NCBI GenBank assembly: GCA_944326825.1
Contig: CALVFL010000029.1
Span: forward strand, 1-62,202
DNA length: 62,202 nt
Source: an uncultured Erysipelotrichaceae bacterium
GTDB taxonomy: Bacteria > Bacillota_I > Bacilli_A > Erysipelotrichales > Erysipelotrichaceae
Reading direction: 5' to 3'
Both the position numbers and the translations under genes were made by a program. Of this stretch, positions 1-62,202 are shown piece by piece; positions within the stretch are counted from its first letter, which is position 1, and each line of letters begins with the position of its first letter. The notes below the pieces were generated by a model, which had not been told where the DNA came from, did not search any database, and saw only the letters and a program-made list of their open reading frames with translations.

Positions 1-2
1 TA

Positions 3-62
3 GATAGAATACTTCCGAAAGCATACAAAATAGTCTTGAATGGGGATTCATTAAGAAAATAA
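3..62 (+). CDS. istB: IstB-like ATP-binding transposition protein, C-terminal 19 codons only
   Basis: Only the 3' end is in the window: 19 codons ending in KIVLNGDSLRK and a TAA stop at 60-62. The pattern AYKI.L.G.S.RK at the C-terminus is typical of IstB, the AAA+ helper ATPase of IS21 elements, which works with the IstA DDE transposase. The rest of the gene lies left of the window edge. The call rests on a short segment, but the terminal repeats immediately downstream and the istA start at the other end of the window support it strongly. Confidence 0.75.
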   Translation, partial: DRILPKAYKIVLNGDSLRK

Positions 63-68
63 AAATGA

Positions 69-101
69 CCGTCACGAAGAACATAAATCGTGACGGTTTT
101 T
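69..101 (+). terminator. Rho-independent terminator after istB
   Basis: A perfect 9-bp stem (CCGTCACGA / TCGTGACGG, 69-77 with 88-96) is followed by TTTTT. It lies just after the istB stop codon and before the IS21 end repeats. Confidence 0.8.
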
Positions 102-111
102 CAATCTGATG

Positions 112-188
112 GTGGCACTCAAAAAAACGATTTTGGTGGCACTGGCATCCCGACTTTAGTGGCACTCTGAAAGCGATGTGGGTGGCAC
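112..188 (+). repeat. IS21 right-end GTGGCAC repeats (four copies)
   Basis: GTGGCAC occurs at 112-118, 136-142, 159-165 and 182-188, giving spacings of 24, 23 and 23 bp. Read on the minus strand, each unit is GTGCCAC followed 4-5 nt later by TCG and usually a T run. The left-end array at 62020-62095 has the same unit and spacing. These are probable IstA binding sites. Confidence 0.85.
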
Positions 189-287
189 AAATCGCGCGTC
201 ATATCCACTCTATAAATATAGCTATATAGATGAAAGAGATCTATTTATCATACTTTTGATATAATTCCATTTAAAATGTCCTATATT

Positions 288-536
288 TTAAAAGACATCC
301 TGAGTTATCAGGATGTCTTCGATGTCTGTTTCTAACAGTATTGATAGAGCCAGCAGATTGTCTATGTCCGGTAAAGTATCGCCCCATTGCCATTTGTAGA
401 TAGCCTGCGGCGAAGAGAAACCTAGAGCATCTTGCAGATCCCTGACACTGATGCCTTTGGCTTCACGCAATTTTCTGATGTTTTGTCCGGTTCTGACGAT
501 ATCGACAGTCGGGACTTTGAAATGAACGGTATTCAT
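288..536 (-). CDS. Small XRE-family DNA-binding protein (82 aa)
   Basis: Residues about 15-70 form an HTH_3/XRE helix-turn-helix: GQNIRKLREAKGISVRDLQ, then SSPQAIYKWQWGDTLPDIDN, then a hydrophobic C-terminal helix. Proteins of this size are usually single-domain transcriptional repressors. The start is supported by GGGAGG five nt upstream of the ATG. An extended -10 box (606-614) lies about 70 bp upstream. The last codons form a terminator hairpin. The gene sits between the IS21 end and the 589-bp non-coding element and has no partner gene, so its target is unknown. Confidence 0.8.
   Translation of the reverse strand: MNTVHFKVPTVDIVRTGQNIRKLREAKGISVRDLQDALGFSSPQAIYKWQWGDTLPDIDNLLALSILLETDIEDILITQDVF
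291..318 (-). terminator. Terminator overlapping the 3' end of the XRE gene
   Basis: An 11-bp perfect inverted repeat (AGACATCCTGA 293-303 / TCAGGATGTCT 308-318) lies inside the last codons of the gene. On the minus strand it is followed by TTTTA. Confidence 0.75.
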
Positions 537-605
537 AATGCACCTCCCATTTTGTTTAAGTTATATGTTTCAAACAGATACATAGTATCTCACGCTATGG
601 AAGTA

Positions 606-614
606 ATTATACCA
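606..614 (-). promoter_or_regulatory. Extended -10 promoter for the XRE gene
   Basis: On the minus strand TGGTATAAT is a complete extended -10 element (TATAAT at 606-611). No good -35 is present, as is common with TGn promoters. The predicted transcript starts near 599 and reads into the XRE gene. Confidence 0.6.
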
Positions 615-618
615 CAAC

Positions 619-1207
619 ACCTGTTCTTTGAATCACAGAGATCGCCCGACTTTTGTTCATCGTACTGAACTTTACTCCTTCTCATATATTCGATCACGTG
701 GGACATAAGGTCTGAGCAAAGGACATGACCCGTTTGCTTCCTTATGCCAACTATGCCACGATAGGATTGCTTACCTACAACTTTCACCCGCTTTCAGATG
801 TTGTATAATCTTTCAGCATTTTAGAGTTAATCAGACTCAACGTGTCGATTTGGGCTACTCGTACACTGCTTTAAGGTCTTATACTGTCTTTCGACATTCA
901 ACGACACTCCGGCTTGGCGGAATTTCTAAGGTTTGCACAAGTTTCCAAGCTTATGCCTAACTCAGATTCATGCAGCTTTTGACTGCCATCTATTAGACCG
1001 CAACCTTTAAGCTATCTTTATGAGCGAAGTCATCAGCGCCAGCTCTTATAGATCGGACAGTTACCCCGACACCTTGAATATCACTATTCAAGATCATTCT
1101 TCAATTAAAAGTATCCCTTTAAAGAAAAATGCTATTTCCAAGCTGCCTCGACTGCTTTGCAAGCAGTTTGCATCGAGCTGACGATCTCTATGTTTCAAAG
1201 AACAGGT
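619..1207 (-). ncRNA. Candidate large structured non-coding RNA (about 589 nt)
   Basis: No convincing protein is encoded here. The ends form a 26-nt near-perfect inverted repeat (619-644 with 1182-1207), which would close the RNA with a long P1 helix. Of its two imperfect pairs, one is U.G if transcribed leftward but C.A if transcribed rightward, favouring the minus strand. Minus-strand hairpins end in GNRA loops: an 8-bp stem with GTGA at about 1075-1094, and TGTC-GAAA-GACA at about 886-897. Other stems include CTGCTT-GCA-AAGCAG near 1152-1166 and a 7-bp stem near 936-957. The length and closed ends recall ROOL-type RNAs, but I cannot assign a class. A short IR-ended mobile element is the alternative. 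Confidence 0.6.
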
Positions 1208-1302
1208 ATATAAGGATATTTACCTTACGCTATAAATAATAACACCACTGTTCAGAGTATGCATTAAACCGGTAGTTTAATATCAGCCTGGCATATCAAA
1301 AA

Positions 1303-1638
1303 TCAATTATGCTTATTTTTAAATTTATCTATAATACTTTCGACCTTTTCATCTGCAAAGTCTTCGATATTATCCATTGTTTTAAGTGTTTTATCGATAA
1401 AAGATTTTACCTTGGAAGAATCATCCATATTATCTATCTTATCGATCCCTTTATCCACTGCATCAGCCATTTTGTTGCCTAAATAATCAAATAACTTCTC
1501 TAAAAGATTATCAGCTATTATCCCAAAGACAACACCTAAGACAATACCCAGCAACAGATTTCTCCTGCCAAGCATATACCCGATACCAAATGCTATAATA
1601 ATTACGATTTTGACGATCAGATCTTTAATAGTACCCAT
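1303..1638 (-). CDS. Small membrane protein with amphipathic tail (111 aa)
   Basis: Residues 7-45 form two hydrophobic segments separated by the basic turn GRRN, with glycine-rich packing (GIVLGVVFGI). The remainder is charged and helical, rich in DK/DD pairs (KGIDKIDNMDD). The layout resembles YtxH-like or general-stress small membrane proteins, but no family is certain. A weak GGAAG lies 8 nt before the ATG. It stands alone between the candidate large RNA and a divergent DUF308 gene. Function is unknown. Confidence 0.65.
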   Translation of the reverse strand: MGTIKDLIVKIVIIIAFGIGYMLGRRNLLLGIVLGVVFGIIADNLLEKLFDYLGNKMADAVDKGIDKIDNMDDSSKVKSFIDKTLKTMDNIEDFADEKVESIIDKFKNKHN

Positions 1639-1759
1639 AAACAGCTTCCAACACGGGTATTATACTACAAACTTTTATGAATTCACAATTAACAGATACA
1701 CTTTGATTAAAAGAGCATATTGATTGTATTAAATCTTATAAGTGTTACTATGAAATCAG

Positions 1760-1868
1760 GTAAGTATAACTTACATGAGTACCCTATGAAACCTGGACTT
1801 TAGTCCATCATAGCTATTCTTGCTGTGAATTTGTCCATACAAATCTCCAGCCGACAAGCGAAAGCTTG
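1760..1868 (+). promoter_or_regulatory. Structured upstream region of the DUF308 gene
   Basis: The 240-bp gap before 1879 contains the palindrome GTAAGT-ATA-ACTTAC (1760-1774), then TGGACT-TT-AGTCCA (1794-1807), ATTTG-TCCATA-CAAAT (1829-1844) and CAAGC-GAAA-GCTTG (1855-1868). The last is a GNRA-capped hairpin one base before GAGGAGG. The first palindrome could be an operator, and the others a folded 5' leader controlling access to the ribosome binding site. I recognise no known riboswitch. Confidence 0.4.
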
Positions 1869-1878
1869 AGGAGGAATT

Positions 1879-2433
1879 ATGCAATTTTTAAAAGAATTAA
1901 AATGGAACAGTATCATCAATAGTGTTCTAATGATCGTTTTAGGATTTATTCTTATTTTTTATCCTGGTTTATCTCTTGGTATCTTGACTACCTTGATCGC
2001 TGTTTTAGCGATCGTCGGCGGTCTTTTCAGCATCATCCGTTATTTCACTTATGATCTGAAAGAAAGCTATTACCGCAATGATTTTCTGTTTGGCATCATA
2101 GCAGTGACCCTTGGTGCCCTGATCTTATATAAACCGGCCTTCTTTATTTCGGTCATCCCCTTTATTTTAGGAGTCGTCATCATCTTCAGCGGTTTTGCAA
2201 AACTGCAGGACGGCATCGATGCTAAAAGACTTGGTTACAGCAACTCTTTGCTTTATATCATCTTGGCGATCATCGACATCATCTTTGGTATAGTCATTCT
2301 GTTTGATCCGTTTGGTGCTGCCAATGTCATGTTTATCATCATCGGCTTTGGCCTCATCTATAGCGGCATCTCTGATCTCTTTGTAACTTTCTATCTATCC
2401 AAGAAGTTTAAAGATTACTATAAAGATCTATAA
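1879..2433 (+). CDS. HdeD/DUF308-family membrane protein (184 aa)
   Basis: The protein has six predicted membrane segments in two-helix hairpins (about residues 12-32, 36-54, 70-86, 90-107, 122-142, 148-170). The glycine-rich stretch GFILIFYPGLSLGILTTLIA is the DUF308/HdeD signature. E. coli HdeD is linked to acid resistance; Bacillota members are mostly uncharacterised. A strong GAGGAGGA lies before the ATG, preceded by the hairpin-rich leader, suggesting post-transcriptional control. It is monocistronic and shares a bidirectional terminator with the convergent deaminase gene. Confidence 0.8.
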   Translation: MQFLKELKWNSIINSVLMIVLGFILIFYPGLSLGILTTLIAVLAIVGGLFSIIRYFTYDLKESYYRNDFLFGIIAVTLGALILYKPAFFISVIPFILGVVIIFSGFAKLQDGIDAKRLGYSNSLLYIILAIIDIIFGIVILFDPFGAANVMFIIIGFGLIYSGISDLFVTFYLSKKFKDYYKDL

Positions 2434-2440
2434 TATGATA

Positions 2441-2467
2441 AAAGGCATCAATTCAAGATGCCTTTTA
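2441..2467 (+). terminator. Bidirectional terminator between DUF308 and deaminase genes
   Basis: A 9-bp stem AAAGGCATC / GATGCCTTT (2441-2449 with 2458-2466) has T-rich sequence on both sides. It overlaps the stop of the convergent gene at 2465. Confidence 0.75.
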
Positions 2468-2890
2468 TTTTTGTTCATAACGCTCTTCACCCCAATAAAG
2501 AGGCATAAGCTCTCTTAAAGTTATCGTTTCCCTTTTTTCATAATCGACCATGATCTTGGTGTCGAGGTTGTCTTTATCTAACTGGCACAAGAACTCACGG
2601 CAGGCCCCGCACGGCATTCCGCTCCCCTTGCCATAAGGCGGTCTGTCTCTGAAAGTGATCATTCTTTTGATCTTGGTCTGGCCGCTGTTGACATACATAT
2701 TTAAAGCCGCCACTCTTTCGGCACACAAATCCATCACCCCGCAGCATGATTCGATGCAAAAACCGGTATAGATCTCGCCGTTTTCTGCTTCTAAAGCACA
2801 TACGACATGATGAGCGTAGATAAAGGGTGTTACCTCTTTAGGATCATATTCCTTTTTAGCTCTTTCATAAAGTTTTTCCCAGATGTCCAT
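2465..2890 (-). CDS. Cytidine deaminase-family protein (141 aa)
   Basis: Zinc-site motifs of the cytidine deaminase fold are present: CAERVA (about residue 56, Cys ligand and catalytic Glu) and PCGACREFL (about residue 93, two Cys ligands). These match Bacillus-type tetrameric cytidine deaminases, which recover cytidine and deoxycytidine as uridine compounds. The flanking sequence (ESCCGVMDLCAERVAALNM, RDRPPYGKGSGMPCGACRE) is also close to blasticidin-S-deaminase-like homologs, so the substrate is open. The gene lies 9 bp downstream of the SDR gene and is probably co-transcribed with it and with the VUT transporter. Confidence 0.8.
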   Translation of the reverse strand: MDIWEKLYERAKKEYDPKEVTPFIYAHHVVCALEAENGEIYTGFCIESCCGVMDLCAERVAALNMYVNSGQTKIKRMITFRDRPPYGKGSGMPCGACREFLCQLDKDNLDTKIMVDYEKRETITLRELMPLYWGEERYEQK

Positions 2891-2899
2891 GATCTCTTT

Positions 2900-3553
2900 T
2901 TAATCCTTCCATACAAATTTATAATTGATCGACTCGCCCCCATCCACAACGATGCTTTGACCGGTACAGAAACTGTTTTCAACTGTCAGAAAATAAGCCC
3001 ACTTAGCGATCTCTTCAGTGGTGGCCCAGCGTTTTAAAGGTGTTTCAGCCATGATCTCTTGCCACAAGTCAGGATCATTTATCACACATTCATTAAGCGG
3101 CGTCAATACTCCGCCCGGATCTAAGCTGTTGCAGGTTGCGTTATATTTAGCAACTCTTAAAGCCACATTCTTAGTATAAGCGATGACTCCGCCTTTGGAA
3201 GCACAATATTCAGGAAATTCCGAACCAGTATGGCCGCTGGCCGAACCGATATTTAAGATAGAATGGATCTTATCTTGAAGACCATATTTTTCCGTAATAT
3301 TTATCAAAGCCTTTAAATTGATCTCGATATCATTTGCATTCTGTACCCCGGCATTATTGATGAGGATATTGACATCCTCGATGTCAGGAAGTTTATCTTT
3401 TTGCGAGATATCGACTTTATAATGTGTATAAAAAGGATGATCGATCGAGGAGTCTTTGATATCGAAACCACTAACTTCATGGCCCTTGTTTAAAAATTCT
3501 TGCGCTATGGCCTTGCCGATCCCCTGCGCAGTTCCAGTGATCAATATTTTCAT
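2900..3553 (-). CDS. Short-chain dehydrogenase/reductase (217 aa)
   Basis: This is a classical SDR. The NAD(P)-binding motif is ITGTAQGIGKAIA (residues 4-16), NNAG lies near residue 70, and the catalytic SASGH... and YCASK (YxxxK) lie near 120-140. The C-terminal VDGGESI is typical. At 217 aa it is slightly shorter than usual (about 245). The start at 3553 follows AAAGGAG and gives a TAATG overlap with the upstream transporter stop, indicating translational coupling. A longer reading from 3610 would run into the transporter gene and is rejected. The substrate cannot be inferred. Confidence 0.85.
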   Translation of the reverse strand: MKILITGTAQGIGKAIAQEFLNKGHEVSGFDIKDSSIDHPFYTHYKVDISQKDKLPDIEDVNILINNAGVQNANDIEINLKALINITEKYGLQDKIHSILNIGSASGHTGSEFPEYCASKGGVIAYTKNVALRVAKYNATCNSLDPGGVLTPLNECVINDPDLWQEIMAETPLKRWATTEEIAKWAYFLTVENSFCTGQSIVVDGGESINYKFVWKD

Positions 3554-4326
3554 TAGCGATGCTCCTTTACATATTCCAAGTATTCTTTGCCTACCCCATC
3601 TTTTTGCCATCTTTGGGTTATCTTATAGCCAAGCGGCGAAAATAACACTTCCATCAGCATCTCTATTATTGCACCTGTAAGGGCACAGCTGAAGCATTGA
3701 AGCAAAGTCCAATGAAAACCATCCCAAAAATGCGGGGCAAAGATCATAAAAACAGTTACAGCGAAAATAAAGTTATCGGCAAATTGACCTAAAAATGTCG
3801 AAATATAAGATCTCGCCGCAAAAGCTAATTTACCGTCCGGATCCTTTTTAAATAGTGAACCGATAAACTGATTGATGAAATTATTGATAAAAGATGAAGC
3901 TAAAAAAGCGATCGTGCTGCCTAGAAGAATAAACCAGGTACCGCCGAAGATGGCATTAAATGCACTGTAATCATCCGCACTTGAAGGAATGATGCTGACG
4001 ACATAAAAGAGAAGACAGCACAAAAGGTTGCATAAACTGCCAAACACCGCTACTTCATTAGCGGCTTTTTGACCAAAGCGCTTAACGATCATATCCATCG
4101 ACATAAAAGAAAGCCACGATACGACGATCCCGCCATCAAGGGCCAGATAATCATTCTGAACGATCGTCTTATTGGCTAAAAGATTCATCGCCACAACGCT
4201 TATCACAAAGAAAGCTACGCTCATACTGGGAATAGAGCGAAAAAGGATGATCGTTTCACTCTTTTCCTTTTTAAACCATTCCAATAGATTAAAACCCTCT
4301 TTGATCTCTGCATTCTTGAAAGTCAC
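3553..4326 (-). CDS. VUT-family (YhhQ-like) transporter, probable queuosine-precursor uptake
   Basis: This 257-aa protein has about six membrane helices and the VUT/YhhQ (DUF165) pattern: NxLANKT early, DGGIVVSWLSFM.MD, and SFINNFINQFIGSLFKK...SYISTFLGQFADN. Characterised family members import queuine or preQ precursors for tRNA queuosine. The start is GTG, with GGAGG five nt upstream; an ATG two bases earlier is out of frame and reads ATGTGA. It is the first gene of a transporter-SDR-deaminase operon and is preceded by a folded leader (4348-4464) that may be a riboswitch. Confidence 0.8.
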   Translation of the reverse strand: MTFKNAEIKEGFNLLEWFKKEKSETIILFRSIPSMSVAFFVISVVAMNLLANKTIVQNDYLALDGGIVVSWLSFMSMDMIVKRFGQKAANEVAVFGSLCNLLCCLLFYVVSIIPSSADDYSAFNAIFGGTWFILLGSTIAFLASSFINNFINQFIGSLFKKDPDGKLAFAARSYISTFLGQFADNFIFAVTVFMIFAPHFWDGFHWTLLQCFSCALTGAIIEMLMEVLFSPLGYKITQRWQKDGVGKEYLEYVKEHR

Positions 4327-4347
4327 ATTACCCTCCTAAATAAAAAT

Positions 4348-4464
4348 AGTTTTGCAAACACAAAACTACTATTAAACATATAAAGCGGCTCACCACAAGC
4401 CGCTAATCTTTAAAATAGCAGTCCTGGTTTTATTTAACGACAGGATGGTACAAACGAACTGTCG
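4348..4464 (-). promoter_or_regulatory. Structured leader of the VUT transporter, possible riboswitch
   Basis: In transcript order, a stem CGACAG/CTGTCG (4459-4464 with 4438-4443) has a loop starting TTCGTTTG and is followed by an A-rich stretch containing AAAC that could pair back to GTTT in the loop (H-type pseudoknot). Next comes AGCGGCT/AGCCGCT (4398-4404 with 4384-4390), a terminator-like hairpin with a weak T tract. Last is AGTTTTG/CAAAACT (4361-4367 with 4348-4354) followed by ATTTTTATTT and the ribosome binding site. Small pseudoknots with A-rich tails before preQ1 transporters are typical of preQ1 riboswitches, but the sequence does not match the consensus I know. Confidence 0.4.
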
Positions 4465-4513
4465 GCTTAACGCTCTATCATTTTAAACTAAAACAAGCTT
4501 AAACTCAAATAAA

Positions 4514-4543
4514 AAATGTATGACTTTTAAGATCATACATTTT
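4514..4543 (-). terminator. Terminator of the 83-aa protein gene
   Basis: A 10-bp stem AAATGTATGA / TCATACATTT is followed on the minus strand by a run of T. It lies just past the stop of the gene at 4550. Confidence 0.75.
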
Positions 4544-4549
4544 AGCTGA

Positions 4550-4801
4550 CTATTTCTTGTCTTTGCCTAAGATACCTTCTAAAAGTTCTGAACCTTTTTC
4601 TAAGATCTTATCATCAATGTCAGTCTTATCAAGAACTTCTTTAACTGAATTGCCCAGATTGCCGACTGTTTCGCCAACCTTGTCAAGATCGACTTTGCTG
4701 ACGACATCCTTAGCAGCATCAACTACTTTATCAACGACTTCTGAATCGATGCCTAAGTCTTTTGCCAGGTTCTCAAGACCGCCCTTTTGATTTTCGCTCA
4801 T
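4550..4801 (-). CDS. Small helical protein of unknown function (83 aa)
   Basis: A soluble, acidic, predicted all-helical protein with heptad-like DKVVDAAKDVVSKVDLDKVGE and glycine-containing repeats (GETVGNLGNSV). It has no signal peptide or Cys. I do not recognise a family. Reality is supported by the terminator immediately downstream and by a composition like the neighbouring small helical proteins (for example 30571-31101). The ribosome binding site is weak (GAGAAAAAAAG). Function unknown. Confidence 0.6.
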   Translation of the reverse strand: MSENQKGGLENLAKDLGIDSEVVDKVVDAAKDVVSKVDLDKVGETVGNLGNSVKEVLDKTDIDDKILEKGSELLEGILGKDKK

Positions 4802-4855
4802 CTTTTTTTCTCATTGATCGAAGTTATTATAACAGAATTATCGATAATGTCATGG

Positions 4856-6649
4856 TCAGTTTTCATTGATTGTCACATGCAAAGGATCATGATAGGTGTA
4901 ATCGGTTATGCCTTTGCCGGTATTGGGATAAAAATGGGAATAGATCATATCGATAAAGAATACGACAAGCAGACAAATGCAGACGATCTTTCTTATAAGC
5001 GGATCGATCTTGCGGATAAGGTTATCAAAGACCGGGGCTAAGATATAGACAAAGGCCATGCCGCCAATGCCGAATACTGCCAGACCTTCAGCACAGATCC
5101 GGCCGTTGAGATTTAAGAAATAACCGCTGTAATCCCACCATTTTAGACCGGTATTCATTTCCATGACATAGGAAGTGGTATATTCCAAAACACCGCAAAC
5201 GATTAAGATCAGCAAGAAATTAAGCATCGGTTTATGACGGAACTTCTTTAAAAGCAAGAGGATCAGAATGCCGCCCGAACCATAGATCGGCAGCCAAGGG
5301 CCATGCAAAGCGCCACGATTGACGAACACTCCATCTTTCACAAGATGCAGGCTGACTTCCCAGATCCAGCCGATTCCTGAAAAGATAAAAAACATCAGGA
5401 TCAAAGAGGAGATCGTATAATCCCTTAAAGGATCAAGTCCGCTGTATAAAGCGCTGCGGTCTTTTTCGGCGATCGGAAATAATCGCTTCGGATACTGCCG
5501 GCCTTCTACCACATTGGCAATAGCTTCATATCTTTGAAAAATACGCATCTTTTTCTCATATTCTTTTTCTTCTTTGCCATCTTTAAACAGGATGCCAAAC
5601 CAATTCGCAAAGAAACCTCTGATGCCAGAGAGTTCAGGTACTTCCACATGACGATCTTTGATCTCCGGATAAACTTCTTTTAAGGTCGTGCGGCTTGGCC
5701 TTTCAAAGAGATATACATCATTGAGCAGTGCGACATTCTCTATTTCTTTAGCTTTGGCCTCTTCTCTTAACTTGGCATAATACTCTCCAAAAGTACACAT
5801 CTTATAAGGATTGGAATAAAAGATAGCCGTTAAACCAAAAGTAAATGAAGAAAGCACTGTCCAGCCCAAAAAGGTAACATCGATCTTAAAACATTCCCAC
5901 TTATGACCATCCATCATCTTTCTTGAAAGTGTGATGGCTTCATTGGCTTTGATATCCGGATTTTCGGCAACGATATACGGCACTAAGAAATAAGAATAAT
6001 GTTTGATGAAGATGCCGACGATCGTCAAAGCCCACAGCGATTGATAAACATAGCTTACAAGCATCGTGAAACTGGCCTTCGTCCACCTTTTGACCCTGCT
6101 TAAAAACATATATCTTTCAAAAGGCACTATTTCATAAGTTCTGGCTTCTAAAAATATTCTTCGTAAGATGACTGCAAAAGTATTCTGAACATAAAACCAG
6201 ACCGCAAAGAATAAAAACAAGCCCAAAAGGATCAATATCAAGACAGCCAAACTCTCTGATCCGACCATGGAATTGATGGCGGCTACCAGCGATACATAGA
6301 TCGAGCCAGAGGTAAAGGAATTGACCACCGCAGCCAAAACGCCTCTGCTTCTGCCCAAGATCGGATCATTACTTTGAGCGATCTCTTCTTCTTTGATCTT
6401 TTCAGCATCCTCGCTGCCCTTGGTGAGCTCATCGCCCAGCAGGTCTTTAAAAACTTCTTTTGAACTTAGTTCAGAAGGCAATGATGCCACAGTTTCAGTA
6501 TATGAATCATTATGCACGCTTAAAAGATCCATCGTATCGGAAAACTCGGTAGCGATGAGTCCTGAGATCATGCAGGCCACGATCAAAAAAGCATAGTGTG
6601 CCTTTAATACTTTTTTGCCCTTTTTCTTTAATTCTTTACGGTTTATCAT
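4856..6649 (-). CDS. DUF975 plus CmpB-type (PF06541) membrane fusion protein (597 aa)
   Basis: Two membrane modules are joined. Residues about 1-290 match DUF975: basic MINRKELKKKGKKVLKAHY, then several helices, including the segment EAITLSRKMMDGHKWECFKID. Residues about 420-590 match the putative ABC-transporter type IV / CmpB family, with SGIGWIWEVSLHLVKDGVF, NRGALHGPWLPIYGSGG and a C-terminal VFDNLIRKI. Between them is a soluble linker rich in charged residues. These families are usually separate proteins, and their substrates are unknown. AAGGGGT lies before the ATG. The neighbours are unrelated and no ATPase gene is adjacent. Confidence 0.75.
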   Translation of the reverse strand: MINRKELKKKGKKVLKAHYAFLIVACMISGLIATEFSDTMDLLSVHNDSYTETVASLPSELSSKEVFKDLLGDELTKGSEDAEKIKEEEIAQSNDPILGRSRGVLAAVVNSFTSGSIYVSLVAAINSMVGSESLAVLILILLGLFLFFAVWFYVQNTFAVILRRIFLEARTYEIVPFERYMFLSRVKRWTKASFTMLVSYVYQSLWALTIVGIFIKHYSYFLVPYIVAENPDIKANEAITLSRKMMDGHKWECFKIDVTFLGWTVLSSFTFGLTAIFYSNPYKMCTFGEYYAKLREEAKAKEIENVALLNDVYLFERPSRTTLKEVYPEIKDRHVEVPELSGIRGFFANWFGILFKDGKEEKEYEKKMRIFQRYEAIANVVEGRQYPKRLFPIAEKDRSALYSGLDPLRDYTISSLILMFFIFSGIGWIWEVSLHLVKDGVFVNRGALHGPWLPIYGSGGILILLLLKKFRHKPMLNFLLILIVCGVLEYTTSYVMEMNTGLKWWDYSGYFLNLNGRICAEGLAVFGIGGMAFVYILAPVFDNLIRKIDPLIRKIVCICLLVVFFIDMIYSHFYPNTGKGITDYTYHDPLHVTINEN

Positions 6650-6857
6650 ATCTTACCCCTTAACTGATATATCTATGTTACTACAAATCTACCCATCATT
6701 CTAATAAAACCGCCCCAAGACAAGCCTCAACCTGCTCTTTAACATTTATAAATATGACAATGTTATATATAATTCAACCAACAGTTTAAAAAACTCCCTA
6801 AATAATCAATTTACCGTTTAAATCGTTCTTTTATAATGAAATTAAGGAGGACATATC

Positions 6858-7844
6858 ATGTTAGGAAACAACTTAAAGAAATTAAGAGAAAAGAAAGGTC
6901 TGTCGCAAACGGCTCTTTCTGAAGTATTGCACGTATCCCCGCAAGCCATCAGCAAGTGGGAAAATGGCGTCAGTGACCCCGATATCGAAATGCTGCCCAA
7001 AATCGCATCCTTTTTCGGTTCGACCATTGACGAATTATTTGACTATGACAAAGCCTTGGAATATGAAAGGATCGATAAAGCCATCGAAAACGGCTATACC
7101 TTAGATAATGTACTCTTTGAAAGTTTTGAGAGCTTCCTTTTAAAAGAGATTGCCCTTGATCCGAACGATCATCGTCCGATCAGTACCATTGCCGATCTTT
7201 ATCTCTTTCATGCCTGCCGTCTGAAAGAAAAAGCGATCGCTTATGCTTATCAGGCTTTAAATCTTAAAAAAGACAATGTCTTTGATCTCAACACTTTAAA
7301 CAATGCCTCAAACGGCGTCATTGAAGATTATAATATCTCCTGTCATAATAAGCTGATCGCTAAACTTTATTCTCTTAACGGAGGACCCCATACGATCAGG
7401 TTTCTCATCCGCAATCTCATCGCTGATCATCGTTTAGATGAAGCGAAAGCCCTTTTGTGTAAATGTGATGAAGCTGACAGGGAATATTATGAAGTAAGGA
7501 TCAAAGAGGCAGAAGATGGTTTTAAAGCCTGTATAGATGATTATAAAAAACTTTATGAAAGCGATAACTGGCTCACTCTTTTAAATACCGCCAATCGTTT
7601 CAGCAAGCATCATGCCTTTAAAGAAGCTATTCCCTACTATCAAAAAGCCCATGAGCTTTGCCCAAGACCACGTTATACCGATATGTTGGCATCCCTTGCC
7701 TATATCAGTGAAAACATGGGCGAAAGTGAAGAAGCCATCAAATACTTTAAGGCTGAATTAAAACTGCTCAAAGATGAATGGCAGATAACCAAAGGCGAAC
7801 AAACAGAAGCCATCAAAAAGAATATCGAAAGGCTAAAGAAATGA
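6858..7844 (+). CDS. XRE-family regulator with TPR-like C-terminus (328 aa)
   Basis: The N-terminal 65 residues are an XRE helix-turn-helix (LREKKGLSQTALSEVLHVSP..ISKWENG.SDPDIEMLPKIASFF). Residues about 70-328 are helical tetratricopeptide-like repeats, clearest near the end (AIPYYQKAHELCPRPRYTD and EEAIKYFKAEL). The layout resembles RRNPP-type peptide-responsive regulators, but no small peptide gene is visible next to it. AAGGAGGA precedes the ATG, and a strong terminator begins at the stop codon. It is divergent from the DUF975 fusion gene. Target unknown. Confidence 0.8.
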   Translation: MLGNNLKKLREKKGLSQTALSEVLHVSPQAISKWENGVSDPDIEMLPKIASFFGSTIDELFDYDKALEYERIDKAIENGYTLDNVLFESFESFLLKEIALDPNDHRPISTIADLYLFHACRLKEKAIAYAYQALNLKKDNVFDLNTLNNASNGVIEDYNISCHNKLIAKLYSLNGGPHTIRFLIRNLIADHRLDEAKALLCKCDEADREYYEVRIKEAEDGFKACIDDYKKLYESDNWLTLLNTANRFSKHHAFKEAIPYYQKAHELCPRPRYTDMLASLAYISENMGESEEAIKYFKAELKLLKDEWQITKGEQTEAIKKNIERLKK

Positions 7845-7868
7845 TCACGAGTAAATCGTGATCTTTTT
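7843..7868 (+). terminator. Terminator of the XRE-TPR gene
   Basis: GATCACGA-GTAAA-TCGTGATC is an 8-bp perfect stem followed by TTTTT. It starts one base into the stop codon. Confidence 0.85.
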
Positions 7869-7872
7869 ACAG

Positions 7873-7927
7873 TTGACAAGTTTTTAATAAATACTATAAT
7901 TAAATGGTTCATACTATGAACTATTTA
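7873..7927 (+). promoter_or_regulatory. Strong promoter with overlapping operator-like palindrome
   Basis: TTGACA (7873-7878), a 16-bp spacer and TATAAT (7895-7900) give a near-consensus sigma-70 promoter. Directly after the -10, 7901-7927 is a 27-bp palindrome with 13-base arms (one mismatch) around a central C: TAAATGGTTCATA / TATGAACTATTTA. Covering the start site, it is placed for a dimeric repressor to block the hydrolase gene; it could also fold as a 5' hairpin in the mRNA. Confidence 0.75.
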
Positions 7928-7939
7928 ATGAGGTAATCT

Positions 7940-8911
7940 ATGTTAAAAAAGAAAAAATTCTGGATCATATCTTTAAGCAGTTTATTAGTCATCGTCACTC
8001 TTTTGACAGTCTTTATCGGCAATTACTTTGTCGATTTCGCTTTAGTCAGGGCAGATGTCAAGAATGTGACCCCAGAGGCAGAGCTGAACAAGGAATATAC
8101 GGAAGATGAAAAGATCATCGATGAAAATATCAGGATCGAAGATGAAGCGATCGCTGAATTTGAAAAAAATGTCACTATCAATAAGGCATCTTTGATTTCT
8201 GATGACGGCTTGAAACTTGTGGCTGATGAGATCATCAGCGATGAGAATGCTCCCTGGGTCATCCTGGTCCATGGCTATAGCGGCTATAAAGAAAGCATGT
8301 ATGGTTTTGCCTATCGCTATTATGATCAGGGCTTTAATATCCTTATTCCTGATCTTAGAGCGCATGGTGAAAGCGAGGGTGAATATATCGGCATGGGCTG
8401 GCTAGATCGTCTGGATATGCTTAAATGGATCGATCACATCACTCAAAAAGATCCTGATGCCAAGATCGTCATGCACGGCATCTCGATGGGAGCAGCCACC
8501 GTCATGATGACATCCGGTGAAAATCTGCCTGACAATGTCAAAGTGATGATCGAAGATTGCGGCTATACTTCAGTCTGGGACATCTTTGAAGACGAACTGG
8601 AAGCTTTATTCGGCTTGCCTTCTTTCCCGATCCTTGATATGTCAAATATCATGGCTAACCTAAGAGCCCATTATGATCTCAAAGCTGCCAGCAGTTTAGA
8701 TCAGGTCGCTAAAAATGAATTGCCGATGCTGTTTATCCATGGCGATAATGATAACTTCGTCAAAAGCGAGATGTTGAATCCGCTTTATGAAGCCTCTAAA
8801 GGTCCTAAAGAAAAGCTCCTCATCAAAGGAGCCGGTCATGGTGAAGCCAAGCTTCGTGATCCTGATACATACTTCTTAGCAGTATTTAATTTTATCGAAG
8901 AATATCTTTAA
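7940..8911 (+). CDS. Membrane-anchored alpha/beta hydrolase, YqkD-like (323 aa)
   Basis: A basic N-terminus and one membrane segment (residues about 7-28) are followed by an acidic linker and an alpha/beta hydrolase domain. Visible are the oxyanion strand LVHGYSGYKE, the nucleophile elbow GISMG (Ser near residue 181), an acid in FIHGDNDNFV and the histidine in GAGHGEAK. This is the set found in Bacillus YqkD-type hydrolases; the natural substrate is unknown. The active site should face outside. A near-consensus promoter covered by a 27-bp palindrome indicates repressor-controlled expression. It converges on the DHHW gene with no gap. Confidence 0.8.
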   Translation: MLKKKKFWIISLSSLLVIVTLLTVFIGNYFVDFALVRADVKNVTPEAELNKEYTEDEKIIDENIRIEDEAIAEFEKNVTINKASLISDDGLKLVADEIISDENAPWVILVHGYSGYKESMYGFAYRYYDQGFNILIPDLRAHGESEGEYIGMGWLDRLDMLKWIDHITQKDPDAKIVMHGISMGAATVMMTSGENLPDNVKVMIEDCGYTSVWDIFEDELEALFGLPSFPILDMSNIMANLRAHYDLKAASSLDQVAKNELPMLFIHGDNDNFVKSEMLNPLYEASKGPKEKLLIKGAGHGEAKLRDPDTYFLAVFNFIEEYL

Positions 8912-9964
8912 CTAGCGGATGGCATAAGAATTAAATACTTCTGTGCCATAGATAAATAAAGTGACAGCTTTTTCATCAAGATCAAGTTCACTTAAAAGTT
9001 CACGATTATAATATCTTAGATCAATAATATCGATCTCTTTAAAAGAAAGACTTAAAAGCGGTAATAGACTGGAAGCGTAAGAATCTCTGAAAACGATCAG
9101 TTTATCATCGCTTTTTATATTATTGTTGACGATCTTGATATAAGCTTCCGGTCCGCCCAAAAATAAACTGTAGGCATCCGGCGAGGTTAGTTCTTTCGTT
9201 TCGTACATACTGATAATGCCATCTTCCAGACTATAGATCTCAAGATCAGCGAACAGATCGCTGTCAAGATAAAAGAGAGTATCTGCCTTTATGAGTCCGC
9301 TGATATTTGCGTATAAAGAACCATAGAAAGGATAGTATTCTTTTATTTCATATTCTGTATCGATGTAGTCCACACCTAGACTTTGACATAAAAACTTGGC
9401 TATATCTTCGATCTTATCTTGCCGCCAATGAATATCGGTCCGATAGTAATCATCTAAACTGAGCAGTTCTTTTAGATCGATATAGGCAATATCGCTGTTA
9501 TCTTCAATGATCTTTTTGATCTCATCATAAGTTTGCATATCAAAGCCGGATGTCAGATACTCATTCTTGGAAGGGATGATCGCAAGATAACTGTTTTGAA
9601 AATCTTCCTTTAATTCATTGATGATCTGAAGATTATGCCTGATCGCACTCTCATCGATCTTTTCTCTTTTAAAAAGGAAGCCATCATAAGAAAAGATATC
9701 GTTATATTCTTTGATCATCAAAAGATCGCTGATCACAAAACCTTTAGCCTTTCTGAAAAGATCCCGATATAAAAAGTGATCACTGTAATACTTATCAGCC
9801 TCATCAAAAAAGTCATCATTAAAATGTCCATTTTCAATGAACCCCGGATATTCCTCAAGGACTCTTCTTTCGGAATACAAGACATCGATACCGTTGAATA
9901 AAGCTCCTAAGCCCCCAGCACAAATAAACAGCATGAATATGACGATCAATAACTTATTCTTCAT
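8912..9964 (-). CDS. DHHW-family secreted protein, O-acetylation partner (350 aa)
   Basis: It has one N-terminal membrane anchor (residues about 4-22) and an extracytoplasmic domain. The motif TDIHW near residue 175 corresponds to the DHHW box, and FRDSYASSLLP near 297 resembles the catalytic Ser motif of AlgJ/AlgX-type SGNH proteins. It follows the MBOAT gene by 2 bp. MBOAT plus DHHW/AlgJ-like pairs are known to transfer acetyl groups to exported polysaccharides or wall polymers. The polymer here is not identified because no glycosyltransferases flank the pair. Confidence 0.8.
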   Translation of the reverse strand: MKNKLLIVIFMLFICAGGLGALFNGIDVLYSERRVLEEYPGFIENGHFNDDFFDEADKYYSDHFLYRDLFRKAKGFVISDLLMIKEYNDIFSYDGFLFKREKIDESAIRHNLQIINELKEDFQNSYLAIIPSKNEYLTSGFDMQTYDEIKKIIEDNSDIAYIDLKELLSLDDYYRTDIHWRQDKIEDIAKFLCQSLGVDYIDTEYEIKEYYPFYGSLYANISGLIKADTLFYLDSDLFADLEIYSLEDGIISMYETKELTSPDAYSLFLGGPEAYIKIVNNNIKSDDKLIVFRDSYASSLLPLLSLSFKEIDIIDLRYYNRELLSELDLDEKAVTLFIYGTEVFNSYAIR

Positions 9965-9966
9965 AA

Positions 9967-11307
9967 CTAAAACCTGAAATATAAAAACGGATTAAAACTC
10001 TCATCCAGCATAAAGCCGGTCGATACGACAAGCAGCACGATCACCATGACGATCTCAAGATAAGGGTAGTTTTTAAAATACTTCCCGTAGCTTTTGAATA
10101 AAGGCGTCGCCCCGAGTAAAGCAACGATCAAAAAGATCAAGTAATTCTTTAAATAGTAGATGCTTTCAGGAGTGATAAACGGTACACCGATGCCAAATAA
10201 ACCTTTGACATTTATAAGCAGAGCCTCAAGGTCGGTATTAGAAAAGATCACAAAACTGAAAACAGTAAGAAGGAAGGTATAAAGAGTAGCCAGACAGGGA
10301 TGTTTCTTTAATATATTTCCCAAGCAATACTTCTCTAAGATAATAAAGAAAGCAAAGTACAGACCCCAAAACATAAAGTTCCAGTTGGCTCCATGCCAAA
10401 AGCCGGTCAAAAACCAGACGATCAGGATATTGCGGATATATTTAATATTCGACACTCGAGAGCCGCCTAAAGGGATATAGACATAATCTTTAAAGAACGA
10501 TGACAGACTGATATGCCACCTCGTCCAGAACTCCCGAATACTCTTGGCGATGAAAGGGTAATTGAAATTCTCAAGAAAATGAAAGCCGAAGAAAAGTCCC
10601 ATACCGATGGCCATATCACTGTAGGCGCTGAAATCATAATAGATCTGCAAAGCATCAAAGATAGCATCTAACCAGTAAGCAATAACGCTCATCTCATTAA
10701 GACTGCTTAAAACTAAAGCCAGCTCACCCAAAGTATTAGCGATGACCAGTTTTTTAAAAAGACCGATACAGAATCTTCTGATCCCCAAAGCAAATTCAGA
10801 TACATTTTCATTACGCTCGTGGAGTTCTTTAGCGATCGTTTCATATCTCACGATCGGACCGGCGATTAACTGCGGAAACATAGAAAGATAAGCGGAGAAA
10901 TTGATAAGACTTTTTTCAGCTGGAATATCTTTGCGATAGACATCGATGAGATAACTGATGCCCTGAAAACTGAAAAAAGAGATACCGATCGGCAAGATGA
11001 TATTAGAATAGATATTAAAGAAACTTAAAAAGAAGTTGGTATATTTAAAATAGAGCAAGGCCAAAAGATCGATGATGACTCCGATGGCCAGAGTATGCTT
11101 ATAAGGGTATCTGGCAATGATCTTGCCCCAGAGATAATTAAAGACACATTCAAAGACCAGGATCAAAACATAGCCTTTTTCTCCGTAAAAATAGAAAAAG
11201 ATACTGCTTATAAGCAGGATGATATTGCGATATCTTGGCAGAAGATAATAGACAATAATAACGATCGGTAAAAAATAAAATAAGAAACTTACACTTGAAA
11301 ATACCAT
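9967..11307 (-). CDS. MBOAT O-acyltransferase, AlgI/DltB-like (446 aa)
   Basis: A polytopic protein of about 10-12 helices with the MBOAT core: WTRWHISLSSFFKDYVYIPL near residue 270 and FLTGFWHGANWNFMFWG near 310, containing the invariant His. It starts with the AlgI-type MVFSSVSFLFYFLPIV. Such proteins carry acetyl groups across the membrane to a partner such as the DHHW protein encoded next. No clear ribosome binding site precedes the ATG; the region upstream is the terminator of the lipoprotein gene. Confidence 0.85.
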   Translation of the reverse strand: MVFSSVSFLFYFLPIVIIVYYLLPRYRNIILLISSIFFYFYGEKGYVLILVFECVFNYLWGKIIARYPYKHTLAIGVIIDLLALLYFKYTNFFLSFFNIYSNIILPIGISFFSFQGISYLIDVYRKDIPAEKSLINFSAYLSMFPQLIAGPIVRYETIAKELHERNENVSEFALGIRRFCIGLFKKLVIANTLGELALVLSSLNEMSVIAYWLDAIFDALQIYYDFSAYSDMAIGMGLFFGFHFLENFNYPFIAKSIREFWTRWHISLSSFFKDYVYIPLGGSRVSNIKYIRNILIVWFLTGFWHGANWNFMFWGLYFAFFIILEKYCLGNILKKHPCLATLYTFLLTVFSFVIFSNTDLEALLINVKGLFGIGVPFITPESIYYLKNYLIFLIVALLGATPLFKSYGKYFKNYPYLEIVMVIVLLVVSTGFMLDESFNPFLYFRF

Positions 11308-11312
11308 AATAA

Positions 11313-11345
11313 AAATAAGACCTTTTTAATTATAAGGCCTTATTT
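11313..11345 (-). terminator. Terminator of the 11340-11810 lipoprotein gene
   Basis: A 12-bp stem with one imperfect pair (AAATAAGGCCTT / AAGGTCTTATTT) overlaps the stop codon and is followed by T-rich sequence on the minus strand. Confidence 0.7.
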
Positions 11346-11810
11346 GATATTTTCAAAATTTTCAACTATTTTATCGCTTAATCCTAAAGCATCTACAACG
11401 ACTAGGATCACATTGCCACGGTTTTCTATGACTAAATCATCTTTTTCAATACCTACACATACCCACTTATATGTATTGATACTGTCTTTGATAGTATTCA
11501 TCACAGCTTCAACATCTTTTTCATCGACTCTGACTAAGACTACCGAATGAGCGATCGATCCGATCAATGACTCGGAAGCAATAGCCTCTTCAAATTCTAA
11601 TCCAGAAGTACCTAAATACCAGTTCTCATTATCAGCTGTTACAGCAACATGTTCGCTTAGCATCGGCAGATCTTCTTCAGGGATCCCTTCATAGAGTTTA
11701 TCCATGATGTCATCAAGACTCATGGCATTGATACTGTCACTGCTGTTTGAGCAAGCGACTAAACCAAGACTGAGCAAAGCCACGAGCAATAGTGTTAAGA
11801 TCTTTTTCAT
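11340..11810 (-). CDS. Small lipoprotein, DUF4358-like (156 aa)
   Basis: A lipoprotein signal peptide (MKKILTLLLVALL) ends in LVAC, the lipobox, so the mature protein begins at the Cys and is anchored outside the membrane. The ~130-residue remainder has the DUF4358 feel: LDDIMDKLYEG, SIAHSVVLVRV, and a C-terminal strand VILVVVDALG. The start at 11810 is chosen because GGAAGGAG lies 6 nt before it; the ATG two codons earlier would abut the Shine-Dalgarno. It has its own promoter (TTGAGC-17-TATAAT). Function unknown. Confidence 0.75.
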   Translation of the reverse strand: MKKILTLLLVALLSLGLVACSNSSDSINAMSLDDIMDKLYEGIPEEDLPMLSEHVAVTADNENWYLGTSGLEFEEAIASESLIGSIAHSVVLVRVDEKDVEAVMNTIKDSINTYKWVCVGIEKDDLVIENRGNVILVVVDALGLSDKIVENFENIK

Positions 11811-11837
11811 TTTCATCTCCTTCCCTTGGGCTTGTTT

Positions 11838-11866
11838 ATTATAACAGAATAAAAAAAGAGGCTCAA
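11838..11866 (-). promoter_or_regulatory. Promoter of the small lipoprotein gene
   Basis: On the minus strand TTGAGC (11861-11866), 17 bp, TATAAT (11838-11843). The -35 lies inside the terminator of the preceding gene. Confidence 0.65.
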
Positions 11867-11881
11867 CCAAGTGAACCTCTT
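11849..11881 (-). terminator. Terminator of the two-repeat lipoprotein gene
   Basis: A 10-bp stem with one U.G pair (AAGAGGTTCA / TGAGCCTCTT) is followed by seven T on the minus strand. Confidence 0.8.
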
Positions 11882-11904
11882 AAATTTGCAATTTGAACTA
11901 AAAC

Positions 11905-12957
11905 TTATTCAGCAGCTTCGCAAGCAGCTACAACAGCAGCGTTAAGATCAACAACGCTCATTGTGCAAGAAGTAGCTAGATCAACTGGTCCGCTATGGTT
12001 TTCAGTATCAAGTTCCATACCTTCAACATCAGCAGCAGTCTTGCCGACTAAGTATTTTTCGTAAGCAGCAGCCTGTTCATACCATTCGCCGCCGCCTTCA
12101 ATGTTACCCATCTGAGCAGAAGTATCTTTCATGCCGTAGTCTTCTTTCTTTTCGACTTTAGTTCTTAAATCAACTGTTTCGGCAGTAGCTTCTGTAGCAC
12201 CAGTAGTAGTGATGTCTTTGATACCCTGTTGAGCAACGTCAACATGAACAGCAACGATCTTGCCGTCAGCATCTAAGGCAACAGCAGCGATAGAAGTGTC
12301 GTATTGAGCTGTACCAGTAGCATCAGCAGTAGCGCTTTCAGCAGTTGGAGAAGTTACGCTGGCAAAACCGAATGTAGCAGCACCGCTAACTTCAGTAGCA
12401 TTTTCGATAGCATTCAAAACAGCTTTGTTGAATTCAGCAACACTGATAGTGCAAGAAGTAGCTAAATCAACCGGGCTTCCATGGTCGCCGCCAAGTTCCA
12501 TACCTTCAACATCAGCAGCAGTCTTGCCGACTAAGTATTCTTCATAAGCAGCAGCCTGTTCGAACCATTCACCGCCGCCTTCAATGTTACCAATCTGAGC
12601 AGAAGTTTCCTTCATGCCATAATCGTTACCTCTGTTTAATTTAGTAGGGATAACATCAGCAGTTACTTCACCAGCAGCTGTCCAGTTAGCAGTTTCCTGA
12701 GCAACGTCGATCTTGACGTCTTTAATAACGCCTTCGCTGTCTAATACAACATAAGCGTATGTAGAGTTGACTTGGAATTCACCTTCCTCATCAGCAGTAG
12801 CGCTAGAAACGCTAACAGAGTTTGAAACACCTAAACCGAATTTAACTGTTTCAGCAGTAGTATCATCACCTGCAGGTGTTTCGTCAGTTGTATTTGAACA
12901 AGCGACTAAACCTACAGCCATCAATACTGTTAATAATAAAGCTAATAATTTTTTCAT
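11905..12957 (-). CDS. Lipoprotein with two tandem FMN-binding-like repeats (350 aa)
   Basis: The signal peptide ends in LVAC (lipobox). The mature part is an internal duplication: residues about 40-185 and 200-350 each contain a DxxGxI strand, DYGMK.TSAQ.GNIEGGGEW, EQAAAYE.YLVGKTAADVEG and a DLATSCT motif near the end. The order of elements resembles extracellular FMN_bind domains, but TSCT stands where SGAT, the flavin-attachment motif, is expected, so this assignment is tentative. Consensus promoter, strong ribosome binding site and alanine-rich, biased codon use suggest high expression. Confidence 0.75.
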   Translation of the reverse strand: MKKLLALLLTVLMAVGLVACSNTTDETPAGDDTTAETVKFGLGVSNSVSVSSATADEEGEFQVNSTYAYVVLDSEGVIKDVKIDVAQETANWTAAGEVTADVIPTKLNRGNDYGMKETSAQIGNIEGGGEWFEQAAAYEEYLVGKTAADVEGMELGGDHGSPVDLATSCTISVAEFNKAVLNAIENATEVSGAATFGFASVTSPTAESATADATGTAQYDTSIAAVALDADGKIVAVHVDVAQQGIKDITTTGATEATAETVDLRTKVEKKEDYGMKDTSAQMGNIEGGGEWYEQAAAYEKYLVGKTAADVEGMELDTENHSGPVDLATSCTMSVVDLNAAVVAACEAAE

Positions 12958-12985
12958 AAGTATTTATTTTTCCTCCTCATTCGTT

Positions 12986-13014
12986 ATTATACATTCATGG
13001 TTGATATATTTCAA
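12986..13014 (-). promoter_or_regulatory. Promoter of the two-repeat lipoprotein gene
   Basis: On the minus strand TTGAAA (13009-13014), 17 bp, TATAAT (12986-12991), about 28 bp before the start codon, with GAGGAGG between. Confidence 0.8.
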
Positions 13015-13085
13015 TAATTATTGTGATAAATTTGACAAGGTGAACTTAATCGTCTTTTAACCTCTTTTTCAACTTGATCTAACAT

Positions 13086-13112
13086 ATACAAAAAGTCCTT
13101 TACAAGGACTTT
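13086..13112 (-). terminator. Terminator of the HAD-YbaK-RluA operon
   Basis: AAAGTCCTT / AAGGACTTT, a 9-bp stem with a 3-nt loop and T run on the minus strand. It overlaps the stop of the HAD gene. Confidence 0.75.
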
Positions 13113-13813
13113 AGATAGGCTTCTAAATCATCAAACGATCCTTTAGGCCCATCGTATTTGGGATCGTCATTGATCGGATAATCATTCAGATAAAAGACTT
13201 TCAGACCGTTCTTTAAGGCCGGGTAGATGTCATCATTCAGATCGTTGCCGATCATGATCGTTTCTTCAGCTTCAAGAGCGAGTTTATCGATAAGTTCCTT
13301 ATAATATAAAGGATTAGGCTTGCAGTAAGTAGAATTCTCGTATGTCGTCACATAATCAAAATCTTCTAAACTCTTGCCAAGCCAGTTGAGTCTTTTATTG
13401 ACAGCGCTTTTTGGAAAGACGGGGCTGGTGGCGACAATGACTTTATAGTCGCCGTTTAAGATCTCTTCAAGAAACTCTAAACTGTTCTTATTGTCACTTA
13501 AAACACTCTTGGCTTCATCAAAATCCTTCTCGTAGAATTCATCAAAGAGTTTTTTAGTAGTGTCCATATCAAAAGGCAGATGACCCTTGGCATAGCTTTC
13601 ATACTCTTTGAAAAAACGTTCTTCATTAGTCATTGTGCCATCGTTGGCTAAAACTTTATAGGTGGCTTTCATGATGTCTTTGACAAGAGCGTCGCCATCA
13701 TAGCCAAGCGGCACCATCTTTTTAAGAAGCAGTTTAAAGTAATACTTTAAAAACACTTCGTTATCCATCGGCAACAGCGTGCCATCCAGATCAAACAATA
13801 TATTCTTAATCAT
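13100..13813 (-). CDS. HAD-superfamily hydrolase (237 aa)
   Basis: HAD motifs are complete: motif I DLDGTLLP (residues 8-15, catalytic Asp), motif II VATSP near 130, motif III Lys in YCKPNP, and motif IV MIGNDLNDDI near 190. A helical cap lies between motifs I and II. This arrangement fits phosphatases of the phosphoglycolate/5'-nucleotidase type; the substrate is unknown. The start overlaps the ybaK stop by 8 nt, so the two are translationally coupled. Last gene of a three-gene operon. Confidence 0.85.
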   Translation of the reverse strand: MIKNILFDLDGTLLPMDNEVFLKYYFKLLLKKMVPLGYDGDALVKDIMKATYKVLANDGTMTNEERFFKEYESYAKGHLPFDMDTTKKLFDEFYEKDFDEAKSVLSDNKNSLEFLEEILNGDYKVIVATSPVFPKSAVNKRLNWLGKSLEDFDYVTTYENSTYCKPNPLYYKELIDKLALEAEETIMIGNDLNDDIYPALKNGLKVFYLNDYPINDDPKYDGPKGSFDDLEAYLKSL

Positions 13814-14294
13814 CTTTTTCCTCGCTTACATCTAAAACTTTCGCATTCAATATCTTCTTTAGATCATCGACAGCCACTTTTAAAGAGATACCCTTCATCC
13901 CGCCGCTGATGATGATCTTTGAGCTTTGTTCAACACTTTTATCAAGGACAGTCACATGGTTTTTCCTGATGCCAAGCGGCGATACACTGCCCCTTTCATA
14001 ACCGACTTCTTTTAAGAGATCTTTCACATGCAGCATCTTCAGATCTTTGACCTTTAAAGCTTTAGCCGCCTTTTTAAGATCGATATTATCAAAAGCCCTG
14101 ATCACGATGATGTAAAGATCATTCTCGTGTTTTAAAGCCAGAGTCTTATAAGAGATCGATAGATCTACACCCAAAATATTAGCCACATTGACGGCTGAAA
14201 ACTCTAAATCACCGATATCATAATAGAGAGCTTCATATTCGATCCTGGCTTTATCTAAAAAACGCATCGCATTAGTTTTAATATTCTTCGCCAT
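13806..14294 (-). CDS. ybaK: YbaK/EbsC-type aminoacyl-tRNA deacylase
   Basis: 162 aa, the usual length for Cys-tRNA(Pro)/Cys-tRNA deacylases, which remove wrongly attached cysteine from tRNA(Pro). Family motifs are visible: KTNAMR at the start, SISYKTLALK containing the conserved lysine, GYERGSVSPLGI, and IISGG near the end. It overlaps the upstream RluA gene by 17 nt and the HAD gene by 8 nt, so all three form a tight operon. The paralog may instead act on other mischarged tRNAs, which sequence cannot settle. Confidence 0.85.
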   Translation of the reverse strand: MAKNIKTNAMRFLDKARIEYEALYYDIGDLEFSAVNVANILGVDLSISYKTLALKHENDLYIIVIRAFDNIDLKKAAKALKVKDLKMLHVKDLLKEVGYERGSVSPLGIRKNHVTVLDKSVEQSSKIIISGGMKGISLKVAVDDLKKILNAKVLDVSEEKDD

Positions 14295-15174
14295 ATTTCA
14301 ACAATTCCCTGAAATCACTGTCAAGTTTAAGCCGTACTTTAACCATCTCTTCTTTTAAAGGATGATAGAACTCTGTTTCATAAGCACATAGACCCATCCT
14401 TTTTAAAAGCTTGGAAGGTCGGCCATACAATTCATCATTGATGATTGGGTGTCCGATCGAAGCCAAGTGGACTCTGATCTGATGAGTACGGCCGGTCCTT
14501 AGTTCACACTTGAAGACGCTGTATTCATCATCGCTGTATAATGTCTTGACTAAAGTCTTGGCTTCTTTGCCTCTTTTAGCGATGACCATCTTATTTTTAT
14601 CATGCCGGTCTGATCCGATATTCTTATTGATGACCAGTTCTTTAAAGTCGGCTTTATTTTCGCAAATGGCGATATAGTTGCGTTTGATCTGTTTAAAACT
14701 CAAATACTGATCTAATAACGGTTTAAAGATCGGACTTTTAGAAAAGATGACAAGTCCGCTCGTTTCAACATCTAAGCGCTGGATAGACTTGTTTTCGCCA
14801 GGCAGATGATGCTTAGCCAAATATGAGCCGACAAGATCTTCCAAAGTTATGACTTCTTTGCCGTCGCTATGCACTAACATGCCGTTTGGTTTATTGGCGA
14901 TAAGAAACAGCTCATCTTCATAAACGATCGAAGGATCATCTTTTAAGATCGGATAGTCATGGGCAAAAGGGTATAAGTCGATCGCTAAAGTATCGCCCTT
15001 TAAAGCACTCTCTCTTTTAACGCTTTCCTCATCAATCCTGATCCATTTATTCTGGATCAAAAGATGCTGGATCTTTTTAGAAGGAATGAGAGTATCAAAA
15101 AAGTCCTGTATCATATCATAATACAAAGACTTGATCGCAATATATAAAGCAGTATCACTTACATAATATTCCAT
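14278..15174 (-). CDS. RluA-family RNA pseudouridine synthase (298 aa)
   Basis: The catalytic motif RLDVETSGLVIFSKS near residue 120 has the invariant Asp, and C-terminal LRTGRTHQIRVHLASIGHPI near 215 is diagnostic for RluA/RluD-type synthases, which isomerise uridine in rRNA or tRNA. The N-terminal 70 residues are a short S4-like region. A TAGAAT extended -10 box ends 7 nt before the ATG with no ribosome binding site, so the mRNA may be leaderless. Which U it modifies cannot be read from sequence. Confidence 0.85.
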   Translation of the reverse strand: MEYYVSDTALYIAIKSLYYDMIQDFFDTLIPSKKIQHLLIQNKWIRIDEESVKRESALKGDTLAIDLYPFAHDYPILKDDPSIVYEDELFLIANKPNGMLVHSDGKEVITLEDLVGSYLAKHHLPGENKSIQRLDVETSGLVIFSKSPIFKPLLDQYLSFKQIKRNYIAICENKADFKELVINKNIGSDRHDKNKMVIAKRGKEAKTLVKTLYSDDEYSVFKCELRTGRTHQIRVHLASIGHPIINDELYGRPSKLLKRMGLCAYETEFYHPLKEEMVKVRLKLDSDFRELLKYGEEY

Positions 15175-15181
15175 ATCTAGT

Positions 15182-15187
15182 ATTCTA
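15182..15187 (-). promoter_or_regulatory. -10 box of rluA-family gene, leaderless type
   Basis: TGTTAGAAT on the minus strand is an extended -10. Only 7 nt separate it from the ATG at 15174, and no Shine-Dalgarno is present. Confidence 0.5.
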
Positions 15188-15239
15188 ACACATGATCTTT
15201 ATTTTTTAGCCATCATTTGCCAAACAGAAGTTTAATCAT

Positions 15240-15287
15240 TTTACAACGCCTGTTATTAAAGATATAATGAATATAAAGAATTCTTTA
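15240..15287 (+). promoter_or_regulatory. Promoter and operator of the AbrB-PIN module
   Basis: TTTACA (15240-15245), 17 bp, TATAAT (15263-15268). The start region carries a perfect 14-bp palindrome TAAAGAATTCTTTA (15274-15287), with a partial copy ATAAAGAAAT following, suited to autorepression by the AbrB-type antitoxin. Confidence 0.75.
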
Positions 15288-15311
15288 ATTATAAAGAAAT
15301 GGAGGCATATT

Positions 15312-15563
15312 ATGAATCTGGCGAAAATTTCCGCAAACGGACAAATAACCGTACCTATCGAAATCAGAAAAAAGTTGTCTTTAAAATCAGGGGATAAGAT
15401 CTTATTCATTCAAAACAAAGACGGCGAAATAGTCATCAGCAACGCATCATCTATGGCTATTCAAAGAGCCCAGGATGCCTTTAAAGGTGCACAAGATAAG
15501 CTGGGTGTAAAAAATGAATACGATGTTCAAGAAATGATCGATCAAATACGCTATAAAAGGTAG
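15312..15563 (+). CDS. AbrB/MazE-family antitoxin (83 aa)
   Basis: Residues 1-45 are a swapped-hairpin AbrB domain: AKISANGQITVPIEIRKKL followed by L.SGDKILFI. The helical C-terminus should wrap the toxin. GGAGG lies 6 nt before the ATG; a longer reading from 15267 would start inside the promoter and is rejected. The gene is 4 bp upstream of a PIN toxin gene, and the palindrome over the promoter fits autoregulation. Antitoxins of this type neutralise the PIN RNase and repress the operon. Confidence 0.85.
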   Translation: MNLAKISANGQITVPIEIRKKLSLKSGDKILFIQNKDGEIVISNASSMAIQRAQDAFKGAQDKLGVKNEYDVQEMIDQIRYKR

Positions 15564-15567
15564 ATCA

Positions 15568-15963
15568 ATGAGAATACTTATCGATACAAACATTCTCTTT
15601 TCGGCTTTGCTTTTTCCGAATTCTAAACCATCGAAGGCCTTGCTGCATGTAGCCAATTATCACACCATGGTCTTATGTGATCAAAACATCTCGGAACTAA
15701 AAGAAATTCTAAATAGAAAAGCACCGGAATATTTACACGCAGCCAATACCTTGCTTATCGAAATGTCTTATGAACTGATACCAGCAATCGATCATATCGA
15801 ACAAACGATAAGAGATGCGAAAGACCAGCCCATATTAAATGCAGCCATTGTTTCGGATGTCGATATTATACTTACTGGTGATAAAGATTTTTTAAGTCTT
15901 CATTTAGACCATCCTAAGTGTTTGTCAGTATCAGAATTTCTGGAAATTGAGGGAATAGAATAA
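15568..15963 (+). CDS. PIN-domain toxin (VapC/COG1569-like, 131 aa)
   Basis: The PIN ribonuclease acidic residues are in place: D6 in ILIDTNILFSALL, an acidic residue near 42 (NISELKE), D86 in AKDQPIL and D105 in LTGDKDFLSL. This matches PIN-family toxin components that cut tRNA or mRNA using bound magnesium. It follows the AbrB-type antitoxin by 4 bp. No active-site residue looks lost, so the module may be functional, unlike the YafQ module further on. Confidence 0.85.
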   Translation: MRILIDTNILFSALLFPNSKPSKALLHVANYHTMVLCDQNISELKEILNRKAPEYLHAANTLLIEMSYELIPAIDHIEQTIRDAKDQPILNAAIVSDVDIILTGDKDFLSLHLDHPKCLSVSEFLEIEGIE

Positions 15964-16005
15964 TAAGGTTATTCCAGTATCATCATAATTTATACGAATG
16001 CCATC

Positions 16006-16034
16006 AAAAACAGTTCTAAACAAGAACTGTTTTT
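16006..16034 (+). terminator. Terminator after the PIN toxin gene
   Basis: AAAAACAGTTCT / AGAACTGTTTTT is a 12-bp stem with a 5-nt loop; it can act in both directions. Confidence 0.85.
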
Positions 16035-16048
16035 CGTATTGTCCATAT

Positions 16049-16085
16049 AAAAGAGCGACAAATCTAAGTTTGTCTGCTCTTTTTT
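16049..16085 (-). terminator. Terminator of the PepSY-RR-HK-LCP operon
   Basis: AAAAGAGC with ACAAA pairs with TTTGT and GCTCTTTT across small bulges. On the minus strand it directly follows the LCP stop codon. Confidence 0.7.
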
Positions 16086-17538
16086 ATTCTAAACTGTCAG
16101 TATTTTTATTCATGAAGTCAGCGATCAGCTCTTTAGCTTCTTCAACGGTGTTGTAATCCGGCTGCATGACCCAAAGATCAGCATTGCCGGCCGGCGACCA
16201 CAAGATCGCACCATAACCCTCTAAAGCATAAGATTCGATATCCCATGAAGCCATATCCGTAAGCTGCATCTGGATCAGGGCATAGATCTCATCTTCATTT
16301 AGATTGGTTTGGATCGTTTGAGCCATGACATCCATAAAACTCATATAGTTAGTGATGATGGCCGGGGAAGCCACTTTATCAATGATCGCTTTTAAGACTG
16401 CCGTCTGGTTTTTGATACGCTGATTGTCGCCATCGATGAAGGCATACCGCTCTCTTGAAAACATTAAAGCTTCCATGCCTGATAAATGGTTCCAGCCTTC
16501 ATCAAAATGATAACCGGCCGCCGCTTTATGAGTATCAAAAGTATAATCGGAATATACATCGATGCCGCCTAAAGCATCGACAATATCAACAAGACTTGAG
16601 AAATTAACTTTAACATAATAGTTGATATCGATATCCATGAATTCTTCGATTGAAGATACCGTACAATCAACCCCAAAGAAACCGGTATGTGTCAGCTTGT
16701 CTTCCTGATCGTATTGACAGGTTTGCGGCACATAGTAATCTCTTGGAATATCGATAAGTACAATCTTTTTATCGATCGGATCGACCATCATGATCTTATT
16801 GACATCGCTGCGGCCCTGTTCGCTTAAATCGCCATAGACATCGACACCGGTAATATAGATGATAAACGGCTCTTCAGTGACCTGAGCCTCCGTACGAATA
16901 TCTTTAGAAACTACTTCAAAACTGTATTCAGCCACTACGGTAGAGATGGCATCCAGATCTTCTTCAAACATCGATCTTAAGCTTTCATTTAAAATAAGCA
17001 TCTTGACATCGCCGTTTTTAAAAGCTTCTGTCGCTTCCTGGATCGAGCGTAAAGTTACATATTCCGGTGTTTGTCCGGCATCTTCACCGATCGCTTTGAT
17101 CACATCGGAATTATTAGCGGTATTGCCCACCATCACGATACCGTAACTTTCATTGCCATAAGCACTCAGATCATGAAGGCTGGGATCGATGTCAGGATCT
17201 TTGACATTCTCATTTAAAGTAATGATACTGTAGCGCACCGTATTGGCATCATTGCTGACGATCTTGTTTAAGACGCCCATCGTCTTGTTTAACATATAAT
17301 TGCCATAACCGCCGATAGCGATAAATACCACTAAAAGCAGCATCCCGATATAACGGAAGACTTTATTTCTCTGATAGACCAAAGCACTAAAAAAGGTCAC
17401 AAGGAAAGCAAAGACCAAAATGACCAAGATCAAGATCTTGATCGGCAAGACCGATATAGCAAACTGAACGGTTGCCAGAATACACAATATAGATAAGATA
17501 ATGATCAGATAGATCCTGATATCTTTAAATAACTTCAT
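16084..17538 (-). CDS. LytR-CpsA-Psr (LCP) family wall-polymer ligase (484 aa)
   Basis: Three N-terminal membrane helices (about residues 8-30, 32-50, 60-82) are followed by an accessory domain and the LCP catalytic domain (about 240-420). Key parts are SDVNKIMMVDP, VLIDIPRDYYV with the conserved Arg, and FSRERYAFIDGDNQR. LCP enzymes attach teichoic acid or capsule polymers to peptidoglycan on the outer face. It is the last gene behind PepSY, response regulator and kinase genes, suggesting wall-stress regulation. Family and layout are clear; the polymer is not. Confidence 0.9.
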   Translation of the reverse strand: MKLFKDIRIYLIIILSILCILATVQFAISVLPIKILILVILVFAFLVTFFSALVYQRNKVFRYIGMLLLVVFIAIGGYGNYMLNKTMGVLNKIVSNDANTVRYSIITLNENVKDPDIDPSLHDLSAYGNESYGIVMVGNTANNSDVIKAIGEDAGQTPEYVTLRSIQEATEAFKNGDVKMLILNESLRSMFEEDLDAISTVVAEYSFEVVSKDIRTEAQVTEEPFIIYITGVDVYGDLSEQGRSDVNKIMMVDPIDKKIVLIDIPRDYYVPQTCQYDQEDKLTHTGFFGVDCTVSSIEEFMDIDINYYVKVNFSSLVDIVDALGGIDVYSDYTFDTHKAAAGYHFDEGWNHLSGMEALMFSRERYAFIDGDNQRIKNQTAVLKAIIDKVASPAIITNYMSFMDVMAQTIQTNLNEDEIYALIQMQLTDMASWDIESYALEGYGAILWSPAGNADLWVMQPDYNTVEEAKELIADFMNKNTDSLE

Positions 17539-17558
17539 AAAAAATCACCCAATCTATT

Positions 17559-18908
17559 CTAACACTCATACTTTTTGATAGTAAAGATAAATTCACTGCC
17601 TTTATCAGGTTCGCTTTTTACTTCGATCCTGATGTCATGAGCATCAGCGATCCATTTAACGATCGAAAGGCCAAGACCGCTGCCTTTTAAAGTACGGCTT
17701 TTATCAGCTCTATAGAATCTTTCAAAGATCTTGCCAAGATCATCTTTACTGATGCCGATACCCTCATCTGCGATCTTAAAGATGATATCTTCATCTTTAT
17801 CATCGACTGATAGTCTAATCGTACTACCCTCCTTTGAATAATTGAGGGCGTTTTCTAAAACATTGTTGTATAACCTTAAAAGCATTGTTTCATCACCCTT
17901 GACATAAAGATCTTCCTTGATGTCATAAACAAGTTCGATACCTTTATTTAAAGCCAATTCTTTAAATTCCAAAGCCACCATTTCGCTAAGTTCGCTAAAA
18001 GCGATCTTTTCTTTATGAAGATCGATCTTGCCCTGATCGGCCCTGGCCAGAAGCAAGAGCTGAGCAGTCATTTTAGTCATCATATCAAGCTTGTTTTGGA
18101 CGACTTTAAGTTCTTCTTTAACTTCAGGATCTAGATCGCCTCTGAGTGCTTCTGTCAAAGACATCTTAGCGACACTGAGCGGTGTCCTTAATTCATGAGC
18201 CACATCATCAGTAAAACGTTTTTCTCTTTGCATACTTTCTTCAACATCATCCAAGAGTTCATCAAAAGTAGCTGCAAGCTCATAGATCTCATCGCTGCCC
18301 TTTTTTAAATTCACTCTTTTAGAGAGATCTTTTTTAGCGATGATGTCTTTAACGGTCCTAGTGATCTTATCAACAGGAGCTAAAGCTCTTTTAGAAAGAA
18401 AATAACCTAAAACGGCAACTAAGATAATAAGTAAAGGAGTTAAAAGTAAAGCGATCCGTAAAGTATTGTCAAATTCATTTTTTGCCTCATCGATCGAAGT
18501 GATGCCTCTGATCATGATCTCATTGCCGTTTTCTAAAGGCACTTTCATATCATAGACATAATAGTTGACATTATCGGTATTGACTTCTCTTATGACATCT
18601 TCTTTAAATTCCAGGCCCTCAAAACCATAAGGTATCCTTCCGTAAAGAAGATCGCTTTCGCCCACATTATAAGCCGAAAGATAGATCCCGTCTTCGATCT
18701 TGACAAAATCGGCATCAAAAATAATATTGCCGTCTATGATCGTTATCTCTTCATAACTTTCATTGACTCTGGTCTTTAACTTTTGAGAAACGTTGGAAAA
18801 GATCTCGTTGGAACTTATCGAAAACAGCAGTCCCAAGACAAAAGCGACCACTAAGGTCGTCGTGATGGTATGCAGGGTGACTAAACGGGTCTTGATAGAT
18901 AGATTCAT
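17559..18908 (-). CDS. Sensor histidine kinase (449 aa)
   Basis: Two membrane helices (about residues 12-32 and 150-172) flank an extracellular sensor domain. HAMP follows, then a phospho-acceptor box DVAHELRTPLSVAK near 238, N box LYNNVLENALNYS, DEGIGISKDDLGKIFERFYR, and KGSGLGLSIV. All catalytic motifs are intact. It overlaps the response regulator gene by 4 nt (ATGA), so the two form one two-component system. The PepSY protein upstream may modulate the signal, and the LCP gene downstream suggests an envelope stimulus. Confidence 0.9.
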   Translation of the reverse strand: MNLSIKTRLVTLHTITTTLVVAFVLGLLFSISSNEIFSNVSQKLKTRVNESYEEITIIDGNIIFDADFVKIEDGIYLSAYNVGESDLLYGRIPYGFEGLEFKEDVIREVNTDNVNYYVYDMKVPLENGNEIMIRGITSIDEAKNEFDNTLRIALLLTPLLIILVAVLGYFLSKRALAPVDKITRTVKDIIAKKDLSKRVNLKKGSDEIYELAATFDELLDDVEESMQREKRFTDDVAHELRTPLSVAKMSLTEALRGDLDPEVKEELKVVQNKLDMMTKMTAQLLLLARADQGKIDLHKEKIAFSELSEMVALEFKELALNKGIELVYDIKEDLYVKGDETMLLRLYNNVLENALNYSKEGSTIRLSVDDKDEDIIFKIADEGIGISKDDLGKIFERFYRADKSRTLKGSGLGLSIVKWIADAHDIRIEVKSEPDKGSEFIFTIKKYEC

Positions 18909-19573
18909 GGCTTGATCGTGTATCCTTCTCCTCTGATCGTTTTGATGAGCTTGTTTTCAAAACCGTCATCGATCTTTTTGCGTAAGTAGCGGATATAGAC
19001 ATCGATGACATTGGATGAACCGCTGAAATCAAAATCCCAGACATGTTCTTCAAGTTTTTCTCTTGATAAGACGATCCCGCTATTGAGCATCATATAAGAC
19101 AAAAGATTGAATTCCTTTGAGGACAGTTCGATCTCTTTGTCGCCCCTTTTTACTAAATGGGTATCTAAATTCAAACTAAGATCGCCGACATTTAAGACAT
19201 TGGTCTTGATATTGGCATTTTTCCTGAGCAATACTCTTACCCTGGCCAGCAGTTCTTCAAAAGCGAAGGGCTTGATGAGATAATCATCAGCCCCCGCATC
19301 AAGACCTCCGACCCGGTCTTCAACAGCATCTTTGGCACTAAGGAAGATAAAGGGAATATCTTTTTTCATTTCCCGCAGTCTTTTGACAAGTTCAATACCG
19401 TCCATTTTAGGCATCATGATGTCGCTGATCAAAAGATCATAATCAACACTTGCCAGATAGTCTAAAGCTTCTTCGCCATTGTAGCAGGCATCGACACTTA
19501 AGCCTTCTTCTTTAAGTCTTTTTTTGATCAGACGATTCAGATCTCTTTCATCTTCCACTACCAATACTCGCAT
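18905..19573 (-). CDS. OmpR-family response regulator (222 aa)
   Basis: Receiver residues: acidic pair in LVVEDERDLN, phospho-Asp in LLISDIMMPKMDG near residue 51, Thr/Ser in FLSAKD and Lys in YLIKPF. The C-terminal winged helix ends in RYLRKKIDDG..IRGEGYTI. The start at 19573 follows GGAG and 5 nt; that ribosome binding site lies within the last codons of the PepSY gene. The operon promoter carries two AACATTAAA direct repeats 11 bp apart, the expected binding pattern for an OmpR-type dimer, implying autoregulation. Confidence 0.9.
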   Translation of the reverse strand: MRVLVVEDERDLNRLIKKRLKEEGLSVDACYNGEEALDYLASVDYDLLISDIMMPKMDGIELVKRLREMKKDIPFIFLSAKDAVEDRVGGLDAGADDYLIKPFAFEELLARVRVLLRKNANIKTNVLNVGDLSLNLDTHLVKRGDKEIELSSKEFNLLSYMMLNSGIVLSREKLEEHVWDFDFSGSSNVIDVYIRYLRKKIDDGFENKLIKTIRGEGYTIKP

Positions 19574-19574
19574 A

Positions 19575-20417
19575 CTATCTCCAGGTTTCTGCACTCCATT
19601 CTACTATCTCGCCGCTATCGGCCAGGATCGTAAATTCATATTCCATTCCATTATAATATATTTCACCTTCATATACACGATAGCCGTCATCATAATCTTC
19701 GTGGATGCGGATATCGCTACCACCAGCCCCTTCAACTCTCGCTAAAGCTTTAGCCTTGGCTTCTTCTAAAGTGATGGCTTTGCCGCTGTTTGCATTATAA
19801 TGTTCAGCATCATAATCTTTAGAAATGATCCGGCCGTCATCTTGAGCGATCTCATAATCGTATTCTTTGCTTCCGACATAAAATTCCACTTCATAGACAT
19901 TTATGCCGTCATCACGATCTTTTTTGACATAGATATATGAAACATCTTCTTCTTTGACGCCGGCATCATTCAAAGCGATCGTTTTAGCTTTAGCTTCATC
20001 GATCACAGTATTCACTTCTTCTTTAGAGGTATCAGGCTTGGTATTTGCCGAAGTGTCATTGGTCGTTTCACTTGCCGCATCTTCTTTAGCTGTATCATCG
20101 CCATCTTTTTGATAACTGCCTCTTAATACTTCGCCATCGTTTTTGTCGATATCATAACTGTAAGTATTGGAAGCTGTCTTGAAAGATACTCTATATACTT
20201 CTTTAGAATCAACCTTCTCTTTTTCAATACTGATCGAATAAAGTTCACTCTCATTCACCCCAGCTTCTTTTAAAGCGATCTCTTTAACTTTTTCCTGGCT
20301 TAACTCCGGTCCTTTTTCAAGACCGCTGATCGCTAAAACGATCAAGATGACTACCCCAAAACCGATTATTATGCCAAGGGCAATCTTTGCAGTTTGTGAT
20401 CTTAACATTTCTTTCAT
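19575..20417 (-). CDS. Membrane-anchored protein with three PepSY domains (280 aa)
   Basis: One N-terminal membrane helix (about residues 12-32) is followed by three PepSY repeats, at about 38-100, 140-205 and 212-278. Each has an EAKA/KVKEIAL helix, an E(V)YEVEF-type strand and a DG(E/R)I turn. A low-complexity Thr/Asp/Ser linker separates the first two. Extracellular PepSY proteins often inhibit peptidases or modulate sensors. It is first in an operon with a response regulator, kinase and LCP gene, so a sensing role at the wall is plausible. AAGGAG lies before the start. Confidence 0.85.
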   Translation of the reverse strand: MKEMLRSQTAKIALGIIIGFGVVILIVLAISGLEKGPELSQEKVKEIALKEAGVNESELYSISIEKEKVDSKEVYRVSFKTASNTYSYDIDKNDGEVLRGSYQKDGDDTAKEDAASETTNDTSANTKPDTSKEEVNTVIDEAKAKTIALNDAGVKEEDVSYIYVKKDRDDGINVYEVEFYVGSKEYDYEIAQDDGRIISKDYDAEHYNANSGKAITLEEAKAKALARVEGAGGSDIRIHEDYDDGYRVYEGEIYYNGMEYEFTILADSGEIVEWSAETWR

Positions 20418-20442
20418 TTTTCTTTTCTCCTTTTATGGCTTT

Positions 20443-20475
20443 AGTTTAGCCTTTCAACATTAAAGGAACATTAAA
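20443..20475 (-). promoter_or_regulatory. OmpR-type direct repeats upstream of the PepSY operon
   Basis: AACATTAAA occurs at 20456-20464 and 20467-20475 (plus-strand reading), an exact 11-bp period typical of OmpR/PhoB-type binding sites. A possible -10 (TAAACT, 20443-20448) lies just downstream, so the repeats would overlap the -35 region of an activator-dependent promoter. Confidence 0.6.
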
Positions 20476-20564
20476 ACACAAAAAAATTCTTATTTTTTTA
20501 TAATTATAATCATTTTTATTAAGGAATACCTCCTAATTAGTCAACAATATTATTAAGAATTCAC

Positions 20565-20593
20565 TTGCAACGCAAATAATTATTTACTAAAAT
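20565..20593 (+). promoter_or_regulatory. Promoter of the RelB-YafQ module
   Basis: TTGCAA (20565-20570), 17 bp, TAAAAT (20588-20593), about 36 bp upstream of the antitoxin ATG, which has GAAGGAG before it. Confidence 0.65.
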
Positions 20594-20628
20594 CTAAGTG
20601 TAAGGATAAATGGAAGGAGAAGAGCATT

Positions 20629-20898
20629 ATGGCAAATAAAGAAAATATGACGATCAGAATCGAACCGGAACTCAAAAAACAAGCACAGGCTTTGTTTAAA
20701 GAGCTTGGCATGGATCTAAGCACTGCAACCGGCATCTTTTATAGACAAGCCTTGCGTTATCATGGTCTGCCGTTTGAGGTAAGATTAGATGAACCAAACG
20801 AAGTTACTTATGCTGCGATGGCTGCGACAGAAAAGGGCGATGATGTATATGGCCCATTTGAAAACGTTGAAGATCTGATGAGGTCCTTGAATGCTTAA
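20629..20898 (+). CDS. RelB/DinJ-family antitoxin (89 aa)
   Basis: The N-terminal ribbon-helix-helix has NMTIRIEPELKKQAQALF and LGMDLSTATGIFYRQA, followed by HGLPFEVR, the RelB/DinJ hallmark (GLPFE). Such antitoxins bind the toxin with the C-terminus and the operator with the N-terminus. The gene overlaps the YafQ-type toxin gene by 8 nt, normal for this module. The antitoxin looks intact even though the toxin appears damaged. Confidence 0.85.
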   Translation: MANKENMTIRIEPELKKQAQALFKELGMDLSTATGIFYRQALRYHGLPFEVRLDEPNEVTYAAMAATEKGDDVYGPFENVEDLMRSLNA

Positions 20899-21166
20899 AG
20901 CTGGATTTACCGGGCAATTCAAAAAAGATTACAAGTTAGCGATAAAAAGAGGCTTTGATCCTAAGAAATTAGAAGAAGTCATCTTACTTTTGTGTAATGA
21001 AACAGTACTTCCAAAAAAGTACGACGACCATACCTTGGTTAATTCCAGAAATTATAAAGGTATGAGAGAATGTCACATTGAACCTGGCTGGTTATTGGTT
21101 TATAAGATAGTCAAGGAAACGCTGATACTTACATTGATCCGTACTGACACACAGCGATCTATTTAG
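20891..21166 (+). CDS. YafQ-family mRNA interferase, probably inactivated (91 aa)
   Basis: The toxin shows YafQ features: FKKDYKLAIKRG, DDHTL, and GMRECHIEP.W.LVYK. Two changes argue against activity. Gly replaces the catalytic Asp of the usual HIEPDW. The conserved terminal G(T/S)HSDLF is replaced by DTQRSI, yet shifting frame at about 21146 reads THSDLFR with a stop at 21168-21170. A small deletion in the last codons explains this. E. coli YafQ needs both the Asp and that terminal His. A paired intact antitoxin remains. A sequencing error could explain the frameshift but not the Asp change. Confidence 0.8.
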   Translation: MLKAGFTGQFKKDYKLAIKRGFDPKKLEEVILLLCNETVLPKKYDDHTLVNSRNYKGMRECHIEPGWLLVYKIVKETLILTLIRTDTQRSI

Positions 21167-21207
21167 ATAGATCACACCAATAGCATTATTATCAGCAAGC
21201 CCCAAGA

Positions 21208-21250
21208 CCAGCAATAACTTTGGGTAAGTCTAAGTTTGCTGGCTCTTTTT
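21208..21250 (+). terminator. Terminator after the YafQ gene
   Basis: CCAGCAA (21208-21214) pairs with TTGCTGG (21236-21242), followed by CTCTTTTTA; the loop is long. Confidence 0.6.
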
Positions 21251-21301
21251 ATTATTTTCATTTCCATAAATCTGCAATACTGTGACTATGACTTCTTTTA
21301 A

Positions 21302-21324
21302 AAAGACTTCGTCATGAAGTCTTT
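21302..21324 (-). terminator. Terminator beyond the displaced kinase 3' copy
   Basis: AAAGACTTC-GTCAT-GAAGTCTTT, a 9-bp perfect stem with a T run on the minus strand. It follows the outer 43-bp copy of the kinase 3' end, so it is probably the ancestral terminator of the kinase operon. Confidence 0.75.
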
Positions 21325-21359
21325 ATCTTAGCATATTTGATCATTTTTATTATTCTTAT

Positions 21360-21402
21360 CAAACTCGATGATCGCTTTAAAGAGATCGCCGTCAATGACG
21401 AT
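21360..21402 (-). repeat. Outer 43-bp direct repeat (copy of kinase gene 3' end)
   Basis: Identical to 22178-22220 except for one base. In the kinase reading frame it encodes VIDGDLFKAIIEF, continuing into a different tail before a stop. It lies 14 bp from the ParE stop codon. Confidence 0.9.
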
Positions 21403-21415
21403 GTTTAGCTTTTGC

Positions 21416-21754
21416 TTATACGGCTGGTTCTGAAGTATGTCTTGCCTTCAGTCTAGCATGAACATTTGAAGCTCCGTATAACACATCTGTGACTGTTACT
21501 TTATCTGGATCTGCAATGTAACAGATAAGATAATTGTCAATTACCATTCTGCGGATTCCCCAGGATCTCTTTGGCTCCATTTCAAAGACCGGGCATCGTT
21601 CAGGATCGCTTTCTAAAGTAAGAATTGTATCTGCAATACGGTTATATTGACCCATAGCACTCTTTGGTGCAAGAAGGACCTTCGCTATATAATCATAGAT
21701 CTCTTCCATATCGGCAAGGGCCGTCTGAGTAATTTCTACGATCCGTTTTTTCAT
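21416..21754 (-). CDS. RelE/ParE-family toxin (112 aa)
   Basis: ParE/RelE fold features: VEITQTALADMEEIYDYI at the start, ILTLESDPERCPVF, SWGIRRMVIDNYLICYIAD, and VTVTDVLYGASN. Such toxins inhibit gyrase or cut mRNA; which applies is not clear from sequence. The ATG at 21754 forms a TGATG overlap with the antitoxin stop; a GTG one codon earlier is possible. The pair is bounded by 43-bp repeats of the neighbouring kinase gene, indicating insertion as a cassette. Confidence 0.85.
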   Translation of the reverse strand: MKKRIVEITQTALADMEEIYDYIAKVLLAPKSAMGQYNRIADTILTLESDPERCPVFEMEPKRSWGIRRMVIDNYLICYIADPDKVTVTDVLYGASNVHARLKARHTSEPAV

Positions 21755-22059
21755 CACTTATGAGTTTCTCTAAATTTTTTGAAGGCTTCAGCAGCATTCT
21801 CTGTTCTACCGGCCTTGTAATCATCGTAGCCTTTTTGAAGTTTCGCATGAAAAGCTGCCTTTGGCAATTGAGAAACATCTATATCTGATGGAGCCTTCGG
21901 AAGCGTAACAGGAAACGGAATGCCTCCAACTAAAACTATTTGATTTAAAAACATATCGACAGCCGTTGACATTGGTATGCCTAGACGTGAAAGAACTGTT
22001 TCTGCTTCTTCTTTCAATGCAGGATTAATCCTTATATTAAGTGTCGCTGATTTCTCCAT
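21754..22059 (-). CDS. RelB/DinJ-family antitoxin (101 aa)
   Basis: The ribbon-helix-helix N-terminus TLNIRINPALKEEAETVLSRL and IPMSTAVDMFLNQIV are followed by GGIPFPV, the RelB/DinJ signature. The C-terminus is helical and basic, as expected for a toxin-wrapping tail. AGAGGTAACATT precedes the ATG. It differs from the other RelB-type antitoxin at 20629 by more than an ordinary duplication, so the two modules probably arrived separately. Confidence 0.85.
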   Translation of the reverse strand: MEKSATLNIRINPALKEEAETVLSRLGIPMSTAVDMFLNQIVLVGGIPFPVTLPKAPSDIDVSQLPKAAFHAKLQKGYDDYKAGRTENAAEAFKKFRETHK

Positions 22060-22154
22060 AATGTTACCTCTGTTTACACTTAAATTGTAATGTCATCGTC
22101 GTTACATGTCAATACAGGGTCTTTTGCGATATCGACCATGGTCTTGGCATATTC

Positions 22155-24194
22155 TTAACTCTTTGGCTTTTCTTTCTCAAATTCGATGATCGCTTTAAAG
22201 AGATCGCCGTCAATGACGATATCAAAGCTGCCGCCTTCTGCTTCGATAAAAGTCTTGACGATTGCTAAGCCTAAACCGCTGCTTAAAGAGTCATAACTGT
22301 TATCACCCTTATAGAAACGTTTTTGGATCTCTTCAGAAGTAAAGTTCATCGGAGCTTCCGAGATGTTTTTGATCTCGATCCTCACATTATCTAAAACGCT
22401 CACATCGACATAGACCCTGGAATTTGAAAGGGCATAGCGGGAAATGTTAGAGAAGAGATTTTCAAAGATCCGATAGGTCTTGTCGCTGTCAAGCTTTAAG
22501 ATCAGCTCTTCTGACGGATATTTTTTGATCACTTCCAAGCCTCTTTCTTTAAACTCTTCTTCACTTTCCACAAGGCACTGATCGATAAGGCTCTTGAGAT
22601 CAAGGTCTTTTAGATCAAGTTCGATATTGCCGCTGTTGGCTTTAGAGATCGCAAAGAGGTCATTGATAAGATTGCTTAAGCGATCGGTATAAGTGCGGAT
22701 ATTCTTGATATATTCACTTCTATCTTCTTCACTCAGATCTTCTCTTTCTAACAGGATGCTGTAATTTTTGATACAGGTTATCGGGGTCTTCAAGTCGTGC
22801 GATACATTAGTGATCAGCTCTGTTTTCATATTCTGTGACTTCATCTCTTCTTCGATAGCTTTTTTAAGTCCGCTTTTAATGTGGCTTAAATTATCGCCTA
22901 ATTCTGCAAAAGCCCCTAAATCATCTTCAAATTCGACATTCACATTGCCTTCAGCGATCATTTTAGTCTTGTCCAAAAGTTTATGATAATCTTTATTTAC
23001 TTTATCGACATGATGGAAATAGATAAAAAAGACTGCGGCAAGATAGATCATAAGCATCACCATCGCCAAGAAATAGTGATAGTTTCTAAACAGAAAGAAT
23101 AAAAAGACGATAAGGAAGAAATGAATGAGCACATATTTTAAGATCGCATGGGAAACATCAAAACGGATGCTGAAGATCCTGTTAAGGGCTCTTTTGACTA
23201 ATTTAAACAAACTGCCGACGATCGTCTGTTCTTTCAGATAATATAGCGGCGCTTTGATAAAACGTTTGATTTCAAAAGCCGCTAAACTGACACCCAAAAG
23301 ATACATGATCCAAAGAATGATATTGCCAAGCGGCAATAGTTCTAAAAAGGCCGGAAGCTCATTAAGTTCAGCTGTTTTTATAAACCGTCCGTTAATGGTA
23401 TTGGCGCCAAAAAAGAAGATGACAAAGATCACTAATGAAAGATATGCGATCAATAAAGCGATATTTATTTCTGCCTTCCAGTTTTTGAAGGTCTTGAAAG
23501 GATTGGCAGCTTCTTCATAGCGGTATGGATAGATAAAAATATAGGCCATGATGATGGCGGCGCTCAAAATGATCGTAAAGACAAAAAACGGAATGATCTT
23601 ACTGTTATCATTATAGTTGTATAGATCGCTTGAAACCGGCAATTCCTTGGCGACACCGATCTCGATCTCAAAGTTTAAAGGACATTTAAAGACATCGCCC
23701 TCATCATCATAAACAGGATCACTGTCAAAAATAAAGAAATCAGCAGCCTCATAATCGCCTTCGGTCTTAATATTGCCGTCTTCATCAAAAATGATCTTGG
23801 CATGATAACCCAGCTCCCCTTCAAACAGTTCGCTGTTTCGCTCTTCTTTCAAACCGGTATCATGATCAATAGCCCTGATAGCCACCCCGGCATCATTAAA
23901 GAGTTCATCCTGATAATACTCAAAGCCGTATTCATATAAGACCCGCTGGATCACTTCACCATTATAAGAATCCCCTTTAGCGGAATTCTCGATCGGTACA
24001 TAACCGGTGTCCAGATCCATAGCTTCGGCAATGACTGCTTTATTGACATAACTGCCGTATCTTTCAGTAAACTCATCTTTTTCAACGATGTCATTATTTT
24101 CAAGATTAGGATAATACATCACGATAAATATCGCCATGATCGAAATGATCGCTAATAAGCCAGCGATAAAAATATACTTACCTTTTTTCATCAT
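22155..24194 (-). CDS. Sensor histidine kinase, VanS-like (679 aa)
   Basis: There are several membrane helices: one near residues 8-28, then a sensor domain and more helices at about 210-390. The transmitter follows: NVSHDLKTPITCIKNY (phospho-His) near 465, a weak N box (IFENLFSNISRYA), and LSSGLGLAIVKTF. The start at 24194 has GGAGG 6 nt before it and overlaps the regulator gene by 17 nt. Its 3' end (22178-22220) is duplicated at 21360-21402, on the far side of a toxin-antitoxin module, so the present C-terminus may differ from the ancestral one. Confidence 0.85.
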   Translation of the reverse strand: MMKKGKYIFIAGLLAIISIMAIFIVMYYPNLENNDIVEKDEFTERYGSYVNKAVIAEAMDLDTGYVPIENSAKGDSYNGEVIQRVLYEYGFEYYQDELFNDAGVAIRAIDHDTGLKEERNSELFEGELGYHAKIIFDEDGNIKTEGDYEAADFFIFDSDPVYDDEGDVFKCPLNFEIEIGVAKELPVSSDLYNYNDNSKIIPFFVFTIILSAAIIMAYIFIYPYRYEEAANPFKTFKNWKAEINIALLIAYLSLVIFVIFFFGANTINGRFIKTAELNELPAFLELLPLGNIILWIMYLLGVSLAAFEIKRFIKAPLYYLKEQTIVGSLFKLVKRALNRIFSIRFDVSHAILKYVLIHFFLIVFLFFLFRNYHYFLAMVMLMIYLAAVFFIYFHHVDKVNKDYHKLLDKTKMIAEGNVNVEFEDDLGAFAELGDNLSHIKSGLKKAIEEEMKSQNMKTELITNVSHDLKTPITCIKNYSILLEREDLSEEDRSEYIKNIRTYTDRLSNLINDLFAISKANSGNIELDLKDLDLKSLIDQCLVESEEEFKERGLEVIKKYPSEELILKLDSDKTYRIFENLFSNISRYALSNSRVYVDVSVLDNVRIEIKNISEAPMNFTSEEIQKRFYKGDNSYDSLSSGLGLAIVKTFIEAEGGSFDIVIDGDLFKAIIEFEKEKPKS
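22178..22220 (-). repeat. Inner 43-bp direct repeat (within kinase gene 3' end)
   Basis: Partner of 21360-21402 with one mismatch. It encodes VIDGDLFKAIIEF of the intact kinase and lies 23 bp before its stop. Confidence 0.9.
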
Positions 24195-24900
24195 TTCCGC
24201 CCTCCACTTTATAGCCGATGCCCCAAACAACTTTTAAATAGCGGGGGTTATGAGGATCGACTTCGATCTTTTTTCTTAATCTTCTGATATGGACAATGAC
24301 TGTTTCCGTATTGATCGCTAACTCCTGCCAGACTTTTTCATAGATCTCTTCGCTTGAAAAAATGCGGGAAGGATAAGACATCAACAGTTCCATGATCTGA
24401 TATTCTTTCAGGGTTAGTTTAACGCTTTTCCCGTTTACCGCAAGTTCTTTGCGGAAGCGGTCAAGACAAAGATCGCCCACTTTTAAGACATCTTCATTAT
24501 CATGCTCTTCTTTAGCTGAATTTCTTAAAGCCTTGATCTGATCAAACCTTCTTAGATTAGACTTGATTCTGGCTAAGAGTTCCATCGGTTCAAAAGGCTT
24601 GGTTATATAATCATCTGCCCCTAAGTTAAGACCTTTGATCTTATCGATATCTTCACTTTTAGCGCTTAAAAAGATGATCGGCACATCACTGACCTCCCTG
24701 ATCTTCATCGTCATCTCTAAACCGTCCATTACCGGCATCATGATATCGGCCACGATGAGATCAAGTTCATTATTTAAAGCCATCGCCAGCCCTTCTTTGC
24801 CGTTGGCAGCTTCCATAACTTCATAACCGTCATTTTTAATAAAGATCTTCAAAGTATCTCTGATACCTTTTTCATCTTCTACGATCAATATCTTATGCAT
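24178..24900 (-). CDS. OmpR-family response regulator, VanR-like (240 aa)
   Basis: Receiver residues: ILIVEDEKGIRDTL, phospho-Asp in LIVADIMMPVMDG near 53, FLSAKS and YITKPF. The winged-helix domain ends with VHIRRLRKKIE and VVWGIGYKVEG. It pairs with the VanS-like kinase gene, which overlaps it by 17 nt. An 11-bp inverted repeat (24936-25001) flanks the promoter region shared with the divergent small membrane protein gene. No resistance genes are nearby, so the output is unknown. Confidence 0.9.
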   Translation of the reverse strand: MHKILIVEDEKGIRDTLKIFIKNDGYEVMEAANGKEGLAMALNNELDLIVADIMMPVMDGLEMTMKIREVSDVPIIFLSAKSEDIDKIKGLNLGADDYITKPFEPMELLARIKSNLRRFDQIKALRNSAKEEHDNEDVLKVGDLCLDRFRKELAVNGKSVKLTLKEYQIMELLMSYPSRIFSSEEIYEKVWQELAINTETVIVHIRRLRKKIEVDPHNPRYLKVVWGIGYKVEGGNDEKR

Positions 24901-24935
24901 CTCATATACCTCTTACTTCTCTATTTTACCTGTTA

Positions 24936-25001
24936 TTTATGACATTATACATTTAATAATTATTACAAATTTCTAAACTTCTGCATTTAAAATGTCATAA
25001 A
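24936..25001. promoter_or_regulatory. Divergent promoter region with paired 11-bp inverted repeats
   Basis: TTTATGACATT (24936-24946) and its exact complement AATGTCATAAA (24991-25001) are 55 bp apart, about five helical turns. A minus-strand TATAAT (24944-24949) overlaps the first arm. The spacing suits two regulator dimers on one DNA face controlling the VanRS-like operon and possibly the gene at 25055. Confidence 0.5.
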
Positions 25002-25054
25002 CCGTTAAGGCAGACATATAACTATTTTTAATAAATGTTCGCTATATTATGGAT

Positions 25055-25342
25055 ATGTTAATGATGAAGATAGTAAACTATGTCTTGGTAAGCGGTTATT
25101 TCTTTATTGTCCTAGAGCCGCTATACAACTATAAGATCGTTCATAAAGACATCTTTAAGATCAGTCTTTTCTTAGGTCTTTTCGTTTTCAGTGAAGACAT
25201 CCTCATCCTTAAGACTTTATCAGTCTTTATCATCTGTTTTCTTGTCTTATTTGTGATCATCAAGATAAGAAGACGCTATGATCTTTATGTGCCGTTCATA
25301 CTTTTGAGTCTAAGCATCTCTTTAGTCTTAGCGAGATTTTAA
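25055..25342 (+). CDS. Small hydrophobic membrane protein (95 aa)
   Basis: Three predicted membrane helices (about residues 3-22, 35-72 in two passes, 78-95) are broken by the basic cluster IKIRRRYD. I do not recognise a family. A TATATT -10 box ends 6 nt before the ATG at 25055 and there is no Shine-Dalgarno, so translation may be leaderless; ATGs at 25049 and 25061 are alternatives. The gene is divergent from the VanRS-like operon across a shared control region and might encode a target or sensor accessory. Confidence 0.5.
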   Translation: MLMMKIVNYVLVSGYFFIVLEPLYNYKIVHKDIFKISLFLGLFVFSEDILILKTLSVFIICFLVLFVIIKIRRRYDLYVPFILLSLSISLVLARF

Positions 25343-25374
25343 ACAAGTTTTTTAAAGATCGTCACACTATCCAA

Positions 25375-25407
25375 AAACAGCCGCTCTTAATAGAAAACGG
25401 CTGTTTT
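25375..25407 (-). terminator. Bidirectional terminator between membrane protein and patatin genes
   Basis: AAACAGCCG / CGGCTGTTT, a 9-bp stem with A/T tracts on both sides. Confidence 0.75.
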
Positions 25408-25416
25408 AAATATCGC

Positions 25417-26262
25417 TTAAAGATCTTTCCTGAACAATCCTCTTATCTCTTCAAGATGTTTGATCGCTTCTTCAAAACCGTCATGATAAGCTTCGAGCAG
25501 TTTGTCATCATCGGGTTCAATGTCATTATAGGCTTTGTTTGGGAAAAGAGCTATTGCTTCATTAGCGGCGATCTTTTCATATAATAAGTCAAGCTCTTTG
25601 TTATACATGAGATGGCGGTTTTCCATCGCTTTAGATAAAACAGGATATTTTCTTTTGATGAGTCTGGCCATCGTTTTACTTTTGGTGTCTGGCTTTCTGA
25701 TAAAGCCTTTAGGTCTTGTCAGAATGACAAGATTTTTAGTATTGCCGTCAGCGATCGCTTTGGCTAGCGGTATTGAATCGGCAATACCGCCGTCAAAATA
25801 GACCGTTTTATTCAAATGAACGCCAGGAAATATGCCCGGAAGCGAACAGGTCGCAATAAATTCTTCATTATGATAGTCAAAGTTCCTGGCTTCAAGATAC
25901 TCAGCTTTGCCGCTATAGGCATCAGTCACCACGACTTTTAAAGTACCCGGATATTTCTTAAAGGCATCATAGTCAAACGGATAAAGTTTATTGGGGATCT
26001 CTTCATAGATATATCTGATGCCAAACAGACTGCCGTCTTTAAGATAGTTTTTGATACTTTGATATTCTTTGGTATTGCGATACTTCAAAAAGATGTCGAT
26101 ACCCCGATAATATTGTCTAGACATGTACGAAGTAGCAGCGCAAGCTCCTGCCGATACACCGATGATATAAGGAAAATAGATCTCGTTTTTTAATAAAGCA
26201 TCTAAAGCGCCAAGTGTAAAAGCAGTCCTGAAACTGCCGCCTTCAAGTACCAATCCTGCCAT
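25417..26262 (-). CDS. Patatin-like phospholipase (281 aa)
   Basis: A complete patatin active site: oxyanion loop LEGGSFRTAF (residues 5-14), nucleophile GVSAG (Ser near 37) and catalytic Asp in FDGGIADSIP near 153. There is no signal peptide, so it acts inside the cell or is exported by an unknown route. Bacterial patatins hydrolyse phospholipid or lysophospholipid acyl chains; this short single-domain form is common in gut Bacillota. GAAGGGA precedes the ATG. Monocistronic. Confidence 0.85.
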   Translation of the reverse strand: MAGLVLEGGSFRTAFTLGALDALLKNEIYFPYIIGVSAGACAATSYMSRQYYRGIDIFLKYRNTKEYQSIKNYLKDGSLFGIRYIYEEIPNKLYPFDYDAFKKYPGTLKVVVTDAYSGKAEYLEARNFDYHNEEFIATCSLPGIFPGVHLNKTVYFDGGIADSIPLAKAIADGNTKNLVILTRPKGFIRKPDTKSKTMARLIKRKYPVLSKAMENRHLMYNKELDLLYEKIAANEAIALFPNKAYNDIEPDDDKLLEAYHDGFEEAIKHLEEIRGLFRKDL

Positions 26263-26329
26263 AAGTATCCCTTCTTTCTAATAAGTAATATAACACATCT
26301 CTTCTTAATTCTAAGTAAAAGCGATATAA

Positions 26330-26349
26330 AATACGGCTGCTGCCGTATT
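26330..26349 (-). terminator. Terminator of the XpaC-like/AAA operon
   Basis: AATACGGC-TGCT-GCCGTATT, an 8-bp perfect stem followed by TTTTAT on the minus strand, overlapping the last stop codon of the operon. Confidence 0.8.
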
Positions 26350-26533
26350 ATTTCTTATACATCTTCTGGATCCTTTTTAATTCTAAATAAAGATAGACCG
26401 GTGTAGATACGATCACATAAAGAAGGATGCTATACATCACCATCGTGCCTAAACTTTCATTAAAGATAAAAGCGATCCCTAACAGGATGATGTTTATTCC
26501 TAAAAGAATGATAAATGCACCGATGTTTTTCAT
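26348..26533 (-). CDS. Small two-helix membrane protein (61 aa)
   Basis: Two membrane helices (about residues 4-25 and 31-50) end in a basic tail ELKRIQKMYKK. It overlaps the AAA+ gene by 4 nt (ATGA) and is the last gene before the operon terminator, so it is very likely translated with it. It may anchor the ATPase at the membrane. No family recognised. Confidence 0.7.
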   Translation of the reverse strand: MKNIGAFIILLGINIILLGIAFIFNESLGTMVMYSILLYVIVSTPVYLYLELKRIQKMYKK

Positions 26534-28542
26534 AGTTCCTCCCTTAGATCAAAATCTTCCAGTTTCAAAAGATCGATAGCTGCTCCCTCATCATCCAAGA
26601 TCCGCTTGGCCTGATTTAAGATCGCTTCTTCGACTAGATTTCTGGCTAATCGGCCATTGCCGCTTGTCGAATCAGAAGCCGATTGAACTTTATTAAAATA
26701 TTTAGTCAGATCATTCAAAGCACTCTTTTCGATCTTGTAGTCCTTGCCTTTAGCGATCGATACTGCGATCTGCGTCAGCTCTTCGCCGGTATAATCCGGG
26801 AAATTGATTATGTTGGCAAAGCGGGATTTCAAACCGCTGTTGGCATCCAAAAAGATCTGCATCTCTTTAGAATAGCCGGCTAAGATCACGATCAGATCAT
26901 CCCGGTGATCTTCCATGGCTTTGACTAAAGTATCGATGGCTTCAAGACCGAAAGAATCATCTTTGCCCCGATATAAAGAGTAGGCTTCATCGATAAAAAG
27001 AACACCGCCCAAAGCACTCTTAACTACTTCCATAACTAACGGAGCCGTTTGTCCAACATACTTGGCGACAAGATCCGCTCTTGTCACTTCTACAAGCTGG
27101 CCTTGTTTTAAGATGCCACAGGCCTTCATTAACCTTGACACCAAACGGGCGATCGTCGTCTTGCCGGTACCGGGATTGCCGGTAAAGATCATGTGTTTAG
27201 AGATCTCGGTCGTCTTTAGACCTTTCTTTTTACGCAGTTTAGATACTTTTAAATGATCTTCCAAGCTGAGCAGATATTCTTTGACCGGTTTTAAACCGAC
27301 GATCTCATCAAGTTCCTTCTGGATCTCTTCTCTTTCTTTGTTGATGTCATCAGCCATGTTCAGATCGATCTCATTTTTATCGATCACTACTTTAATATCA
27401 TCTTCATACTTGATGACTAAAGAATTGAAATCGCCTCTTTTTAAAGAGATGTCCACTAATTCATCATAGATCTTTTTAATGATCGGTGTGATCGAATCAA
27501 CTCCGTCATTAGGACTGTAATTCTTTAAAAGATATTCTTTGATTGAATCATCGATCAGTATATCGACTTCCAGTTTATTCTTGCAGCGTACGCTCAATTC
27601 CATCAGGATCTTATCAACGATCTTGTCCAAAGAATCTTTATCTAAATAGACTGTTTTGACTTTATCCTGGATCTTATCGACAAAAGACTTGCCATAGACA
27701 TCAAGAAATTTATTGACTGAGCTTTCCGAAATAAAGACTAAGGTTTTGGCGTTGCCGTTTAATGTATCGATGACTTCTTTCGTCAGACCGCTGCCGGATG
27801 GTATCAGATGATTGTCTTTAAAGACATAGCGCTGATTCAGTTTTAAAGAACCGTTTACCACAAGTTCACTGATCATGCGGCTATATAAAGCGTGGCCTTC
27901 TTCACTGTTTTCGACGATGATGATCGAAGCCTTGGAAGTGAGTGCAACATAGAGATCTTGCAAAAACAAAGCTTCGCTGCTTGGCGAGGGATATTCGCTC
28001 ATGTCTAAAACTGCGACTTCTTTGGAAGTAGCCAGCCCGTATTTATGCAAAAGATCAGCCATGCTTCTGACTAGAAGATGGCGGCCGCTGCCGTTAGATC
28101 CGCTTAGAATGATGCTGTTTTTGATCTTGTTCACATCAAAGCCGGTCACATAGGGCCTTCTAAAAGCGATCGTCAATTCTTTGGCTGCTTCTTTTTGCCC
28201 CAATACCAGATCATTCAACTCGGCATTGATCTTTTCAAAGACTTCTCTTGAAGCCTTGCCGATCAATACTTCCGGTACTTCTAATTTAGTATTCAGATCT
28301 TCTTCCAGTTCACTTTGCAGTTTCTTAAAATTAAAGTCTTTTCCTACTTCCTCATTGATCTTTTTGATGACTTTTTTATCGCTGACTTCTTCAAGCGATC
28401 TTAAGTTATCGGCGTTTTGTCTGATGATGCGTTTTAGTTCATCATTGCTGTTAGTCAAGACATCTTTGGTCGCATCAAAACTGAGATCTCTTTTCTTGCC
28501 GAATAATTCAGCCATCAATCTTTCTTTTTCTTTATTAACCAT
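26530..28542 (-). CDS. Dual AAA+ ATPase with CbbX/SpoVK-like second domain (670 aa)
   Basis: After a coiled region come two ATPase modules. The first has SGSNGSGRHLLV in the Walker A position near 150 and looks degenerate (His where Lys is expected). The second, near residue 415, is intact: FTGNPGTGKTTIARLV, VLFIDEAYSLY and SGNGRLARNLV, close to CbbX/SpoVK. Such ATPases remodel or unfold partner proteins. The gene sits in a four-gene operon with an XpaC-like membrane protein, a helical protein and a two-helix membrane protein. The client is unknown. Confidence 0.8.
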   Translation of the reverse strand: MVNKEKERLMAELFGKKRDLSFDATKDVLTNSNDELKRIIRQNADNLRSLEEVSDKKVIKKINEEVGKDFNFKKLQSELEEDLNTKLEVPEVLIGKASREVFEKINAELNDLVLGQKEAAKELTIAFRRPYVTGFDVNKIKNSIILSGSNGSGRHLLVRSMADLLHKYGLATSKEVAVLDMSEYPSPSSEALFLQDLYVALTSKASIIIVENSEEGHALYSRMISELVVNGSLKLNQRYVFKDNHLIPSGSGLTKEVIDTLNGNAKTLVFISESSVNKFLDVYGKSFVDKIQDKVKTVYLDKDSLDKIVDKILMELSVRCKNKLEVDILIDDSIKEYLLKNYSPNDGVDSITPIIKKIYDELVDISLKRGDFNSLVIKYEDDIKVVIDKNEIDLNMADDINKEREEIQKELDEIVGLKPVKEYLLSLEDHLKVSKLRKKKGLKTTEISKHMIFTGNPGTGKTTIARLVSRLMKACGILKQGQLVEVTRADLVAKYVGQTAPLVMEVVKSALGGVLFIDEAYSLYRGKDDSFGLEAIDTLVKAMEDHRDDLIVILAGYSKEMQIFLDANSGLKSRFANIINFPDYTGEELTQIAVSIAKGKDYKIEKSALNDLTKYFNKVQSASDSTSGNGRLARNLVEEAILNQAKRILDDEGAAIDLLKLEDFDLREEL

Positions 28543-29075
28543 TAACTTAACTCTCTTTTTAATATTTCATTTATTTTGTTAGCCATGATCTCTTTAGACT
28601 TCTTTAAAGCTTTATTGAGATAGTTTAAACCGTCAAAATAACCCTTGGATTCTAAAGAAGTCTTGGAATGTTTCAAACTGTCATTTATCTCATCGCTGAT
28701 GGCCGCTTTGATCAAAGTCAGATTGGTCGGATTGCGGTCAGCTTCATTCAGATACTTGTTTAAAGCCTTGCGGTGGCCCTTGACATAGCTTTCGGAATTG
28801 GAAGTGCCGTAATTGACATTCTGGACGATATATAAAAAGTATTCGTAGCGGCTGCCAAGCTCGACATCGATATTATCGGGGACGACCGGTCTTTTGATCA
28901 TCATCGACTTTTTCATGTTGGCATTGATGCCGGCCAGATCAACTCTTGCTTTTTCGCTCTCGTTTTGATTTAGCCGCTTTTTAAAAGAATCCACCGTTTC
29001 ATCGTTGGCTTTCTGCAGATTTTCAAACATCTTGTCGATCTCATCAAAACGTTTATTCTTTTGACTTTCCATCAT
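28542..29075 (-). CDS. Helical protein of unknown function in the XpaC-like/AAA operon
   Basis: About 177 aa, mostly charged helix: residues 1-60 are coiled-coil-like (FDEIDKMFENLQKANDE, FKKRLNQNESEKARV), with a middle segment YEYFLYIVQNVNYGTS and a basic C-terminus. No family recognised; the position after an XpaC-like gene is often taken by TelA-type genes, but similarity is not evident. The start is uncertain: ATG at 29075 or 29072 follows GTGAGG closely, and an ATG at 29090 lacks a ribosome binding site. It overlaps both neighbours. Confidence 0.65.
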   Translation of the reverse strand: MMESQKNKRFDEIDKMFENLQKANDETVDSFKKRLNQNESEKARVDLAGINANMKKSMMIKRPVVPDNIDVELGSRYEYFLYIVQNVNYGTSNSESYVKGHRKALNKYLNEADRNPTNLTLIKAAISDEINDSLKHSKTSLESKGYFDGLNYLNKALKKSKEIMANKINEILKRELS

Positions 29076-30015
29076 CCTCACCGCTTTCATATATCGAACC
29101 CTCTTTGACTAGACCGTCCTTTTTTAAAAGTGACTGCAAAGTCGTAATATCGGCCGAAAGATTCATATAGTCATCTTCATGCAGATTATCATTGATCGTC
29201 TTGAGCGCTTCATTGATCAATAAGATCGTCTTGATAAGCTGAGCTTCACATTTCTTGAACTCTTCGCCTTTGGCTCCCGATTCAAGCAAAGACTTGTAGT
29301 TTTCTAAGATCTTTGTCAGGATCGGTAAATAATAATCATATAGTTTATCGATGATACTGTCGTCTTCATCTTTGGCACTCACTTCGATCTGTCTTAATAA
29401 AGCACAGGTCTGCTCTAAACCGCTTGCGATCTCTTCCTGGGGGATGCCCTGATTGAGATCGGTGATGATCTTGATATATCTTTGGGCTTCACTTATCTTA
29501 GGATCAATCTTGGTCTTTTTAACTTCCGGTCTTTTTACTTCTGCTTTCAATACCTCGTCGCTTTGTTCGCTGAACAGCAGCAAGAGTTTTGTGATCTTGG
29601 CATGAGTAGCCGGGAACATCTCGCCAAATTCACTAAGCGACATGATCACTTCCCCGTTTTTATCGATATAAAGCTCTTCAAAAGAGGTATAATTTCCGCC
29701 TTTGGGCACTAATCTGATATCTTCAAAGATCGGCAGATCATAATTATGTTTGAAATATTCTCTTAATTTATTATCGATCTTGCTTAGATCCTTATTGGAA
29801 AGATCATAACGGTTTACCGTATAGCGGTTTGTCTTGACTGGTCTTTTTCTTCTTGGTTTTGGCTTGTTGTAAATATTTTTGATCACACCTGAAAAGATCA
29901 TAATGATAAAAATAAAAGGTAAAATATTAAAGACAAGTCCGATCGTTGGACCGATAAAGCCGGTAAAAAGTATTAAAAAGATAAATAATCCGATAAAACC
30001 ACTGTTATTTCTCAT
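29053..30015 (-). CDS. XpaC-like membrane protein (PF10112 type, 320 aa)
   Basis: Two hydrophobic helices (about residues 6-25 and 28-45) are followed by a basic linker KPKPRRKRPVK and a long cytoplasmic helical domain. The C-terminal half, with YIKIITDLNQGIPQEEIASG and YDYYLPILTKILENYKSLL, fits the XpaC / 5-bromo-4-chloroindolyl phosphate hydrolysis family, which despite its name has no proven enzyme activity. First gene of the operon with the AAA+ ATPase. A TATAAT lies 7 nt before the ATG with no ribosome binding site. Confidence 0.65.
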   Translation of the reverse strand: MRNNSGFIGLFIFLILFTGFIGPTIGLVFNILPFIFIIMIFSGVIKNIYNKPKPRRKRPVKTNRYTVNRYDLSNKDLSKIDNKLREYFKHNYDLPIFEDIRLVPKGGNYTSFEELYIDKNGEVIMSLSEFGEMFPATHAKITKLLLLFSEQSDEVLKAEVKRPEVKKTKIDPKISEAQRYIKIITDLNQGIPQEEIASGLEQTCALLRQIEVSAKDEDDSIIDKLYDYYLPILTKILENYKSLLESGAKGEEFKKCEAQLIKTILLINEALKTINDNLHEDDYMNLSADITTLQSLLKKDGLVKEGSIYESGEDDGKSKE

Positions 30016-30022
30016 GTAAAAT

Positions 30023-30028
30023 ATTATA
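30023..30028 (-). promoter_or_regulatory. -10 box of the XpaC-like operon, leaderless type
   Basis: TATAAT on the minus strand, 7 nt before the ATG at 30015. No Shine-Dalgarno. Confidence 0.55.
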
Positions 30029-30043
30029 CAACATTATTATCTT

Positions 30044-30505
30044 TTATGTTATCTTCTTTTCCTTAATATAACTGCGATTCTTATAGCCTGCCTCTTCATA
30101 AAATCTTAAGGCATTTTCATTGCCTTCCCAGACCATCAACTCAATAGTCGTGATCTTTAATTCATGAGCGATCTTCTCAATTTCAGACAGCAGTTTTTGG
30201 CCGATGCCCTTTTTGCGATATGGCTTTTTGACATAAAGATCGTTGATATAGATGATCTTGCCCTCAACAAAAACCCCGCCTCTTGCAATGATCTCGGCAT
30301 AGATATAAGCGACGACCTCTCCTTTATCTTCATAGACTAAAAATAAACACTCTTCCCTGTTTAAAAGCTTCATGAAAGTATCTTCATGATAGGCTTCATA
30401 TTCAGCATTGAAAGTATCAGGACGCATGACGACATGCTGTCTTTGCAAATCATTTTCCATTTCTAAAATGGCTTTAAAATCATCTTCTCTAACTCTTCTT
30501 ATCAT
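30044..30505 (-). CDS. GNAT-family N-acetyltransferase (153 aa)
   Basis: A single GNAT domain: motif A is VKKPYRKKGIGQKLLSEIEKIA (R/Q-x-x-G-x-G/A acetyl-CoA loop near residue 97-102), preceded by INDLYV and followed by IELMVWEGNENALRFYEEAGY. This C-terminal NxxAxxFYEKxGF pattern is typical of RimI-like acetyltransferases. The substrate is unknown. An extended -10 (TGATATAAT) ends 6 nt before the ATG without a ribosome binding site. Confidence 0.85.
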   Translation of the reverse strand: MIRRVREDDFKAILEMENDLQRQHVVMRPDTFNAEYEAYHEDTFMKLLNREECLFLVYEDKGEVVAYIYAEIIARGGVFVEGKIIYINDLYVKKPYRKKGIGQKLLSEIEKIAHELKITTIELMVWEGNENALRFYEEAGYKNRSYIKEKKIT

Positions 30506-30511
30506 AGCCAG

Positions 30512-30517
30512 ATTATA
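30512..30517 (-). promoter_or_regulatory. Extended -10 of the GNAT gene, leaderless type
   Basis: TGATATAAT on the minus strand; TATAAT at 30512-30517, 6 nt before the ATG at 30505. Confidence 0.6.
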
Positions 30518-30543
30518 TCACATCATATCTCCATAATTATGTG

Positions 30544-30549
30544 TATAAT
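30544..30549 (+). promoter_or_regulatory. -10 box of the helical protein gene at 30571
   Basis: TATAAT, 21 bp upstream of the ATG, with AAGGAG between; the conventional arrangement, in contrast to the divergent GNAT promoter next to it. Confidence 0.55.
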
Positions 30550-30570
30550 GAGAGTTAAGGAGTTGATAAA

Positions 30571-31101
30571 ATGAATATCGAAGAAAAATTACAGGAATTA
30601 AATTCTAAACTCGAAAGACTTGAAGAGTATAAAAACGATGTCTTAAAAGAAGCTGACGATCTCACTAAAGAAAAAGTTGCCGAGATCAAGGAACAAAGCA
30701 TCAAAGTCTTAAAAGAAGCGATCCGCAAGATCGAAGAAGTTAAAGATGAAGGCGAAAAACTCGACATCGAAGAATTCTCTGATCGGATCAGTGCTAAATT
30801 CAATGATGCCTACTACTATTCGATCCACCGTATTGATGATCTTTTAAAGATCAACGATAAGAAAAACGACTTTGAAGAAGCGATCAATAAATTCTTCAAT
30901 TCCGAAGAGTTTAAAGCTGCCAGCGACAAGATCGAAAAAGTATCTAAAGATGTCTATAAACAGGTTGAAGACTTCATGAATCGTGAAGAAACTAAAGAAG
31001 CCATCAAAAAAGCCAAGATCACGACAGTAAAAGTGGCAGAAAAAGGTCTGGCGGCTTTAAAGAAAGCTTTGAATGTTGAGGAAGAAAAATCAGGTGATTA
31101 G
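30571..31101 (+). CDS. Cytosolic coiled-coil protein of unknown function (176 aa)
   Basis: Nearly all helix, rich in Glu and Lys: residues 1-65 are heptad-like (LQELNSKLERLEEYKNDVL), and a second helical block near 75-175 contains AYYYSIHRIDDLLK. No membrane segment, Cys or recognisable domain. AAGGAG precedes the ATG by 8 nt, and a bidirectional terminator follows at once, so it is a true single-gene unit. Function unknown. Confidence 0.7.
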   Translation: MNIEEKLQELNSKLERLEEYKNDVLKEADDLTKEKVAEIKEQSIKVLKEAIRKIEEVKDEGEKLDIEEFSDRISAKFNDAYYYSIHRIDDLLKINDKKNDFEEAINKFFNSEEFKAASDKIEKVSKDVYKQVEDFMNREETKEAIKKAKITTVKVAEKGLAALKKALNVEEEKSGD

Positions 31102-31112
31102 CCTGATTTTTT
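31087..31112 (+). terminator. Bidirectional terminator at 31.1 kb
   Basis: AAATCAGG-TGATTAG-CCTGATTT followed by TTTT. It overlaps the 3' ends of both convergent genes. Confidence 0.8.
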
Positions 31113-31904
31113 GTTGTATTTAAAGCCAAGATCGGCATAGCGGCGGGTGATCCATGAACAGATGCCGTCAAGTCCCGGATAGATCAGACGCTCAGAGATA
31201 TTGATATAATCAAGTTTATCTCTGATCTCTAATTTAACTTCTTTGGGGATGATGATCTTGATGAGTTTATCGCTTTCTTCCAAAAGATCAAAGATCGAAT
31301 ATTTGGGATCAGAAGTCATAGAAAATAAAGCGTATTGATTAGTCATGCGGTTAGTCTGCGAGGCTGGCTCATAGAACAAGAAGAAGGGATGATCGCTTAA
31401 AGCCTTTAGTTCTTCAAAGTTTTTGGCACAGTTATCAAGCATGGCTAAAGTAAAGCTCGAAGCTTTGGAGCTGGTAAGTTCCATCATCAGCTCATTAGGC
31501 AAGAGTTTATGACCGGCTGACATATCGATCGAATAGATGGCTCCGTCTTTATCATATTCATAAATGTCCTCGGTAGCGAAATGAGCAGCTACCAAAGGTG
31601 AATAAGTCCAGTCCAAAAGTCTTGTCGGCAAGCCATAGTGCTGACCTAAAGCCAGCATCTGCCAAAAGGACTCGCAATCCTTGACATCGGCATAACCGTA
31701 TTTCTGAAAACTGCGCAGGATCGAAGATTCCAGCTCTAGATTATGCGAGCAGATCCGGTTTAATTTAGTCAAAAGACTGAAATCTTTGTCGCTGACCCCC
31801 CGATAGACCCGATTATTGCGGTAACGGTTAGTCTTATAATCAAAACAATCGCTGAAAACGATCTCCTGTAATTCTTCAAAACTGTTGATCCTAATCTCTT
31901 TCAT
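31098..31904 (-). CDS. FRG-domain protein (268 aa)
   Basis: The FRG domain (PF08867) is recognised by VYRGVSDKDFSLLTKL near residue 33 and by GQHYGLPTRLLDWTYSPLVA near 87, where the TRLLDW motif is nearly invariant. FRG proteins occur near mobile and conflict loci, but their biochemical role is not known. It is the last gene of a series from uvrB to here on the same strand, with a terminator at its end, and abuts the 31905 gene directly. GAGGA lies before the ATG. Confidence 0.8.
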   Translation of the reverse strand: MKEIRINSFEELQEIVFSDCFDYKTNRYRNNRVYRGVSDKDFSLLTKLNRICSHNLELESSILRSFQKYGYADVKDCESFWQMLALGQHYGLPTRLLDWTYSPLVAAHFATEDIYEYDKDGAIYSIDMSAGHKLLPNELMMELTSSKASSFTLAMLDNCAKNFEELKALSDHPFFLFYEPASQTNRMTNQYALFSMTSDPKYSIFDLLEESDKLIKIIIPKEVKLEIRDKLDYINISERLIYPGLDGICSWITRRYADLGFKYNKKSG

Positions 31905-32807
31905 TTAAAAATCCTCTTTCAAAAACAATGGTTTATTGCCGATAGTCAAAGCGCTTTTGGGATCGGCGACCTTTACATCATATAACGTATTGAACAAAGC
32001 ATAATCATTGATCCTTGCCATCATGTAGTCACTCAGATCATAAGCTATGCCTTCATAGACCTTTTCGATCTTTTCATATTCGCTAAGCGTTAAGACGACG
32101 TTATCTTTAATGCTTAAAGCGTAAGATAAGATCTTGTTTAAAGTGCGGGTATCCAAATAGACACATTCATGGATCACCAGCATCTGTCTTAAGACCTCAT
32201 AGATGAAATAACCCTTGGGATTATGATTAGAGTCATAGACGATCTTGATCTTATGATCGATAAGAGGCAACTCAGTCAATAATCCTTTAAAATAGCTTTC
32301 ATCCTTTTGACGATAACCGCTAAACAATTTAGAGAAACGATTATAAAGATAGCGCAGTTTTTTAGGATCATCGACATCTTTGATCTGACTGACATCTGAA
32401 AAGCCAAAGCCTTGGGAGCTGAAATAATAACGGCGGTTGCGGTAAGCCACTTTAAAATCATACTCGCTATATAATTTCAGATCATCCGGCTTAATAAAAG
32501 TTAAGAGATCCTGATGACACAAGACAGATAGCAGTTCACTTAAAAGTCTGGATTTGGCTTCATCTTTTTCCAAAGCGTCAAGATAAGCGATATATGAGCC
32601 TTTGAGCAGTTTGCCGCCGATATGATAGTTGCCTTTATAGACGGAAGCTAAAGCTTTGATATTGCCTTCGTCCAATACAAAGTGCTGTCCTTTTTCAAAA
32701 ATCTCTTTAAAATAATAGTCTAAAAAAGCGCTTTTGCCTTGATATTCAGCGAGCATCCTCTTATGAAACAGCTCTTTTTCTTCCTTTAATGCGTATCTCA
32801 TCGTCAC
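31905..32807 (-). CDS. Eis-like GNAT-fold protein (300 aa)
   Basis: The layout matches Eis-type two-part acetyltransferases: an N-terminal GNAT region with GKLLKGSYIAYLDALEKDEAKSRLL and a second lobe with Y-rich strands (YRNRRYYFSSQGFGFSDV). The acetyl-CoA loop is not obvious, so activity is uncertain. It overlaps the preceding 85-codon gene region by 4 nt and abuts the FRG gene. Confidence is moderate because only the overall pattern supports the family. Confidence 0.55.
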   Translation of the reverse strand: MTMRYALKEEKELFHKRMLAEYQGKSAFLDYYFKEIFEKGQHFVLDEGNIKALASVYKGNYHIGGKLLKGSYIAYLDALEKDEAKSRLLSELLSVLCHQDLLTFIKPDDLKLYSEYDFKVAYRNRRYYFSSQGFGFSDVSQIKDVDDPKKLRYLYNRFSKLFSGYRQKDESYFKGLLTELPLIDHKIKIVYDSNHNPKGYFIYEVLRQMLVIHECVYLDTRTLNKILSYALSIKDNVVLTLSEYEKIEKVYEGIAYDLSDYMMARINDYALFNTLYDVKVADPKSALTIGNKPLFLKEDF

Positions 32808-33037
32808 TTCTTTATTTCCTCTTTAGTCTTGAATTCTACATCGATCACATCGCTGTGCTCGGCTATCTTTCGCTCGCTTTTTGAAATATCATCCATCCGA
32901 TAGACTTTGACTTTCTTTTTAAAAAAGATGATCAACACGACGATCAAAACGATCACTAATAAAATAAACCATTTTAATAGCGGCCAAAGCAGTATCAAAC
33001 ATAAAAATGTCAAAAGATATTTCAAATACTCATTCAT
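32804..33037 (-). CDS. Small membrane protein downstream of whiA (77 aa)
   Basis: One long or two short membrane helices (about residues 5-40, very hydrophobic LLVIVLIVVLIIFF) are followed by a charged cytoplasmic tail KKKVKVYRMDDISKSERK. The start at 33037 has GGAG 7 nt upstream and overlaps the whiA stop by 8 nt, so it is coupled to whiA. No family recognised. Confidence 0.65.
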   Translation of the reverse strand: MNEYLKYLLTFLCLILLWPLLKWFILLVIVLIVVLIIFFKKKVKVYRMDDISKSERKIAEHSDVIDVEFKTKEEIKK

Positions 33038-33971
33038 CTTTAAGCTCCACAGCGATCTCATCGATCTTGTTTAAACGGTGTTTAAGACCGGATTTGGAGA
33101 TCTTTTCGCCGTTTACTTTATAATATATCTCGCAAAGTTCGCTAAGCGAGGCATCCTGATATTTCATGCGCAATTCAATAATCGCTTTTAATTTAGGATT
33201 CAAACTGTCATACTTGCCGTTTTTGAAGATCAGTTCCATATTTTCGATCTGTTTTTTAGCGGCATTCAAACTTTTGACTTCATTAGCGATCTCGCAGTTA
33301 TCTAGGCGGGTCAAAGAGTTTTTGAAGTCCCGGCTGATCCTGACGTTTTCAAAATTTAAAAGTGACTCATGGGCACCGATACAGCGTAAAAAATCCGAGA
33401 TGGTTTCGGCCTTTTTGATATAGACGACGCTCTTGCCTCTTCTTTGGGTGATCTTGGCTTCAATGTTGAACCTTTTTAACAGTTTAATGACGAAGCGGGC
33501 ATGTTCCAAAGAGGATAAAGAGATCTCTAAATGATAGTTAGGTTTATTGGGGGAATTGCAGGAGCCAAAAGCTAAGAAAGCTCCGGCTAAATAAGCCCTG
33601 GCACAGCAGTCCTTGTTTATGACAAAAGCCAGCGGATAATCCAAAAGGCCTTTGGTTTCCGAGTATAGTCCCAACTCTTCAAGGATCGCTTTAGCGTCGC
33701 TTAAAACCTTGATGATATAGATGTTGTTTTTGCGAAGATTGGCCTTTTTGGCTTTGGACAACTCGGTTTTGACAGCGAAGTGATCCTTTAAAAGAGCCAT
33801 GATCCTTTTGGCTGTCGTCGGGTTTTCTGAACGGATCTCAAGTTCCATGGTACCGTTTTTGATCACCAAAGAAGCTGTCAATTGGATCAGTGCGCTGAGT
33901 TCAGCTATCTTGCAGCAGGGTTTTAACTCGTTATAGGAGATCTCTCCTTTTATCTCGCCGGTAAATGACAT
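33030..33971 (-). CDS. whiA: DNA-binding protein WhiA
   Basis: 313 aa, standard length. The N-terminal part opens MSFTGEIKGEISYNE as usual; the LAGLIDADG-like fold includes ARAYLAGAFLAFGSCNSP near 125, and the C-terminal HTH_WhiA contains ALSELCEIYY-type residues and SKSGLKHRLNKI. In Bacillus and Streptomyces WhiA affects cell division and chromosome segregation. It follows yvcK with a 1-nt overlap, and AAAGGAG is inside the end of yvcK. The rapZ-yvcK-whiA order is conserved across Bacillota. Confidence 0.95.
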   Translation of the reverse strand: MSFTGEIKGEISYNELKPCCKIAELSALIQLTASLVIKNGTMELEIRSENPTTAKRIMALLKDHFAVKTELSKAKKANLRKNNIYIIKVLSDAKAILEELGLYSETKGLLDYPLAFVINKDCCARAYLAGAFLAFGSCNSPNKPNYHLEISLSSLEHARFVIKLLKRFNIEAKITQRRGKSVVYIKKAETISDFLRCIGAHESLLNFENVRISRDFKNSLTRLDNCEIANEVKSLNAAKKQIENMELIFKNGKYDSLNPKLKAIIELRMKYQDASLSELCEIYYKVNGEKISKSGLKHRLNKIDEIAVELKDE

Positions 33972-34912
33972 CAGTCAAGCTCCTTTAAAATATCTTCAAC
34001 GACTTTTTTGATCTTTTGAGGATCATGTCTGACAAGGTTGTCTTTGAATGTCAAAAGCTCGCATTCAATGACCGGCTGTTTAAGGTCACCCTTGTCCATT
34101 ACTTCAATGGAATTCTGTTTTAAATAGCGGCTTTTGATATAAAACGGAATGACTTCCGAATGTTTGATGACAAGATCGATCGGCGCCCCATGTCTTTCAA
34201 TGGTAGCGACGTGATCAAAAAGATCAAAGTCAAAAGTTTCATTGTTCTGGGTCATGCAGTTGGCAAAATAGACCCGTTTAGCTTTGGTATTGTGCAAAGC
34301 TTCTCTGATCCCTTTGATGATGACATTGGGCAAGATCGAAGTATAGACGCTGCCGATGCCATAGATCACAAGATCAGCCTTTTCAATGGCTTCGATTGCT
34401 TCTTTGGTAGCCTTGACTTCCTTATCATAAAATACTTTTTTAATGTGATGGTTGTAGTTTGGAATATTGGCTTCGCCCTTGACGATCGTATCATCATCCA
34501 TCAGGGCATAAAGAGTTATCACTTCCAAGCTGGAAGGAATGATCTTGCCGGATACGTTCAAAACTTTTGACACTGTTAAAATGGCATCCATAAAGGATCC
34601 TGTGATCTGCGTCAAGGCCGTTAAGATCAAATTGCCTAAATTGTGACCGACGACATCTTCATTCTCTTCGCCTTCAAAACGATAATCCATGAGATCTTTC
34701 ATAAAGTTCTCGCTTTTAGACATGGCGATCATGACATTGCGGATGTCGCCCATCGCCGGTATCTGATAAAGGTTTCTGATCCGGCCGGTCGAACCGCCGT
34801 CATCAGCCACCGTAACGATCGCTGTGATATCGATATTGTCGATGTCTTTTATTCCTCTTAAAATGGTAGACTGGCCATGCCCTCCACCGATTACTACTAC
34901 ACGTTTTTTCAT
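33971..34912 (-). CDS. yvcK: Gluconeogenesis factor YvcK (CofD-like)
   Basis: 313 aa with the CofD/YvcK nucleotide-sugar-binding features: VIGGGHGQSTILRGIKD, VTVADDGGSTGRIR near 36, AMGDIRN near 55, and GHNLGNLILTAL near 90. In Bacillus YvcK binds UDP-sugars and is needed for normal envelope growth on gluconeogenic carbon. Encoded between rapZ and whiA, 2 bp after rapZ. Confidence 0.95.
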   Translation of the reverse strand: MKKRVVVIGGGHGQSTILRGIKDIDNIDITAIVTVADDGGSTGRIRNLYQIPAMGDIRNVMIAMSKSENFMKDLMDYRFEGEENEDVVGHNLGNLILTALTQITGSFMDAILTVSKVLNVSGKIIPSSLEVITLYALMDDDTIVKGEANIPNYNHHIKKVFYDKEVKATKEAIEAIEKADLVIYGIGSVYTSILPNVIIKGIREALHNTKAKRVYFANCMTQNNETFDFDLFDHVATIERHGAPIDLVIKHSEVIPFYIKSRYLKQNSIEVMDKGDLKQPVIECELLTFKDNLVRHDPQKIKKVVEDILKELD

Positions 34913-34914
34913 TT

Positions 34915-35760
34915 TTACTTCTTAATATCCCGATGGCTTTTAAAACAGTTATATTTTACTTTATAACGGTCATACAAATAATTGACTAAAGTGGCACTGC
35001 GGTGCTGACCGCCGGTACAGCCGATCGCTACCGTCAAATGTCTTTTACCCTCTTTGACATATTCATTAAAAGAATAATCCAGATAACCGTTTAAGATCTT
35101 TAAATACTCTTTAGTCTTGGCTTTAGAGAGCACGTAGTCATAGACTTCCTTATCATTGCCGGTCAATTCTTTAAGCTCGTCAATATAAAACGGATTATCC
35201 AAAAAACGCACATCAAAGACCAGATCGGCATCTTTAGGCAGACCGTTTTTAAAACCGAAAGAAACAAAAGAGATAGTAAACTTATTGACATTGTCGATCT
35301 TTAACAGTTTCTCGATATAATCTTTAAGTTCATAAGTACCAAGACGGGTAGTGTTGATGACATCATACTTCTCTTTATATTTGTTTAACTCTTCTTTTTC
35401 AATGGCGATAGCTTCTTCTAGGGTATCGGCTTTATTGGAAACTAGTAAAGGATGGATACGGCGAGTGAACTTATAACGGTTTAAAAGGATGTCGCTTTCA
35501 GCATCCAGCAAGAGTACTCTGGCATCAAAGTGCAGATTTTCAAAGACATACAAAAACTTGCCGAGATCTAAAAGTGAAACAGTCACGGCTACATTCTGAT
35601 AATTGCCGCTTTCATCTTTTTCGATGAAATTTAAAAGGTCTTTGAAAAGGAAACTGGGCAACTGGTCGATGCAGCGAAAACCCAGATCTTCCAAAACATT
35701 CGATACACTGGTCTTACCGGCTCCCGAAAGACCGCTGATAAGGATGACTCGTCTTTTCAT
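34915..35760 (-). CDS. rapZ: RNase adapter/nucleotide-binding protein RapZ (YvcJ)
   Basis: 281 aa. Walker A is ISGLSGAGKTSVSN (residues 8-21), then GFRCIDQLP. The C-terminal domain carries FKNGLPKDADLVFDVRFLDN and IGCTGGQHRSATLVNYL, both diagnostic. In Gram-positives YvcJ hydrolyses GTP and influences competence; RapZ in E. coli directs sRNA decay. A TATAAT lies 6 nt before the ATG, so it may be transcribed separately from uvrB as a leaderless mRNA. Confidence 0.95.
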   Translation of the reverse strand: MKRRVILISGLSGAGKTSVSNVLEDLGFRCIDQLPSFLFKDLLNFIEKDESGNYQNVAVTVSLLDLGKFLYVFENLHFDARVLLLDAESDILLNRYKFTRRIHPLLVSNKADTLEEAIAIEKEELNKYKEKYDVINTTRLGTYELKDYIEKLLKIDNVNKFTISFVSFGFKNGLPKDADLVFDVRFLDNPFYIDELKELTGNDKEVYDYVLSKAKTKEYLKILNGYLDYSFNEYVKEGKRHLTVAIGCTGGQHRSATLVNYLYDRYKVKYNCFKSHRDIKK

Positions 35761-35766
35761 GTTTTA

Positions 35767-35772
35767 ATTATA
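35767..35772 (-). promoter_or_regulatory. -10 box of rapZ, leaderless type
   Basis: TATAAT on the minus strand, 6 nt before the rapZ ATG and directly after the uvrB stop. No Shine-Dalgarno is visible. Confidence 0.5.
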
Positions 35773-35774
35773 CC

Positions 35775-37739
35775 CTATTCGGCTTCAATCTCAAAAATCA
35801 TATCACGAAGTTCAGCTGCTTTTTCAAAATCCATGCGTTTAGCGGCTTCATTCATCTCTTTGCGTAAAGATGCGAGCAGTTTTTCTTTGTCTTTTTGCGT
35901 ATGGGTCTTCTTTTTTAGATATTTTTTCGCCATCTCTTTAGTTTCAGAAGCGTGGATCGCTTCTTTGACTTCCTTGACGATCGTTTTAGGAATGATACCG
36001 TGTTTCTTATTATAACTTTCCTGGATCTCACGACGGCGGTTGGTTTCATTGATAGCCTTCTGCATCGAATCAGTCATTGTATCAGCATACATGATGACCC
36101 GGCCATGAGCGTTACGGGCAGCTCGGCCGATCGTCTGGATCAAAGAGCGCTCACTTCGTAAAAAACCTTCTTTATCGGCGTCTAAAATGATCACCAGCGA
36201 CACTTCAGGCAGATCCAGTCCTTCTCTTAAAAGGTTGATGCCCACTAAGACATCATATTCACCCTTTCTTAAAGCCACTAAGATCTCACTTCTTTCTAAG
36301 GTCTTGGTTTCATGATGCAGATAGGCCACTTTAAGATCCTGCTTTTTTAAAAAATCGCTTAGATCTTCAGCCATCTTGACAGTCAAAGTCGTGATCAGGG
36401 TACGCTCGTTATTGGCGTTGTTCTTTTTGATCTCATCCAAGATATCATCGATTTGACCATGGGTTTTCCTCACTTCGATCTTTGGATCAAGCAAACCGGT
36501 CGGACGAATGATCTGTTCGACGACTTCATGATCAGTCTTGTCGAGTTCAAGATCGCCTGGCGTGGCACTGATATAAATATTCTGGTTGCAGACGCTTTCA
36601 AATTCTTCAAAAGTCATCGGACGGTTATCTAAAGCGCTGGGCAGACGGAAGCCGTATTCGACAAGAACTTCTTTGCGGGCCCGATCGCCGTTATACATAC
36701 CTTTGATCTGCGGCAAGGAAACATGCGATTCATCGACTACCAGCAAGAAATCATCCGGGAAATAGTCAAAAAGATTATACGGTCTTTCATGATGATAGCG
36801 CCCGTCGATATGAGAAGAATAGTTCTCAATTCCCGAACACATGCCAAACTCTCTTAAAGCTTCAATGTCATAGCGGGTCCTTTGTTCAAGACGTTCTTTT
36901 TCTAAAGGTTTGCCCTCTTTTTCAAAATATTTTAAACGCTCTTCAAGTTCACTTTCGATCGTGTCGCAGGCTCTTAAAATATCTTCTCTGTTGCGGGCAT
37001 AGCCGCTGGCCGGAAAGAAGTTATAGACAAGATAGCCGTTTATGACATCCTTGCTGACGGGATCGATCTCCGTGATCCTTTCGATCGTATCATCAAACAA
37101 TTCGATCCTGATCAAAAACTCGTCGGTATAACCGGGAGTCAATTCAATGACATCGCCTTTTACTTTGAAAGTACCTCTTAGATTATCGACATCGTTTCTT
37201 TGATATTGTCTTTGCACAAGCTTCTTTAAAAGTTCTTTTCTGTCGATCTCATCGCCGACTTTCAAAGTAAAGAACATATTTTTATAGGCCGAAGGGTCGC
37301 TTGAAGCATAGATGCAGGCTACCGAAGCGACGACGATCGTATCTCTTCTTTCAAGAAGCGAATTATAGGCACTCATTCTAAGCATATCGATCTCTTCGTT
37401 GGTAACAGCACTTTTTTCAATATAGGTATCAGTCTTTGGCATATAGGCCTCCGGCTGATAGTAATCAAAATTGGACACGAAATATTCCACCCGGTTATGC
37501 GGGAAGAGCTCTTTGAATTCCGAATATAACTGGCCAGCCAGCGTCTTGTTGTGGGCAAAGACCAAAGTCGGTTTATTGACCCTGGCAATGACATTGGCGA
37601 TCGTAAAAGTCTTGCCGGTACCTGTAGCACCTAATAAGACCTGATCTTTTTTGCCTTCCTTGATCCCTTTAACTAATTTGGCGATAGCTTCCGGCTGATC
37701 GCCGGTCGGCTGATAATTTGATACTAACTTAAAATCCAT
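35775..37739 (-). CDS. uvrB: Excinuclease ABC subunit B
   Basis: 654 aa, full length. Helicase motif I is [16 protein letters not shown] near 38-53, motif [11 protein letters not shown] near 340, then [10 protein letters not shown], motif V/VI with [15 protein letters not shown] and [12 protein letters not shown], and a C-terminal UVR domain ([17 protein letters not shown]...EKAAELRD). UvrB loads onto damaged DNA with UvrA and recruits UvrC for nucleotide excision repair. No uvrA follows; the next genes are rapZ-yvcK-whiA. TATAAT lies 6 nt before the ATG with no ribosome binding site. Confidence 0.97.
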
Positions 37740-37745
37740 GACACT

Positions 37746-37751
37746 ATTATA
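37746..37751 (-). promoter_or_regulatory. -10 box of uvrB, leaderless type
   Basis: TATAAT on the minus strand, exactly 6 nt before the ATG; no Shine-Dalgarno. A poor -35 (TTAATC) lies about 17 bp upstream. Confidence 0.6.
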
Positions 37752-37798
37752 TACTAACTTAACAAAACGATTAAGTATCTCTCGCCTTTATGACAATA

Positions 37799-37880
37799 TT
37801 AAAAGGCATGGTTCTTACGTTTACCGTACACCCGGCCTCAAGTGGCTAGGGAGCCATGCCTTCGAAGGTTTTGCCTTCTG
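37799..37880 (+). ncRNA. Candidate small structured RNA (three-way junction)
   Basis: A 12-bp closing stem AAGGCATGGTTC / GAGCCATGCCTT encloses ACG-TTTAC-CGT and a C/G-rich hairpin (CCCGGCC...GGCTAGGG). A second hairpin GAAGG-TTTTG-CCTTC follows. The one imperfect pair in the stem is U.G on the plus strand and C.A on the minus, favouring plus transcription. On the minus strand the stem would instead end in TTTTAAT before uvrB. I recognise no family; it is not SRP RNA (no GGAAGCAGCC loop). Confidence 0.45.
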
Positions 37881-37918
37881 TTTAGTTTAATATAGCATAT
37901 TTTAGATCTTTTGATATA

Positions 37919-40900
37919 TTATTCTGATCTTAAAGCCGCTACCGGATCACTCTTGGCAGCTTTGCGAGATGGGATGATGCCGCCGATCAAAGTCAAGATC
38001 ACGCTTAAAAGGACCAGGATGATCGCTGCTTTAAAAGGCAAGATGGCGCTGACTTCGTTGTTTCCGGCAATCGAATGGATGATGGCGTTGATCGGAACCA
38101 GCAATACTTCCGAAACGATAATACCGATCGCTCCTGCCAAAAAGCCGATGATCATCGTTTCAGCATTGAACACTGAAGAGATATTGCCCTTAGAAGCGCC
38201 GATCGCTCTTAAGATACCGATCTCTTTTCTTCTTTCAAGGACGCTGATATAAGTTATAACTCCGATCATGATGCTGGAAACGATCAAAGAGATAGCCACA
38301 AAAGCGATCAAGACATAAGAAATAACGTTGATGATGTCAGTGACTGATGACATCAAAGTACCTACATAATCCGTATAAGAGATCACTTTATCTTCATCGG
38401 TATTTTCCATCTTGGCATTATAGGCATCAAGATAATCGATCACTTTGCCTTTAGCTTCAAAGTTGAGCGGGTAGATATAGATCGAACTTGGTTCAAAGAG
38501 ATCGACATAACCGAGTTTTTTCAGATTGTTTTCATAAGAAGCGGTATCTTTAGTCATCATACTCATTAAAAGTTCGCTGAATTCTTCTTCATTCATATTA
38601 AAGGAAATCGCTGATATAAAGGCAGTTTCATCAAAACTGACAGCATTTTTAAAGTTAGCGGCGAGATTTCCTATTTGGGCATTGATCTTAGTGCTTATTT
38701 GCGAAAGCACATCGCTCATGATCTCTTTGGTGTAGTTGTTGATGATGACTTCAATATTGTCTTTTAAGACCGTAATGATCTTTTCATTTATACCCGATTC
38801 ATTCAAGAAAGACATGACTGCTTCTTTGATAAAGGTTTGGCCTTCATCAGAGTTAAGATACATCTTAAAGTATTCATCCATAAGATCAGGATCGTTTAGT
38901 CCGTTAGCGAGAAGATAATCTTTAAAATCATCGCTGATGTTTTGAGAAAGCGAGCCAAGATCGAGTTCACTAAAATCAAAATCGATATTTTTGATAATGT
39001 CTTCAACATTTAAAGGCGTAAGCTTGGAAATGTCGATATCGACATCGCTTAAATCGATGGAGCTAAGATCAAGTTTTAATTTAGAAGTATCGATCTTAAA
39101 AGCACTGGCCATCTTATCGGCATCGATACTGATGAGATCATTAAAAGAGATGGTGCTTTCATCATCCGAAGCAAAGCTCTCATTATTAAAGACATCAATA
39201 CTGGGATCAGACAGCTGTTTTTGAACGATCTCGCTGTTTGAAGCTTTATCGATCATCTTATAAGTCAACTCTTTGGTATAACCGATCCCGCTTTTAAGCA
39301 TCGTCGCATTAGCCTCATCACTTGGTTTGATAATGCCGACGATCTTTAAAGTGTCGCTGTTTGCAAGTACTTCTTTCATATACTCGTCATCGCCGCTTTT
39401 ATCGACATAGACACCATATTTTTCATCATAACTGTAATAGGCGCTGGGATCAACTACTTTATATTCGATATTCAAAATGTCATCATAAGTATAGACATCA
39501 TCCGTAGAAGGAACTTTAACATCTTTAGCATTGGCAAAGTCATTGACCATCGCTTCTAAATCATGATAGTCACGAAGTCCCAAAGCATAAAGCATGAAAT
39601 CACTGACCCTCGCACTTTGGCTCAGCACTAAAACCGCTTCATCGGAACTTTGCGGCATTTTGCCGGCTACGACTTCATAAGAATCGGCATATAATGATTC
39701 ATCTTCGGGAAGTTCAAAAAAGACATCCGTACTCATCATTGAAGACATCATGGAATTGTTAGTTTGCGAAGTGCCTAAACCGATACTGTTAAAGGTAGTG
39801 TCGGGATTTACCTGATGAATGTCATTGAGATCGCTGCTATAGATATTTAAAGATACATCATAGTTATATTCGATAGCTTTGGTGTATTCTTTTATGTCAT
39901 GGGAGTTATCCAGATCTTTTTTAAGAGAAGCCAGATCGTTAGAGCCGACATTGGAAAACATGTTGGTCAACATATTGGAAACGAGTATCTCGCCTTCCTT
40001 GGCCTCGCTTTGAATATCCCCCATCGTATCTAACATCATCGAAGTGAAGTCAAAACCGGTATTTTCGATCATTAAAGGATATTCGGAAAGCGTTTCTTCT
40101 TCGATCGAATCGATATAGGTGCTGACACCGGTCGATAGCGACAAGATCAGGGCAATGCCGATAATACCGATCGAGCCGGCAAAAGCTGTTAAAAAGGTGC
40201 GGCCTTTTTTCGTTTTCAGGTTATTGAAGCTCAAAGCTAAAGAAGTCAGAAAAGACATTGATGAGCGTCCGAAGTTCTTATGGATCGGCTCGTCTTCATT
40301 TTTAACTTCATAAGGATCAGAGTCGCTTTGGATCTTGCCGTCTTTGATCTTGACGATCCTTGTGGCATACTTTTGAGCCAGTTCAGGATTATGAGTGACC
40401 ATCACCACCAACTTATCTTTAGCCACTTCTTTTAAAAGATCCATGACCTGAATACTTGTAGTTGTATCAAGAGCGCCTGTTGGCTCATCGGCCAATAAGA
40501 TGTCAGGATCATTGACTAAAGCTCTGGCGATCGCTACTCTTTGCATCTGCCCGCCGGATAACTGATTTGGTTTTTTGTGAGCCTGTTTTAAAAGTCCGAC
40601 TTTATCTAAAGCTTCTTTAGCCTTTCTTTTACGCTCGTCTTTTGAAATACCGCTGATCGTCAAAGCCAGTTCCACATTGGCCAAGATGCTTTGATGAGGG
40701 ATCAGATTATACGACTGGAAGACAAAACCGATCGTATGATTGCGATAAGAATCCCAGTCTTTATCTTTATACTTTTTAGTCGATACCCGATTGATGATAA
40801 GATCGCCGCTGTCATAGTGATCAAGACCGCCGATAATATTCAAAAGCGTCGTCTTGCCGCTGCCGCTTGGTCCTAAGATCGCTACGAACTCATTATCCCT

Positions 40901-40984
40901 TAAATTTAAACTTACTTTATCTAAGGCTATCTGAATCAGATCGCCTGTCTGATACTTTTTTGATACGTCTTTAATTTCTAACAC
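37919..40984 (-). CDS. MacB-like ABC transporter, ATPase-FtsX permease fusion (1021 aa)
   Basis: Residues 1-230 are an ABC ATPase: Walker A LGPSGSGKTTLLN, Q loop in FVFQSYNLIP, signature LSGGQMQRVAIA, Walker B ILLADEPTGALD, H loop VMVTHNP. A membrane helix near 265 is followed by a large extracytoplasmic region (about 290-850) rich in helices and Asp/Ser, then three C-terminal helices with the FtsX core (LERRKEIGILRAIGASKGNI). MacB-type exporters move peptides or lipoproteins. The start is GTG behind GGTGAGAAA. The 1021-aa length is large for the family because of the insert. Confidence 0.9.
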   Translation of the reverse strand: MLEIKDVSKKYQTGDLIQIALDKVSLNLRDNEFVAILGPSGSGKTTLLNIIGGLDHYDSGDLIINRVSTKKYKDKDWDSYRNHTIGFVFQSYNLIPHQSILANVELALTISGISKDERKRKAKEALDKVGLLKQAHKKPNQLSGGQMQRVAIARALVNDPDILLADEPTGALDTTTSIQVMDLLKEVAKDKLVVMVTHNPELAQKYATRIVKIKDGKIQSDSDPYEVKNEDEPIHKNFGRSSMSFLTSLALSFNNLKTKKGRTFLTAFAGSIGIIGIALILSLSTGVSTYIDSIEEETLSEYPLMIENTGFDFTSMMLDTMGDIQSEAKEGEILVSNMLTNMFSNVGSNDLASLKKDLDNSHDIKEYTKAIEYNYDVSLNIYSSDLNDIHQVNPDTTFNSIGLGTSQTNNSMMSSMMSTDVFFELPEDESLYADSYEVVAGKMPQSSDEAVLVLSQSARVSDFMLYALGLRDYHDLEAMVNDFANAKDVKVPSTDDVYTYDDILNIEYKVVDPSAYYSYDEKYGVYVDKSGDDEYMKEVLANSDTLKIVGIIKPSDEANATMLKSGIGYTKELTYKMIDKASNSEIVQKQLSDPSIDVFNNESFASDDESTISFNDLISIDADKMASAFKIDTSKLKLDLSSIDLSDVDIDISKLTPLNVEDIIKNIDFDFSELDLGSLSQNISDDFKDYLLANGLNDPDLMDEYFKMYLNSDEGQTFIKEAVMSFLNESGINEKIITVLKDNIEVIINNYTKEIMSDVLSQISTKINAQIGNLAANFKNAVSFDETAFISAISFNMNEEEFSELLMSMMTKDTASYENNLKKLGYVDLFEPSSIYIYPLNFEAKGKVIDYLDAYNAKMENTDEDKVISYTDYVGTLMSSVTDIINVISYVLIAFVAISLIVSSIMIGVITYISVLERRKEIGILRAIGASKGNISSVFNAETMIIGFLAGAIGIIVSEVLLVPINAIIHSIAGNNEVSAILPFKAAIILVLLSVILTLIGGIIPSRKAAKSDPVAALRSE

Positions 40985-41059
40985 TTTCTCACCGCTTTAC
41001 TAATAAAATAAGACTTCTTTATTCTAGCACTTTATTTTAATTATCTTAAGGGATTGTTG

Positions 41060-41065
41060 TATAAT
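41060..41065 (+). promoter_or_regulatory. -10 box of the Cof-type HAD gene, leaderless type
   Basis: TATAAT, 6 nt before the ATG at 41072. The AAGGGA further up (41047-41052) lies before the expected start site and could not act as a ribosome binding site. Confidence 0.6.
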
Positions 41066-41071
41066 CATCTT

Positions 41072-41872
41072 ATGGAAAACATAAAATTGATTGCGTTTGA
41101 TGTCGATGGAACATTGGTGCCTTTGGGCGGTAAAAAAATAGAGGATTCAACAGCCAAAGCTGTTAGAGCTTTTGAAGAAAAAGGGGGAAAAGTAATTATC
41201 GCTACCGGAAGATGCTCGTATTTTATTCACAAAGAGATCGTCGAAGAGATGAATTGTGATTACTATGTCACGATCAATGGCGGATTAGTCTGTGATAAGG
41301 ATTTCAAGACCCTTTATCAAAGACCGATGGATGAAGAGTTCTTCCATAAGTTAGTAAAAAGCGGTATTGAACATGATCTGGCTTTTGCGTTCAAGTTTGA
41401 AAAAGCGATCGCTGTCTATAATAAGTTTGATGAGTATGTTAAGAATTATACTGTCGGTAAATTATATCCGAAATTGGTGCTTGATTACAGCCAGACCCGT
41501 GATTACCATTTAGAACATGGCATCCCGATCGATGGATTCTTTATCGGTGATAATGAAGTGCTTGAAGATAATGCCAAAGCCACTCCTGAGATCACCTGGG
41601 TACATGCCTATGACCGGGCGATGGAATGCTACAGCAAGGACATCTCTAAGGCCAGCGGTATTGAGTTTGTGGCTAAAAGCCTGGGCTTGACGATGGATAA
41701 TGTCATGGTCTTTGGCGATGGCGAAAATGATATTGACATGATCAAAAAAGCCGGGCTGGGCGTAGCGATGGGCAATGCCGATGAAGTCGTAAAAAAAGCC
41801 GCCAAATATGTAACTACTGATTGCGGCGATAACGGCATCTATAATGCCATGAAACATTTTGATCTGATTTAG
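41072..41872 (+). CDS. Cof-type HAD-superfamily phosphatase (266 aa)
   Basis: Cof/HAD-IIB features: AFDVDGTLVPLG (catalytic Asp pair), VIIATGR (motif II), a C2 cap domain, and the C-terminal MVFGDGENDIDMIKKAG..VAMGNA. Such enzymes remove phosphate from sugar phosphates or flavin precursors. The start at 41072 is chosen over 41054 because the -10 box ends at 41065, so the earlier ATG would not be in the transcript. Confidence 0.85.
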   Translation: MENIKLIAFDVDGTLVPLGGKKIEDSTAKAVRAFEEKGGKVIIATGRCSYFIHKEIVEEMNCDYYVTINGGLVCDKDFKTLYQRPMDEEFFHKLVKSGIEHDLAFAFKFEKAIAVYNKFDEYVKNYTVGKLYPKLVLDYSQTRDYHLEHGIPIDGFFIGDNEVLEDNAKATPEITWVHAYDRAMECYSKDISKASGIEFVAKSLGLTMDNVMVFGDGENDIDMIKKAGLGVAMGNADEVVKKAAKYVTTDCGDNGIYNAMKHFDLI

Positions 41873-41897
41873 ACTTCTTGAAAGGAAGTCTTTTTTT
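41871..41897 (+). terminator. Terminator of the Cof-type HAD gene
   Basis: AGACTTC-TTGAAAG-GAAGTCT followed by seven T; it begins at the stop codon. Confidence 0.85.
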
Positions 41898-41910
41898 ATT
41901 GGACTGTATT

Positions 41911-41953
41911 TTAGTAATTTACGATTTAGTAAATCATGATTTAGTAATTTTCT
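41911..41953. repeat. Three imperfect 14-15 bp tandem repeats (TTTAGTAA core)
   Basis: TTTAGTAATTTACGA, TTTAGTAAATCATGA and TTTAGTAATTTTC follow one another between the HAD terminator and the helicase stop. They are not near a start site, so they may be an extended terminator region or a small unstable repeat. Confidence 0.6.
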
Positions 41954-41980
41954 TTTCTTGTACGAGTCTTTGATAACGTG

Positions 41981-44866
41981 CTAAGTAGCAAAAGTCTTGC
42001 TCAACAGTTCTTGAGCGATGGTTTCGCTGTCAAGACGGATCAAGTTATCATCAATATCGTCTTTCCCCAAAAGATTAGTACTTCCATACCATACAAGTCT
42101 GTTATCGATGATGCAATATTTCTCATAGCATTCATCCTTCAATAATAATTCAATGCCATTATTTATAATTGTATCGTGCAGCATCTGCCATTTGAACACG
42201 TCGCCATAATAAATGCTTTCAGCCTTCAGAGTAATAATCTTTACTTTTATTCCTGCGATCATCAGACTTTGTACACTGCTGATAAAATCCATTACTTTTT
42301 GTCTATTCAAAAGTGGACTGGCTATTATGATCTCTTTATTAGCATTAGAAATATCTTTACCGAATGTTTCTTTATAGCTATAGTAATCAAAAATAGTATT
42401 ACAGCTGATTTTCTCATTATACACTTTAGTGACAATATCAAATCCTATTTTTTTATAAGCCTTTAAACGTTTATTAGCATACATTTTGTCAAACATAGCT
42501 ATATGATGATCGATGTAGTCATAAACAATCACATCCTTTTTATTAGGATAATCCCTATTCAGTCTGCCGACATATTGTTCTAGCAGACTCTCGTCGGCGA
42601 TCGGCATTGCCATGATCAAAGTATCAAGTCTTGGCAGATTGAATCCTTCGCCAATATACTGTCCGGTCCCTATCAAAATCATAGTTTCATCATCAGACAC
42701 ACTTTTGAGCTTGGTTAAAGTTTTATCGTTTTCCTTTTTGGAATACTTGCCTGACAAAACAAAAACATTATCGGCTTCACCATTTAAAAGGCAGGCCAGC
42801 TCTTCCACATGTTCCAAGAATCTCGTCAAAATAAGTGGAGTTCTTTTATTTTTAATGCATTCTTTAACATCGTTAACGATCAAAAGATTTCTGATCTTAT
42901 CTTCCCTGACAGCTTCATAAGCTTCGTTGGGATGCAGATCTTTTTGAGATAGTTTTTTAATAATCGTACTTGTAAAACGCGGATAAACCAAATGAGGAAT
43001 GCCTTGTTCCAAAGCCCGATCTTTGGCAGTATATTTAAAAATGATATCTCCGATCAGCATAAAACTGATCTTTTCCAGTTTATCGCCTCTTTTAGGAGTA
43101 GCAGAAACACCATAAATATATTTAGCTTTTATCTCTTTAAATATTTCGCTTATTGTATCCGAAGCAGAATGGTGACATTCATCAATGATGACAAGACCAT
43201 AATCTCTCAACTTTTCATGAAAACCATTTTTATTCTTTAAAGAACCGGCCATAGCAATGTCAATGACACCATTTAAAGTATCTTTGCCGGCTTTCAAAAC
43301 CCCAATAATATCTTTTCTTTTCCTGATCTTGCCAGATTTAGTAGTATATTCTGGTATATCCTCATGTATCACTAAAAATTTGTTTATTTCATCCTGCCAC
43401 TGTTTTATCAAATTAGAATTTTCAAGTATTATCAAAGTATTCTTTTTAAACTTAGAGATGGCAAAACAGCATATCGCTGTTTTGCCAAAGGAGGTCGCTG
43501 CTTGAATGATTCCATTATCATATTTATCAAAAACATCGATCAGCGGTTTTTGACTTTCTTTCAAATGCCCTTTAAATTCCACATCAATTGTTTTACCGCT
43601 ATTGCGTAAATCTGTTATTTCATATCCAATGCCACTTTCGTTGCATTTTCTTTTTAATGTTTCTAAAAGACCTCTTGGAATATGAATATATTCTCCTACA
43701 TCTTCTCCCAGATAAATATAACGATGATTAGAAAGATTATATAAATTTAAGGCTTGATTTTTATAGAAAACAGGATTACTGAAAGCGGCTAATTCTCTGA
43801 TTCTATTTTGCAATCTCGGTTTTAGACCTTCTTTATTTATGTAGATGCCGTTAGATAAAGTTATATGTATTCTATCTTCTATATCGACTTTTTTAAAACT
43901 GTCGCTCATTTCCCAAGGAGCATCATCAAACAGCGTCATTGAACTGCTGTTATATGTTTTTAACTTATTATCAATAAACTCTTTATCAATTTTCTTTTTA
44001 CTTAGCAGTATCGACCATTGATCGGGATACGGAACCCAATCATCATCGACAAAAGCACTGTTGCCGTTTTTTAAAGCTCTTCCCTGTAGCGGCAAGGCGA
44101 TCGCACTCCCGATCATGTTACCTTTTAATTGATCTTGTGCAGGAAAGATCCGATCGTAGTAATCAAAAGATTTTAAATTATATTTTTCAGCGCCGCTTTT
44201 AAGCAAATATTCAGCGAACTTCCTGACAAGAGAAGCTTCGATCTCTTCTTTAAAAAACAACCATAAATGAGCTCCTTTACCGGATCTGGATCTTTCAACC
44301 AACGGATCTAATCCGTTATCTAAACAGATATCCTTTATGATTCTGATTTCCTCTTTGTATCTGTCATCGTTATTGGCAAAATCATTTCTATTGCTGCCGA
44401 TCTCGTGATTATCAAAATCAAATACTAAAAATCGGCAAGTATTATCGGGCAATAAAGGATATGCAGCTATCACATCGCTGCCGTCTTCTTTATATCCCTT
44501 TAAATGAGCAATAATGTCTTCTTTCTTGAGCGGTTTATATTCCCGTTTTTGACATTCATGACATTTTATTGCATCTTTATTCTTTCTATGACAGCCATCT
44601 TTCCAAAAATTCATGCATTGAGGAAAGTAATTTACTTCGCCAGATATCTTATTTACCGAACATTTGGCATACACATCGGTTCTTCCCCAAAAATAGGCAT
44701 AAAACAAAGTCGCCTTATCCAAAGTTTGATTTCGATCACTTCTATTAAGAGAGTTGTTATTTATATTGATATTGTGTTTTTTCAACACTTCCTTTAAATA
44801 TCTGTTCTCTTTTTCAAGTTTATTGATCCTGTTTAGTAATCCTTGTATCTTCTCTGACTCATTCAT
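41981..44866 (-). CDS. TOTE-like primase - SF2 helicase - PLD fusion protein (961 aa)
   Basis: Domains in order: coiled coil (residues 5-32); zinc knuckle with C84, C92, C102 and C105; archaeo-eukaryotic primase-like domain with the acidic pair D150/D152 (FLVFDFDN) and H200 in SGKGAHLWLF; SF2 helicase with QAATSFGKTA, VIIDECHHSA, YGVSATPKRGD and YVGRLNRDYP; and a C-terminal phospholipase-D-like domain with YEKYCIIDNRLVWYGSTN, where the HKD histidine appears to be Tyr. This layout is known from TOTE conflict systems, thought to act on foreign nucleic acids. It lies 41 bp after the AAA/PD(D/E)XK gene and is probably co-transcribed; TTTAAT 6 nt before the ATG may be an additional promoter. Confidence 0.8.
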   Translation of the reverse strand: MNESEKIQGLLNRINKLEKENRYLKEVLKKHNININNNSLNRSDRNQTLDKATLFYAYFWGRTDVYAKCSVNKISGEVNYFPQCMNFWKDGCHRKNKDAIKCHECQKREYKPLKKEDIIAHLKGYKEDGSDVIAAYPLLPDNTCRFLVFDFDNHEIGSNRNDFANNDDRYKEEIRIIKDICLDNGLDPLVERSRSGKGAHLWLFFKEEIEASLVRKFAEYLLKSGAEKYNLKSFDYYDRIFPAQDQLKGNMIGSAIALPLQGRALKNGNSAFVDDDWVPYPDQWSILLSKKKIDKEFIDNKLKTYNSSSMTLFDDAPWEMSDSFKKVDIEDRIHITLSNGIYINKEGLKPRLQNRIRELAAFSNPVFYKNQALNLYNLSNHRYIYLGEDVGEYIHIPRGLLETLKRKCNESGIGYEITDLRNSGKTIDVEFKGHLKESQKPLIDVFDKYDNGIIQAATSFGKTAICCFAISKFKKNTLIILENSNLIKQWQDEINKFLVIHEDIPEYTTKSGKIRKRKDIIGVLKAGKDTLNGVIDIAMAGSLKNKNGFHEKLRDYGLVIIDECHHSASDTISEIFKEIKAKYIYGVSATPKRGDKLEKISFMLIGDIIFKYTAKDRALEQGIPHLVYPRFTSTIIKKLSQKDLHPNEAYEAVREDKIRNLLIVNDVKECIKNKRTPLILTRFLEHVEELACLLNGEADNVFVLSGKYSKKENDKTLTKLKSVSDDETMILIGTGQYIGEGFNLPRLDTLIMAMPIADESLLEQYVGRLNRDYPNKKDVIVYDYIDHHIAMFDKMYANKRLKAYKKIGFDIVTKVYNEKISCNTIFDYYSYKETFGKDISNANKEIIIASPLLNRQKVMDFISSVQSLMIAGIKVKIITLKAESIYYGDVFKWQMLHDTIINNGIELLLKDECYEKYCIIDNRLVWYGSTNLLGKDDIDDNLIRLDSETIAQELLSKTFAT

Positions 44867-44907
44867 AAAACTATTAAATATTCAAGCTGACTAAATCTTG
44901 ATAATCA

Positions 44908-46767
44908 TCAATCTACTGCAATTTCTACATGTTTGCCGCTAAAAGCGACTCCATATTTATAAATGGTCTTAATGCCTTCTGCTTTCATATCTGTATCATA
45001 CTTCTTTTCGCTTATTTGTTTTAAAGCTGCTTCGGACAGTTCTTTTAATTTCTCGACTTTGCAGTTCTTAGCTGCTTTTAGTTCAATAATTATGCCAGGC
45101 AAATTCTTATTCTTAGGCCTAAGCATTATATCGTATCTTCCTTCGCCCGATTCTTTATTGGAAGAAATAAACATACCGCCCAACAATGCACAAAGCCCAA
45201 GCATCAAACCATGGTAAAAACTTTCTTTAGCTGTATCAAATGAACTGACTGACTGTAAAAGCAAGTTTTCGATCAGTTCTTTCAGTTTTTGACTATTGCC
45301 CGAAAAGATCGCTTCTTGAATTGACACTGCTGTCGCTTGTGGGATAATATCAGTCAATTGCTGCAGAATCTCTTTGTGATAGACAAGCGATATTTCACGA
45401 TTAGGCAAAGAAACTTCACACATAAAATCACCACCAAAAGACGAAGTCGTTTCAAGGGTCTTTAAATATCCGGCAACCAAGAGGAAACTATAGATAGTTG
45501 ACGGATTATTTTTTATTTGGGGATAGATTACCCCCGTGTCTATATAAGTTACAAAAGTATTCCCGTTTACAAGCGAAGTCAATCTTTCAAAAATCTCATC
45601 ATCAGCATTCGCAATGATCTCACCGATGATATCATTGCTGCCGGTCGATTGCCAATAAGCTCTTGGTTCACAATCATTGCTGAAATAATTGATCACTGAC
45701 CACGGATTAAAGATCTCTGTCTTGCCAAAACGATAACCGTCATACCAGTCGCATATTTCTTTATATTTGTCACTATGACCATAATATTTAGCCATTTCTT
45801 TAACTTCTTTGGCAGTAAAACCAAAATATGAGCTGTATTTATTATCTAATACCGAGTAAACACTTAGATTGTTCAAGCCGCTAAATATGCTTTCTTTAGA
45901 AACTCTAAGGATGCCGGTCAAAAAACCAAATGATAAGTGCTTATTATCTTTAAGGCCACCGGAAAACAAATTCCGCATGAACAATATTACTTTATCATAA
46001 TAGCCTTCCATATACCCTTGCTGAATAGGGATATCATATTCGTCAATAATAATGATAGGCGCAATCCCATGGTGTTTATGAAGCATTCTCGAAAGATCCA
46101 GAAGTGCTCCAGACAATTCAACTTCACTTACTTCACCCAAGATCATTTTTTCTATCGTACGCTTCTCGAATTCATCACAATTATCACTTTCTCTAAGTTC
46201 TCTGTGGCGTAAAAACTCTTTCGCAAATACTTCTTTAATCGCATCAAAAGTCTTTTCCCAACTGTTGAATTTGATATCTTTAAAAGTAATAAAAATGACT
46301 GGATACTTTCCTTGATAATTACGATATTTCTCGCCACATGACCATATCTTTTTGTCTTTGAAGTAAACTGATGTATCTTCGTTTGTCTTTTCGAAAAAAG
46401 TTCTGATCATGTCCATGTTGAGTGTTTTGCCAAAACGACGTGGGCGTGTGAAAAGCGATACCATCGGACGTTCATCTATAAAATCCTTGATCATCATCGT
46501 CTTGTCGATGTAGTAATATTCTGAGGTTGCTAATCGAAAATCGGAAATACCTATCGGCAAAGGTAGTTTATTATGATTTCCTTTTTTAATATATAGACCA
46601 TCTTTTATTCGGCCATCTTTAGGCTTTTGTGCATTTTTCGGTATCATCCACATGCGGCCTATTTTCTTGGCTCCTTTTATTTTGCCTTCTTTGCACAAAG
46701 CCGAAACTCTTCTTTCTGATATATTCCAAAGTTTAGAAACATCTTTTACACTCATCATATTAGTCAT
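44908..46767 (-). CDS. HTH - AAA-ATPase-like - PD(D/E)XK nuclease protein (619 aa)
   Basis: Residues 1-65 are a MerR/excisionase-type winged helix (VKDVSKLWNISERRVSALCKEG..RMWMIP). Residues about 70-350 are the AAA-ATPase_like domain (PF09820), with LPIGISDFRLA, IDKTMMIKDFI, RPRRFGKTLNMDM (Walker A) and IIIIDEYDIPIQQ (Walker B). The C-terminus is a PD-(D/E)XK_9 nuclease: GEGRYDIMLRP (Asp) and IIIELKAAK (ExK). The N-terminal DNA-binding domain is an addition to the usual family layout. Operator half-sites overlap its own promoter, so it may autoregulate. The helicase-primase gene follows. GGAGG precedes the ATG. Confidence 0.85.
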   Translation of the reverse strand: MTNMMSVKDVSKLWNISERRVSALCKEGKIKGAKKIGRMWMIPKNAQKPKDGRIKDGLYIKKGNHNKLPLPIGISDFRLATSEYYYIDKTMMIKDFIDERPMVSLFTRPRRFGKTLNMDMIRTFFEKTNEDTSVYFKDKKIWSCGEKYRNYQGKYPVIFITFKDIKFNSWEKTFDAIKEVFAKEFLRHRELRESDNCDEFEKRTIEKMILGEVSEVELSGALLDLSRMLHKHHGIAPIIIIDEYDIPIQQGYMEGYYDKVILFMRNLFSGGLKDNKHLSFGFLTGILRVSKESIFSGLNNLSVYSVLDNKYSSYFGFTAKEVKEMAKYYGHSDKYKEICDWYDGYRFGKTEIFNPWSVINYFSNDCEPRAYWQSTGSNDIIGEIIANADDEIFERLTSLVNGNTFVTYIDTGVIYPQIKNNPSTIYSFLLVAGYLKTLETTSSFGGDFMCEVSLPNREISLVYHKEILQQLTDIIPQATAVSIQEAIFSGNSQKLKELIENLLLQSVSSFDTAKESFYHGLMLGLCALLGGMFISSNKESGEGRYDIMLRPKNKNLPGIIIELKAAKNCKVEKLKELSEAALKQISEKKYDTDMKAEGIKTIYKYGVAFSGKHVEIAVD

Positions 46768-46791
46768 TTCTTTTGGCCTCCAGTCAATATG

Positions 46792-46870
46792 ATTGTACCA
46801 ATATAAAAGAACAATATCAAATATAAATTGATATTGTTCCGAAGAATGTTAAATATTGTTGATATTGTTC
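46792..46870 (-). promoter_or_regulatory. Promoter and triple operator of the AAA/nuclease-helicase operon
   Basis: On the minus strand TTGATA (46815-46820), 17 bp, TACAAT (46792-46797). The 12-bp unit TTGATATTGTTC occurs inverted at 46809-46820 and directly at 46828-46839 and 46859-46870. The first two form a 31-bp palindrome and the -35 hexamer lies inside it. A protein bound here would block RNA polymerase; the N-terminal HTH of the encoded ATPase is the obvious candidate. Confidence 0.75.
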
Positions 46871-47126
46871 TGAATAATGTTCCTGACTTAGTCACTGAAA
46901 TCTATCAATACGATAATTTATCTTCTGAATACTCCTCTATGCAGCCGCACAACATATTTATAGCCATCGGCTTTATAGTAGTTGTTGGAATATTTAATAG
47001 GAATATTTCATTCCTCCTTTAATTTTCAATGTCTTAACTACTTCGGTTTAGCTTTGATCTATATCCATTTCAGTTCCTCCTTCCTCTTGTTAATTCATTA
47101 CGTAGATATCACCAAATTTAAGCAAT

Positions 47127-47190
47127 GAAAAAGGCCACACAAAATCTGTGTGGCCTTGCACCGGTTTTTTATCGGTTCGCAAACCTTTAC
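47127..47190 (-). ncRNA. Candidate small RNA with own promoter and terminator (about 64 nt)
   Basis: On the minus strand TTGCAT (47220-47225), 17 bp, TACAGT (47197-47202) would start transcription near 47190. The RNA has a short GGTT-TGCG-AACC hairpin, an A-rich single-stranded stretch (GATAAAAAACC) and ends in an 11-bp terminator AAGGCCACACA / TGTGTGGCCTT with five T. A cre-like site overlaps the -35. No open reading frame is visible. An unrelated terminator alone is the alternative, but no gene upstream needs it. Confidence 0.5.
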
Positions 47191-47220
47191 AACTCAACTG
47201 TAGCATAGATATATATTTAA

Positions 47221-47234
47221 TGCAAGCGCTTCCA
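47221..47234. promoter_or_regulatory. Catabolite-responsive element (cre)-like site
   Basis: TGCAAGCGCTTCCA matches the CcpA cre consensus (TGWAANCGNTNWCA) at nearly all positions and has a perfect AAGCGCTT core. It overlaps the -35 of the small RNA candidate and lies beyond the 3' end of the sugar operon. A LacI/GalR-type operator is the alternative. Confidence 0.65.
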
Positions 47235-47306
47235 ATATTATTTTATTCACCTATTTTTACAATTTGTTGTGTCATTCATCTTTAACAATCCGTAATCGGG
47301 GCAGAT

Positions 47307-47651
47307 CTAATTAAAATTGTTTCCATTCCATCCCCATTTATCCGTTTGAAAATACTTCACGTATATTTTATCTTTATCGATGCAAAGTTTGGAACCGACC
47401 AAATCAGTGACTTGCGTGGTAAAAGCACCGCTTTCTTTATCGGTCATATTACCATACACTTCTACGCCAATCATAACGCACTCTTCTTTAGATCCGTTGA
47501 ACCACATTCTCATATTATCGTTTATATTCAACATGAGCCATTTTTCGGTCTTGCCATTGAATATTTCAATTAATTCACCCAAACCTTTTTTAAGTTCTAA
47601 TTCCAGAACCTTATCAATCGTCTTGTTAGTTGTAATTGTGATGTACGGCAT
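47307..47651 (-). CDS. MIF-like tautomerase (114 aa)
   Basis: The start MPYITITTNKTI exposes the catalytic N-terminal proline after Met removal. Length (114) and pattern follow macrophage migration inhibitory factor: a hydrophobic strand WLMLNI, the NDNMRMWFNGSKEEC segment matching the MIF region around its internal Gly-Ser, YVKYFQ, and a C-terminal WGWNGNNF like the MIF ending (VGWNNSTF). MIF proteins are keto-enol tautomerases. It is the last gene of the sugar operon, so it may tautomerise a 2-keto intermediate. AAAGGAG precedes the start. Confidence 0.8.
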   Translation of the reverse strand: MPYITITTNKTIDKVLELELKKGLGELIEIFNGKTEKWLMLNINDNMRMWFNGSKEECVMIGVEVYGNMTDKESGAFTTQVTDLVGSKLCIDKDKIYVKYFQTDKWGWNGNNFN

Positions 47652-47665
47652 AACTAAGTTCTCCT

Positions 47666-49162
47666 TTAATATAATGAATTTATAGATTCGTGTATTTTAA
47701 TGAACCTATCATAGATTTTACTATATTTACTACTATTAACAAAAATCGGGGTGTATTCTTGTGAAAACTCCATTTTATCCAACGCTTCCTTTGGAGAGTT
47801 CCAAAGGCCGTTCGCCAGTCCCAGAAGAATCATCGCGCCATCGCAGGCAACAGTATCGCTGTTTTTTAAAACAGCGACTTTTAGCCTTGTAACATCAGAA
47901 ACAATTTGCATCCATAACTTGCTTTTTGCTCCTCCGCCAATGCAGATGATATTGTCAAAACGATAATTAAGTTTTGTTTCAAGAGTATCTATTATCTCTT
48001 TTAGCGAAAATGCCACTCCTTCCATCAAAGCTCTGCTGAAATGATACTTCGTATGATTCGGAGTTATGCCAAAGAATACTCCCTTTGCTTCGTCATTTTC
48101 CAAAGGTATTCCCGAACCTTGTATAAATGGCAACATCAATAGACCATCTGAACCAACCTCTACTTTCGCCGATTCAATATCTATAAGATCATATAGGTTA
48201 ACAGAACTATTTTGGACATCACCTTTGCAAAACGCATCTCTAAACCATCGCATGGCTATAGCTCCGGTTGAATACCCGTTCACCATATATCGTCCCTTCA
48301 ATGCAGAAGGAGAACATGACAAAGGATCTTTTTTATTGAATATAAGATCATCCACGGAGGCTAAAGCCATCATCGCCGATCCAAAACTGACCGACAGAAT
48401 GCCCTCCTCGATATTCCCTGCGCCAAGAGCACCGCTCATTTGATCTTGAGCTCCAACGTTGATCATCGTATTTGTACTAAGACCATAAAGCCGAGCTCCT
48501 TGCTTCGATATATGCGCTACATTATCTCCTGGATATAGTATTTCAGGTAACTTGTTTTCATGAATTCCTATTGCCATCAGCATCTCTTCCCAATAACATC
48601 TGGAATTAATATTCCAATATGTTGTAGTATTAAGTACTGAATCATCGGATACAAATCTGCCTGTGAGTTTATAGATAAAATAATCCTTCATAAAAAATAT
48701 TTTATCTATCTTGTCGAATTTATCTTTTTGATGTTTATACAGCCAAAGCAGTTTAGGAGCTGGATAATAGACATCTATTTTAGCTTGTCCAGTCTTTAAA
48801 TATATTTCTTCCTGACCAAATAGTTTTGTTAATTCTTCAACTTCTTCAACGGCCCTGGTATCCATCCAAGTAATACCCTTTATGACTTGCTCATCATTAT
48901 TATTAAGAAACAACATAGTTTCTGCAGAGGATGAAAAACCGATCGCCATTATATCGCCAGGATCTGCAACACCATCAATATTATTATGTACTACTTTATA
49001 GAATGCATCTTCCAGTGTTTTCAGATCGATCTCGATGATACCGCTTTCCCCATACTCCAAATCATACTCCTGATTATATGTTTTAACTACTCCTCCACAA
49101 GAGTCATAAAGAGCCGATTTCAAAGCAGATGTTCCAAAGTCTATAGTTAAAAAATATTTCAT
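47666..49162 (-). CDS. FGGY-family carbohydrate kinase (498 aa)
   Basis: The N-terminal ATPase fold starts FLTIDFGTSALKSALYD; ITWMDTRA lies near residue 80; GAQDQMSGALGAG near 250; and ICIGGGAKSKLWMQI near 400 with VACDGAMILLGLANG, the FGGY C-terminal signature. This is the xylulokinase/rhamnulokinase branch, which phosphorylates free ketoses or polyols. In this operon it should act on the product of the FucI/AraA-like isomerase. Exact substrate unknown. Confidence 0.85.
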   Translation of the reverse strand: MKYFLTIDFGTSALKSALYDSCGGVVKTYNQEYDLEYGESGIIEIDLKTLEDAFYKVVHNNIDGVADPGDIMAIGFSSSAETMLFLNNNDEQVIKGITWMDTRAVEEVEELTKLFGQEEIYLKTGQAKIDVYYPAPKLLWLYKHQKDKFDKIDKIFFMKDYFIYKLTGRFVSDDSVLNTTTYWNINSRCYWEEMLMAIGIHENKLPEILYPGDNVAHISKQGARLYGLSTNTMINVGAQDQMSGALGAGNIEEGILSVSFGSAMMALASVDDLIFNKKDPLSCSPSALKGRYMVNGYSTGAIAMRWFRDAFCKGDVQNSSVNLYDLIDIESAKVEVGSDGLLMLPFIQGSGIPLENDEAKGVFFGITPNHTKYHFSRALMEGVAFSLKEIIDTLETKLNYRFDNIICIGGGAKSKLWMQIVSDVTRLKVAVLKNSDTVACDGAMILLGLANGLWNSPKEALDKMEFSQEYTPIFVNSSKYSKIYDRFIKIHESINSLY

Positions 49163-49166
49163 AGGA

Positions 49167-49844
49167 TCAACCTATTTTGTTCATTATGTTCATCACTTCA
49201 ATGAGATTATCTCTAAATGATCCATCCTTGACAAATTTCTTATCAAACAAAGCGCTTCCCATCGTAAAGCCTGCACATCCTTGATCGTTGACAAACTGCA
49301 TTCTGTCTTCACTGTTGATGCTTCCAGCTATTATGATAGGTTTATTTATATTGCTTGTTAACAGCTTTATCAATCCTTCAGGATCACTTTCATGTCTATA
49401 AGCACCAATACAGATACCATCAACTCCTTTATCTACATATCCTTTTAGCTGATCAACTATTTCTGTGATAGGCCCTCTTAGCATAACTGGAATTCCTGAT
49501 GACTTTGTCGAACATGTATAATATCCTAACCCATTGTTCTTGGCATATTCTTTTACCGAAGAAAAATATCTTCCAAAAATATTATCAACTTTATTTTTAT
49601 GAGCAAAGATTGCCATTTCCAAGGTGTCTTCTTCACTATTCAACACATCCTCAATATAAACGGTCTTGCCGGCTTCTTTCATTATTTGGGCTAAATATGC
49701 TCTTTTTTCTTCGTTTAATCCAACATTTTTAAATCCCCAATCCATAATAGGAAGATCTTTGCATTCATTGAATACCTCAACAGCATTATCAGCAGTGACG
49801 TCATTAAGTGTTAACATAACAATCAATTTTGCATTCATATACAT
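49167..49844 (-). CDS. TIM-barrel protein of unknown activity (225 aa)
   Basis: A beta/alpha-barrel pattern: IVMLTLNDV, DNIFGRYFSSVKEYAK, GIPVMLRGPITEI, GVDGICIGAYRH, then the phosphate-binding end PIIIAGSINSEDRMQFV and FTMGSALF. The last two resemble the ribulose-phosphate-binding barrel superfamily, so an aldolase, epimerase or decarboxylase on a phosphorylated sugar is likely. ATG at 49844 overlaps the upstream stop (TAATG); ATG at 49838 is better spaced from AAGGAAGG. Not identified further. Confidence 0.65.
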   Translation of the reverse strand: MYMNAKLIVMLTLNDVTADNAVEVFNECKDLPIMDWGFKNVGLNEEKRAYLAQIMKEAGKTVYIEDVLNSEEDTLEMAIFAHKNKVDNIFGRYFSSVKEYAKNNGLGYYTCSTKSSGIPVMLRGPITEIVDQLKGYVDKGVDGICIGAYRHESDPEGLIKLLTSNINKPIIIAGSINSEDRMQFVNDQGCAGFTMGSALFDKKFVKDGSFRDNLIEVMNIMNKIG

Positions 49845-51178
49845 TATCCTTCCTTCTGATCTAAAGATGTATATTCTATTTTTAAATAATTGCAAAGCAT
49901 TCTTAATTCATTGGTATAATCGCCTTCCTTAACCACATAATGATGGTCTGCCCCTGATTTGATTAAATGATCTACAACATCTTTAGCACTTATACCAAAG
50001 TTAACCTTTGCAAGACATCCTTTTCCCGAATTCTCCCATTCTTCATAAGAGCATTCTTCCACTTTCGCCTTATTTACAAACATTTTGTATGATCTGTTAT
50101 CGCCTGCCAAATTAAAAACTGTAACATTATTCATAGCCCTTAAGGATAGTCCGATATAGCAGCCGAGTTCTCCCGATTCCATTATTCTTGCATCTTTAGT
50201 TGACTTAGCTAATGAATGAGCGGTGCTGCCTTCATGATAAATATTAACCGTATCATCTTTGTAGCTGCATATCTCGCCTAAAAAAGTTGCGCTCTTACAA
50301 ACGATATTTAAACATGTCTGCATGACAGCGTGAGCGATATCTCCTTCTGTATCCACTACAAACCCTTCGTCGGCAAGCCATGAAGATTGAACATTCATAA
50401 GGCCTGAATAATTCGGGCAGGTTTCTGCAGCAATAGAATCCAGATGATACTTCTTGATAGCTTTTTTAGTTGCCAGGTACATTCTTACCATATAATCAAA
50501 AGCTTTATCGCTTATTTCAATTTTTCCACTTCTATTTCTTAAATCGGCTTTGACCTTATCAACTTCAACATTTGTTAAGTTCTCGGCATCATTAATGAGT
50601 TCGTCCATTTCAATGTGCAAGATAGTTGGGCCGATCTTGTCCGAAAATTCAAATTCTTCACTGGTAATATCTTGCGCTCCAGCAACTCGCCAAGTTTGTC
50701 TTGGTCCGATTAATCCAACTCGCATTGATTTTAATCTCGAAACCATATTCACAGCATTTGCAAATGTTTTCACTTTGTTTAATGCACACTCGTCATCACT
50801 TGCGCCATACACATACTCAAAAGGTACATCCTGAGATTTCAAAAATGAGCCAAAATGATGAACGCAAGCTAAAGAATAAGTTTCATTGTAGGGCAAAGCC
50901 CAAAACATCGTCGGAACTTTCAATTCATTTATCATAATGTATTGTAAAGAATCAACCACCCAATTTATATCGATAATGATCAGACCTTTAACTTCTTCAT
51001 TTTTAAATTGATCACATACTTCCAATGCTGAAGACGGATCTTCGACAACTTTTTCAGCTTTTATTACCGAGATGCCTTTCTTTGTTAAATTATCAAAAAC
51101 ATCATTAACAAACTCTTCAGATCTATAACTTCCGGAATATTCTCTTGTAACTAATGCAACTAGTCCTATTTTTGACAT
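49844..51178 (-). CDS. L-fucose/L-arabinose isomerase-like protein (444 aa)
   Basis: The layout matches the FucI/AraA-like sugar isomerase superfamily: an N-terminal Rossmann-like domain (KIGLVALVTREYSGSY, GLIIIDINWVVDS) and GLIGPRQTWRV near 165. The C-terminal metal-site region contains AAETCPNYSG, DTEGDIAHAV and a His near the end (ADHHYVV). Such enzymes interconvert aldoses and ketoses using manganese. Start at 51178, with AAGGAG 6 nt upstream; an earlier ATG lacks a ribosome binding site. Followed by a TIM-barrel and an FGGY kinase, consistent with isomerise-then-phosphorylate. Confidence 0.75.
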   Translation of the reverse strand: MSKIGLVALVTREYSGSYRSEEFVNDVFDNLTKKGISVIKAEKVVEDPSSALEVCDQFKNEEVKGLIIIDINWVVDSLQYIMINELKVPTMFWALPYNETYSLACVHHFGSFLKSQDVPFEYVYGASDDECALNKVKTFANAVNMVSRLKSMRVGLIGPRQTWRVAGAQDITSEEFEFSDKIGPTILHIEMDELINDAENLTNVEVDKVKADLRNRSGKIEISDKAFDYMVRMYLATKKAIKKYHLDSIAAETCPNYSGLMNVQSSWLADEGFVVDTEGDIAHAVMQTCLNIVCKSATFLGEICSYKDDTVNIYHEGSTAHSLAKSTKDARIMESGELGCYIGLSLRAMNNVTVFNLAGDNRSYKMFVNKAKVEECSYEEWENSGKGCLAKVNFGISAKDVVDHLIKSGADHHYVVKEGDYTNELRMLCNYLKIEYTSLDQKEG

Positions 51179-51192
51179 TTTTTTCTCCTTCA

Positions 51193-51960
51193 TTATTGTC
51201 CCAATATTTGGCTGATATATTCTTCATTACTTGTGAACGCTTGATATAACCCTTTATCTTTAAAAGGATCAGACCAATTCAAATCAGAACAGTTTATAAT
51301 TTTTAGTCTTATATTTTTATCATTCCAATTTTCATTCAACTCATAATATTTTTCTTTATTATCATCAATCATGAGTCTATATGGACCCCCATGTTTATCC
51401 TTGACATGCGAATAAACGGTTCTTACATCATCTTTGATAAGATCTGCAAATATAAAATAGTCATCCGTCGATGTATTAATCGATAAATGGTAATAGTCGC
51501 TTGGAACTATAATGGTATCTCCTTCTTTCAGAAGGACCATCAAGCACTCGAATTCCTTATCGTTTACTTCTTTAAACAATTCGAAACAACCCTGTCCATG
51601 AAGCACTTCAAAAGCTTCGCAGCGAATTTTACCCGTCTTTTCGCTTGCTCCGTGAATGTGGCCGTGAGTTTTATTTAACTCGCCATTAACAACAGCCGGC
51701 GGTATAATTGTGTATTCATAGGTCATTTCATTCCTCAGGAATTTATTTTTATCATTCGCAAGCCATAGATTGCCAGCTGTATAATACATTGTTTTTCCTT
51801 CATCATATTTTCCAGCATTTTTATAAAGATCTTTCATTTTGGCAAAAGATCTCTCTCCCTTATATTCGGGCATAGCTTTAGGGTTATAATAAATGCCGTT
51901 TTTTCCAGTTTCAATCACTGAAGGGAAACCATTTTTCAAATCAAAATTTAACAAACTCAT
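51193..51960 (-). CDS. Cupin-type glucose-6-phosphate isomerase-like protein (255 aa)
   Basis: Matches the metal-dependent cupin PGI family (PF06560): MTYEYTIIPPAVVNGELNKT, THGHIHGAS (metal-binding GHxH), CEAFEVLHGQGCFELF, and VPSDYYHLSIN with a further His. The archaeal enzyme interconverts glucose 6-phosphate and fructose 6-phosphate. Here it sits beside a 6-phospho-3-hexuloisomerase gene, so it may link fructose 6-phosphate to another hexose phosphate, or act on an unusual sugar. GGAG precedes the ATG. Confidence 0.8.
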   Translation of the reverse strand: MSLLNFDLKNGFPSVIETGKNGIYYNPKAMPEYKGERSFAKMKDLYKNAGKYDEGKTMYYTAGNLWLANDKNKFLRNEMTYEYTIIPPAVVNGELNKTHGHIHGASEKTGKIRCEAFEVLHGQGCFELFKEVNDKEFECLMVLLKEGDTIIVPSDYYHLSINTSTDDYFIFADLIKDDVRTVYSHVKDKHGGPYRLMIDDNKEKYYELNENWNDKNIRLKIINCSDLNWSDPFKDKGLYQAFTSNEEYISQILGQ

Positions 51961-51963
51961 AAA

Positions 51964-52494
51964 CTACTCCAAATTGGTATGATTATAATCCATGGTATCT
52001 TCAGATACTCCAAGTTCTTCTTTGGCTTTAACAGCTATTGCATCACATACACAAAACAAAGATTGTTCGAATAGATTACCATCAGGTTGAACGCTTTTTA
52101 TTTCTCTGCTTGGAATTAAAACAGAAAAATCGGCCATCTTTCTAAGCGTTGAAACATCTTTAGAAGACAGCACTCCAACCTTGGCATCGTTTTCCTTAGC
52201 TATCTCGGCGATATGTACCATAGTGTGTGTTTCTCCTGAACTTGATCCGATGATCAGGACATCTCCCTTTCTGATTGATGGTTGTGTCACTTCTCCAACG
52301 AAATGAGATTCAAGTCCTATGTGCATGATCCTCATCGCCATCGTTTTCATGATCAATCCGCTTCGACCACATCCAGCGAAGAAAACTCTTTTAGCTTTAA
52401 CGATTTCGTGGCCTGCGGCGTTTAGAGAATCATCATCAACTGCATTTAGTGTTTTACCTAATTCTTCTGCAACATTAGTCAAAAGTTTCTCCAT
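51964..52494 (-). CDS. 6-phospho-3-hexuloisomerase-like SIS protein (176 aa)
   Basis: A single SIS domain of the right length for PHI (HxlB): VFFAGCGRSGLIMKTMAMR, HFVGEVTQPSIRKGDVLI, IGSSSGETHTMV, with C-terminal NLFEQSLFCVCDAIAVK as in PHI. PHI converts 3-hexulose 6-phosphate to fructose 6-phosphate. The start at 52494 has GGGAGG 6 nt upstream and overlaps the HPS-like gene by 20 nt. HPS-PHI pairs belong to the ribulose monophosphate pathway, unusual inside a PTS operon. Confidence 0.85.
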   Translation of the reverse strand: MEKLLTNVAEELGKTLNAVDDDSLNAAGHEIVKAKRVFFAGCGRSGLIMKTMAMRIMHIGLESHFVGEVTQPSIRKGDVLIIGSSSGETHTMVHIAEIAKENDAKVGVLSSKDVSTLRKMADFSVLIPSREIKSVQPDGNLFEQSLFCVCDAIAVKAKEELGVSEDTMDYNHTNLE

Positions 52495-53113
52495 ATAGAG
52501 CCTCCCTGACCTCTTTGACCGCTTTAACAGGATCATCTGCATAAGTTATATAACTACCAACGATCACAACAGCCGGTTTAATATCTCTTAAATATTTACA
52601 CCTTTCAGGATTGATGCCGCCCGCAACTGCACAATGTTCAGCGCCAATCAGTTTTGCAACTTCTCCTACATTTTCGTGAAAAGAAAGTTTGCCTTGCTGA
52701 TCTGTAGGGGTATGAATGCAGATGTAATCAGCTCCCCAATTTCTTAATTGGACAGCTCTCTCTTTGTAATTAGTCACACTGCACATATCAACAAGAACTT
52801 TTATATTCCTTTCTTTAGCAGCATCTATAGCCCCTTTGACCGTTTCATCCGAGGCTACACCCAGGACCGTAAATATTTCTGCTCCAAAGTCATTGGCCAT
52901 ACATCCGAAATAATGGCCGCCGTCCATTATCTTTTGATCACATAAAACAGTTTTTTCTGGATATCTGTTTTTTAATGTTTTGACCGCTTCCATTCCATAT
53001 CTGACAAGTGTATCTGTGCCACATTCCATAATGTCAACATAATTTCTGACTGCATCAGATACTTTAAGACATTTCTCCATATCATCAAAATCTAATGCGA
53101 TTTGTAACTTCAT
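52475..53113 (-). CDS. HPS/UlaD-type decarboxylase-superfamily enzyme (212 aa)
   Basis: The orotidine-phosphate-decarboxylase superfamily: KLQIALDFDDMEK, ECGTDTLVRYG, LCDQKIMDGGHY with the Asp-x-Lys-x-x-Asp catalytic array, and AVAGGINPE plus VVIVGSYIT as phosphate grip. This fits 3-hexulose-6-phosphate synthase or 3-keto-L-gulonate-6-phosphate decarboxylase (UlaD). The PHI gene downstream argues for HPS; the sugar PTS argues for UlaD. Start at 53113 (8 nt from AAGGAG) rather than 53119. Confidence 0.8.
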   Translation of the reverse strand: MKLQIALDFDDMEKCLKVSDAVRNYVDIMECGTDTLVRYGMEAVKTLKNRYPEKTVLCDQKIMDGGHYFGCMANDFGAEIFTVLGVASDETVKGAIDAAKERNIKVLVDMCSVTNYKERAVQLRNWGADYICIHTPTDQQGKLSFHENVGEVAKLIGAEHCAVAGGINPERCKYLRDIKPAVVIVGSYITYADDPVKAVKEVREALYGETFD

Positions 53114-53140
53114 TTTCATATCTCCTTCTTTAAATAATTA

Positions 53141-53168
53141 GGGAACAAGCCTAACTTGGCATGTTCCC
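53141..53168 (-). promoter_or_regulatory. Intra-operon hairpin between EIID and HPS-like genes
   Basis: GGGAACA-TGCC-AAGTTA-GGC-TTGTTCCC gives about 10 paired bases on the minus strand, followed by weak TAATTATTT. It is the only strong hairpin in the operon. It could end part of the transcripts after the PTS genes or mark an RNase processing site, so PTS and enzyme amounts differ. Confidence 0.55.
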
Positions 53169-53179
53169 CTTTTTAGCTT

Positions 53180-54010
53180 TTATCCAACGATTCCTAAGGT
53201 TACTCCAAGTATAGAAGCCAACAGCGTAAATAATAGCACGATCATAAAGTTGACTTTCTTCTTGGTCAATAACCACCAGAAGAGCCATACCAAACCTAAG
53301 CTGGCTAATCCTGGAATAATGCTGTCGAGGATGGCCTGAATGGTCGTAGTACCTCCTTCAGGGCCGAATTCATAAACAAAGTTGATTGCTACATAGTTTT
53401 TAGTCATCCAGCCAAAAGCCATCATCGCAACTAAAGCAGCTGCATCTTTAAACTTGCCGATAGCACCGCTTTCCTGCAATTCCTGAATCAGTTCAGCACC
53501 TTCATAATATCCCCATCTGACTCCGACAAATCTGCAGATGAAGGCTGGAATATTATAAATAGCCCAATAGGCAATAGGACCTAAGAAACTTCCCTGCATA
53601 CATAAGCTAGTACCTACTGCTGTACCAATGATTCTTAATGTGCTTAAGAATATTGCATCAAATATACCGGCAAACGGTCCAATCAAAGCAGCCTTGATGG
53701 CACTGATAGACGAAACGTCGAAACTGTCATCTGCTGCATACTCTTCTTCCATTGAACAAACTAAAGAACAAATAAATGGAGTAGCTTGAGGAGAAGTATT
53801 ATAGAACTCTCCCGTATGTCTTTTTAAAGCATCAATATATTTTTCAGGCTGTCCCTCATAGATCTTCTTTAAAGCAGACTGTATAGAATAACAAAAGCCC
53901 AAATGTTGCTGTCTTTCATAATGCCATGAAGCTTCAAGAGGAAGTTCACGTAAAACTATCATATTAAGATCATGATTAGTTAGTTTTCTTTTTTTAGAAG
54001 TCTGAGTCAT
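53180..54010 (-). CDS. PTS mannose/sorbose-family EIID (276 aa)
   Basis: EIID features: KLTNHDLNMIVLRELPLEASWHYERQQ, FCYSIQSALKKIY, HTGEFYNTSPQATPFI (nearly invariant in EIID), ALIGPFAGIFDAIF, and a C-terminal hydrophobic anchor. Start at 54010 with GGAGG 6 nt before it, overlapping EIIC by 17 nt. With EIIC it forms the membrane channel for sugar uptake. The substrate cannot be read from sequence. Confidence 0.9.
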   Translation of the reverse strand: MTQTSKKRKLTNHDLNMIVLRELPLEASWHYERQQHLGFCYSIQSALKKIYEGQPEKYIDALKRHTGEFYNTSPQATPFICSLVCSMEEEYAADDSFDVSSISAIKAALIGPFAGIFDAIFLSTLRIIGTAVGTSLCMQGSFLGPIAYWAIYNIPAFICRFVGVRWGYYEGAELIQELQESGAIGKFKDAAALVAMMAFGWMTKNYVAINFVYEFGPEGGTTTIQAILDSIIPGLASLGLVWLFWWLLTKKKVNFMIVLLFTLLASILGVTLGIVG

Positions 54011-54743
54011 TTGCAACCTCCTGATCGTTAGATCTATTCCAAGTAACAGCGACAATGATCACAGAAATTATAAGTACGCTAATTATCGATACATTGAAGC
54101 TTGCAGCCAGCACAAATCCCAAGAAGAAGAATGGCAGACTCTTCTTGTTAAGAACCATATTAAGTAATAAGGCAAATCCTAGTGCCGGCAAGATTCCGCC
54201 AGCAACAGATAATCCGTCAACGATCTGCGTCGGCAAAGCATTGATGGTGGAAATAACTACATCGGCTCCCAAATAGTAACCAAGGAAACACCACAAGAAG
54301 GCATTTACCATCTTGATTCCTGTCATTCCAAAATGAATCAAGTTAATGCCGGTCGTGTTGCCCTTGGCAGCAAATTTATCTGCGAAAGAACAAGCAAAAG
54401 TACTAAATGCATAAATTACATTCTTCCATCCCATCGAGATAACCGCAATAGGCATTGATAAAGTTAAAGCTGCTTCAGGAGTTAAATTTCCATGAATGGC
54501 AAATGCTGTAGCCAATACTCCCCCAACCAGATCATCAGGCGGAATATAAGCACCCATTGAAATTGATCCGATATAGAACAATTCCAATGTGGCACCGAGT
54601 TCAAGGCCCATCTCAGGTTCACCTAAAATCAAACCTACAAGTGAGCTAGTTATTATTGGACGAAACAAATACATACTGCCAATAATTGAATCGAATTGGC
54701 CTAAAGCGCCAACCAATCCAATAAGAACGGCTTGTAATATCAT
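53994..54743 (-). CDS. PTS mannose/sorbose-family EIIC (249 aa)
   Basis: A polytopic protein with about seven helices and the family patterns FDSIIGSMYLFRPIITSSLVG, LGEPEMGLELGATLELFYIG, and MGAYIPPDDLVGGVLATAFA. EIIC and EIID together carry the sugar across the membrane as EIIB phosphorylates it. AGGGGGTG precedes the ATG. Located between EIIB and EIID, the standard B-C-D order. Confidence 0.9.
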   Translation of the reverse strand: MILQAVLIGLVGALGQFDSIIGSMYLFRPIITSSLVGLILGEPEMGLELGATLELFYIGSISMGAYIPPDDLVGGVLATAFAIHGNLTPEAALTLSMPIAVISMGWKNVIYAFSTFACSFADKFAAKGNTTGINLIHFGMTGIKMVNAFLWCFLGYYLGADVVISTINALPTQIVDGLSVAGGILPALGFALLLNMVLNKKSLPFFFLGFVLAASFNVSIISVLIISVIIVAVTWNRSNDQEVANDSDF

Positions 54744-54755
54744 AAACTACACCCC

Positions 54756-55226
54756 CTATTCAATTACGTCCTTAACATTGACTTCTTCATCGGTCGGAAC
54801 CTGTTGCAAATACACATAATCATTGTCTTCAAGCAATTCATGAATACATTTGATATCTTGATCACTGCAATAGACAGCTCCATTTAATTTTTTGGCATTA
54901 GGAGTAGGCATAATGCCACCTATATTCAATTTCTTGATATTGCACTCCTTCATCAGCCTGGCGGCATATTCCATCTTGTCTGTCAGAATAAATAGCTTGT
55001 ATTTATCTGTAGCACCGCTGTTGATCGCTTTTATGGAGTCATCAATGTTTTTAATGACCAATTTTACTCCCGTCGGCTTTGCCATTTTGACTGTCGCTAG
55101 CTTTATTGGATCTTTCATCAGTGCATCGCTAGCCACAAGGATACAATCGCAACCAAGCTTAGAAGTCCAATAAACTCCTGTTTGTCCATGAATCAGCCTG
55201 AAGTCAACCCTTAGCATTACAATCAC
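54756..55226 (-). CDS. PTS mannose/sorbose-family EIIB (156 aa)
   Basis: The phosphorylated histidine lies in RVDFRLIHGQTG (family RxDxRLIHGQ). CDCILVASD and KLNIGGI are also typical. It passes phosphate from EIIA, encoded separately at 58290, to the incoming sugar. The start is GTG with GGAGG 7 nt upstream. First gene of the ten-gene sugar operon, following a 331-bp control region. Confidence 0.9.
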   Translation of the reverse strand: MIVMLRVDFRLIHGQTGVYWTSKLGCDCILVASDALMKDPIKLATVKMAKPTGVKLVIKNIDDSIKAINSGATDKYKLFILTDKMEYAARLMKECNIKKLNIGGIMPTPNAKKLNGAVYCSDQDIKCIHELLEDNDYVYLQQVPTDEEVNVKDVIE

Positions 55227-55433
55227 TTTTAACCCTCCTTTCTTGAGAAGTCTTTGTTCACAACTAAACTATAAAATGTTAAAAGATACATTATTTATTT
55301 GTCGGGCAAAAACAACACTATATAATTCTAAAAATGTTATTATTCATGCTAAGGGGATATTCTCGAACAAATAATCAACATTTTATGTCATTTCATAAAC
55401 ACAATATTTTTATAGTTTATTTTGCAAAACATT

Positions 55434-55458
55434 AAGTGTTGAATAATTATCAACACTT
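55434..55458. promoter_or_regulatory. Inverted repeat in the sugar operon control region
   Basis: AAGTGTTGA (55434-55442) and TCAACACTT (55450-55458) are perfect 9-bp arms with a 7-bp A/T spacer, about 208 bp upstream of EIIB and 115 bp upstream of the regulator gene. The position suits an upstream activating site of the LevR-type regulator. The 331-bp gap (55227-55557) otherwise shows no clear promoter: no -24/-12 (TGGCAC...TTGC) was found for either direction. Confidence 0.55.
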
Positions 55459-55524
55459 GATCATTTTTTACCTAAATTGTGGCAAAAAATAGAGATGTGT
55501 CTATTTGTTCCGTAACATAAAAAT

Positions 55525-55554
55525 AAAAAACCTCTCAATGATATTATTGAGAGG
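55525..55554 (-). terminator. Terminator-like hairpin before the LevR-type gene
   Basis: CCTCTCAAT-GATATT-ATTGAGAGG (55531-55554), a 9-bp perfect stem. On the minus strand it is followed by TTTTTTATTTTT, so it would stop leftward antisense transcription; on the plus strand it is part of the regulator's 5' leader. Confidence 0.7.
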
Positions 55555-55572
55555 TAATTGAAAGGAGCACGC

Positions 55573-58287
55573 ATGAATAATACACAAGAAACTATTCTAG
55601 ATTATTTAAAAAGTACTTCGATTGATTTTATAGAAAATCATAATGATAAATGTGACACTAATTCTATTAGTGAGTATCTATACTTATCCAGATCATCAAC
55701 TTCACAATATTTAAACAATTTAGCTTCACAAGGCCACCTAATTAAAATAAAAGAAAGACCTGTGATCTTTTTAAATCGAAATGAAATCGAAACTAAGTAT
55801 GATATATCCATTGGCGAAACTGTCTTTGATGATAAAAAATGTTTTTTTGATTATTTTAATTCGTTGACCAGCAAATTGAAAAATTTTGCTAAAGCTGTTG
55901 GTCATGATACGTCTTTAAAATATTGTATCATTCAGTGCCAGGCTGCCATCAAATATCCTCCTCACGGACTGCCTGTCATTTTGTCTGGAGAACCGGGAAC
56001 CGGCAAAAAGATGCTGGGAAGATTGATGTATGAGTATTCATTAGATGAAAAGATACTTTCAAAAGCAGATACTTTTTATATCTATAATTGTAAAAGTGAG
56101 GTCGATCATGCTAAGGAATTGTTTGGATTATACGACGAAGACAGAACTTTGGTTGAATGTGGGATTCTGAATAAAATGAAAAGCGGCATCTTATTTTTTA
56201 ATCACGCAGAATATTTAGACAATAAAACCAAAGAGCAGTTAAAATATCTGATCAGGCATGAAAAAAATACCAACTTTAACGAAAAAGATATCAGCCCTGA
56301 AATCAGACTGGTCTTTTCAACGGAATTAAAATCTAATGAATTTGGCAAAGACGATCTTTTCCAAAAAATACCGGTAGTTATCAATGTGCCGTCATTAGAC
56401 GAAAGATTCCCGGAAGACAGAAAAGGAATGATATATCATTTTGTTAAGAGTGAAGCCAAAAGGATAAACGATAAGATATTGTTAAGCAACTCTTTGCTTA
56501 AAACACTTTTAACATCTCATCTTGACCGGAATATAGAAGAATTGAAATATCTGATCAGAATATGTTGCGCCAATGCTTTACAATCTCAGCAAAATAACGA
56601 AGGAACATTGATTCTTTATCAATATCATCTTCCTTCAAATCTGCTTTCAAGGCAATCTTTTGAAAGTGATTTTAGTGAAGACAATAATTTAGTACCTATT
56701 GAAAGTTTGAATGTTGAAAGTGAAATAGATAAAATTCTATTTTACTTTGATAAATTGCTAGGGATATATGATAAATATGGTCTTTTAAACACAGACGATT
56801 TTTATCAGCAGGCAACTGATTTGATGAACGATTATTTTGATTTCTTAGTTTTCAACAAAAAATATTTCAATAATCGAATCAACTCCATAGAAAAAGTCTT
56901 AGAAAATATATTTGACAATCTTAGTTCTCGTTATAATTTCCTAATACCAGCTAACGGTAGCTATGTTATTGCTAGGATCATTTATATGCAGATCTACTAT
57001 TCTGGACAATATTATGAATGGAGCCATAACAACCCTGATATTTCCAAGATAACCAATAAAATAAGTGTTGATCTAGAAAATGAATATGGAATAATCAAAG
57101 AATTATCATCAATGATAAGACATACTCTAGATATTGATATTGATGAAGTTAATTCGATCTTTTTGAGTTTATATTTTAGATTTTTTACTAATAAGACAAG
57201 GAAAAGATTCATTACAGGAATAATTATTTCTCATGGTTATTCAACGGCTAGCTCAATAGCTGATGCAAGCAACAGACTACTTGGTAAAAGAATATTTGAA
57301 TCATTAGACATGCCTTTAGATACCTCTGTTAAAGATATAGTTAATAAATTATACAAATACTTTGAGAATAACTATATAAGCAATGAGGTCATACTATTGG
57401 TCGATATGGGCTCTCTTGAAAATATCGGCGAATTACTAAAGGATATACCAAATACCAATATCGGTATAATCAATAATATTTCTACTAAGATTGCTTTAGA
57501 TATCGGCATTAAAATAATGCAGGAAATGCCTATGGAAGAAATTTTATCGTCAACATGCAGCGAAACTTTGCTGCACTACAAAATAATATCTAAACAAAAG
57601 AAAGAACTGGCAATTATCTTCACTACCGAAACAGGCATGAATTCTACAGACAGAATAATTCAACTTTTCAAAGACAGCATGCCTAAGAAAAACAAGATTA
57701 ACATCATACCTTATGACTATTATGAGCTGCAGAAGAATTTAACGCATGATAAAGTTTTCAGCAAGTTTGATGTTTTGTTTATTACCGGAACATTGAAAAT
57801 AGAGGTTCCAGGTATTCATTTTATACCCTTGGAAGACATGATAAATCTCAATAATGTCGATATGGTGAGCAGCCTATTGTCCAATATATACACCAAACAA
57901 GAGATGGATAGATTCATCAAAAATCTGACCAGAAACTTTTCAATGTACAATGTCTTGAATTATATAACGATCTTAAATCCTGATACTTTATTAAATTTCG
58001 TGGAGAAGGCTATCAATCGTCTTGAGAAAAAGATGGGGATCTTATTTTCCAATAAAGTTAAGGTAGGTATGTATATACACATCAGCTGTTTAGTTGAAAG
58101 ACTGGTAACCAAGAATGCAATAACCAATTTCGATAATATCGATGATTTCATTGCTGAACATAAAGATTTTATTGAGTTGGTAAAAGACAGTTTTGCCGAT
58201 ATTTCACACCATTATAATATTGAGATACCGGATTCGGAGATCGCTTATATCTACATATACATTAAAACTAATAACGAAGGAGAATGA
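55573..58287 (+). CDS. LevR-type PRD regulator with degenerate AAA+ domain (904 aa)
   Basis: Domains: HTH (residues about 5-65), AAA+ (about 95-340), PRD1 (about 415-515), EIIA-Man-like (about 535-650, with IISHGYSTASS), a linker, and PRD2 (about 790-900, YIHISCLVERLV). The AAA+ domain is damaged: Walker A ends GTGKK, Walker B reads ILFFNH instead of a DE pair, and the GAFTGA loop that contacts sigma-54 is missing (FGLYDEDRTLVECG). It may thus work without ATP or sigma-54. Start ATG at 55573 with AAAGGAG 5 nt upstream. Divergent from the sugar operon it should control. Confidence 0.85.
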   Translation: MNNTQETILDYLKSTSIDFIENHNDKCDTNSISEYLYLSRSSTSQYLNNLASQGHLIKIKERPVIFLNRNEIETKYDISIGETVFDDKKCFFDYFNSLTSKLKNFAKAVGHDTSLKYCIIQCQAAIKYPPHGLPVILSGEPGTGKKMLGRLMYEYSLDEKILSKADTFYIYNCKSEVDHAKELFGLYDEDRTLVECGILNKMKSGILFFNHAEYLDNKTKEQLKYLIRHEKNTNFNEKDISPEIRLVFSTELKSNEFGKDDLFQKIPVVINVPSLDERFPEDRKGMIYHFVKSEAKRINDKILLSNSLLKTLLTSHLDRNIEELKYLIRICCANALQSQQNNEGTLILYQYHLPSNLLSRQSFESDFSEDNNLVPIESLNVESEIDKILFYFDKLLGIYDKYGLLNTDDFYQQATDLMNDYFDFLVFNKKYFNNRINSIEKVLENIFDNLSSRYNFLIPANGSYVIARIIYMQIYYSGQYYEWSHNNPDISKITNKISVDLENEYGIIKELSSMIRHTLDIDIDEVNSIFLSLYFRFFTNKTRKRFITGIIISHGYSTASSIADASNRLLGKRIFESLDMPLDTSVKDIVNKLYKYFENNYISNEVILLVDMGSLENIGELLKDIPNTNIGIINNISTKIALDIGIKIMQEMPMEEILSSTCSETLLHYKIISKQKKELAIIFTTETGMNSTDRIIQLFKDSMPKKNKINIIPYDYYELQKNLTHDKVFSKFDVLFITGTLKIEVPGIHFIPLEDMINLNNVDMVSSLLSNIYTKQEMDRFIKNLTRNFSMYNVLNYITILNPDTLLNFVEKAINRLEKKMGILFSNKVKVGMYIHISCLVERLVTKNAITNFDNIDDFIAEHKDFIELVKDSFADISHHYNIEIPDSEIAYIYIYIKTNNEGE

Positions 58288-58289
58288 TC

Positions 58290-58703
58290 ATGGATAAATA
58301 TTTTGTATTAGCATCTCACGGCAAATTTGCCGAAGGTTTATATAATACGCTGCAGTTTATTATGGGTAAACAGGAAAATATAATGACTATTTGTGCATAT
58401 ATCGATGACGATGATATCGAAAAGAAGATCGATAAAACAATAGTTGAGTTAACTGATAAAAACTGCGACATCATAGTATTGACGGATGTATATGGCGGCA
58501 GCATCAATAACATCTTTTTGAAATATGTGGAGCGACCAAATATACACTTGGTCAGCGGCACAAATCTACCTCTCATCATGGATATGTTGTTTAATCAAGG
58601 CATGGAAACAGATGAAATGATCAAAAAAGCGATTGAGTCAGCTTCAAAAGCTATTATCTACTGCAAGAATATTGACTATTCAAAACAAGATGAAGATTTT
58701 TAG
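58290..58703 (+). CDS. PTS mannose/sorbose-family EIIA (137 aa)
   Basis: The phosphorylated histidine lies in VLASHGKFAEGL (residues 5-16); VLTDVYGGSINN and LVSGTNLPLIMDML are family motifs. It accepts phosphate from HPr and passes it to EIIB, completing the EIIABCD set with the divergent operon. Start at 58290 with GGAG 7 nt upstream; an ATG at 58284 is too close. It follows the regulator gene directly and may also phosphorylate its PRDs. The 130 bp after it show no clear terminator. Confidence 0.9.
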   Translation: MDKYFVLASHGKFAEGLYNTLQFIMGKQENIMTICAYIDDDDIEKKIDKTIVELTDKNCDIIVLTDVYGGSINNIFLKYVERPNIHLVSGTNLPLIMDMLFNQGMETDEMIKKAIESASKAIIYCKNIDYSKQDEDF

Positions 58704-58833
58704 GAAACAAAGCAAAACCACGCAAGAATAAAATGGCTTGATAATATTCTCTTACAAAATTATTTTCTTGGCACAAAATCGCAATCAGCTTTTTGCCAAA
58801 CGAACAATGCATACCATAGCTGCTCCATAAAAA

Positions 58834-61800
58834 TTATTTAATTCGGTCAAAGTGGGCATCGTAATAATAAGAATCCCACTTTTTAAACAAGCATTTTATG
58901 TCTTCGGTTATTTTAATTATTTTTTCGTTTGTTTCATCTTTAACCTTTTGGTAATATTGATATAATTCATAATCTATTTTTATACAATCATTATAATGGT
59001 CAAATAACGTAACAATTTTGCCCATAACTTCTATATTAGTAATGTTCGTTGAAAATTTAGCAACAACTTTAACAATAAATTCAATTAAAGAATCTTTATA
59101 AACTAATGATTTTGATTCTGAATCAAACAAATATTTATTTATTTTATATATTACCGCATCATATTTTTTGCAAATATTATCATTATAACAACAATTCAAA
59201 AAACCCTTCAAAACCTTTATAGGTTTATCTCCAAATCCATCTAATGCTTCGCGAAATATTTTATCTACAAAATCATCATAAATAGATGTGTTCCCATAAA
59301 ACAAATATATAGAACTTCCAATGTAATTTAAAACATCTTCTTTATTTGAACTAATAATATCTTTATTAAAAGAAAAACTTTCAAATAAATGCTTCAAAGG
59401 CAATGCCGACTCTAAGTTTATTTTTTTTCTGACAATAAAACCACATATAAAGAACTGCTCTTTCAAATCGCAATCTAAAATCTTATTCAAATTGACATCA
59501 TTGCCATTATTTAAGAATACATCTATAAAGAAACCAAGATTGGAATACATATAGAGGTTGTTGCTTTTGCCGATCAAGAAATTATAAAAATCATTTACCC
59601 TTGCTTTAAAATGCTTTGCAGATTTAAATAATATTTTTGAGATGATGAATAATTGATCATTAAAAAAATGCATCGACAGGTTAAACCTTTTATTTTTAAT
59701 ATTGCTGATCACATCATTTATATCAGATCTGTATCTAATAGTATATGAATTCAGTGAACTGTATATTTTTTTCCACAAGTTATCGTTAACTTTCTCTGAA
59801 GAGATTATTTTATCCAGTATCATTAACATTTTCTTGTTCAATTCAACTTCATCAATATCGTTCGCAATAATTCTATCAATCAAAGTTTCGATCTTAAAGT
59901 TATAAGATGGAAATTCTATAGCATCGATGAGATCCACAAATACCTCGTCGCACAATTCTGTTGAGATATCGTAAGAAACTGTTAATTTCAACAAGTCGAT
60001 TTTGCTTAATATTTCATCTCTGGTTCCGGCATAATTCTTTTCACTTTCAAAATCTATTATTTCTTCCGCTTTGTTTTGGCATATTTTGTTTAATTCTAAA
60101 ACCGATTCTTCAAAGTTACTAATAATTTTGTCTTCTGTAATAAAACTTCTACTTTTGACAAAGCCTGCAAAGATACCCTCAAATAAACCTATATTTTTAA
60201 ACTTTTCAGGCAGGTCAATAAAGTTGTCTATAACGCCATTTTTTGTTAAATTATTATAGCATCCAATTAAAATGGAATTATGATCCTTATCATTAAATAA
60301 AGTGGTTCCTTTAAAGAAAGCATAAATATTATTTTTAGTACTTTCTTTTAATTTGTTCCTTGATTTAATGATTAATTCTGTAAAAACTTTTGAGTATGTT
60401 AGATTTGACATTATTTCGCCACAGCTTTCTTCTTTATCGATGAAGTCTGCGCATATATCGCTAGAAAAATAATTCAGCAAAAAATGGTAAGCCGACTTTA
60501 TTAAGAGTACATCATCTGAATCAATCAGTTTATCTATATATTCTTTGTTTTTGTTGTTTTCAAAATAAATATTCAGTAATCTAATGACATCGGTTCCTCT
60601 TTCTCTCCCCCACTTTAAATTGACATTAGTTAAAACATCATCGATTGAGTTATAAAAGTGGTCAAATATATCATTGTACTCAATATTTTTAATTTTATAA
60701 TTTAGTCTACCAAACTCATCTACTGCCCACTTAACATTATCTTTATCACTTTTGTCTAAAAGTTTAATATCGTTTATATAATGCATAATATTCGAAACAG
60801 CCAGCGAAGAAATAGTGTTAGATATATTATTACGAAACCAAAGCACTTCCCCATTTGTGCCATAAATTAGCATATTAGTTAATAATGTTACTGCAGAATC
60901 AAATGCCTCTTGATTTTCACTGAAGTCTTGTAATTTATACAAAAACAACGAAGCTTTATGAGCACCTAATTTCAAATTTTTAGGTCTAATAAGTTGAGTA
61001 CTTATCTTTTTAACCAATGGTCTAGATAAGCCCAAATCAACAATTGGCTCTATATTATCTAAACAGATTTGATCATAGTACTTTTTAATATCAGTTATAA
61101 TAATCTGCAAAATACGTTTTATTTCATTCCTCATTGTTTCATTTGCTTTGCTATAAAACTTATTTATAAGGGAACAAAATTCTTTATAACTCTCCTTATT
61201 ATTCCACTTTTCAGGATCGAACAATTTATTATCTAATGCATATTTCAAATATTCAATGTTATTGTTATCTAAAAAATCAATGTACCTTCTAACATTTCTT
61301 GGTTTAGAATTTAGTAATTCATCTAATTCATGAACATCCGAAAAAGTTAGTTCTTTCCTTGCTATTTCGTTAGCTAACTCTTCTAAAAACCCAAAAAGTT
61401 CGTTATACCCTCTCTCATCTAAATCTAAAAATAAAACATTAATGCCCAATTGTTCATACAACTTTGATAATAACATCTCGTCGCTACTTTCTCGTTTAAA
61501 GGAAAGAACGGTGATATTGTCATTTTTGGAAGATTTACTTGACAAAATAAATCTTAATATTTCTGATTCTGTTAAACTATACCCAACAATAAGTATCTCG
61601 TATCTTTTGAAGTAATCTTTCAAAAAATTGCAAATCAAATTCGCTCTTCTTTCAAATCCTTCCAAATATACCTTTTCATTATCATTTTTATAATATAATT
61701 CTTCGTAATCTCTAACAGACGATATTATCCTATCATCACTTTCTTCAGCACATATATCACCGTGAATATGAACTACATCTCCTCTTGATAAATAGTAATT

Positions 61801-62010
61801 ATTGTATGTATTGTCCACGGCTCCTAATGGGACTTTTTTAAAACCGAAGTATTCTTCCAATACATTATCATAATTTGTGGTTACAAAAGAAGCGTTAATT
61901 TTAGAAAATGTATCATAAAATTTACCATTTTCTTTTCTGTATTTCTTAATATCATCCTTATCTATCTTAAATATTTCTTTTTCATATTTTCCTGTATTAC
62001 TGAAAACGAC
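58834..62010 (-). pseudogene. SIR2-domain protein, 5' end removed by IS21 insertion
   Basis: The frame is open from the IS junction to the stop at 58834, at least 1058 codons. The SIR2-like NADase core is recognised by FVTTNYDNVLEEYF, VVHIHGDI (catalytic His) and ILIVGYSLTESEILRFI. The rest is about 850 residues of helical repeats with no known motif. This layout resembles DSR-type anti-phage proteins, which deplete NAD+. The first part of the SIR2 fold is missing and no in-frame ATG or ribosome binding site follows the IS; a TTG at 61860 would omit key residues. Upstream the frame meets TAG in the IS end. Confidence 0.8.
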
Positions 62011-62019
62011 GTCGTTTTG

Positions 62020-62095
62020 GTGCCACTAAGTCGCTTAGACTTGTGCCACCAGCGGCGTTTTTTTGTGCCACTTGTGTCGCTTTAAATTGTGCCAC
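62020..62095 (+). repeat. IS21 left-end GTGCCAC repeats (four copies)
   Basis: GTGCCAC at 62020-62026, 62043-62049, 62065-62071 and 62089-62095 (spacings 23, 22, 24), each of the first three followed after 4-5 nt by TCG or GCG and TT. They mirror the right-end array at 112-188. Confidence 0.85.
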
Positions 62096-62117
62096 TCCTC
62101 CCTATAATAATCCTTAT

Positions 62118-62148
62118 GTGAAATAATCTGTCGTGCACTTTATTTCAC
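62118..62148 (+). promoter_or_regulatory. Hairpin in the istA leader
   Basis: GTGAAATA (62118-62125) and TATTTCAC (62141-62148) form a perfect 8-bp stem just before AAGGAGG (62154-62160). It may limit istA translation from outside transcripts. Confidence 0.55.
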
Positions 62149-62170
62149 AGAGTAAGGAGGTCGATAATTC

Positions 62171-62202
62171 ATGCAGTACGTATTTATCCAAATCATTGCA
62201 CG
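62171..62202 (+). CDS. istA: IstA-type transposase, first 10 codons
   Basis: ATG at 62171 follows AAGGAGG by 10 nt and opens MQYVFIQIIA before the window ends. Identification as istA rests on the position inside an IS21 left end, not on the few codons visible. IstA is the DDE transposase of the family and works with IstB. Confidence 0.65.
   Translation, partial: MQYVFIQIIA

Follow-up and report, generated by a model that had tools for sequence, protein, structure and literature searches.

The noncoding element at positions 619 to 1207 of the window, as we call the whole 62,202-nucleotide stretch of Erysipelotrichaceae DNA analyzed here, is, judged by its sequence and with high certainty, a new, full-length member of the known ROOL family of large RNAs. 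A cmscan search against Rfam returned a single family above its cut-off in the entire window, ROOL (RF03087), which matched the complete model (1-574) on the minus strand with 273.8 bits and an E value of 1.4e-61; membership was defined by the Rfam gathering cut-off of 99.1 bits, applied over the whole model. The original prediction had described a large ornate minus-strand RNA resembling ROOL, and this match bears it out, with boundaries that prove right to a few bases. The prediction had also left room for two options, a class not described before or membership in a known one, and the covariance-model match excludes the former and upholds the latter: of the four models it had named (ROOL, GOLLD, OLE, and raiA), ROOL alone passes, and no GOLLD, OLE, or raiA match in the window reaches the Rfam cut-off. 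The element contains no ORF above 65 aa, in keeping with the expectation that it encodes no protein. As an overall explanation, we regard it as highly probable that this is a ROOL RNA gene transcribed leftward, whose product would assemble into a cage as its relatives do and whose expression would be controlled through a palindrome and an XRE protein.

Table 1. Positions of the ROOL RNA, its parts, and linked features (window coordinates unless a locus is named)
Feature	Position	Strand	Evidence or remark
ROOL RNA, full Rfam model span 1-574	628..1201	-	cmscan RF03087, 273.8 bits
P1 5' arm, extended past the Rfam model	1182..1207	-	complementary to 619-644
P1 3' arm	619..644	-	complementary to 1182-1207
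Loop L8 (UGGAA), kissing-pair side	943..947	-	covaries with 918-922, 56 distinct sequences
Junction J6/8 (UUCCG), other kissing-pair side	918..922	-	covaries with 943-947
Variable linker	794..850	-	unpaired and unconserved in the model alignment and the 58-sequence alignment
Cro/C1 (XRE) helix-turn-helix gene, 82 aa	288..536	-	Pfam HTH_3 5.9e-9; starts 92 bp past the RNA end
Intrinsic-terminator-like hairpin and T run, within the XRE 3' end	288..319	-	12-nt perfect inverted repeat 292-303/308-319
Palindrome ATTAAACNNNNNGTTTAAT, candidate operator	1263..1281	.	62 bp upstream of the ROOL model start; also before the G001 and G008 ROOLs
XRE genes before tRNAs, eight family genomes	L116-L121, L123, L129, about position 1500 (L121 about 1273)		

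The fold that the model implies is well accommodated by the window RNA, in which 132 of 152 model pairs form standard pairs; 2000 shuffles of the sequence averaged 58 such pairs and never exceeded 78. The near-perfect 26-nt closing helix that had been noticed at the ends of the element, complementary throughout save for a single A-A mismatch, corresponds to ROOL helix P1 with a few extra outer pairs, and a looser similarity between the arms reaches 603-644 and 1182-1223 (79%). Both arguments that had been made for the minus strand held up: one position of this helix is a U-G pair in the minus-strand RNA and C-A on the plus strand, and the GNRA loops lie on the minus strand (GAAA in GUCGAAAGAC and GUGA in GAAUAGUGAUAUUC). 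The minus strand is likewise favored by the folding energies and their z-scores, which are -200.1 kcal/mol (z -7.3) for the minus strand and -159 kcal/mol (z -5.0) for the plus strand.

Within its own 1.38 Mb Erysipelotrichaceae MAG assembly the element is single-copy, and two other genomes of the genus, G001 and G008, carry copies that are 75-77% identical to it, so that ROOL is present in 3 of 9 genomes of the genus; in the family it is found in 14 of 196 genomes, with 15 copies. The outer part of P1 (ACCTGT..ACAGGT) is common to the window and G001 and absent from G008. The identity of the window RNA to ROOLs outside the genus is only about 40-44%, and we found no close nucleotide relatives in phage and plasmid records. 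We assembled a wider ROOL set by scanning viral and genome collections for a 25-nt ROOL motif, which yielded 37 viral and 24 genome contigs. All 33 of the scanned viral loci and 10 of the 15 newly scanned genome loci contained a ROOL above the cut-off, these loci having been picked by the motif, and many of the viral ROOLs obtained in this way sit among tRNA genes, in agreement with published work (PMC12286853).

Several loci of this wider set had features of their own. A Clostridia MAG contains two tandem ROOLs on the same strand, with scores of 161 and 219 bits (L094:3696-4343 and 4463-4998). One viral contig carries both a ROOL and a GOLLD RNA (L052:7558-8229 and 12269-12780) inside a large tRNA array, together with a match to drum RNA, and in two other viral contigs tmRNA matches lie about 1 kb or less from the ROOL (L050:3098-3399 and L072:7662-7963).

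We assessed covariation in 58 ROOL sequences, 56 of them distinct, by aligning them with MAFFT and projecting the Rfam structure through the window sequence. The score over the whole structure was 0.344, compared to 0.162 for shuffled sequences and at most 0.167 when partners were slid by 1-3 columns; the alignment is not structure-fitted, and visible misalignment of its outer helices depresses these whole-structure numbers rather than inflating them. The outer P1 pairs in particular are poorly aligned in the 58 sequences and have low per-column counts. The kissing pair between loop L8 and junction J6/8 covaried as well, with 86% of cells paired and a score of 0.411 versus 0.184 for shuffled and at most 0.100 for slid partners. 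Its central position is paired in 55 of 55 sequences, as UA in 28, CG in 21, AU in 5, and UG in 1, and in the window the pair reads GGAA/UUCC. Within the genus, comparison of the window with G001 and G008 revealed 36 double changes that keep pairing against 26 losses.

ROOL relatives are known to assemble hollow, RNA-only cages (Kretsch et al. 2025, PMC12286853), and these published structures suggest that the window RNA probably forms a cage as well. An RNA of about 574-590 nt would fold unaided and would then assemble, through loop-loop and A-minor contacts, into a closed homo-oligomeric cage (a hexamer or an octamer). The variable linker would be enclosed within this cage, as published structures show the ROOL linker to be disordered in the cage interior (PMC12286853). 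In the octameric cage described there, J6/8 and L8 form kissing pair B4, a conserved contact between molecules that joins neighboring copies and whose importance has been reported (Kretsch et al. 2025, PMC12286853). By position and complementarity, we assign the L8-J6/8 pair of the window to this quaternary bridge, and the exchange of pair types across 55 sequences provides independent support for the loop-loop contact on which the cohesion of the cage depends.

The window ROOL apparently lies on ordinary chromosomal DNA. Nearby genes encode a hydrophobic 111-aa protein, a DUF308 protein, a deaminase-like protein, a short-chain dehydrogenase, a Vut_1 transporter, and ABC-type membrane proteins. 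There are no phage structural genes among the checked neighbors, on which ground we rejected a phage origin of the locus, and there are no tRNA genes in the window. The phage or tRNA-array setting, which is the one most often reported for ROOL without defining it, is thus lacking, a point that counts against the overall explanation, and non-prophage regions have also been listed for ROOL (CASP16 report, PMC12191101). In G001 several of the same genes are found near ROOL in another order, with ROOL and an XRE gene remaining together. At positions 60-207 of the window there is a repeat containing GGTGGCAC that occurs in seven places in the genome, several of them at contig ends, and it probably marks the end of an insertion sequence at which the assembly broke off.

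The XRE gene downstream of the window ROOL has counterparts at other ROOL loci. A gene of the same subfamily lies downstream on the same strand about 94 bp away in G001, 59 bp away in G155, and 59 and 42 bp away at two loci of G217, with an overall spacing of about 40-95 bp 3' of the RNA. This arrangement accounts for 5 of the 15 family ROOLs, from two genera, the second of which contributes three loci (in G155 and G217), and, given the relatedness of the linked genomes, these counts do not represent independent events. In G001 and G155, as in the window, the XRE gene has a terminator-like hairpin within its 3' end. In G008 the XRE profile matches a larger gene on the opposite strand, convergent with ROOL and 65 bp downstream of it; besides this one, only three further matches occur elsewhere in the 58 ROOL loci, all of them several kb off.

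A similar arrangement occurs on the Lactobacillus salivarius (L. salivarius) megaplasmid, where cmscan placed a ROOL on the minus strand of L109 at 38264-38806 (130.4 bits), and an HTH gene that matches the same XRE profile with 76.8 bits lies 78 bp downstream on the same strand. This HTH gene has already been published (Cousin et al. 2017, PMC5643018), and its transcript behaves as a separate unit (PMC5643018). We also found relatives of the window XRE gene beside tRNA genes. Of its 30 closest family homologs, eight precede tRNA genes on the same strand by 30-117 bp; the flank holds 5 to 16 tRNAs in seven of these cases and just one in the eighth, and in one such genome, G031, a ROOL is located further along the same contig. 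The flanks of ten weaker XRE homologs contained no tRNAs. In viral contigs only three XRE relatives turned up, none of them accompanied by a ROOL and just one lying near tRNAs. We found no mention of the recurrence of ROOL with XRE across lineages, or of the tRNA-array link, in the literature searched, outside which two key papers fall (Weinberg 2017 and Ling 2025); both observations may therefore add to what is known, and an earlier mention is possible.

At all three ROOL copies of the genus, the 19-bp palindrome ATTAAACNNNNNGTTTAAT precedes the start of the ROOL model by about 60-80 nt, within sequence that is otherwise poorly conserved. It occurs once in the genome of the window, once in G001, and twice in G008, and three genomes of the genus that lack ROOL also lack the palindrome. 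The second G008 copy (C29:7734-7752, or L031:1735-1753) is about 60 bp before a 407-aa ORF that has no Pfam match, and it is possible that this is a second target of the same regulator. In the second genus, a different palindrome, TTAGTTNNNNNNAACTAA, is conserved at about -120 at all three loci. Neither the L. salivarius ROOL nor the XRE genes at tRNA arrays have a palindrome of the genus type in front of them, and an operator shared across lineages is thus not supported.

Judging from the anatomy of the locus alone, transcription would start upstream of P1 near the palindrome, ROOL would be released as a stable and abundant RNA, and the small XRE protein, whose gene lies right after it, would bind the palindrome and so control ROOL. 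The palindromes of both genera are presumed binding sites of the XRE protein. The palindrome is also present in G008, where the XRE gene is convergent and of another size, and control by the XRE protein is therefore only putative. ROOL and the XRE gene may together form a module, the regulation of which we infer.

Other explanations of the element fared less well. Complementary ends and the lack of an ORF could also describe a short inverted-repeat transposable element, and the original prediction had pointed out that many identical copies with target duplications would indicate one. However, there are no such copies in the genome, where the element is single, its counterparts elsewhere are diverged rather than identical, and it matches the full ROOL model; we therefore rejected this explanation, which is highly improbable. 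We rejected, as equally improbable, a new class of large RNA that merely resembles ROOL. The low identity to ROOLs outside the genus would fit such a class, but other accepted ROOLs are equally divergent, and the full-length match to RF03087 exceeds the curated cut-off by 175 bits.

It is also conceivable, if unlikely, that the element is the decayed, nonfunctional remnant of a ROOL that came with a phage or mobile element since lost. The neighbors that we checked include no phage structural genes, the contig ends in repeated IS-like sequence just past the XRE gene, and the gene order around ROOL differs from that of G001, all of which speak for such a remnant. Against decay, the helices and the kissing pair have been kept by compensatory changes relative to G001 and G008 despite their divergence, and both the XRE reading frame and the palindrome are preserved. 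Variation among homologs without compensatory pairing had been named beforehand as evidence against a structured RNA, and the ROOL homologs do show compensatory pairing.

The window RNA shares with the ROOLs of env-120, Enterococcus faecalis (E. faecalis), and L. salivarius (PMC12286853, PMC12191101) the full model, P1, the multi-junction fold, the variable linker, the L8-J6/8 pair, and a size of about 580 nt. Unlike them, it lies outside any tRNA array or recognizable phage, has a longer P1, and is flanked by an XRE gene and a palindrome. A parallel in setting is the UCC118 lncRNA of L. salivarius, itself a ROOL, which is also carried on a non-phage replicon with a same-subfamily XRE gene downstream on the same strand; that RNA is stable, nonessential, and as abundant as 16S rRNA in that species (Cousin 2017, PMC5643018). 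The UCC118 ROOL differs in its megaplasmid location, as opposed to an apparently chromosomal one here, in its lower score, and in an upstream region without the genus-type palindrome. GOLLD RNA (RF02032) is likewise large, phage-linked, and cage-forming, although it belongs to another family without a match in the window. OLE RNA, a protein-linked dimer (PMC12286853), is alike in size class only and also has no match in the window.

To a specialist, the linked regulator may be the unexpected part of this locus. With a regulator gene beside it and a candidate operator, a ROOL outside phages offers a concrete genetic entry point, which the copies in phage tRNA arrays do not. More tentatively, and with considerable doubt, we suggest that non-phage ROOLs could be regulated two-part modules, consisting of a cage RNA and a dedicated XRE protein that acts on a palindromic operator, and that the same XRE subfamily could govern phage-type tRNA arrays. 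If true, ROOL and tRNA arrays would belong to a single type of regulon, which would provide a handle on the function of ROOL.
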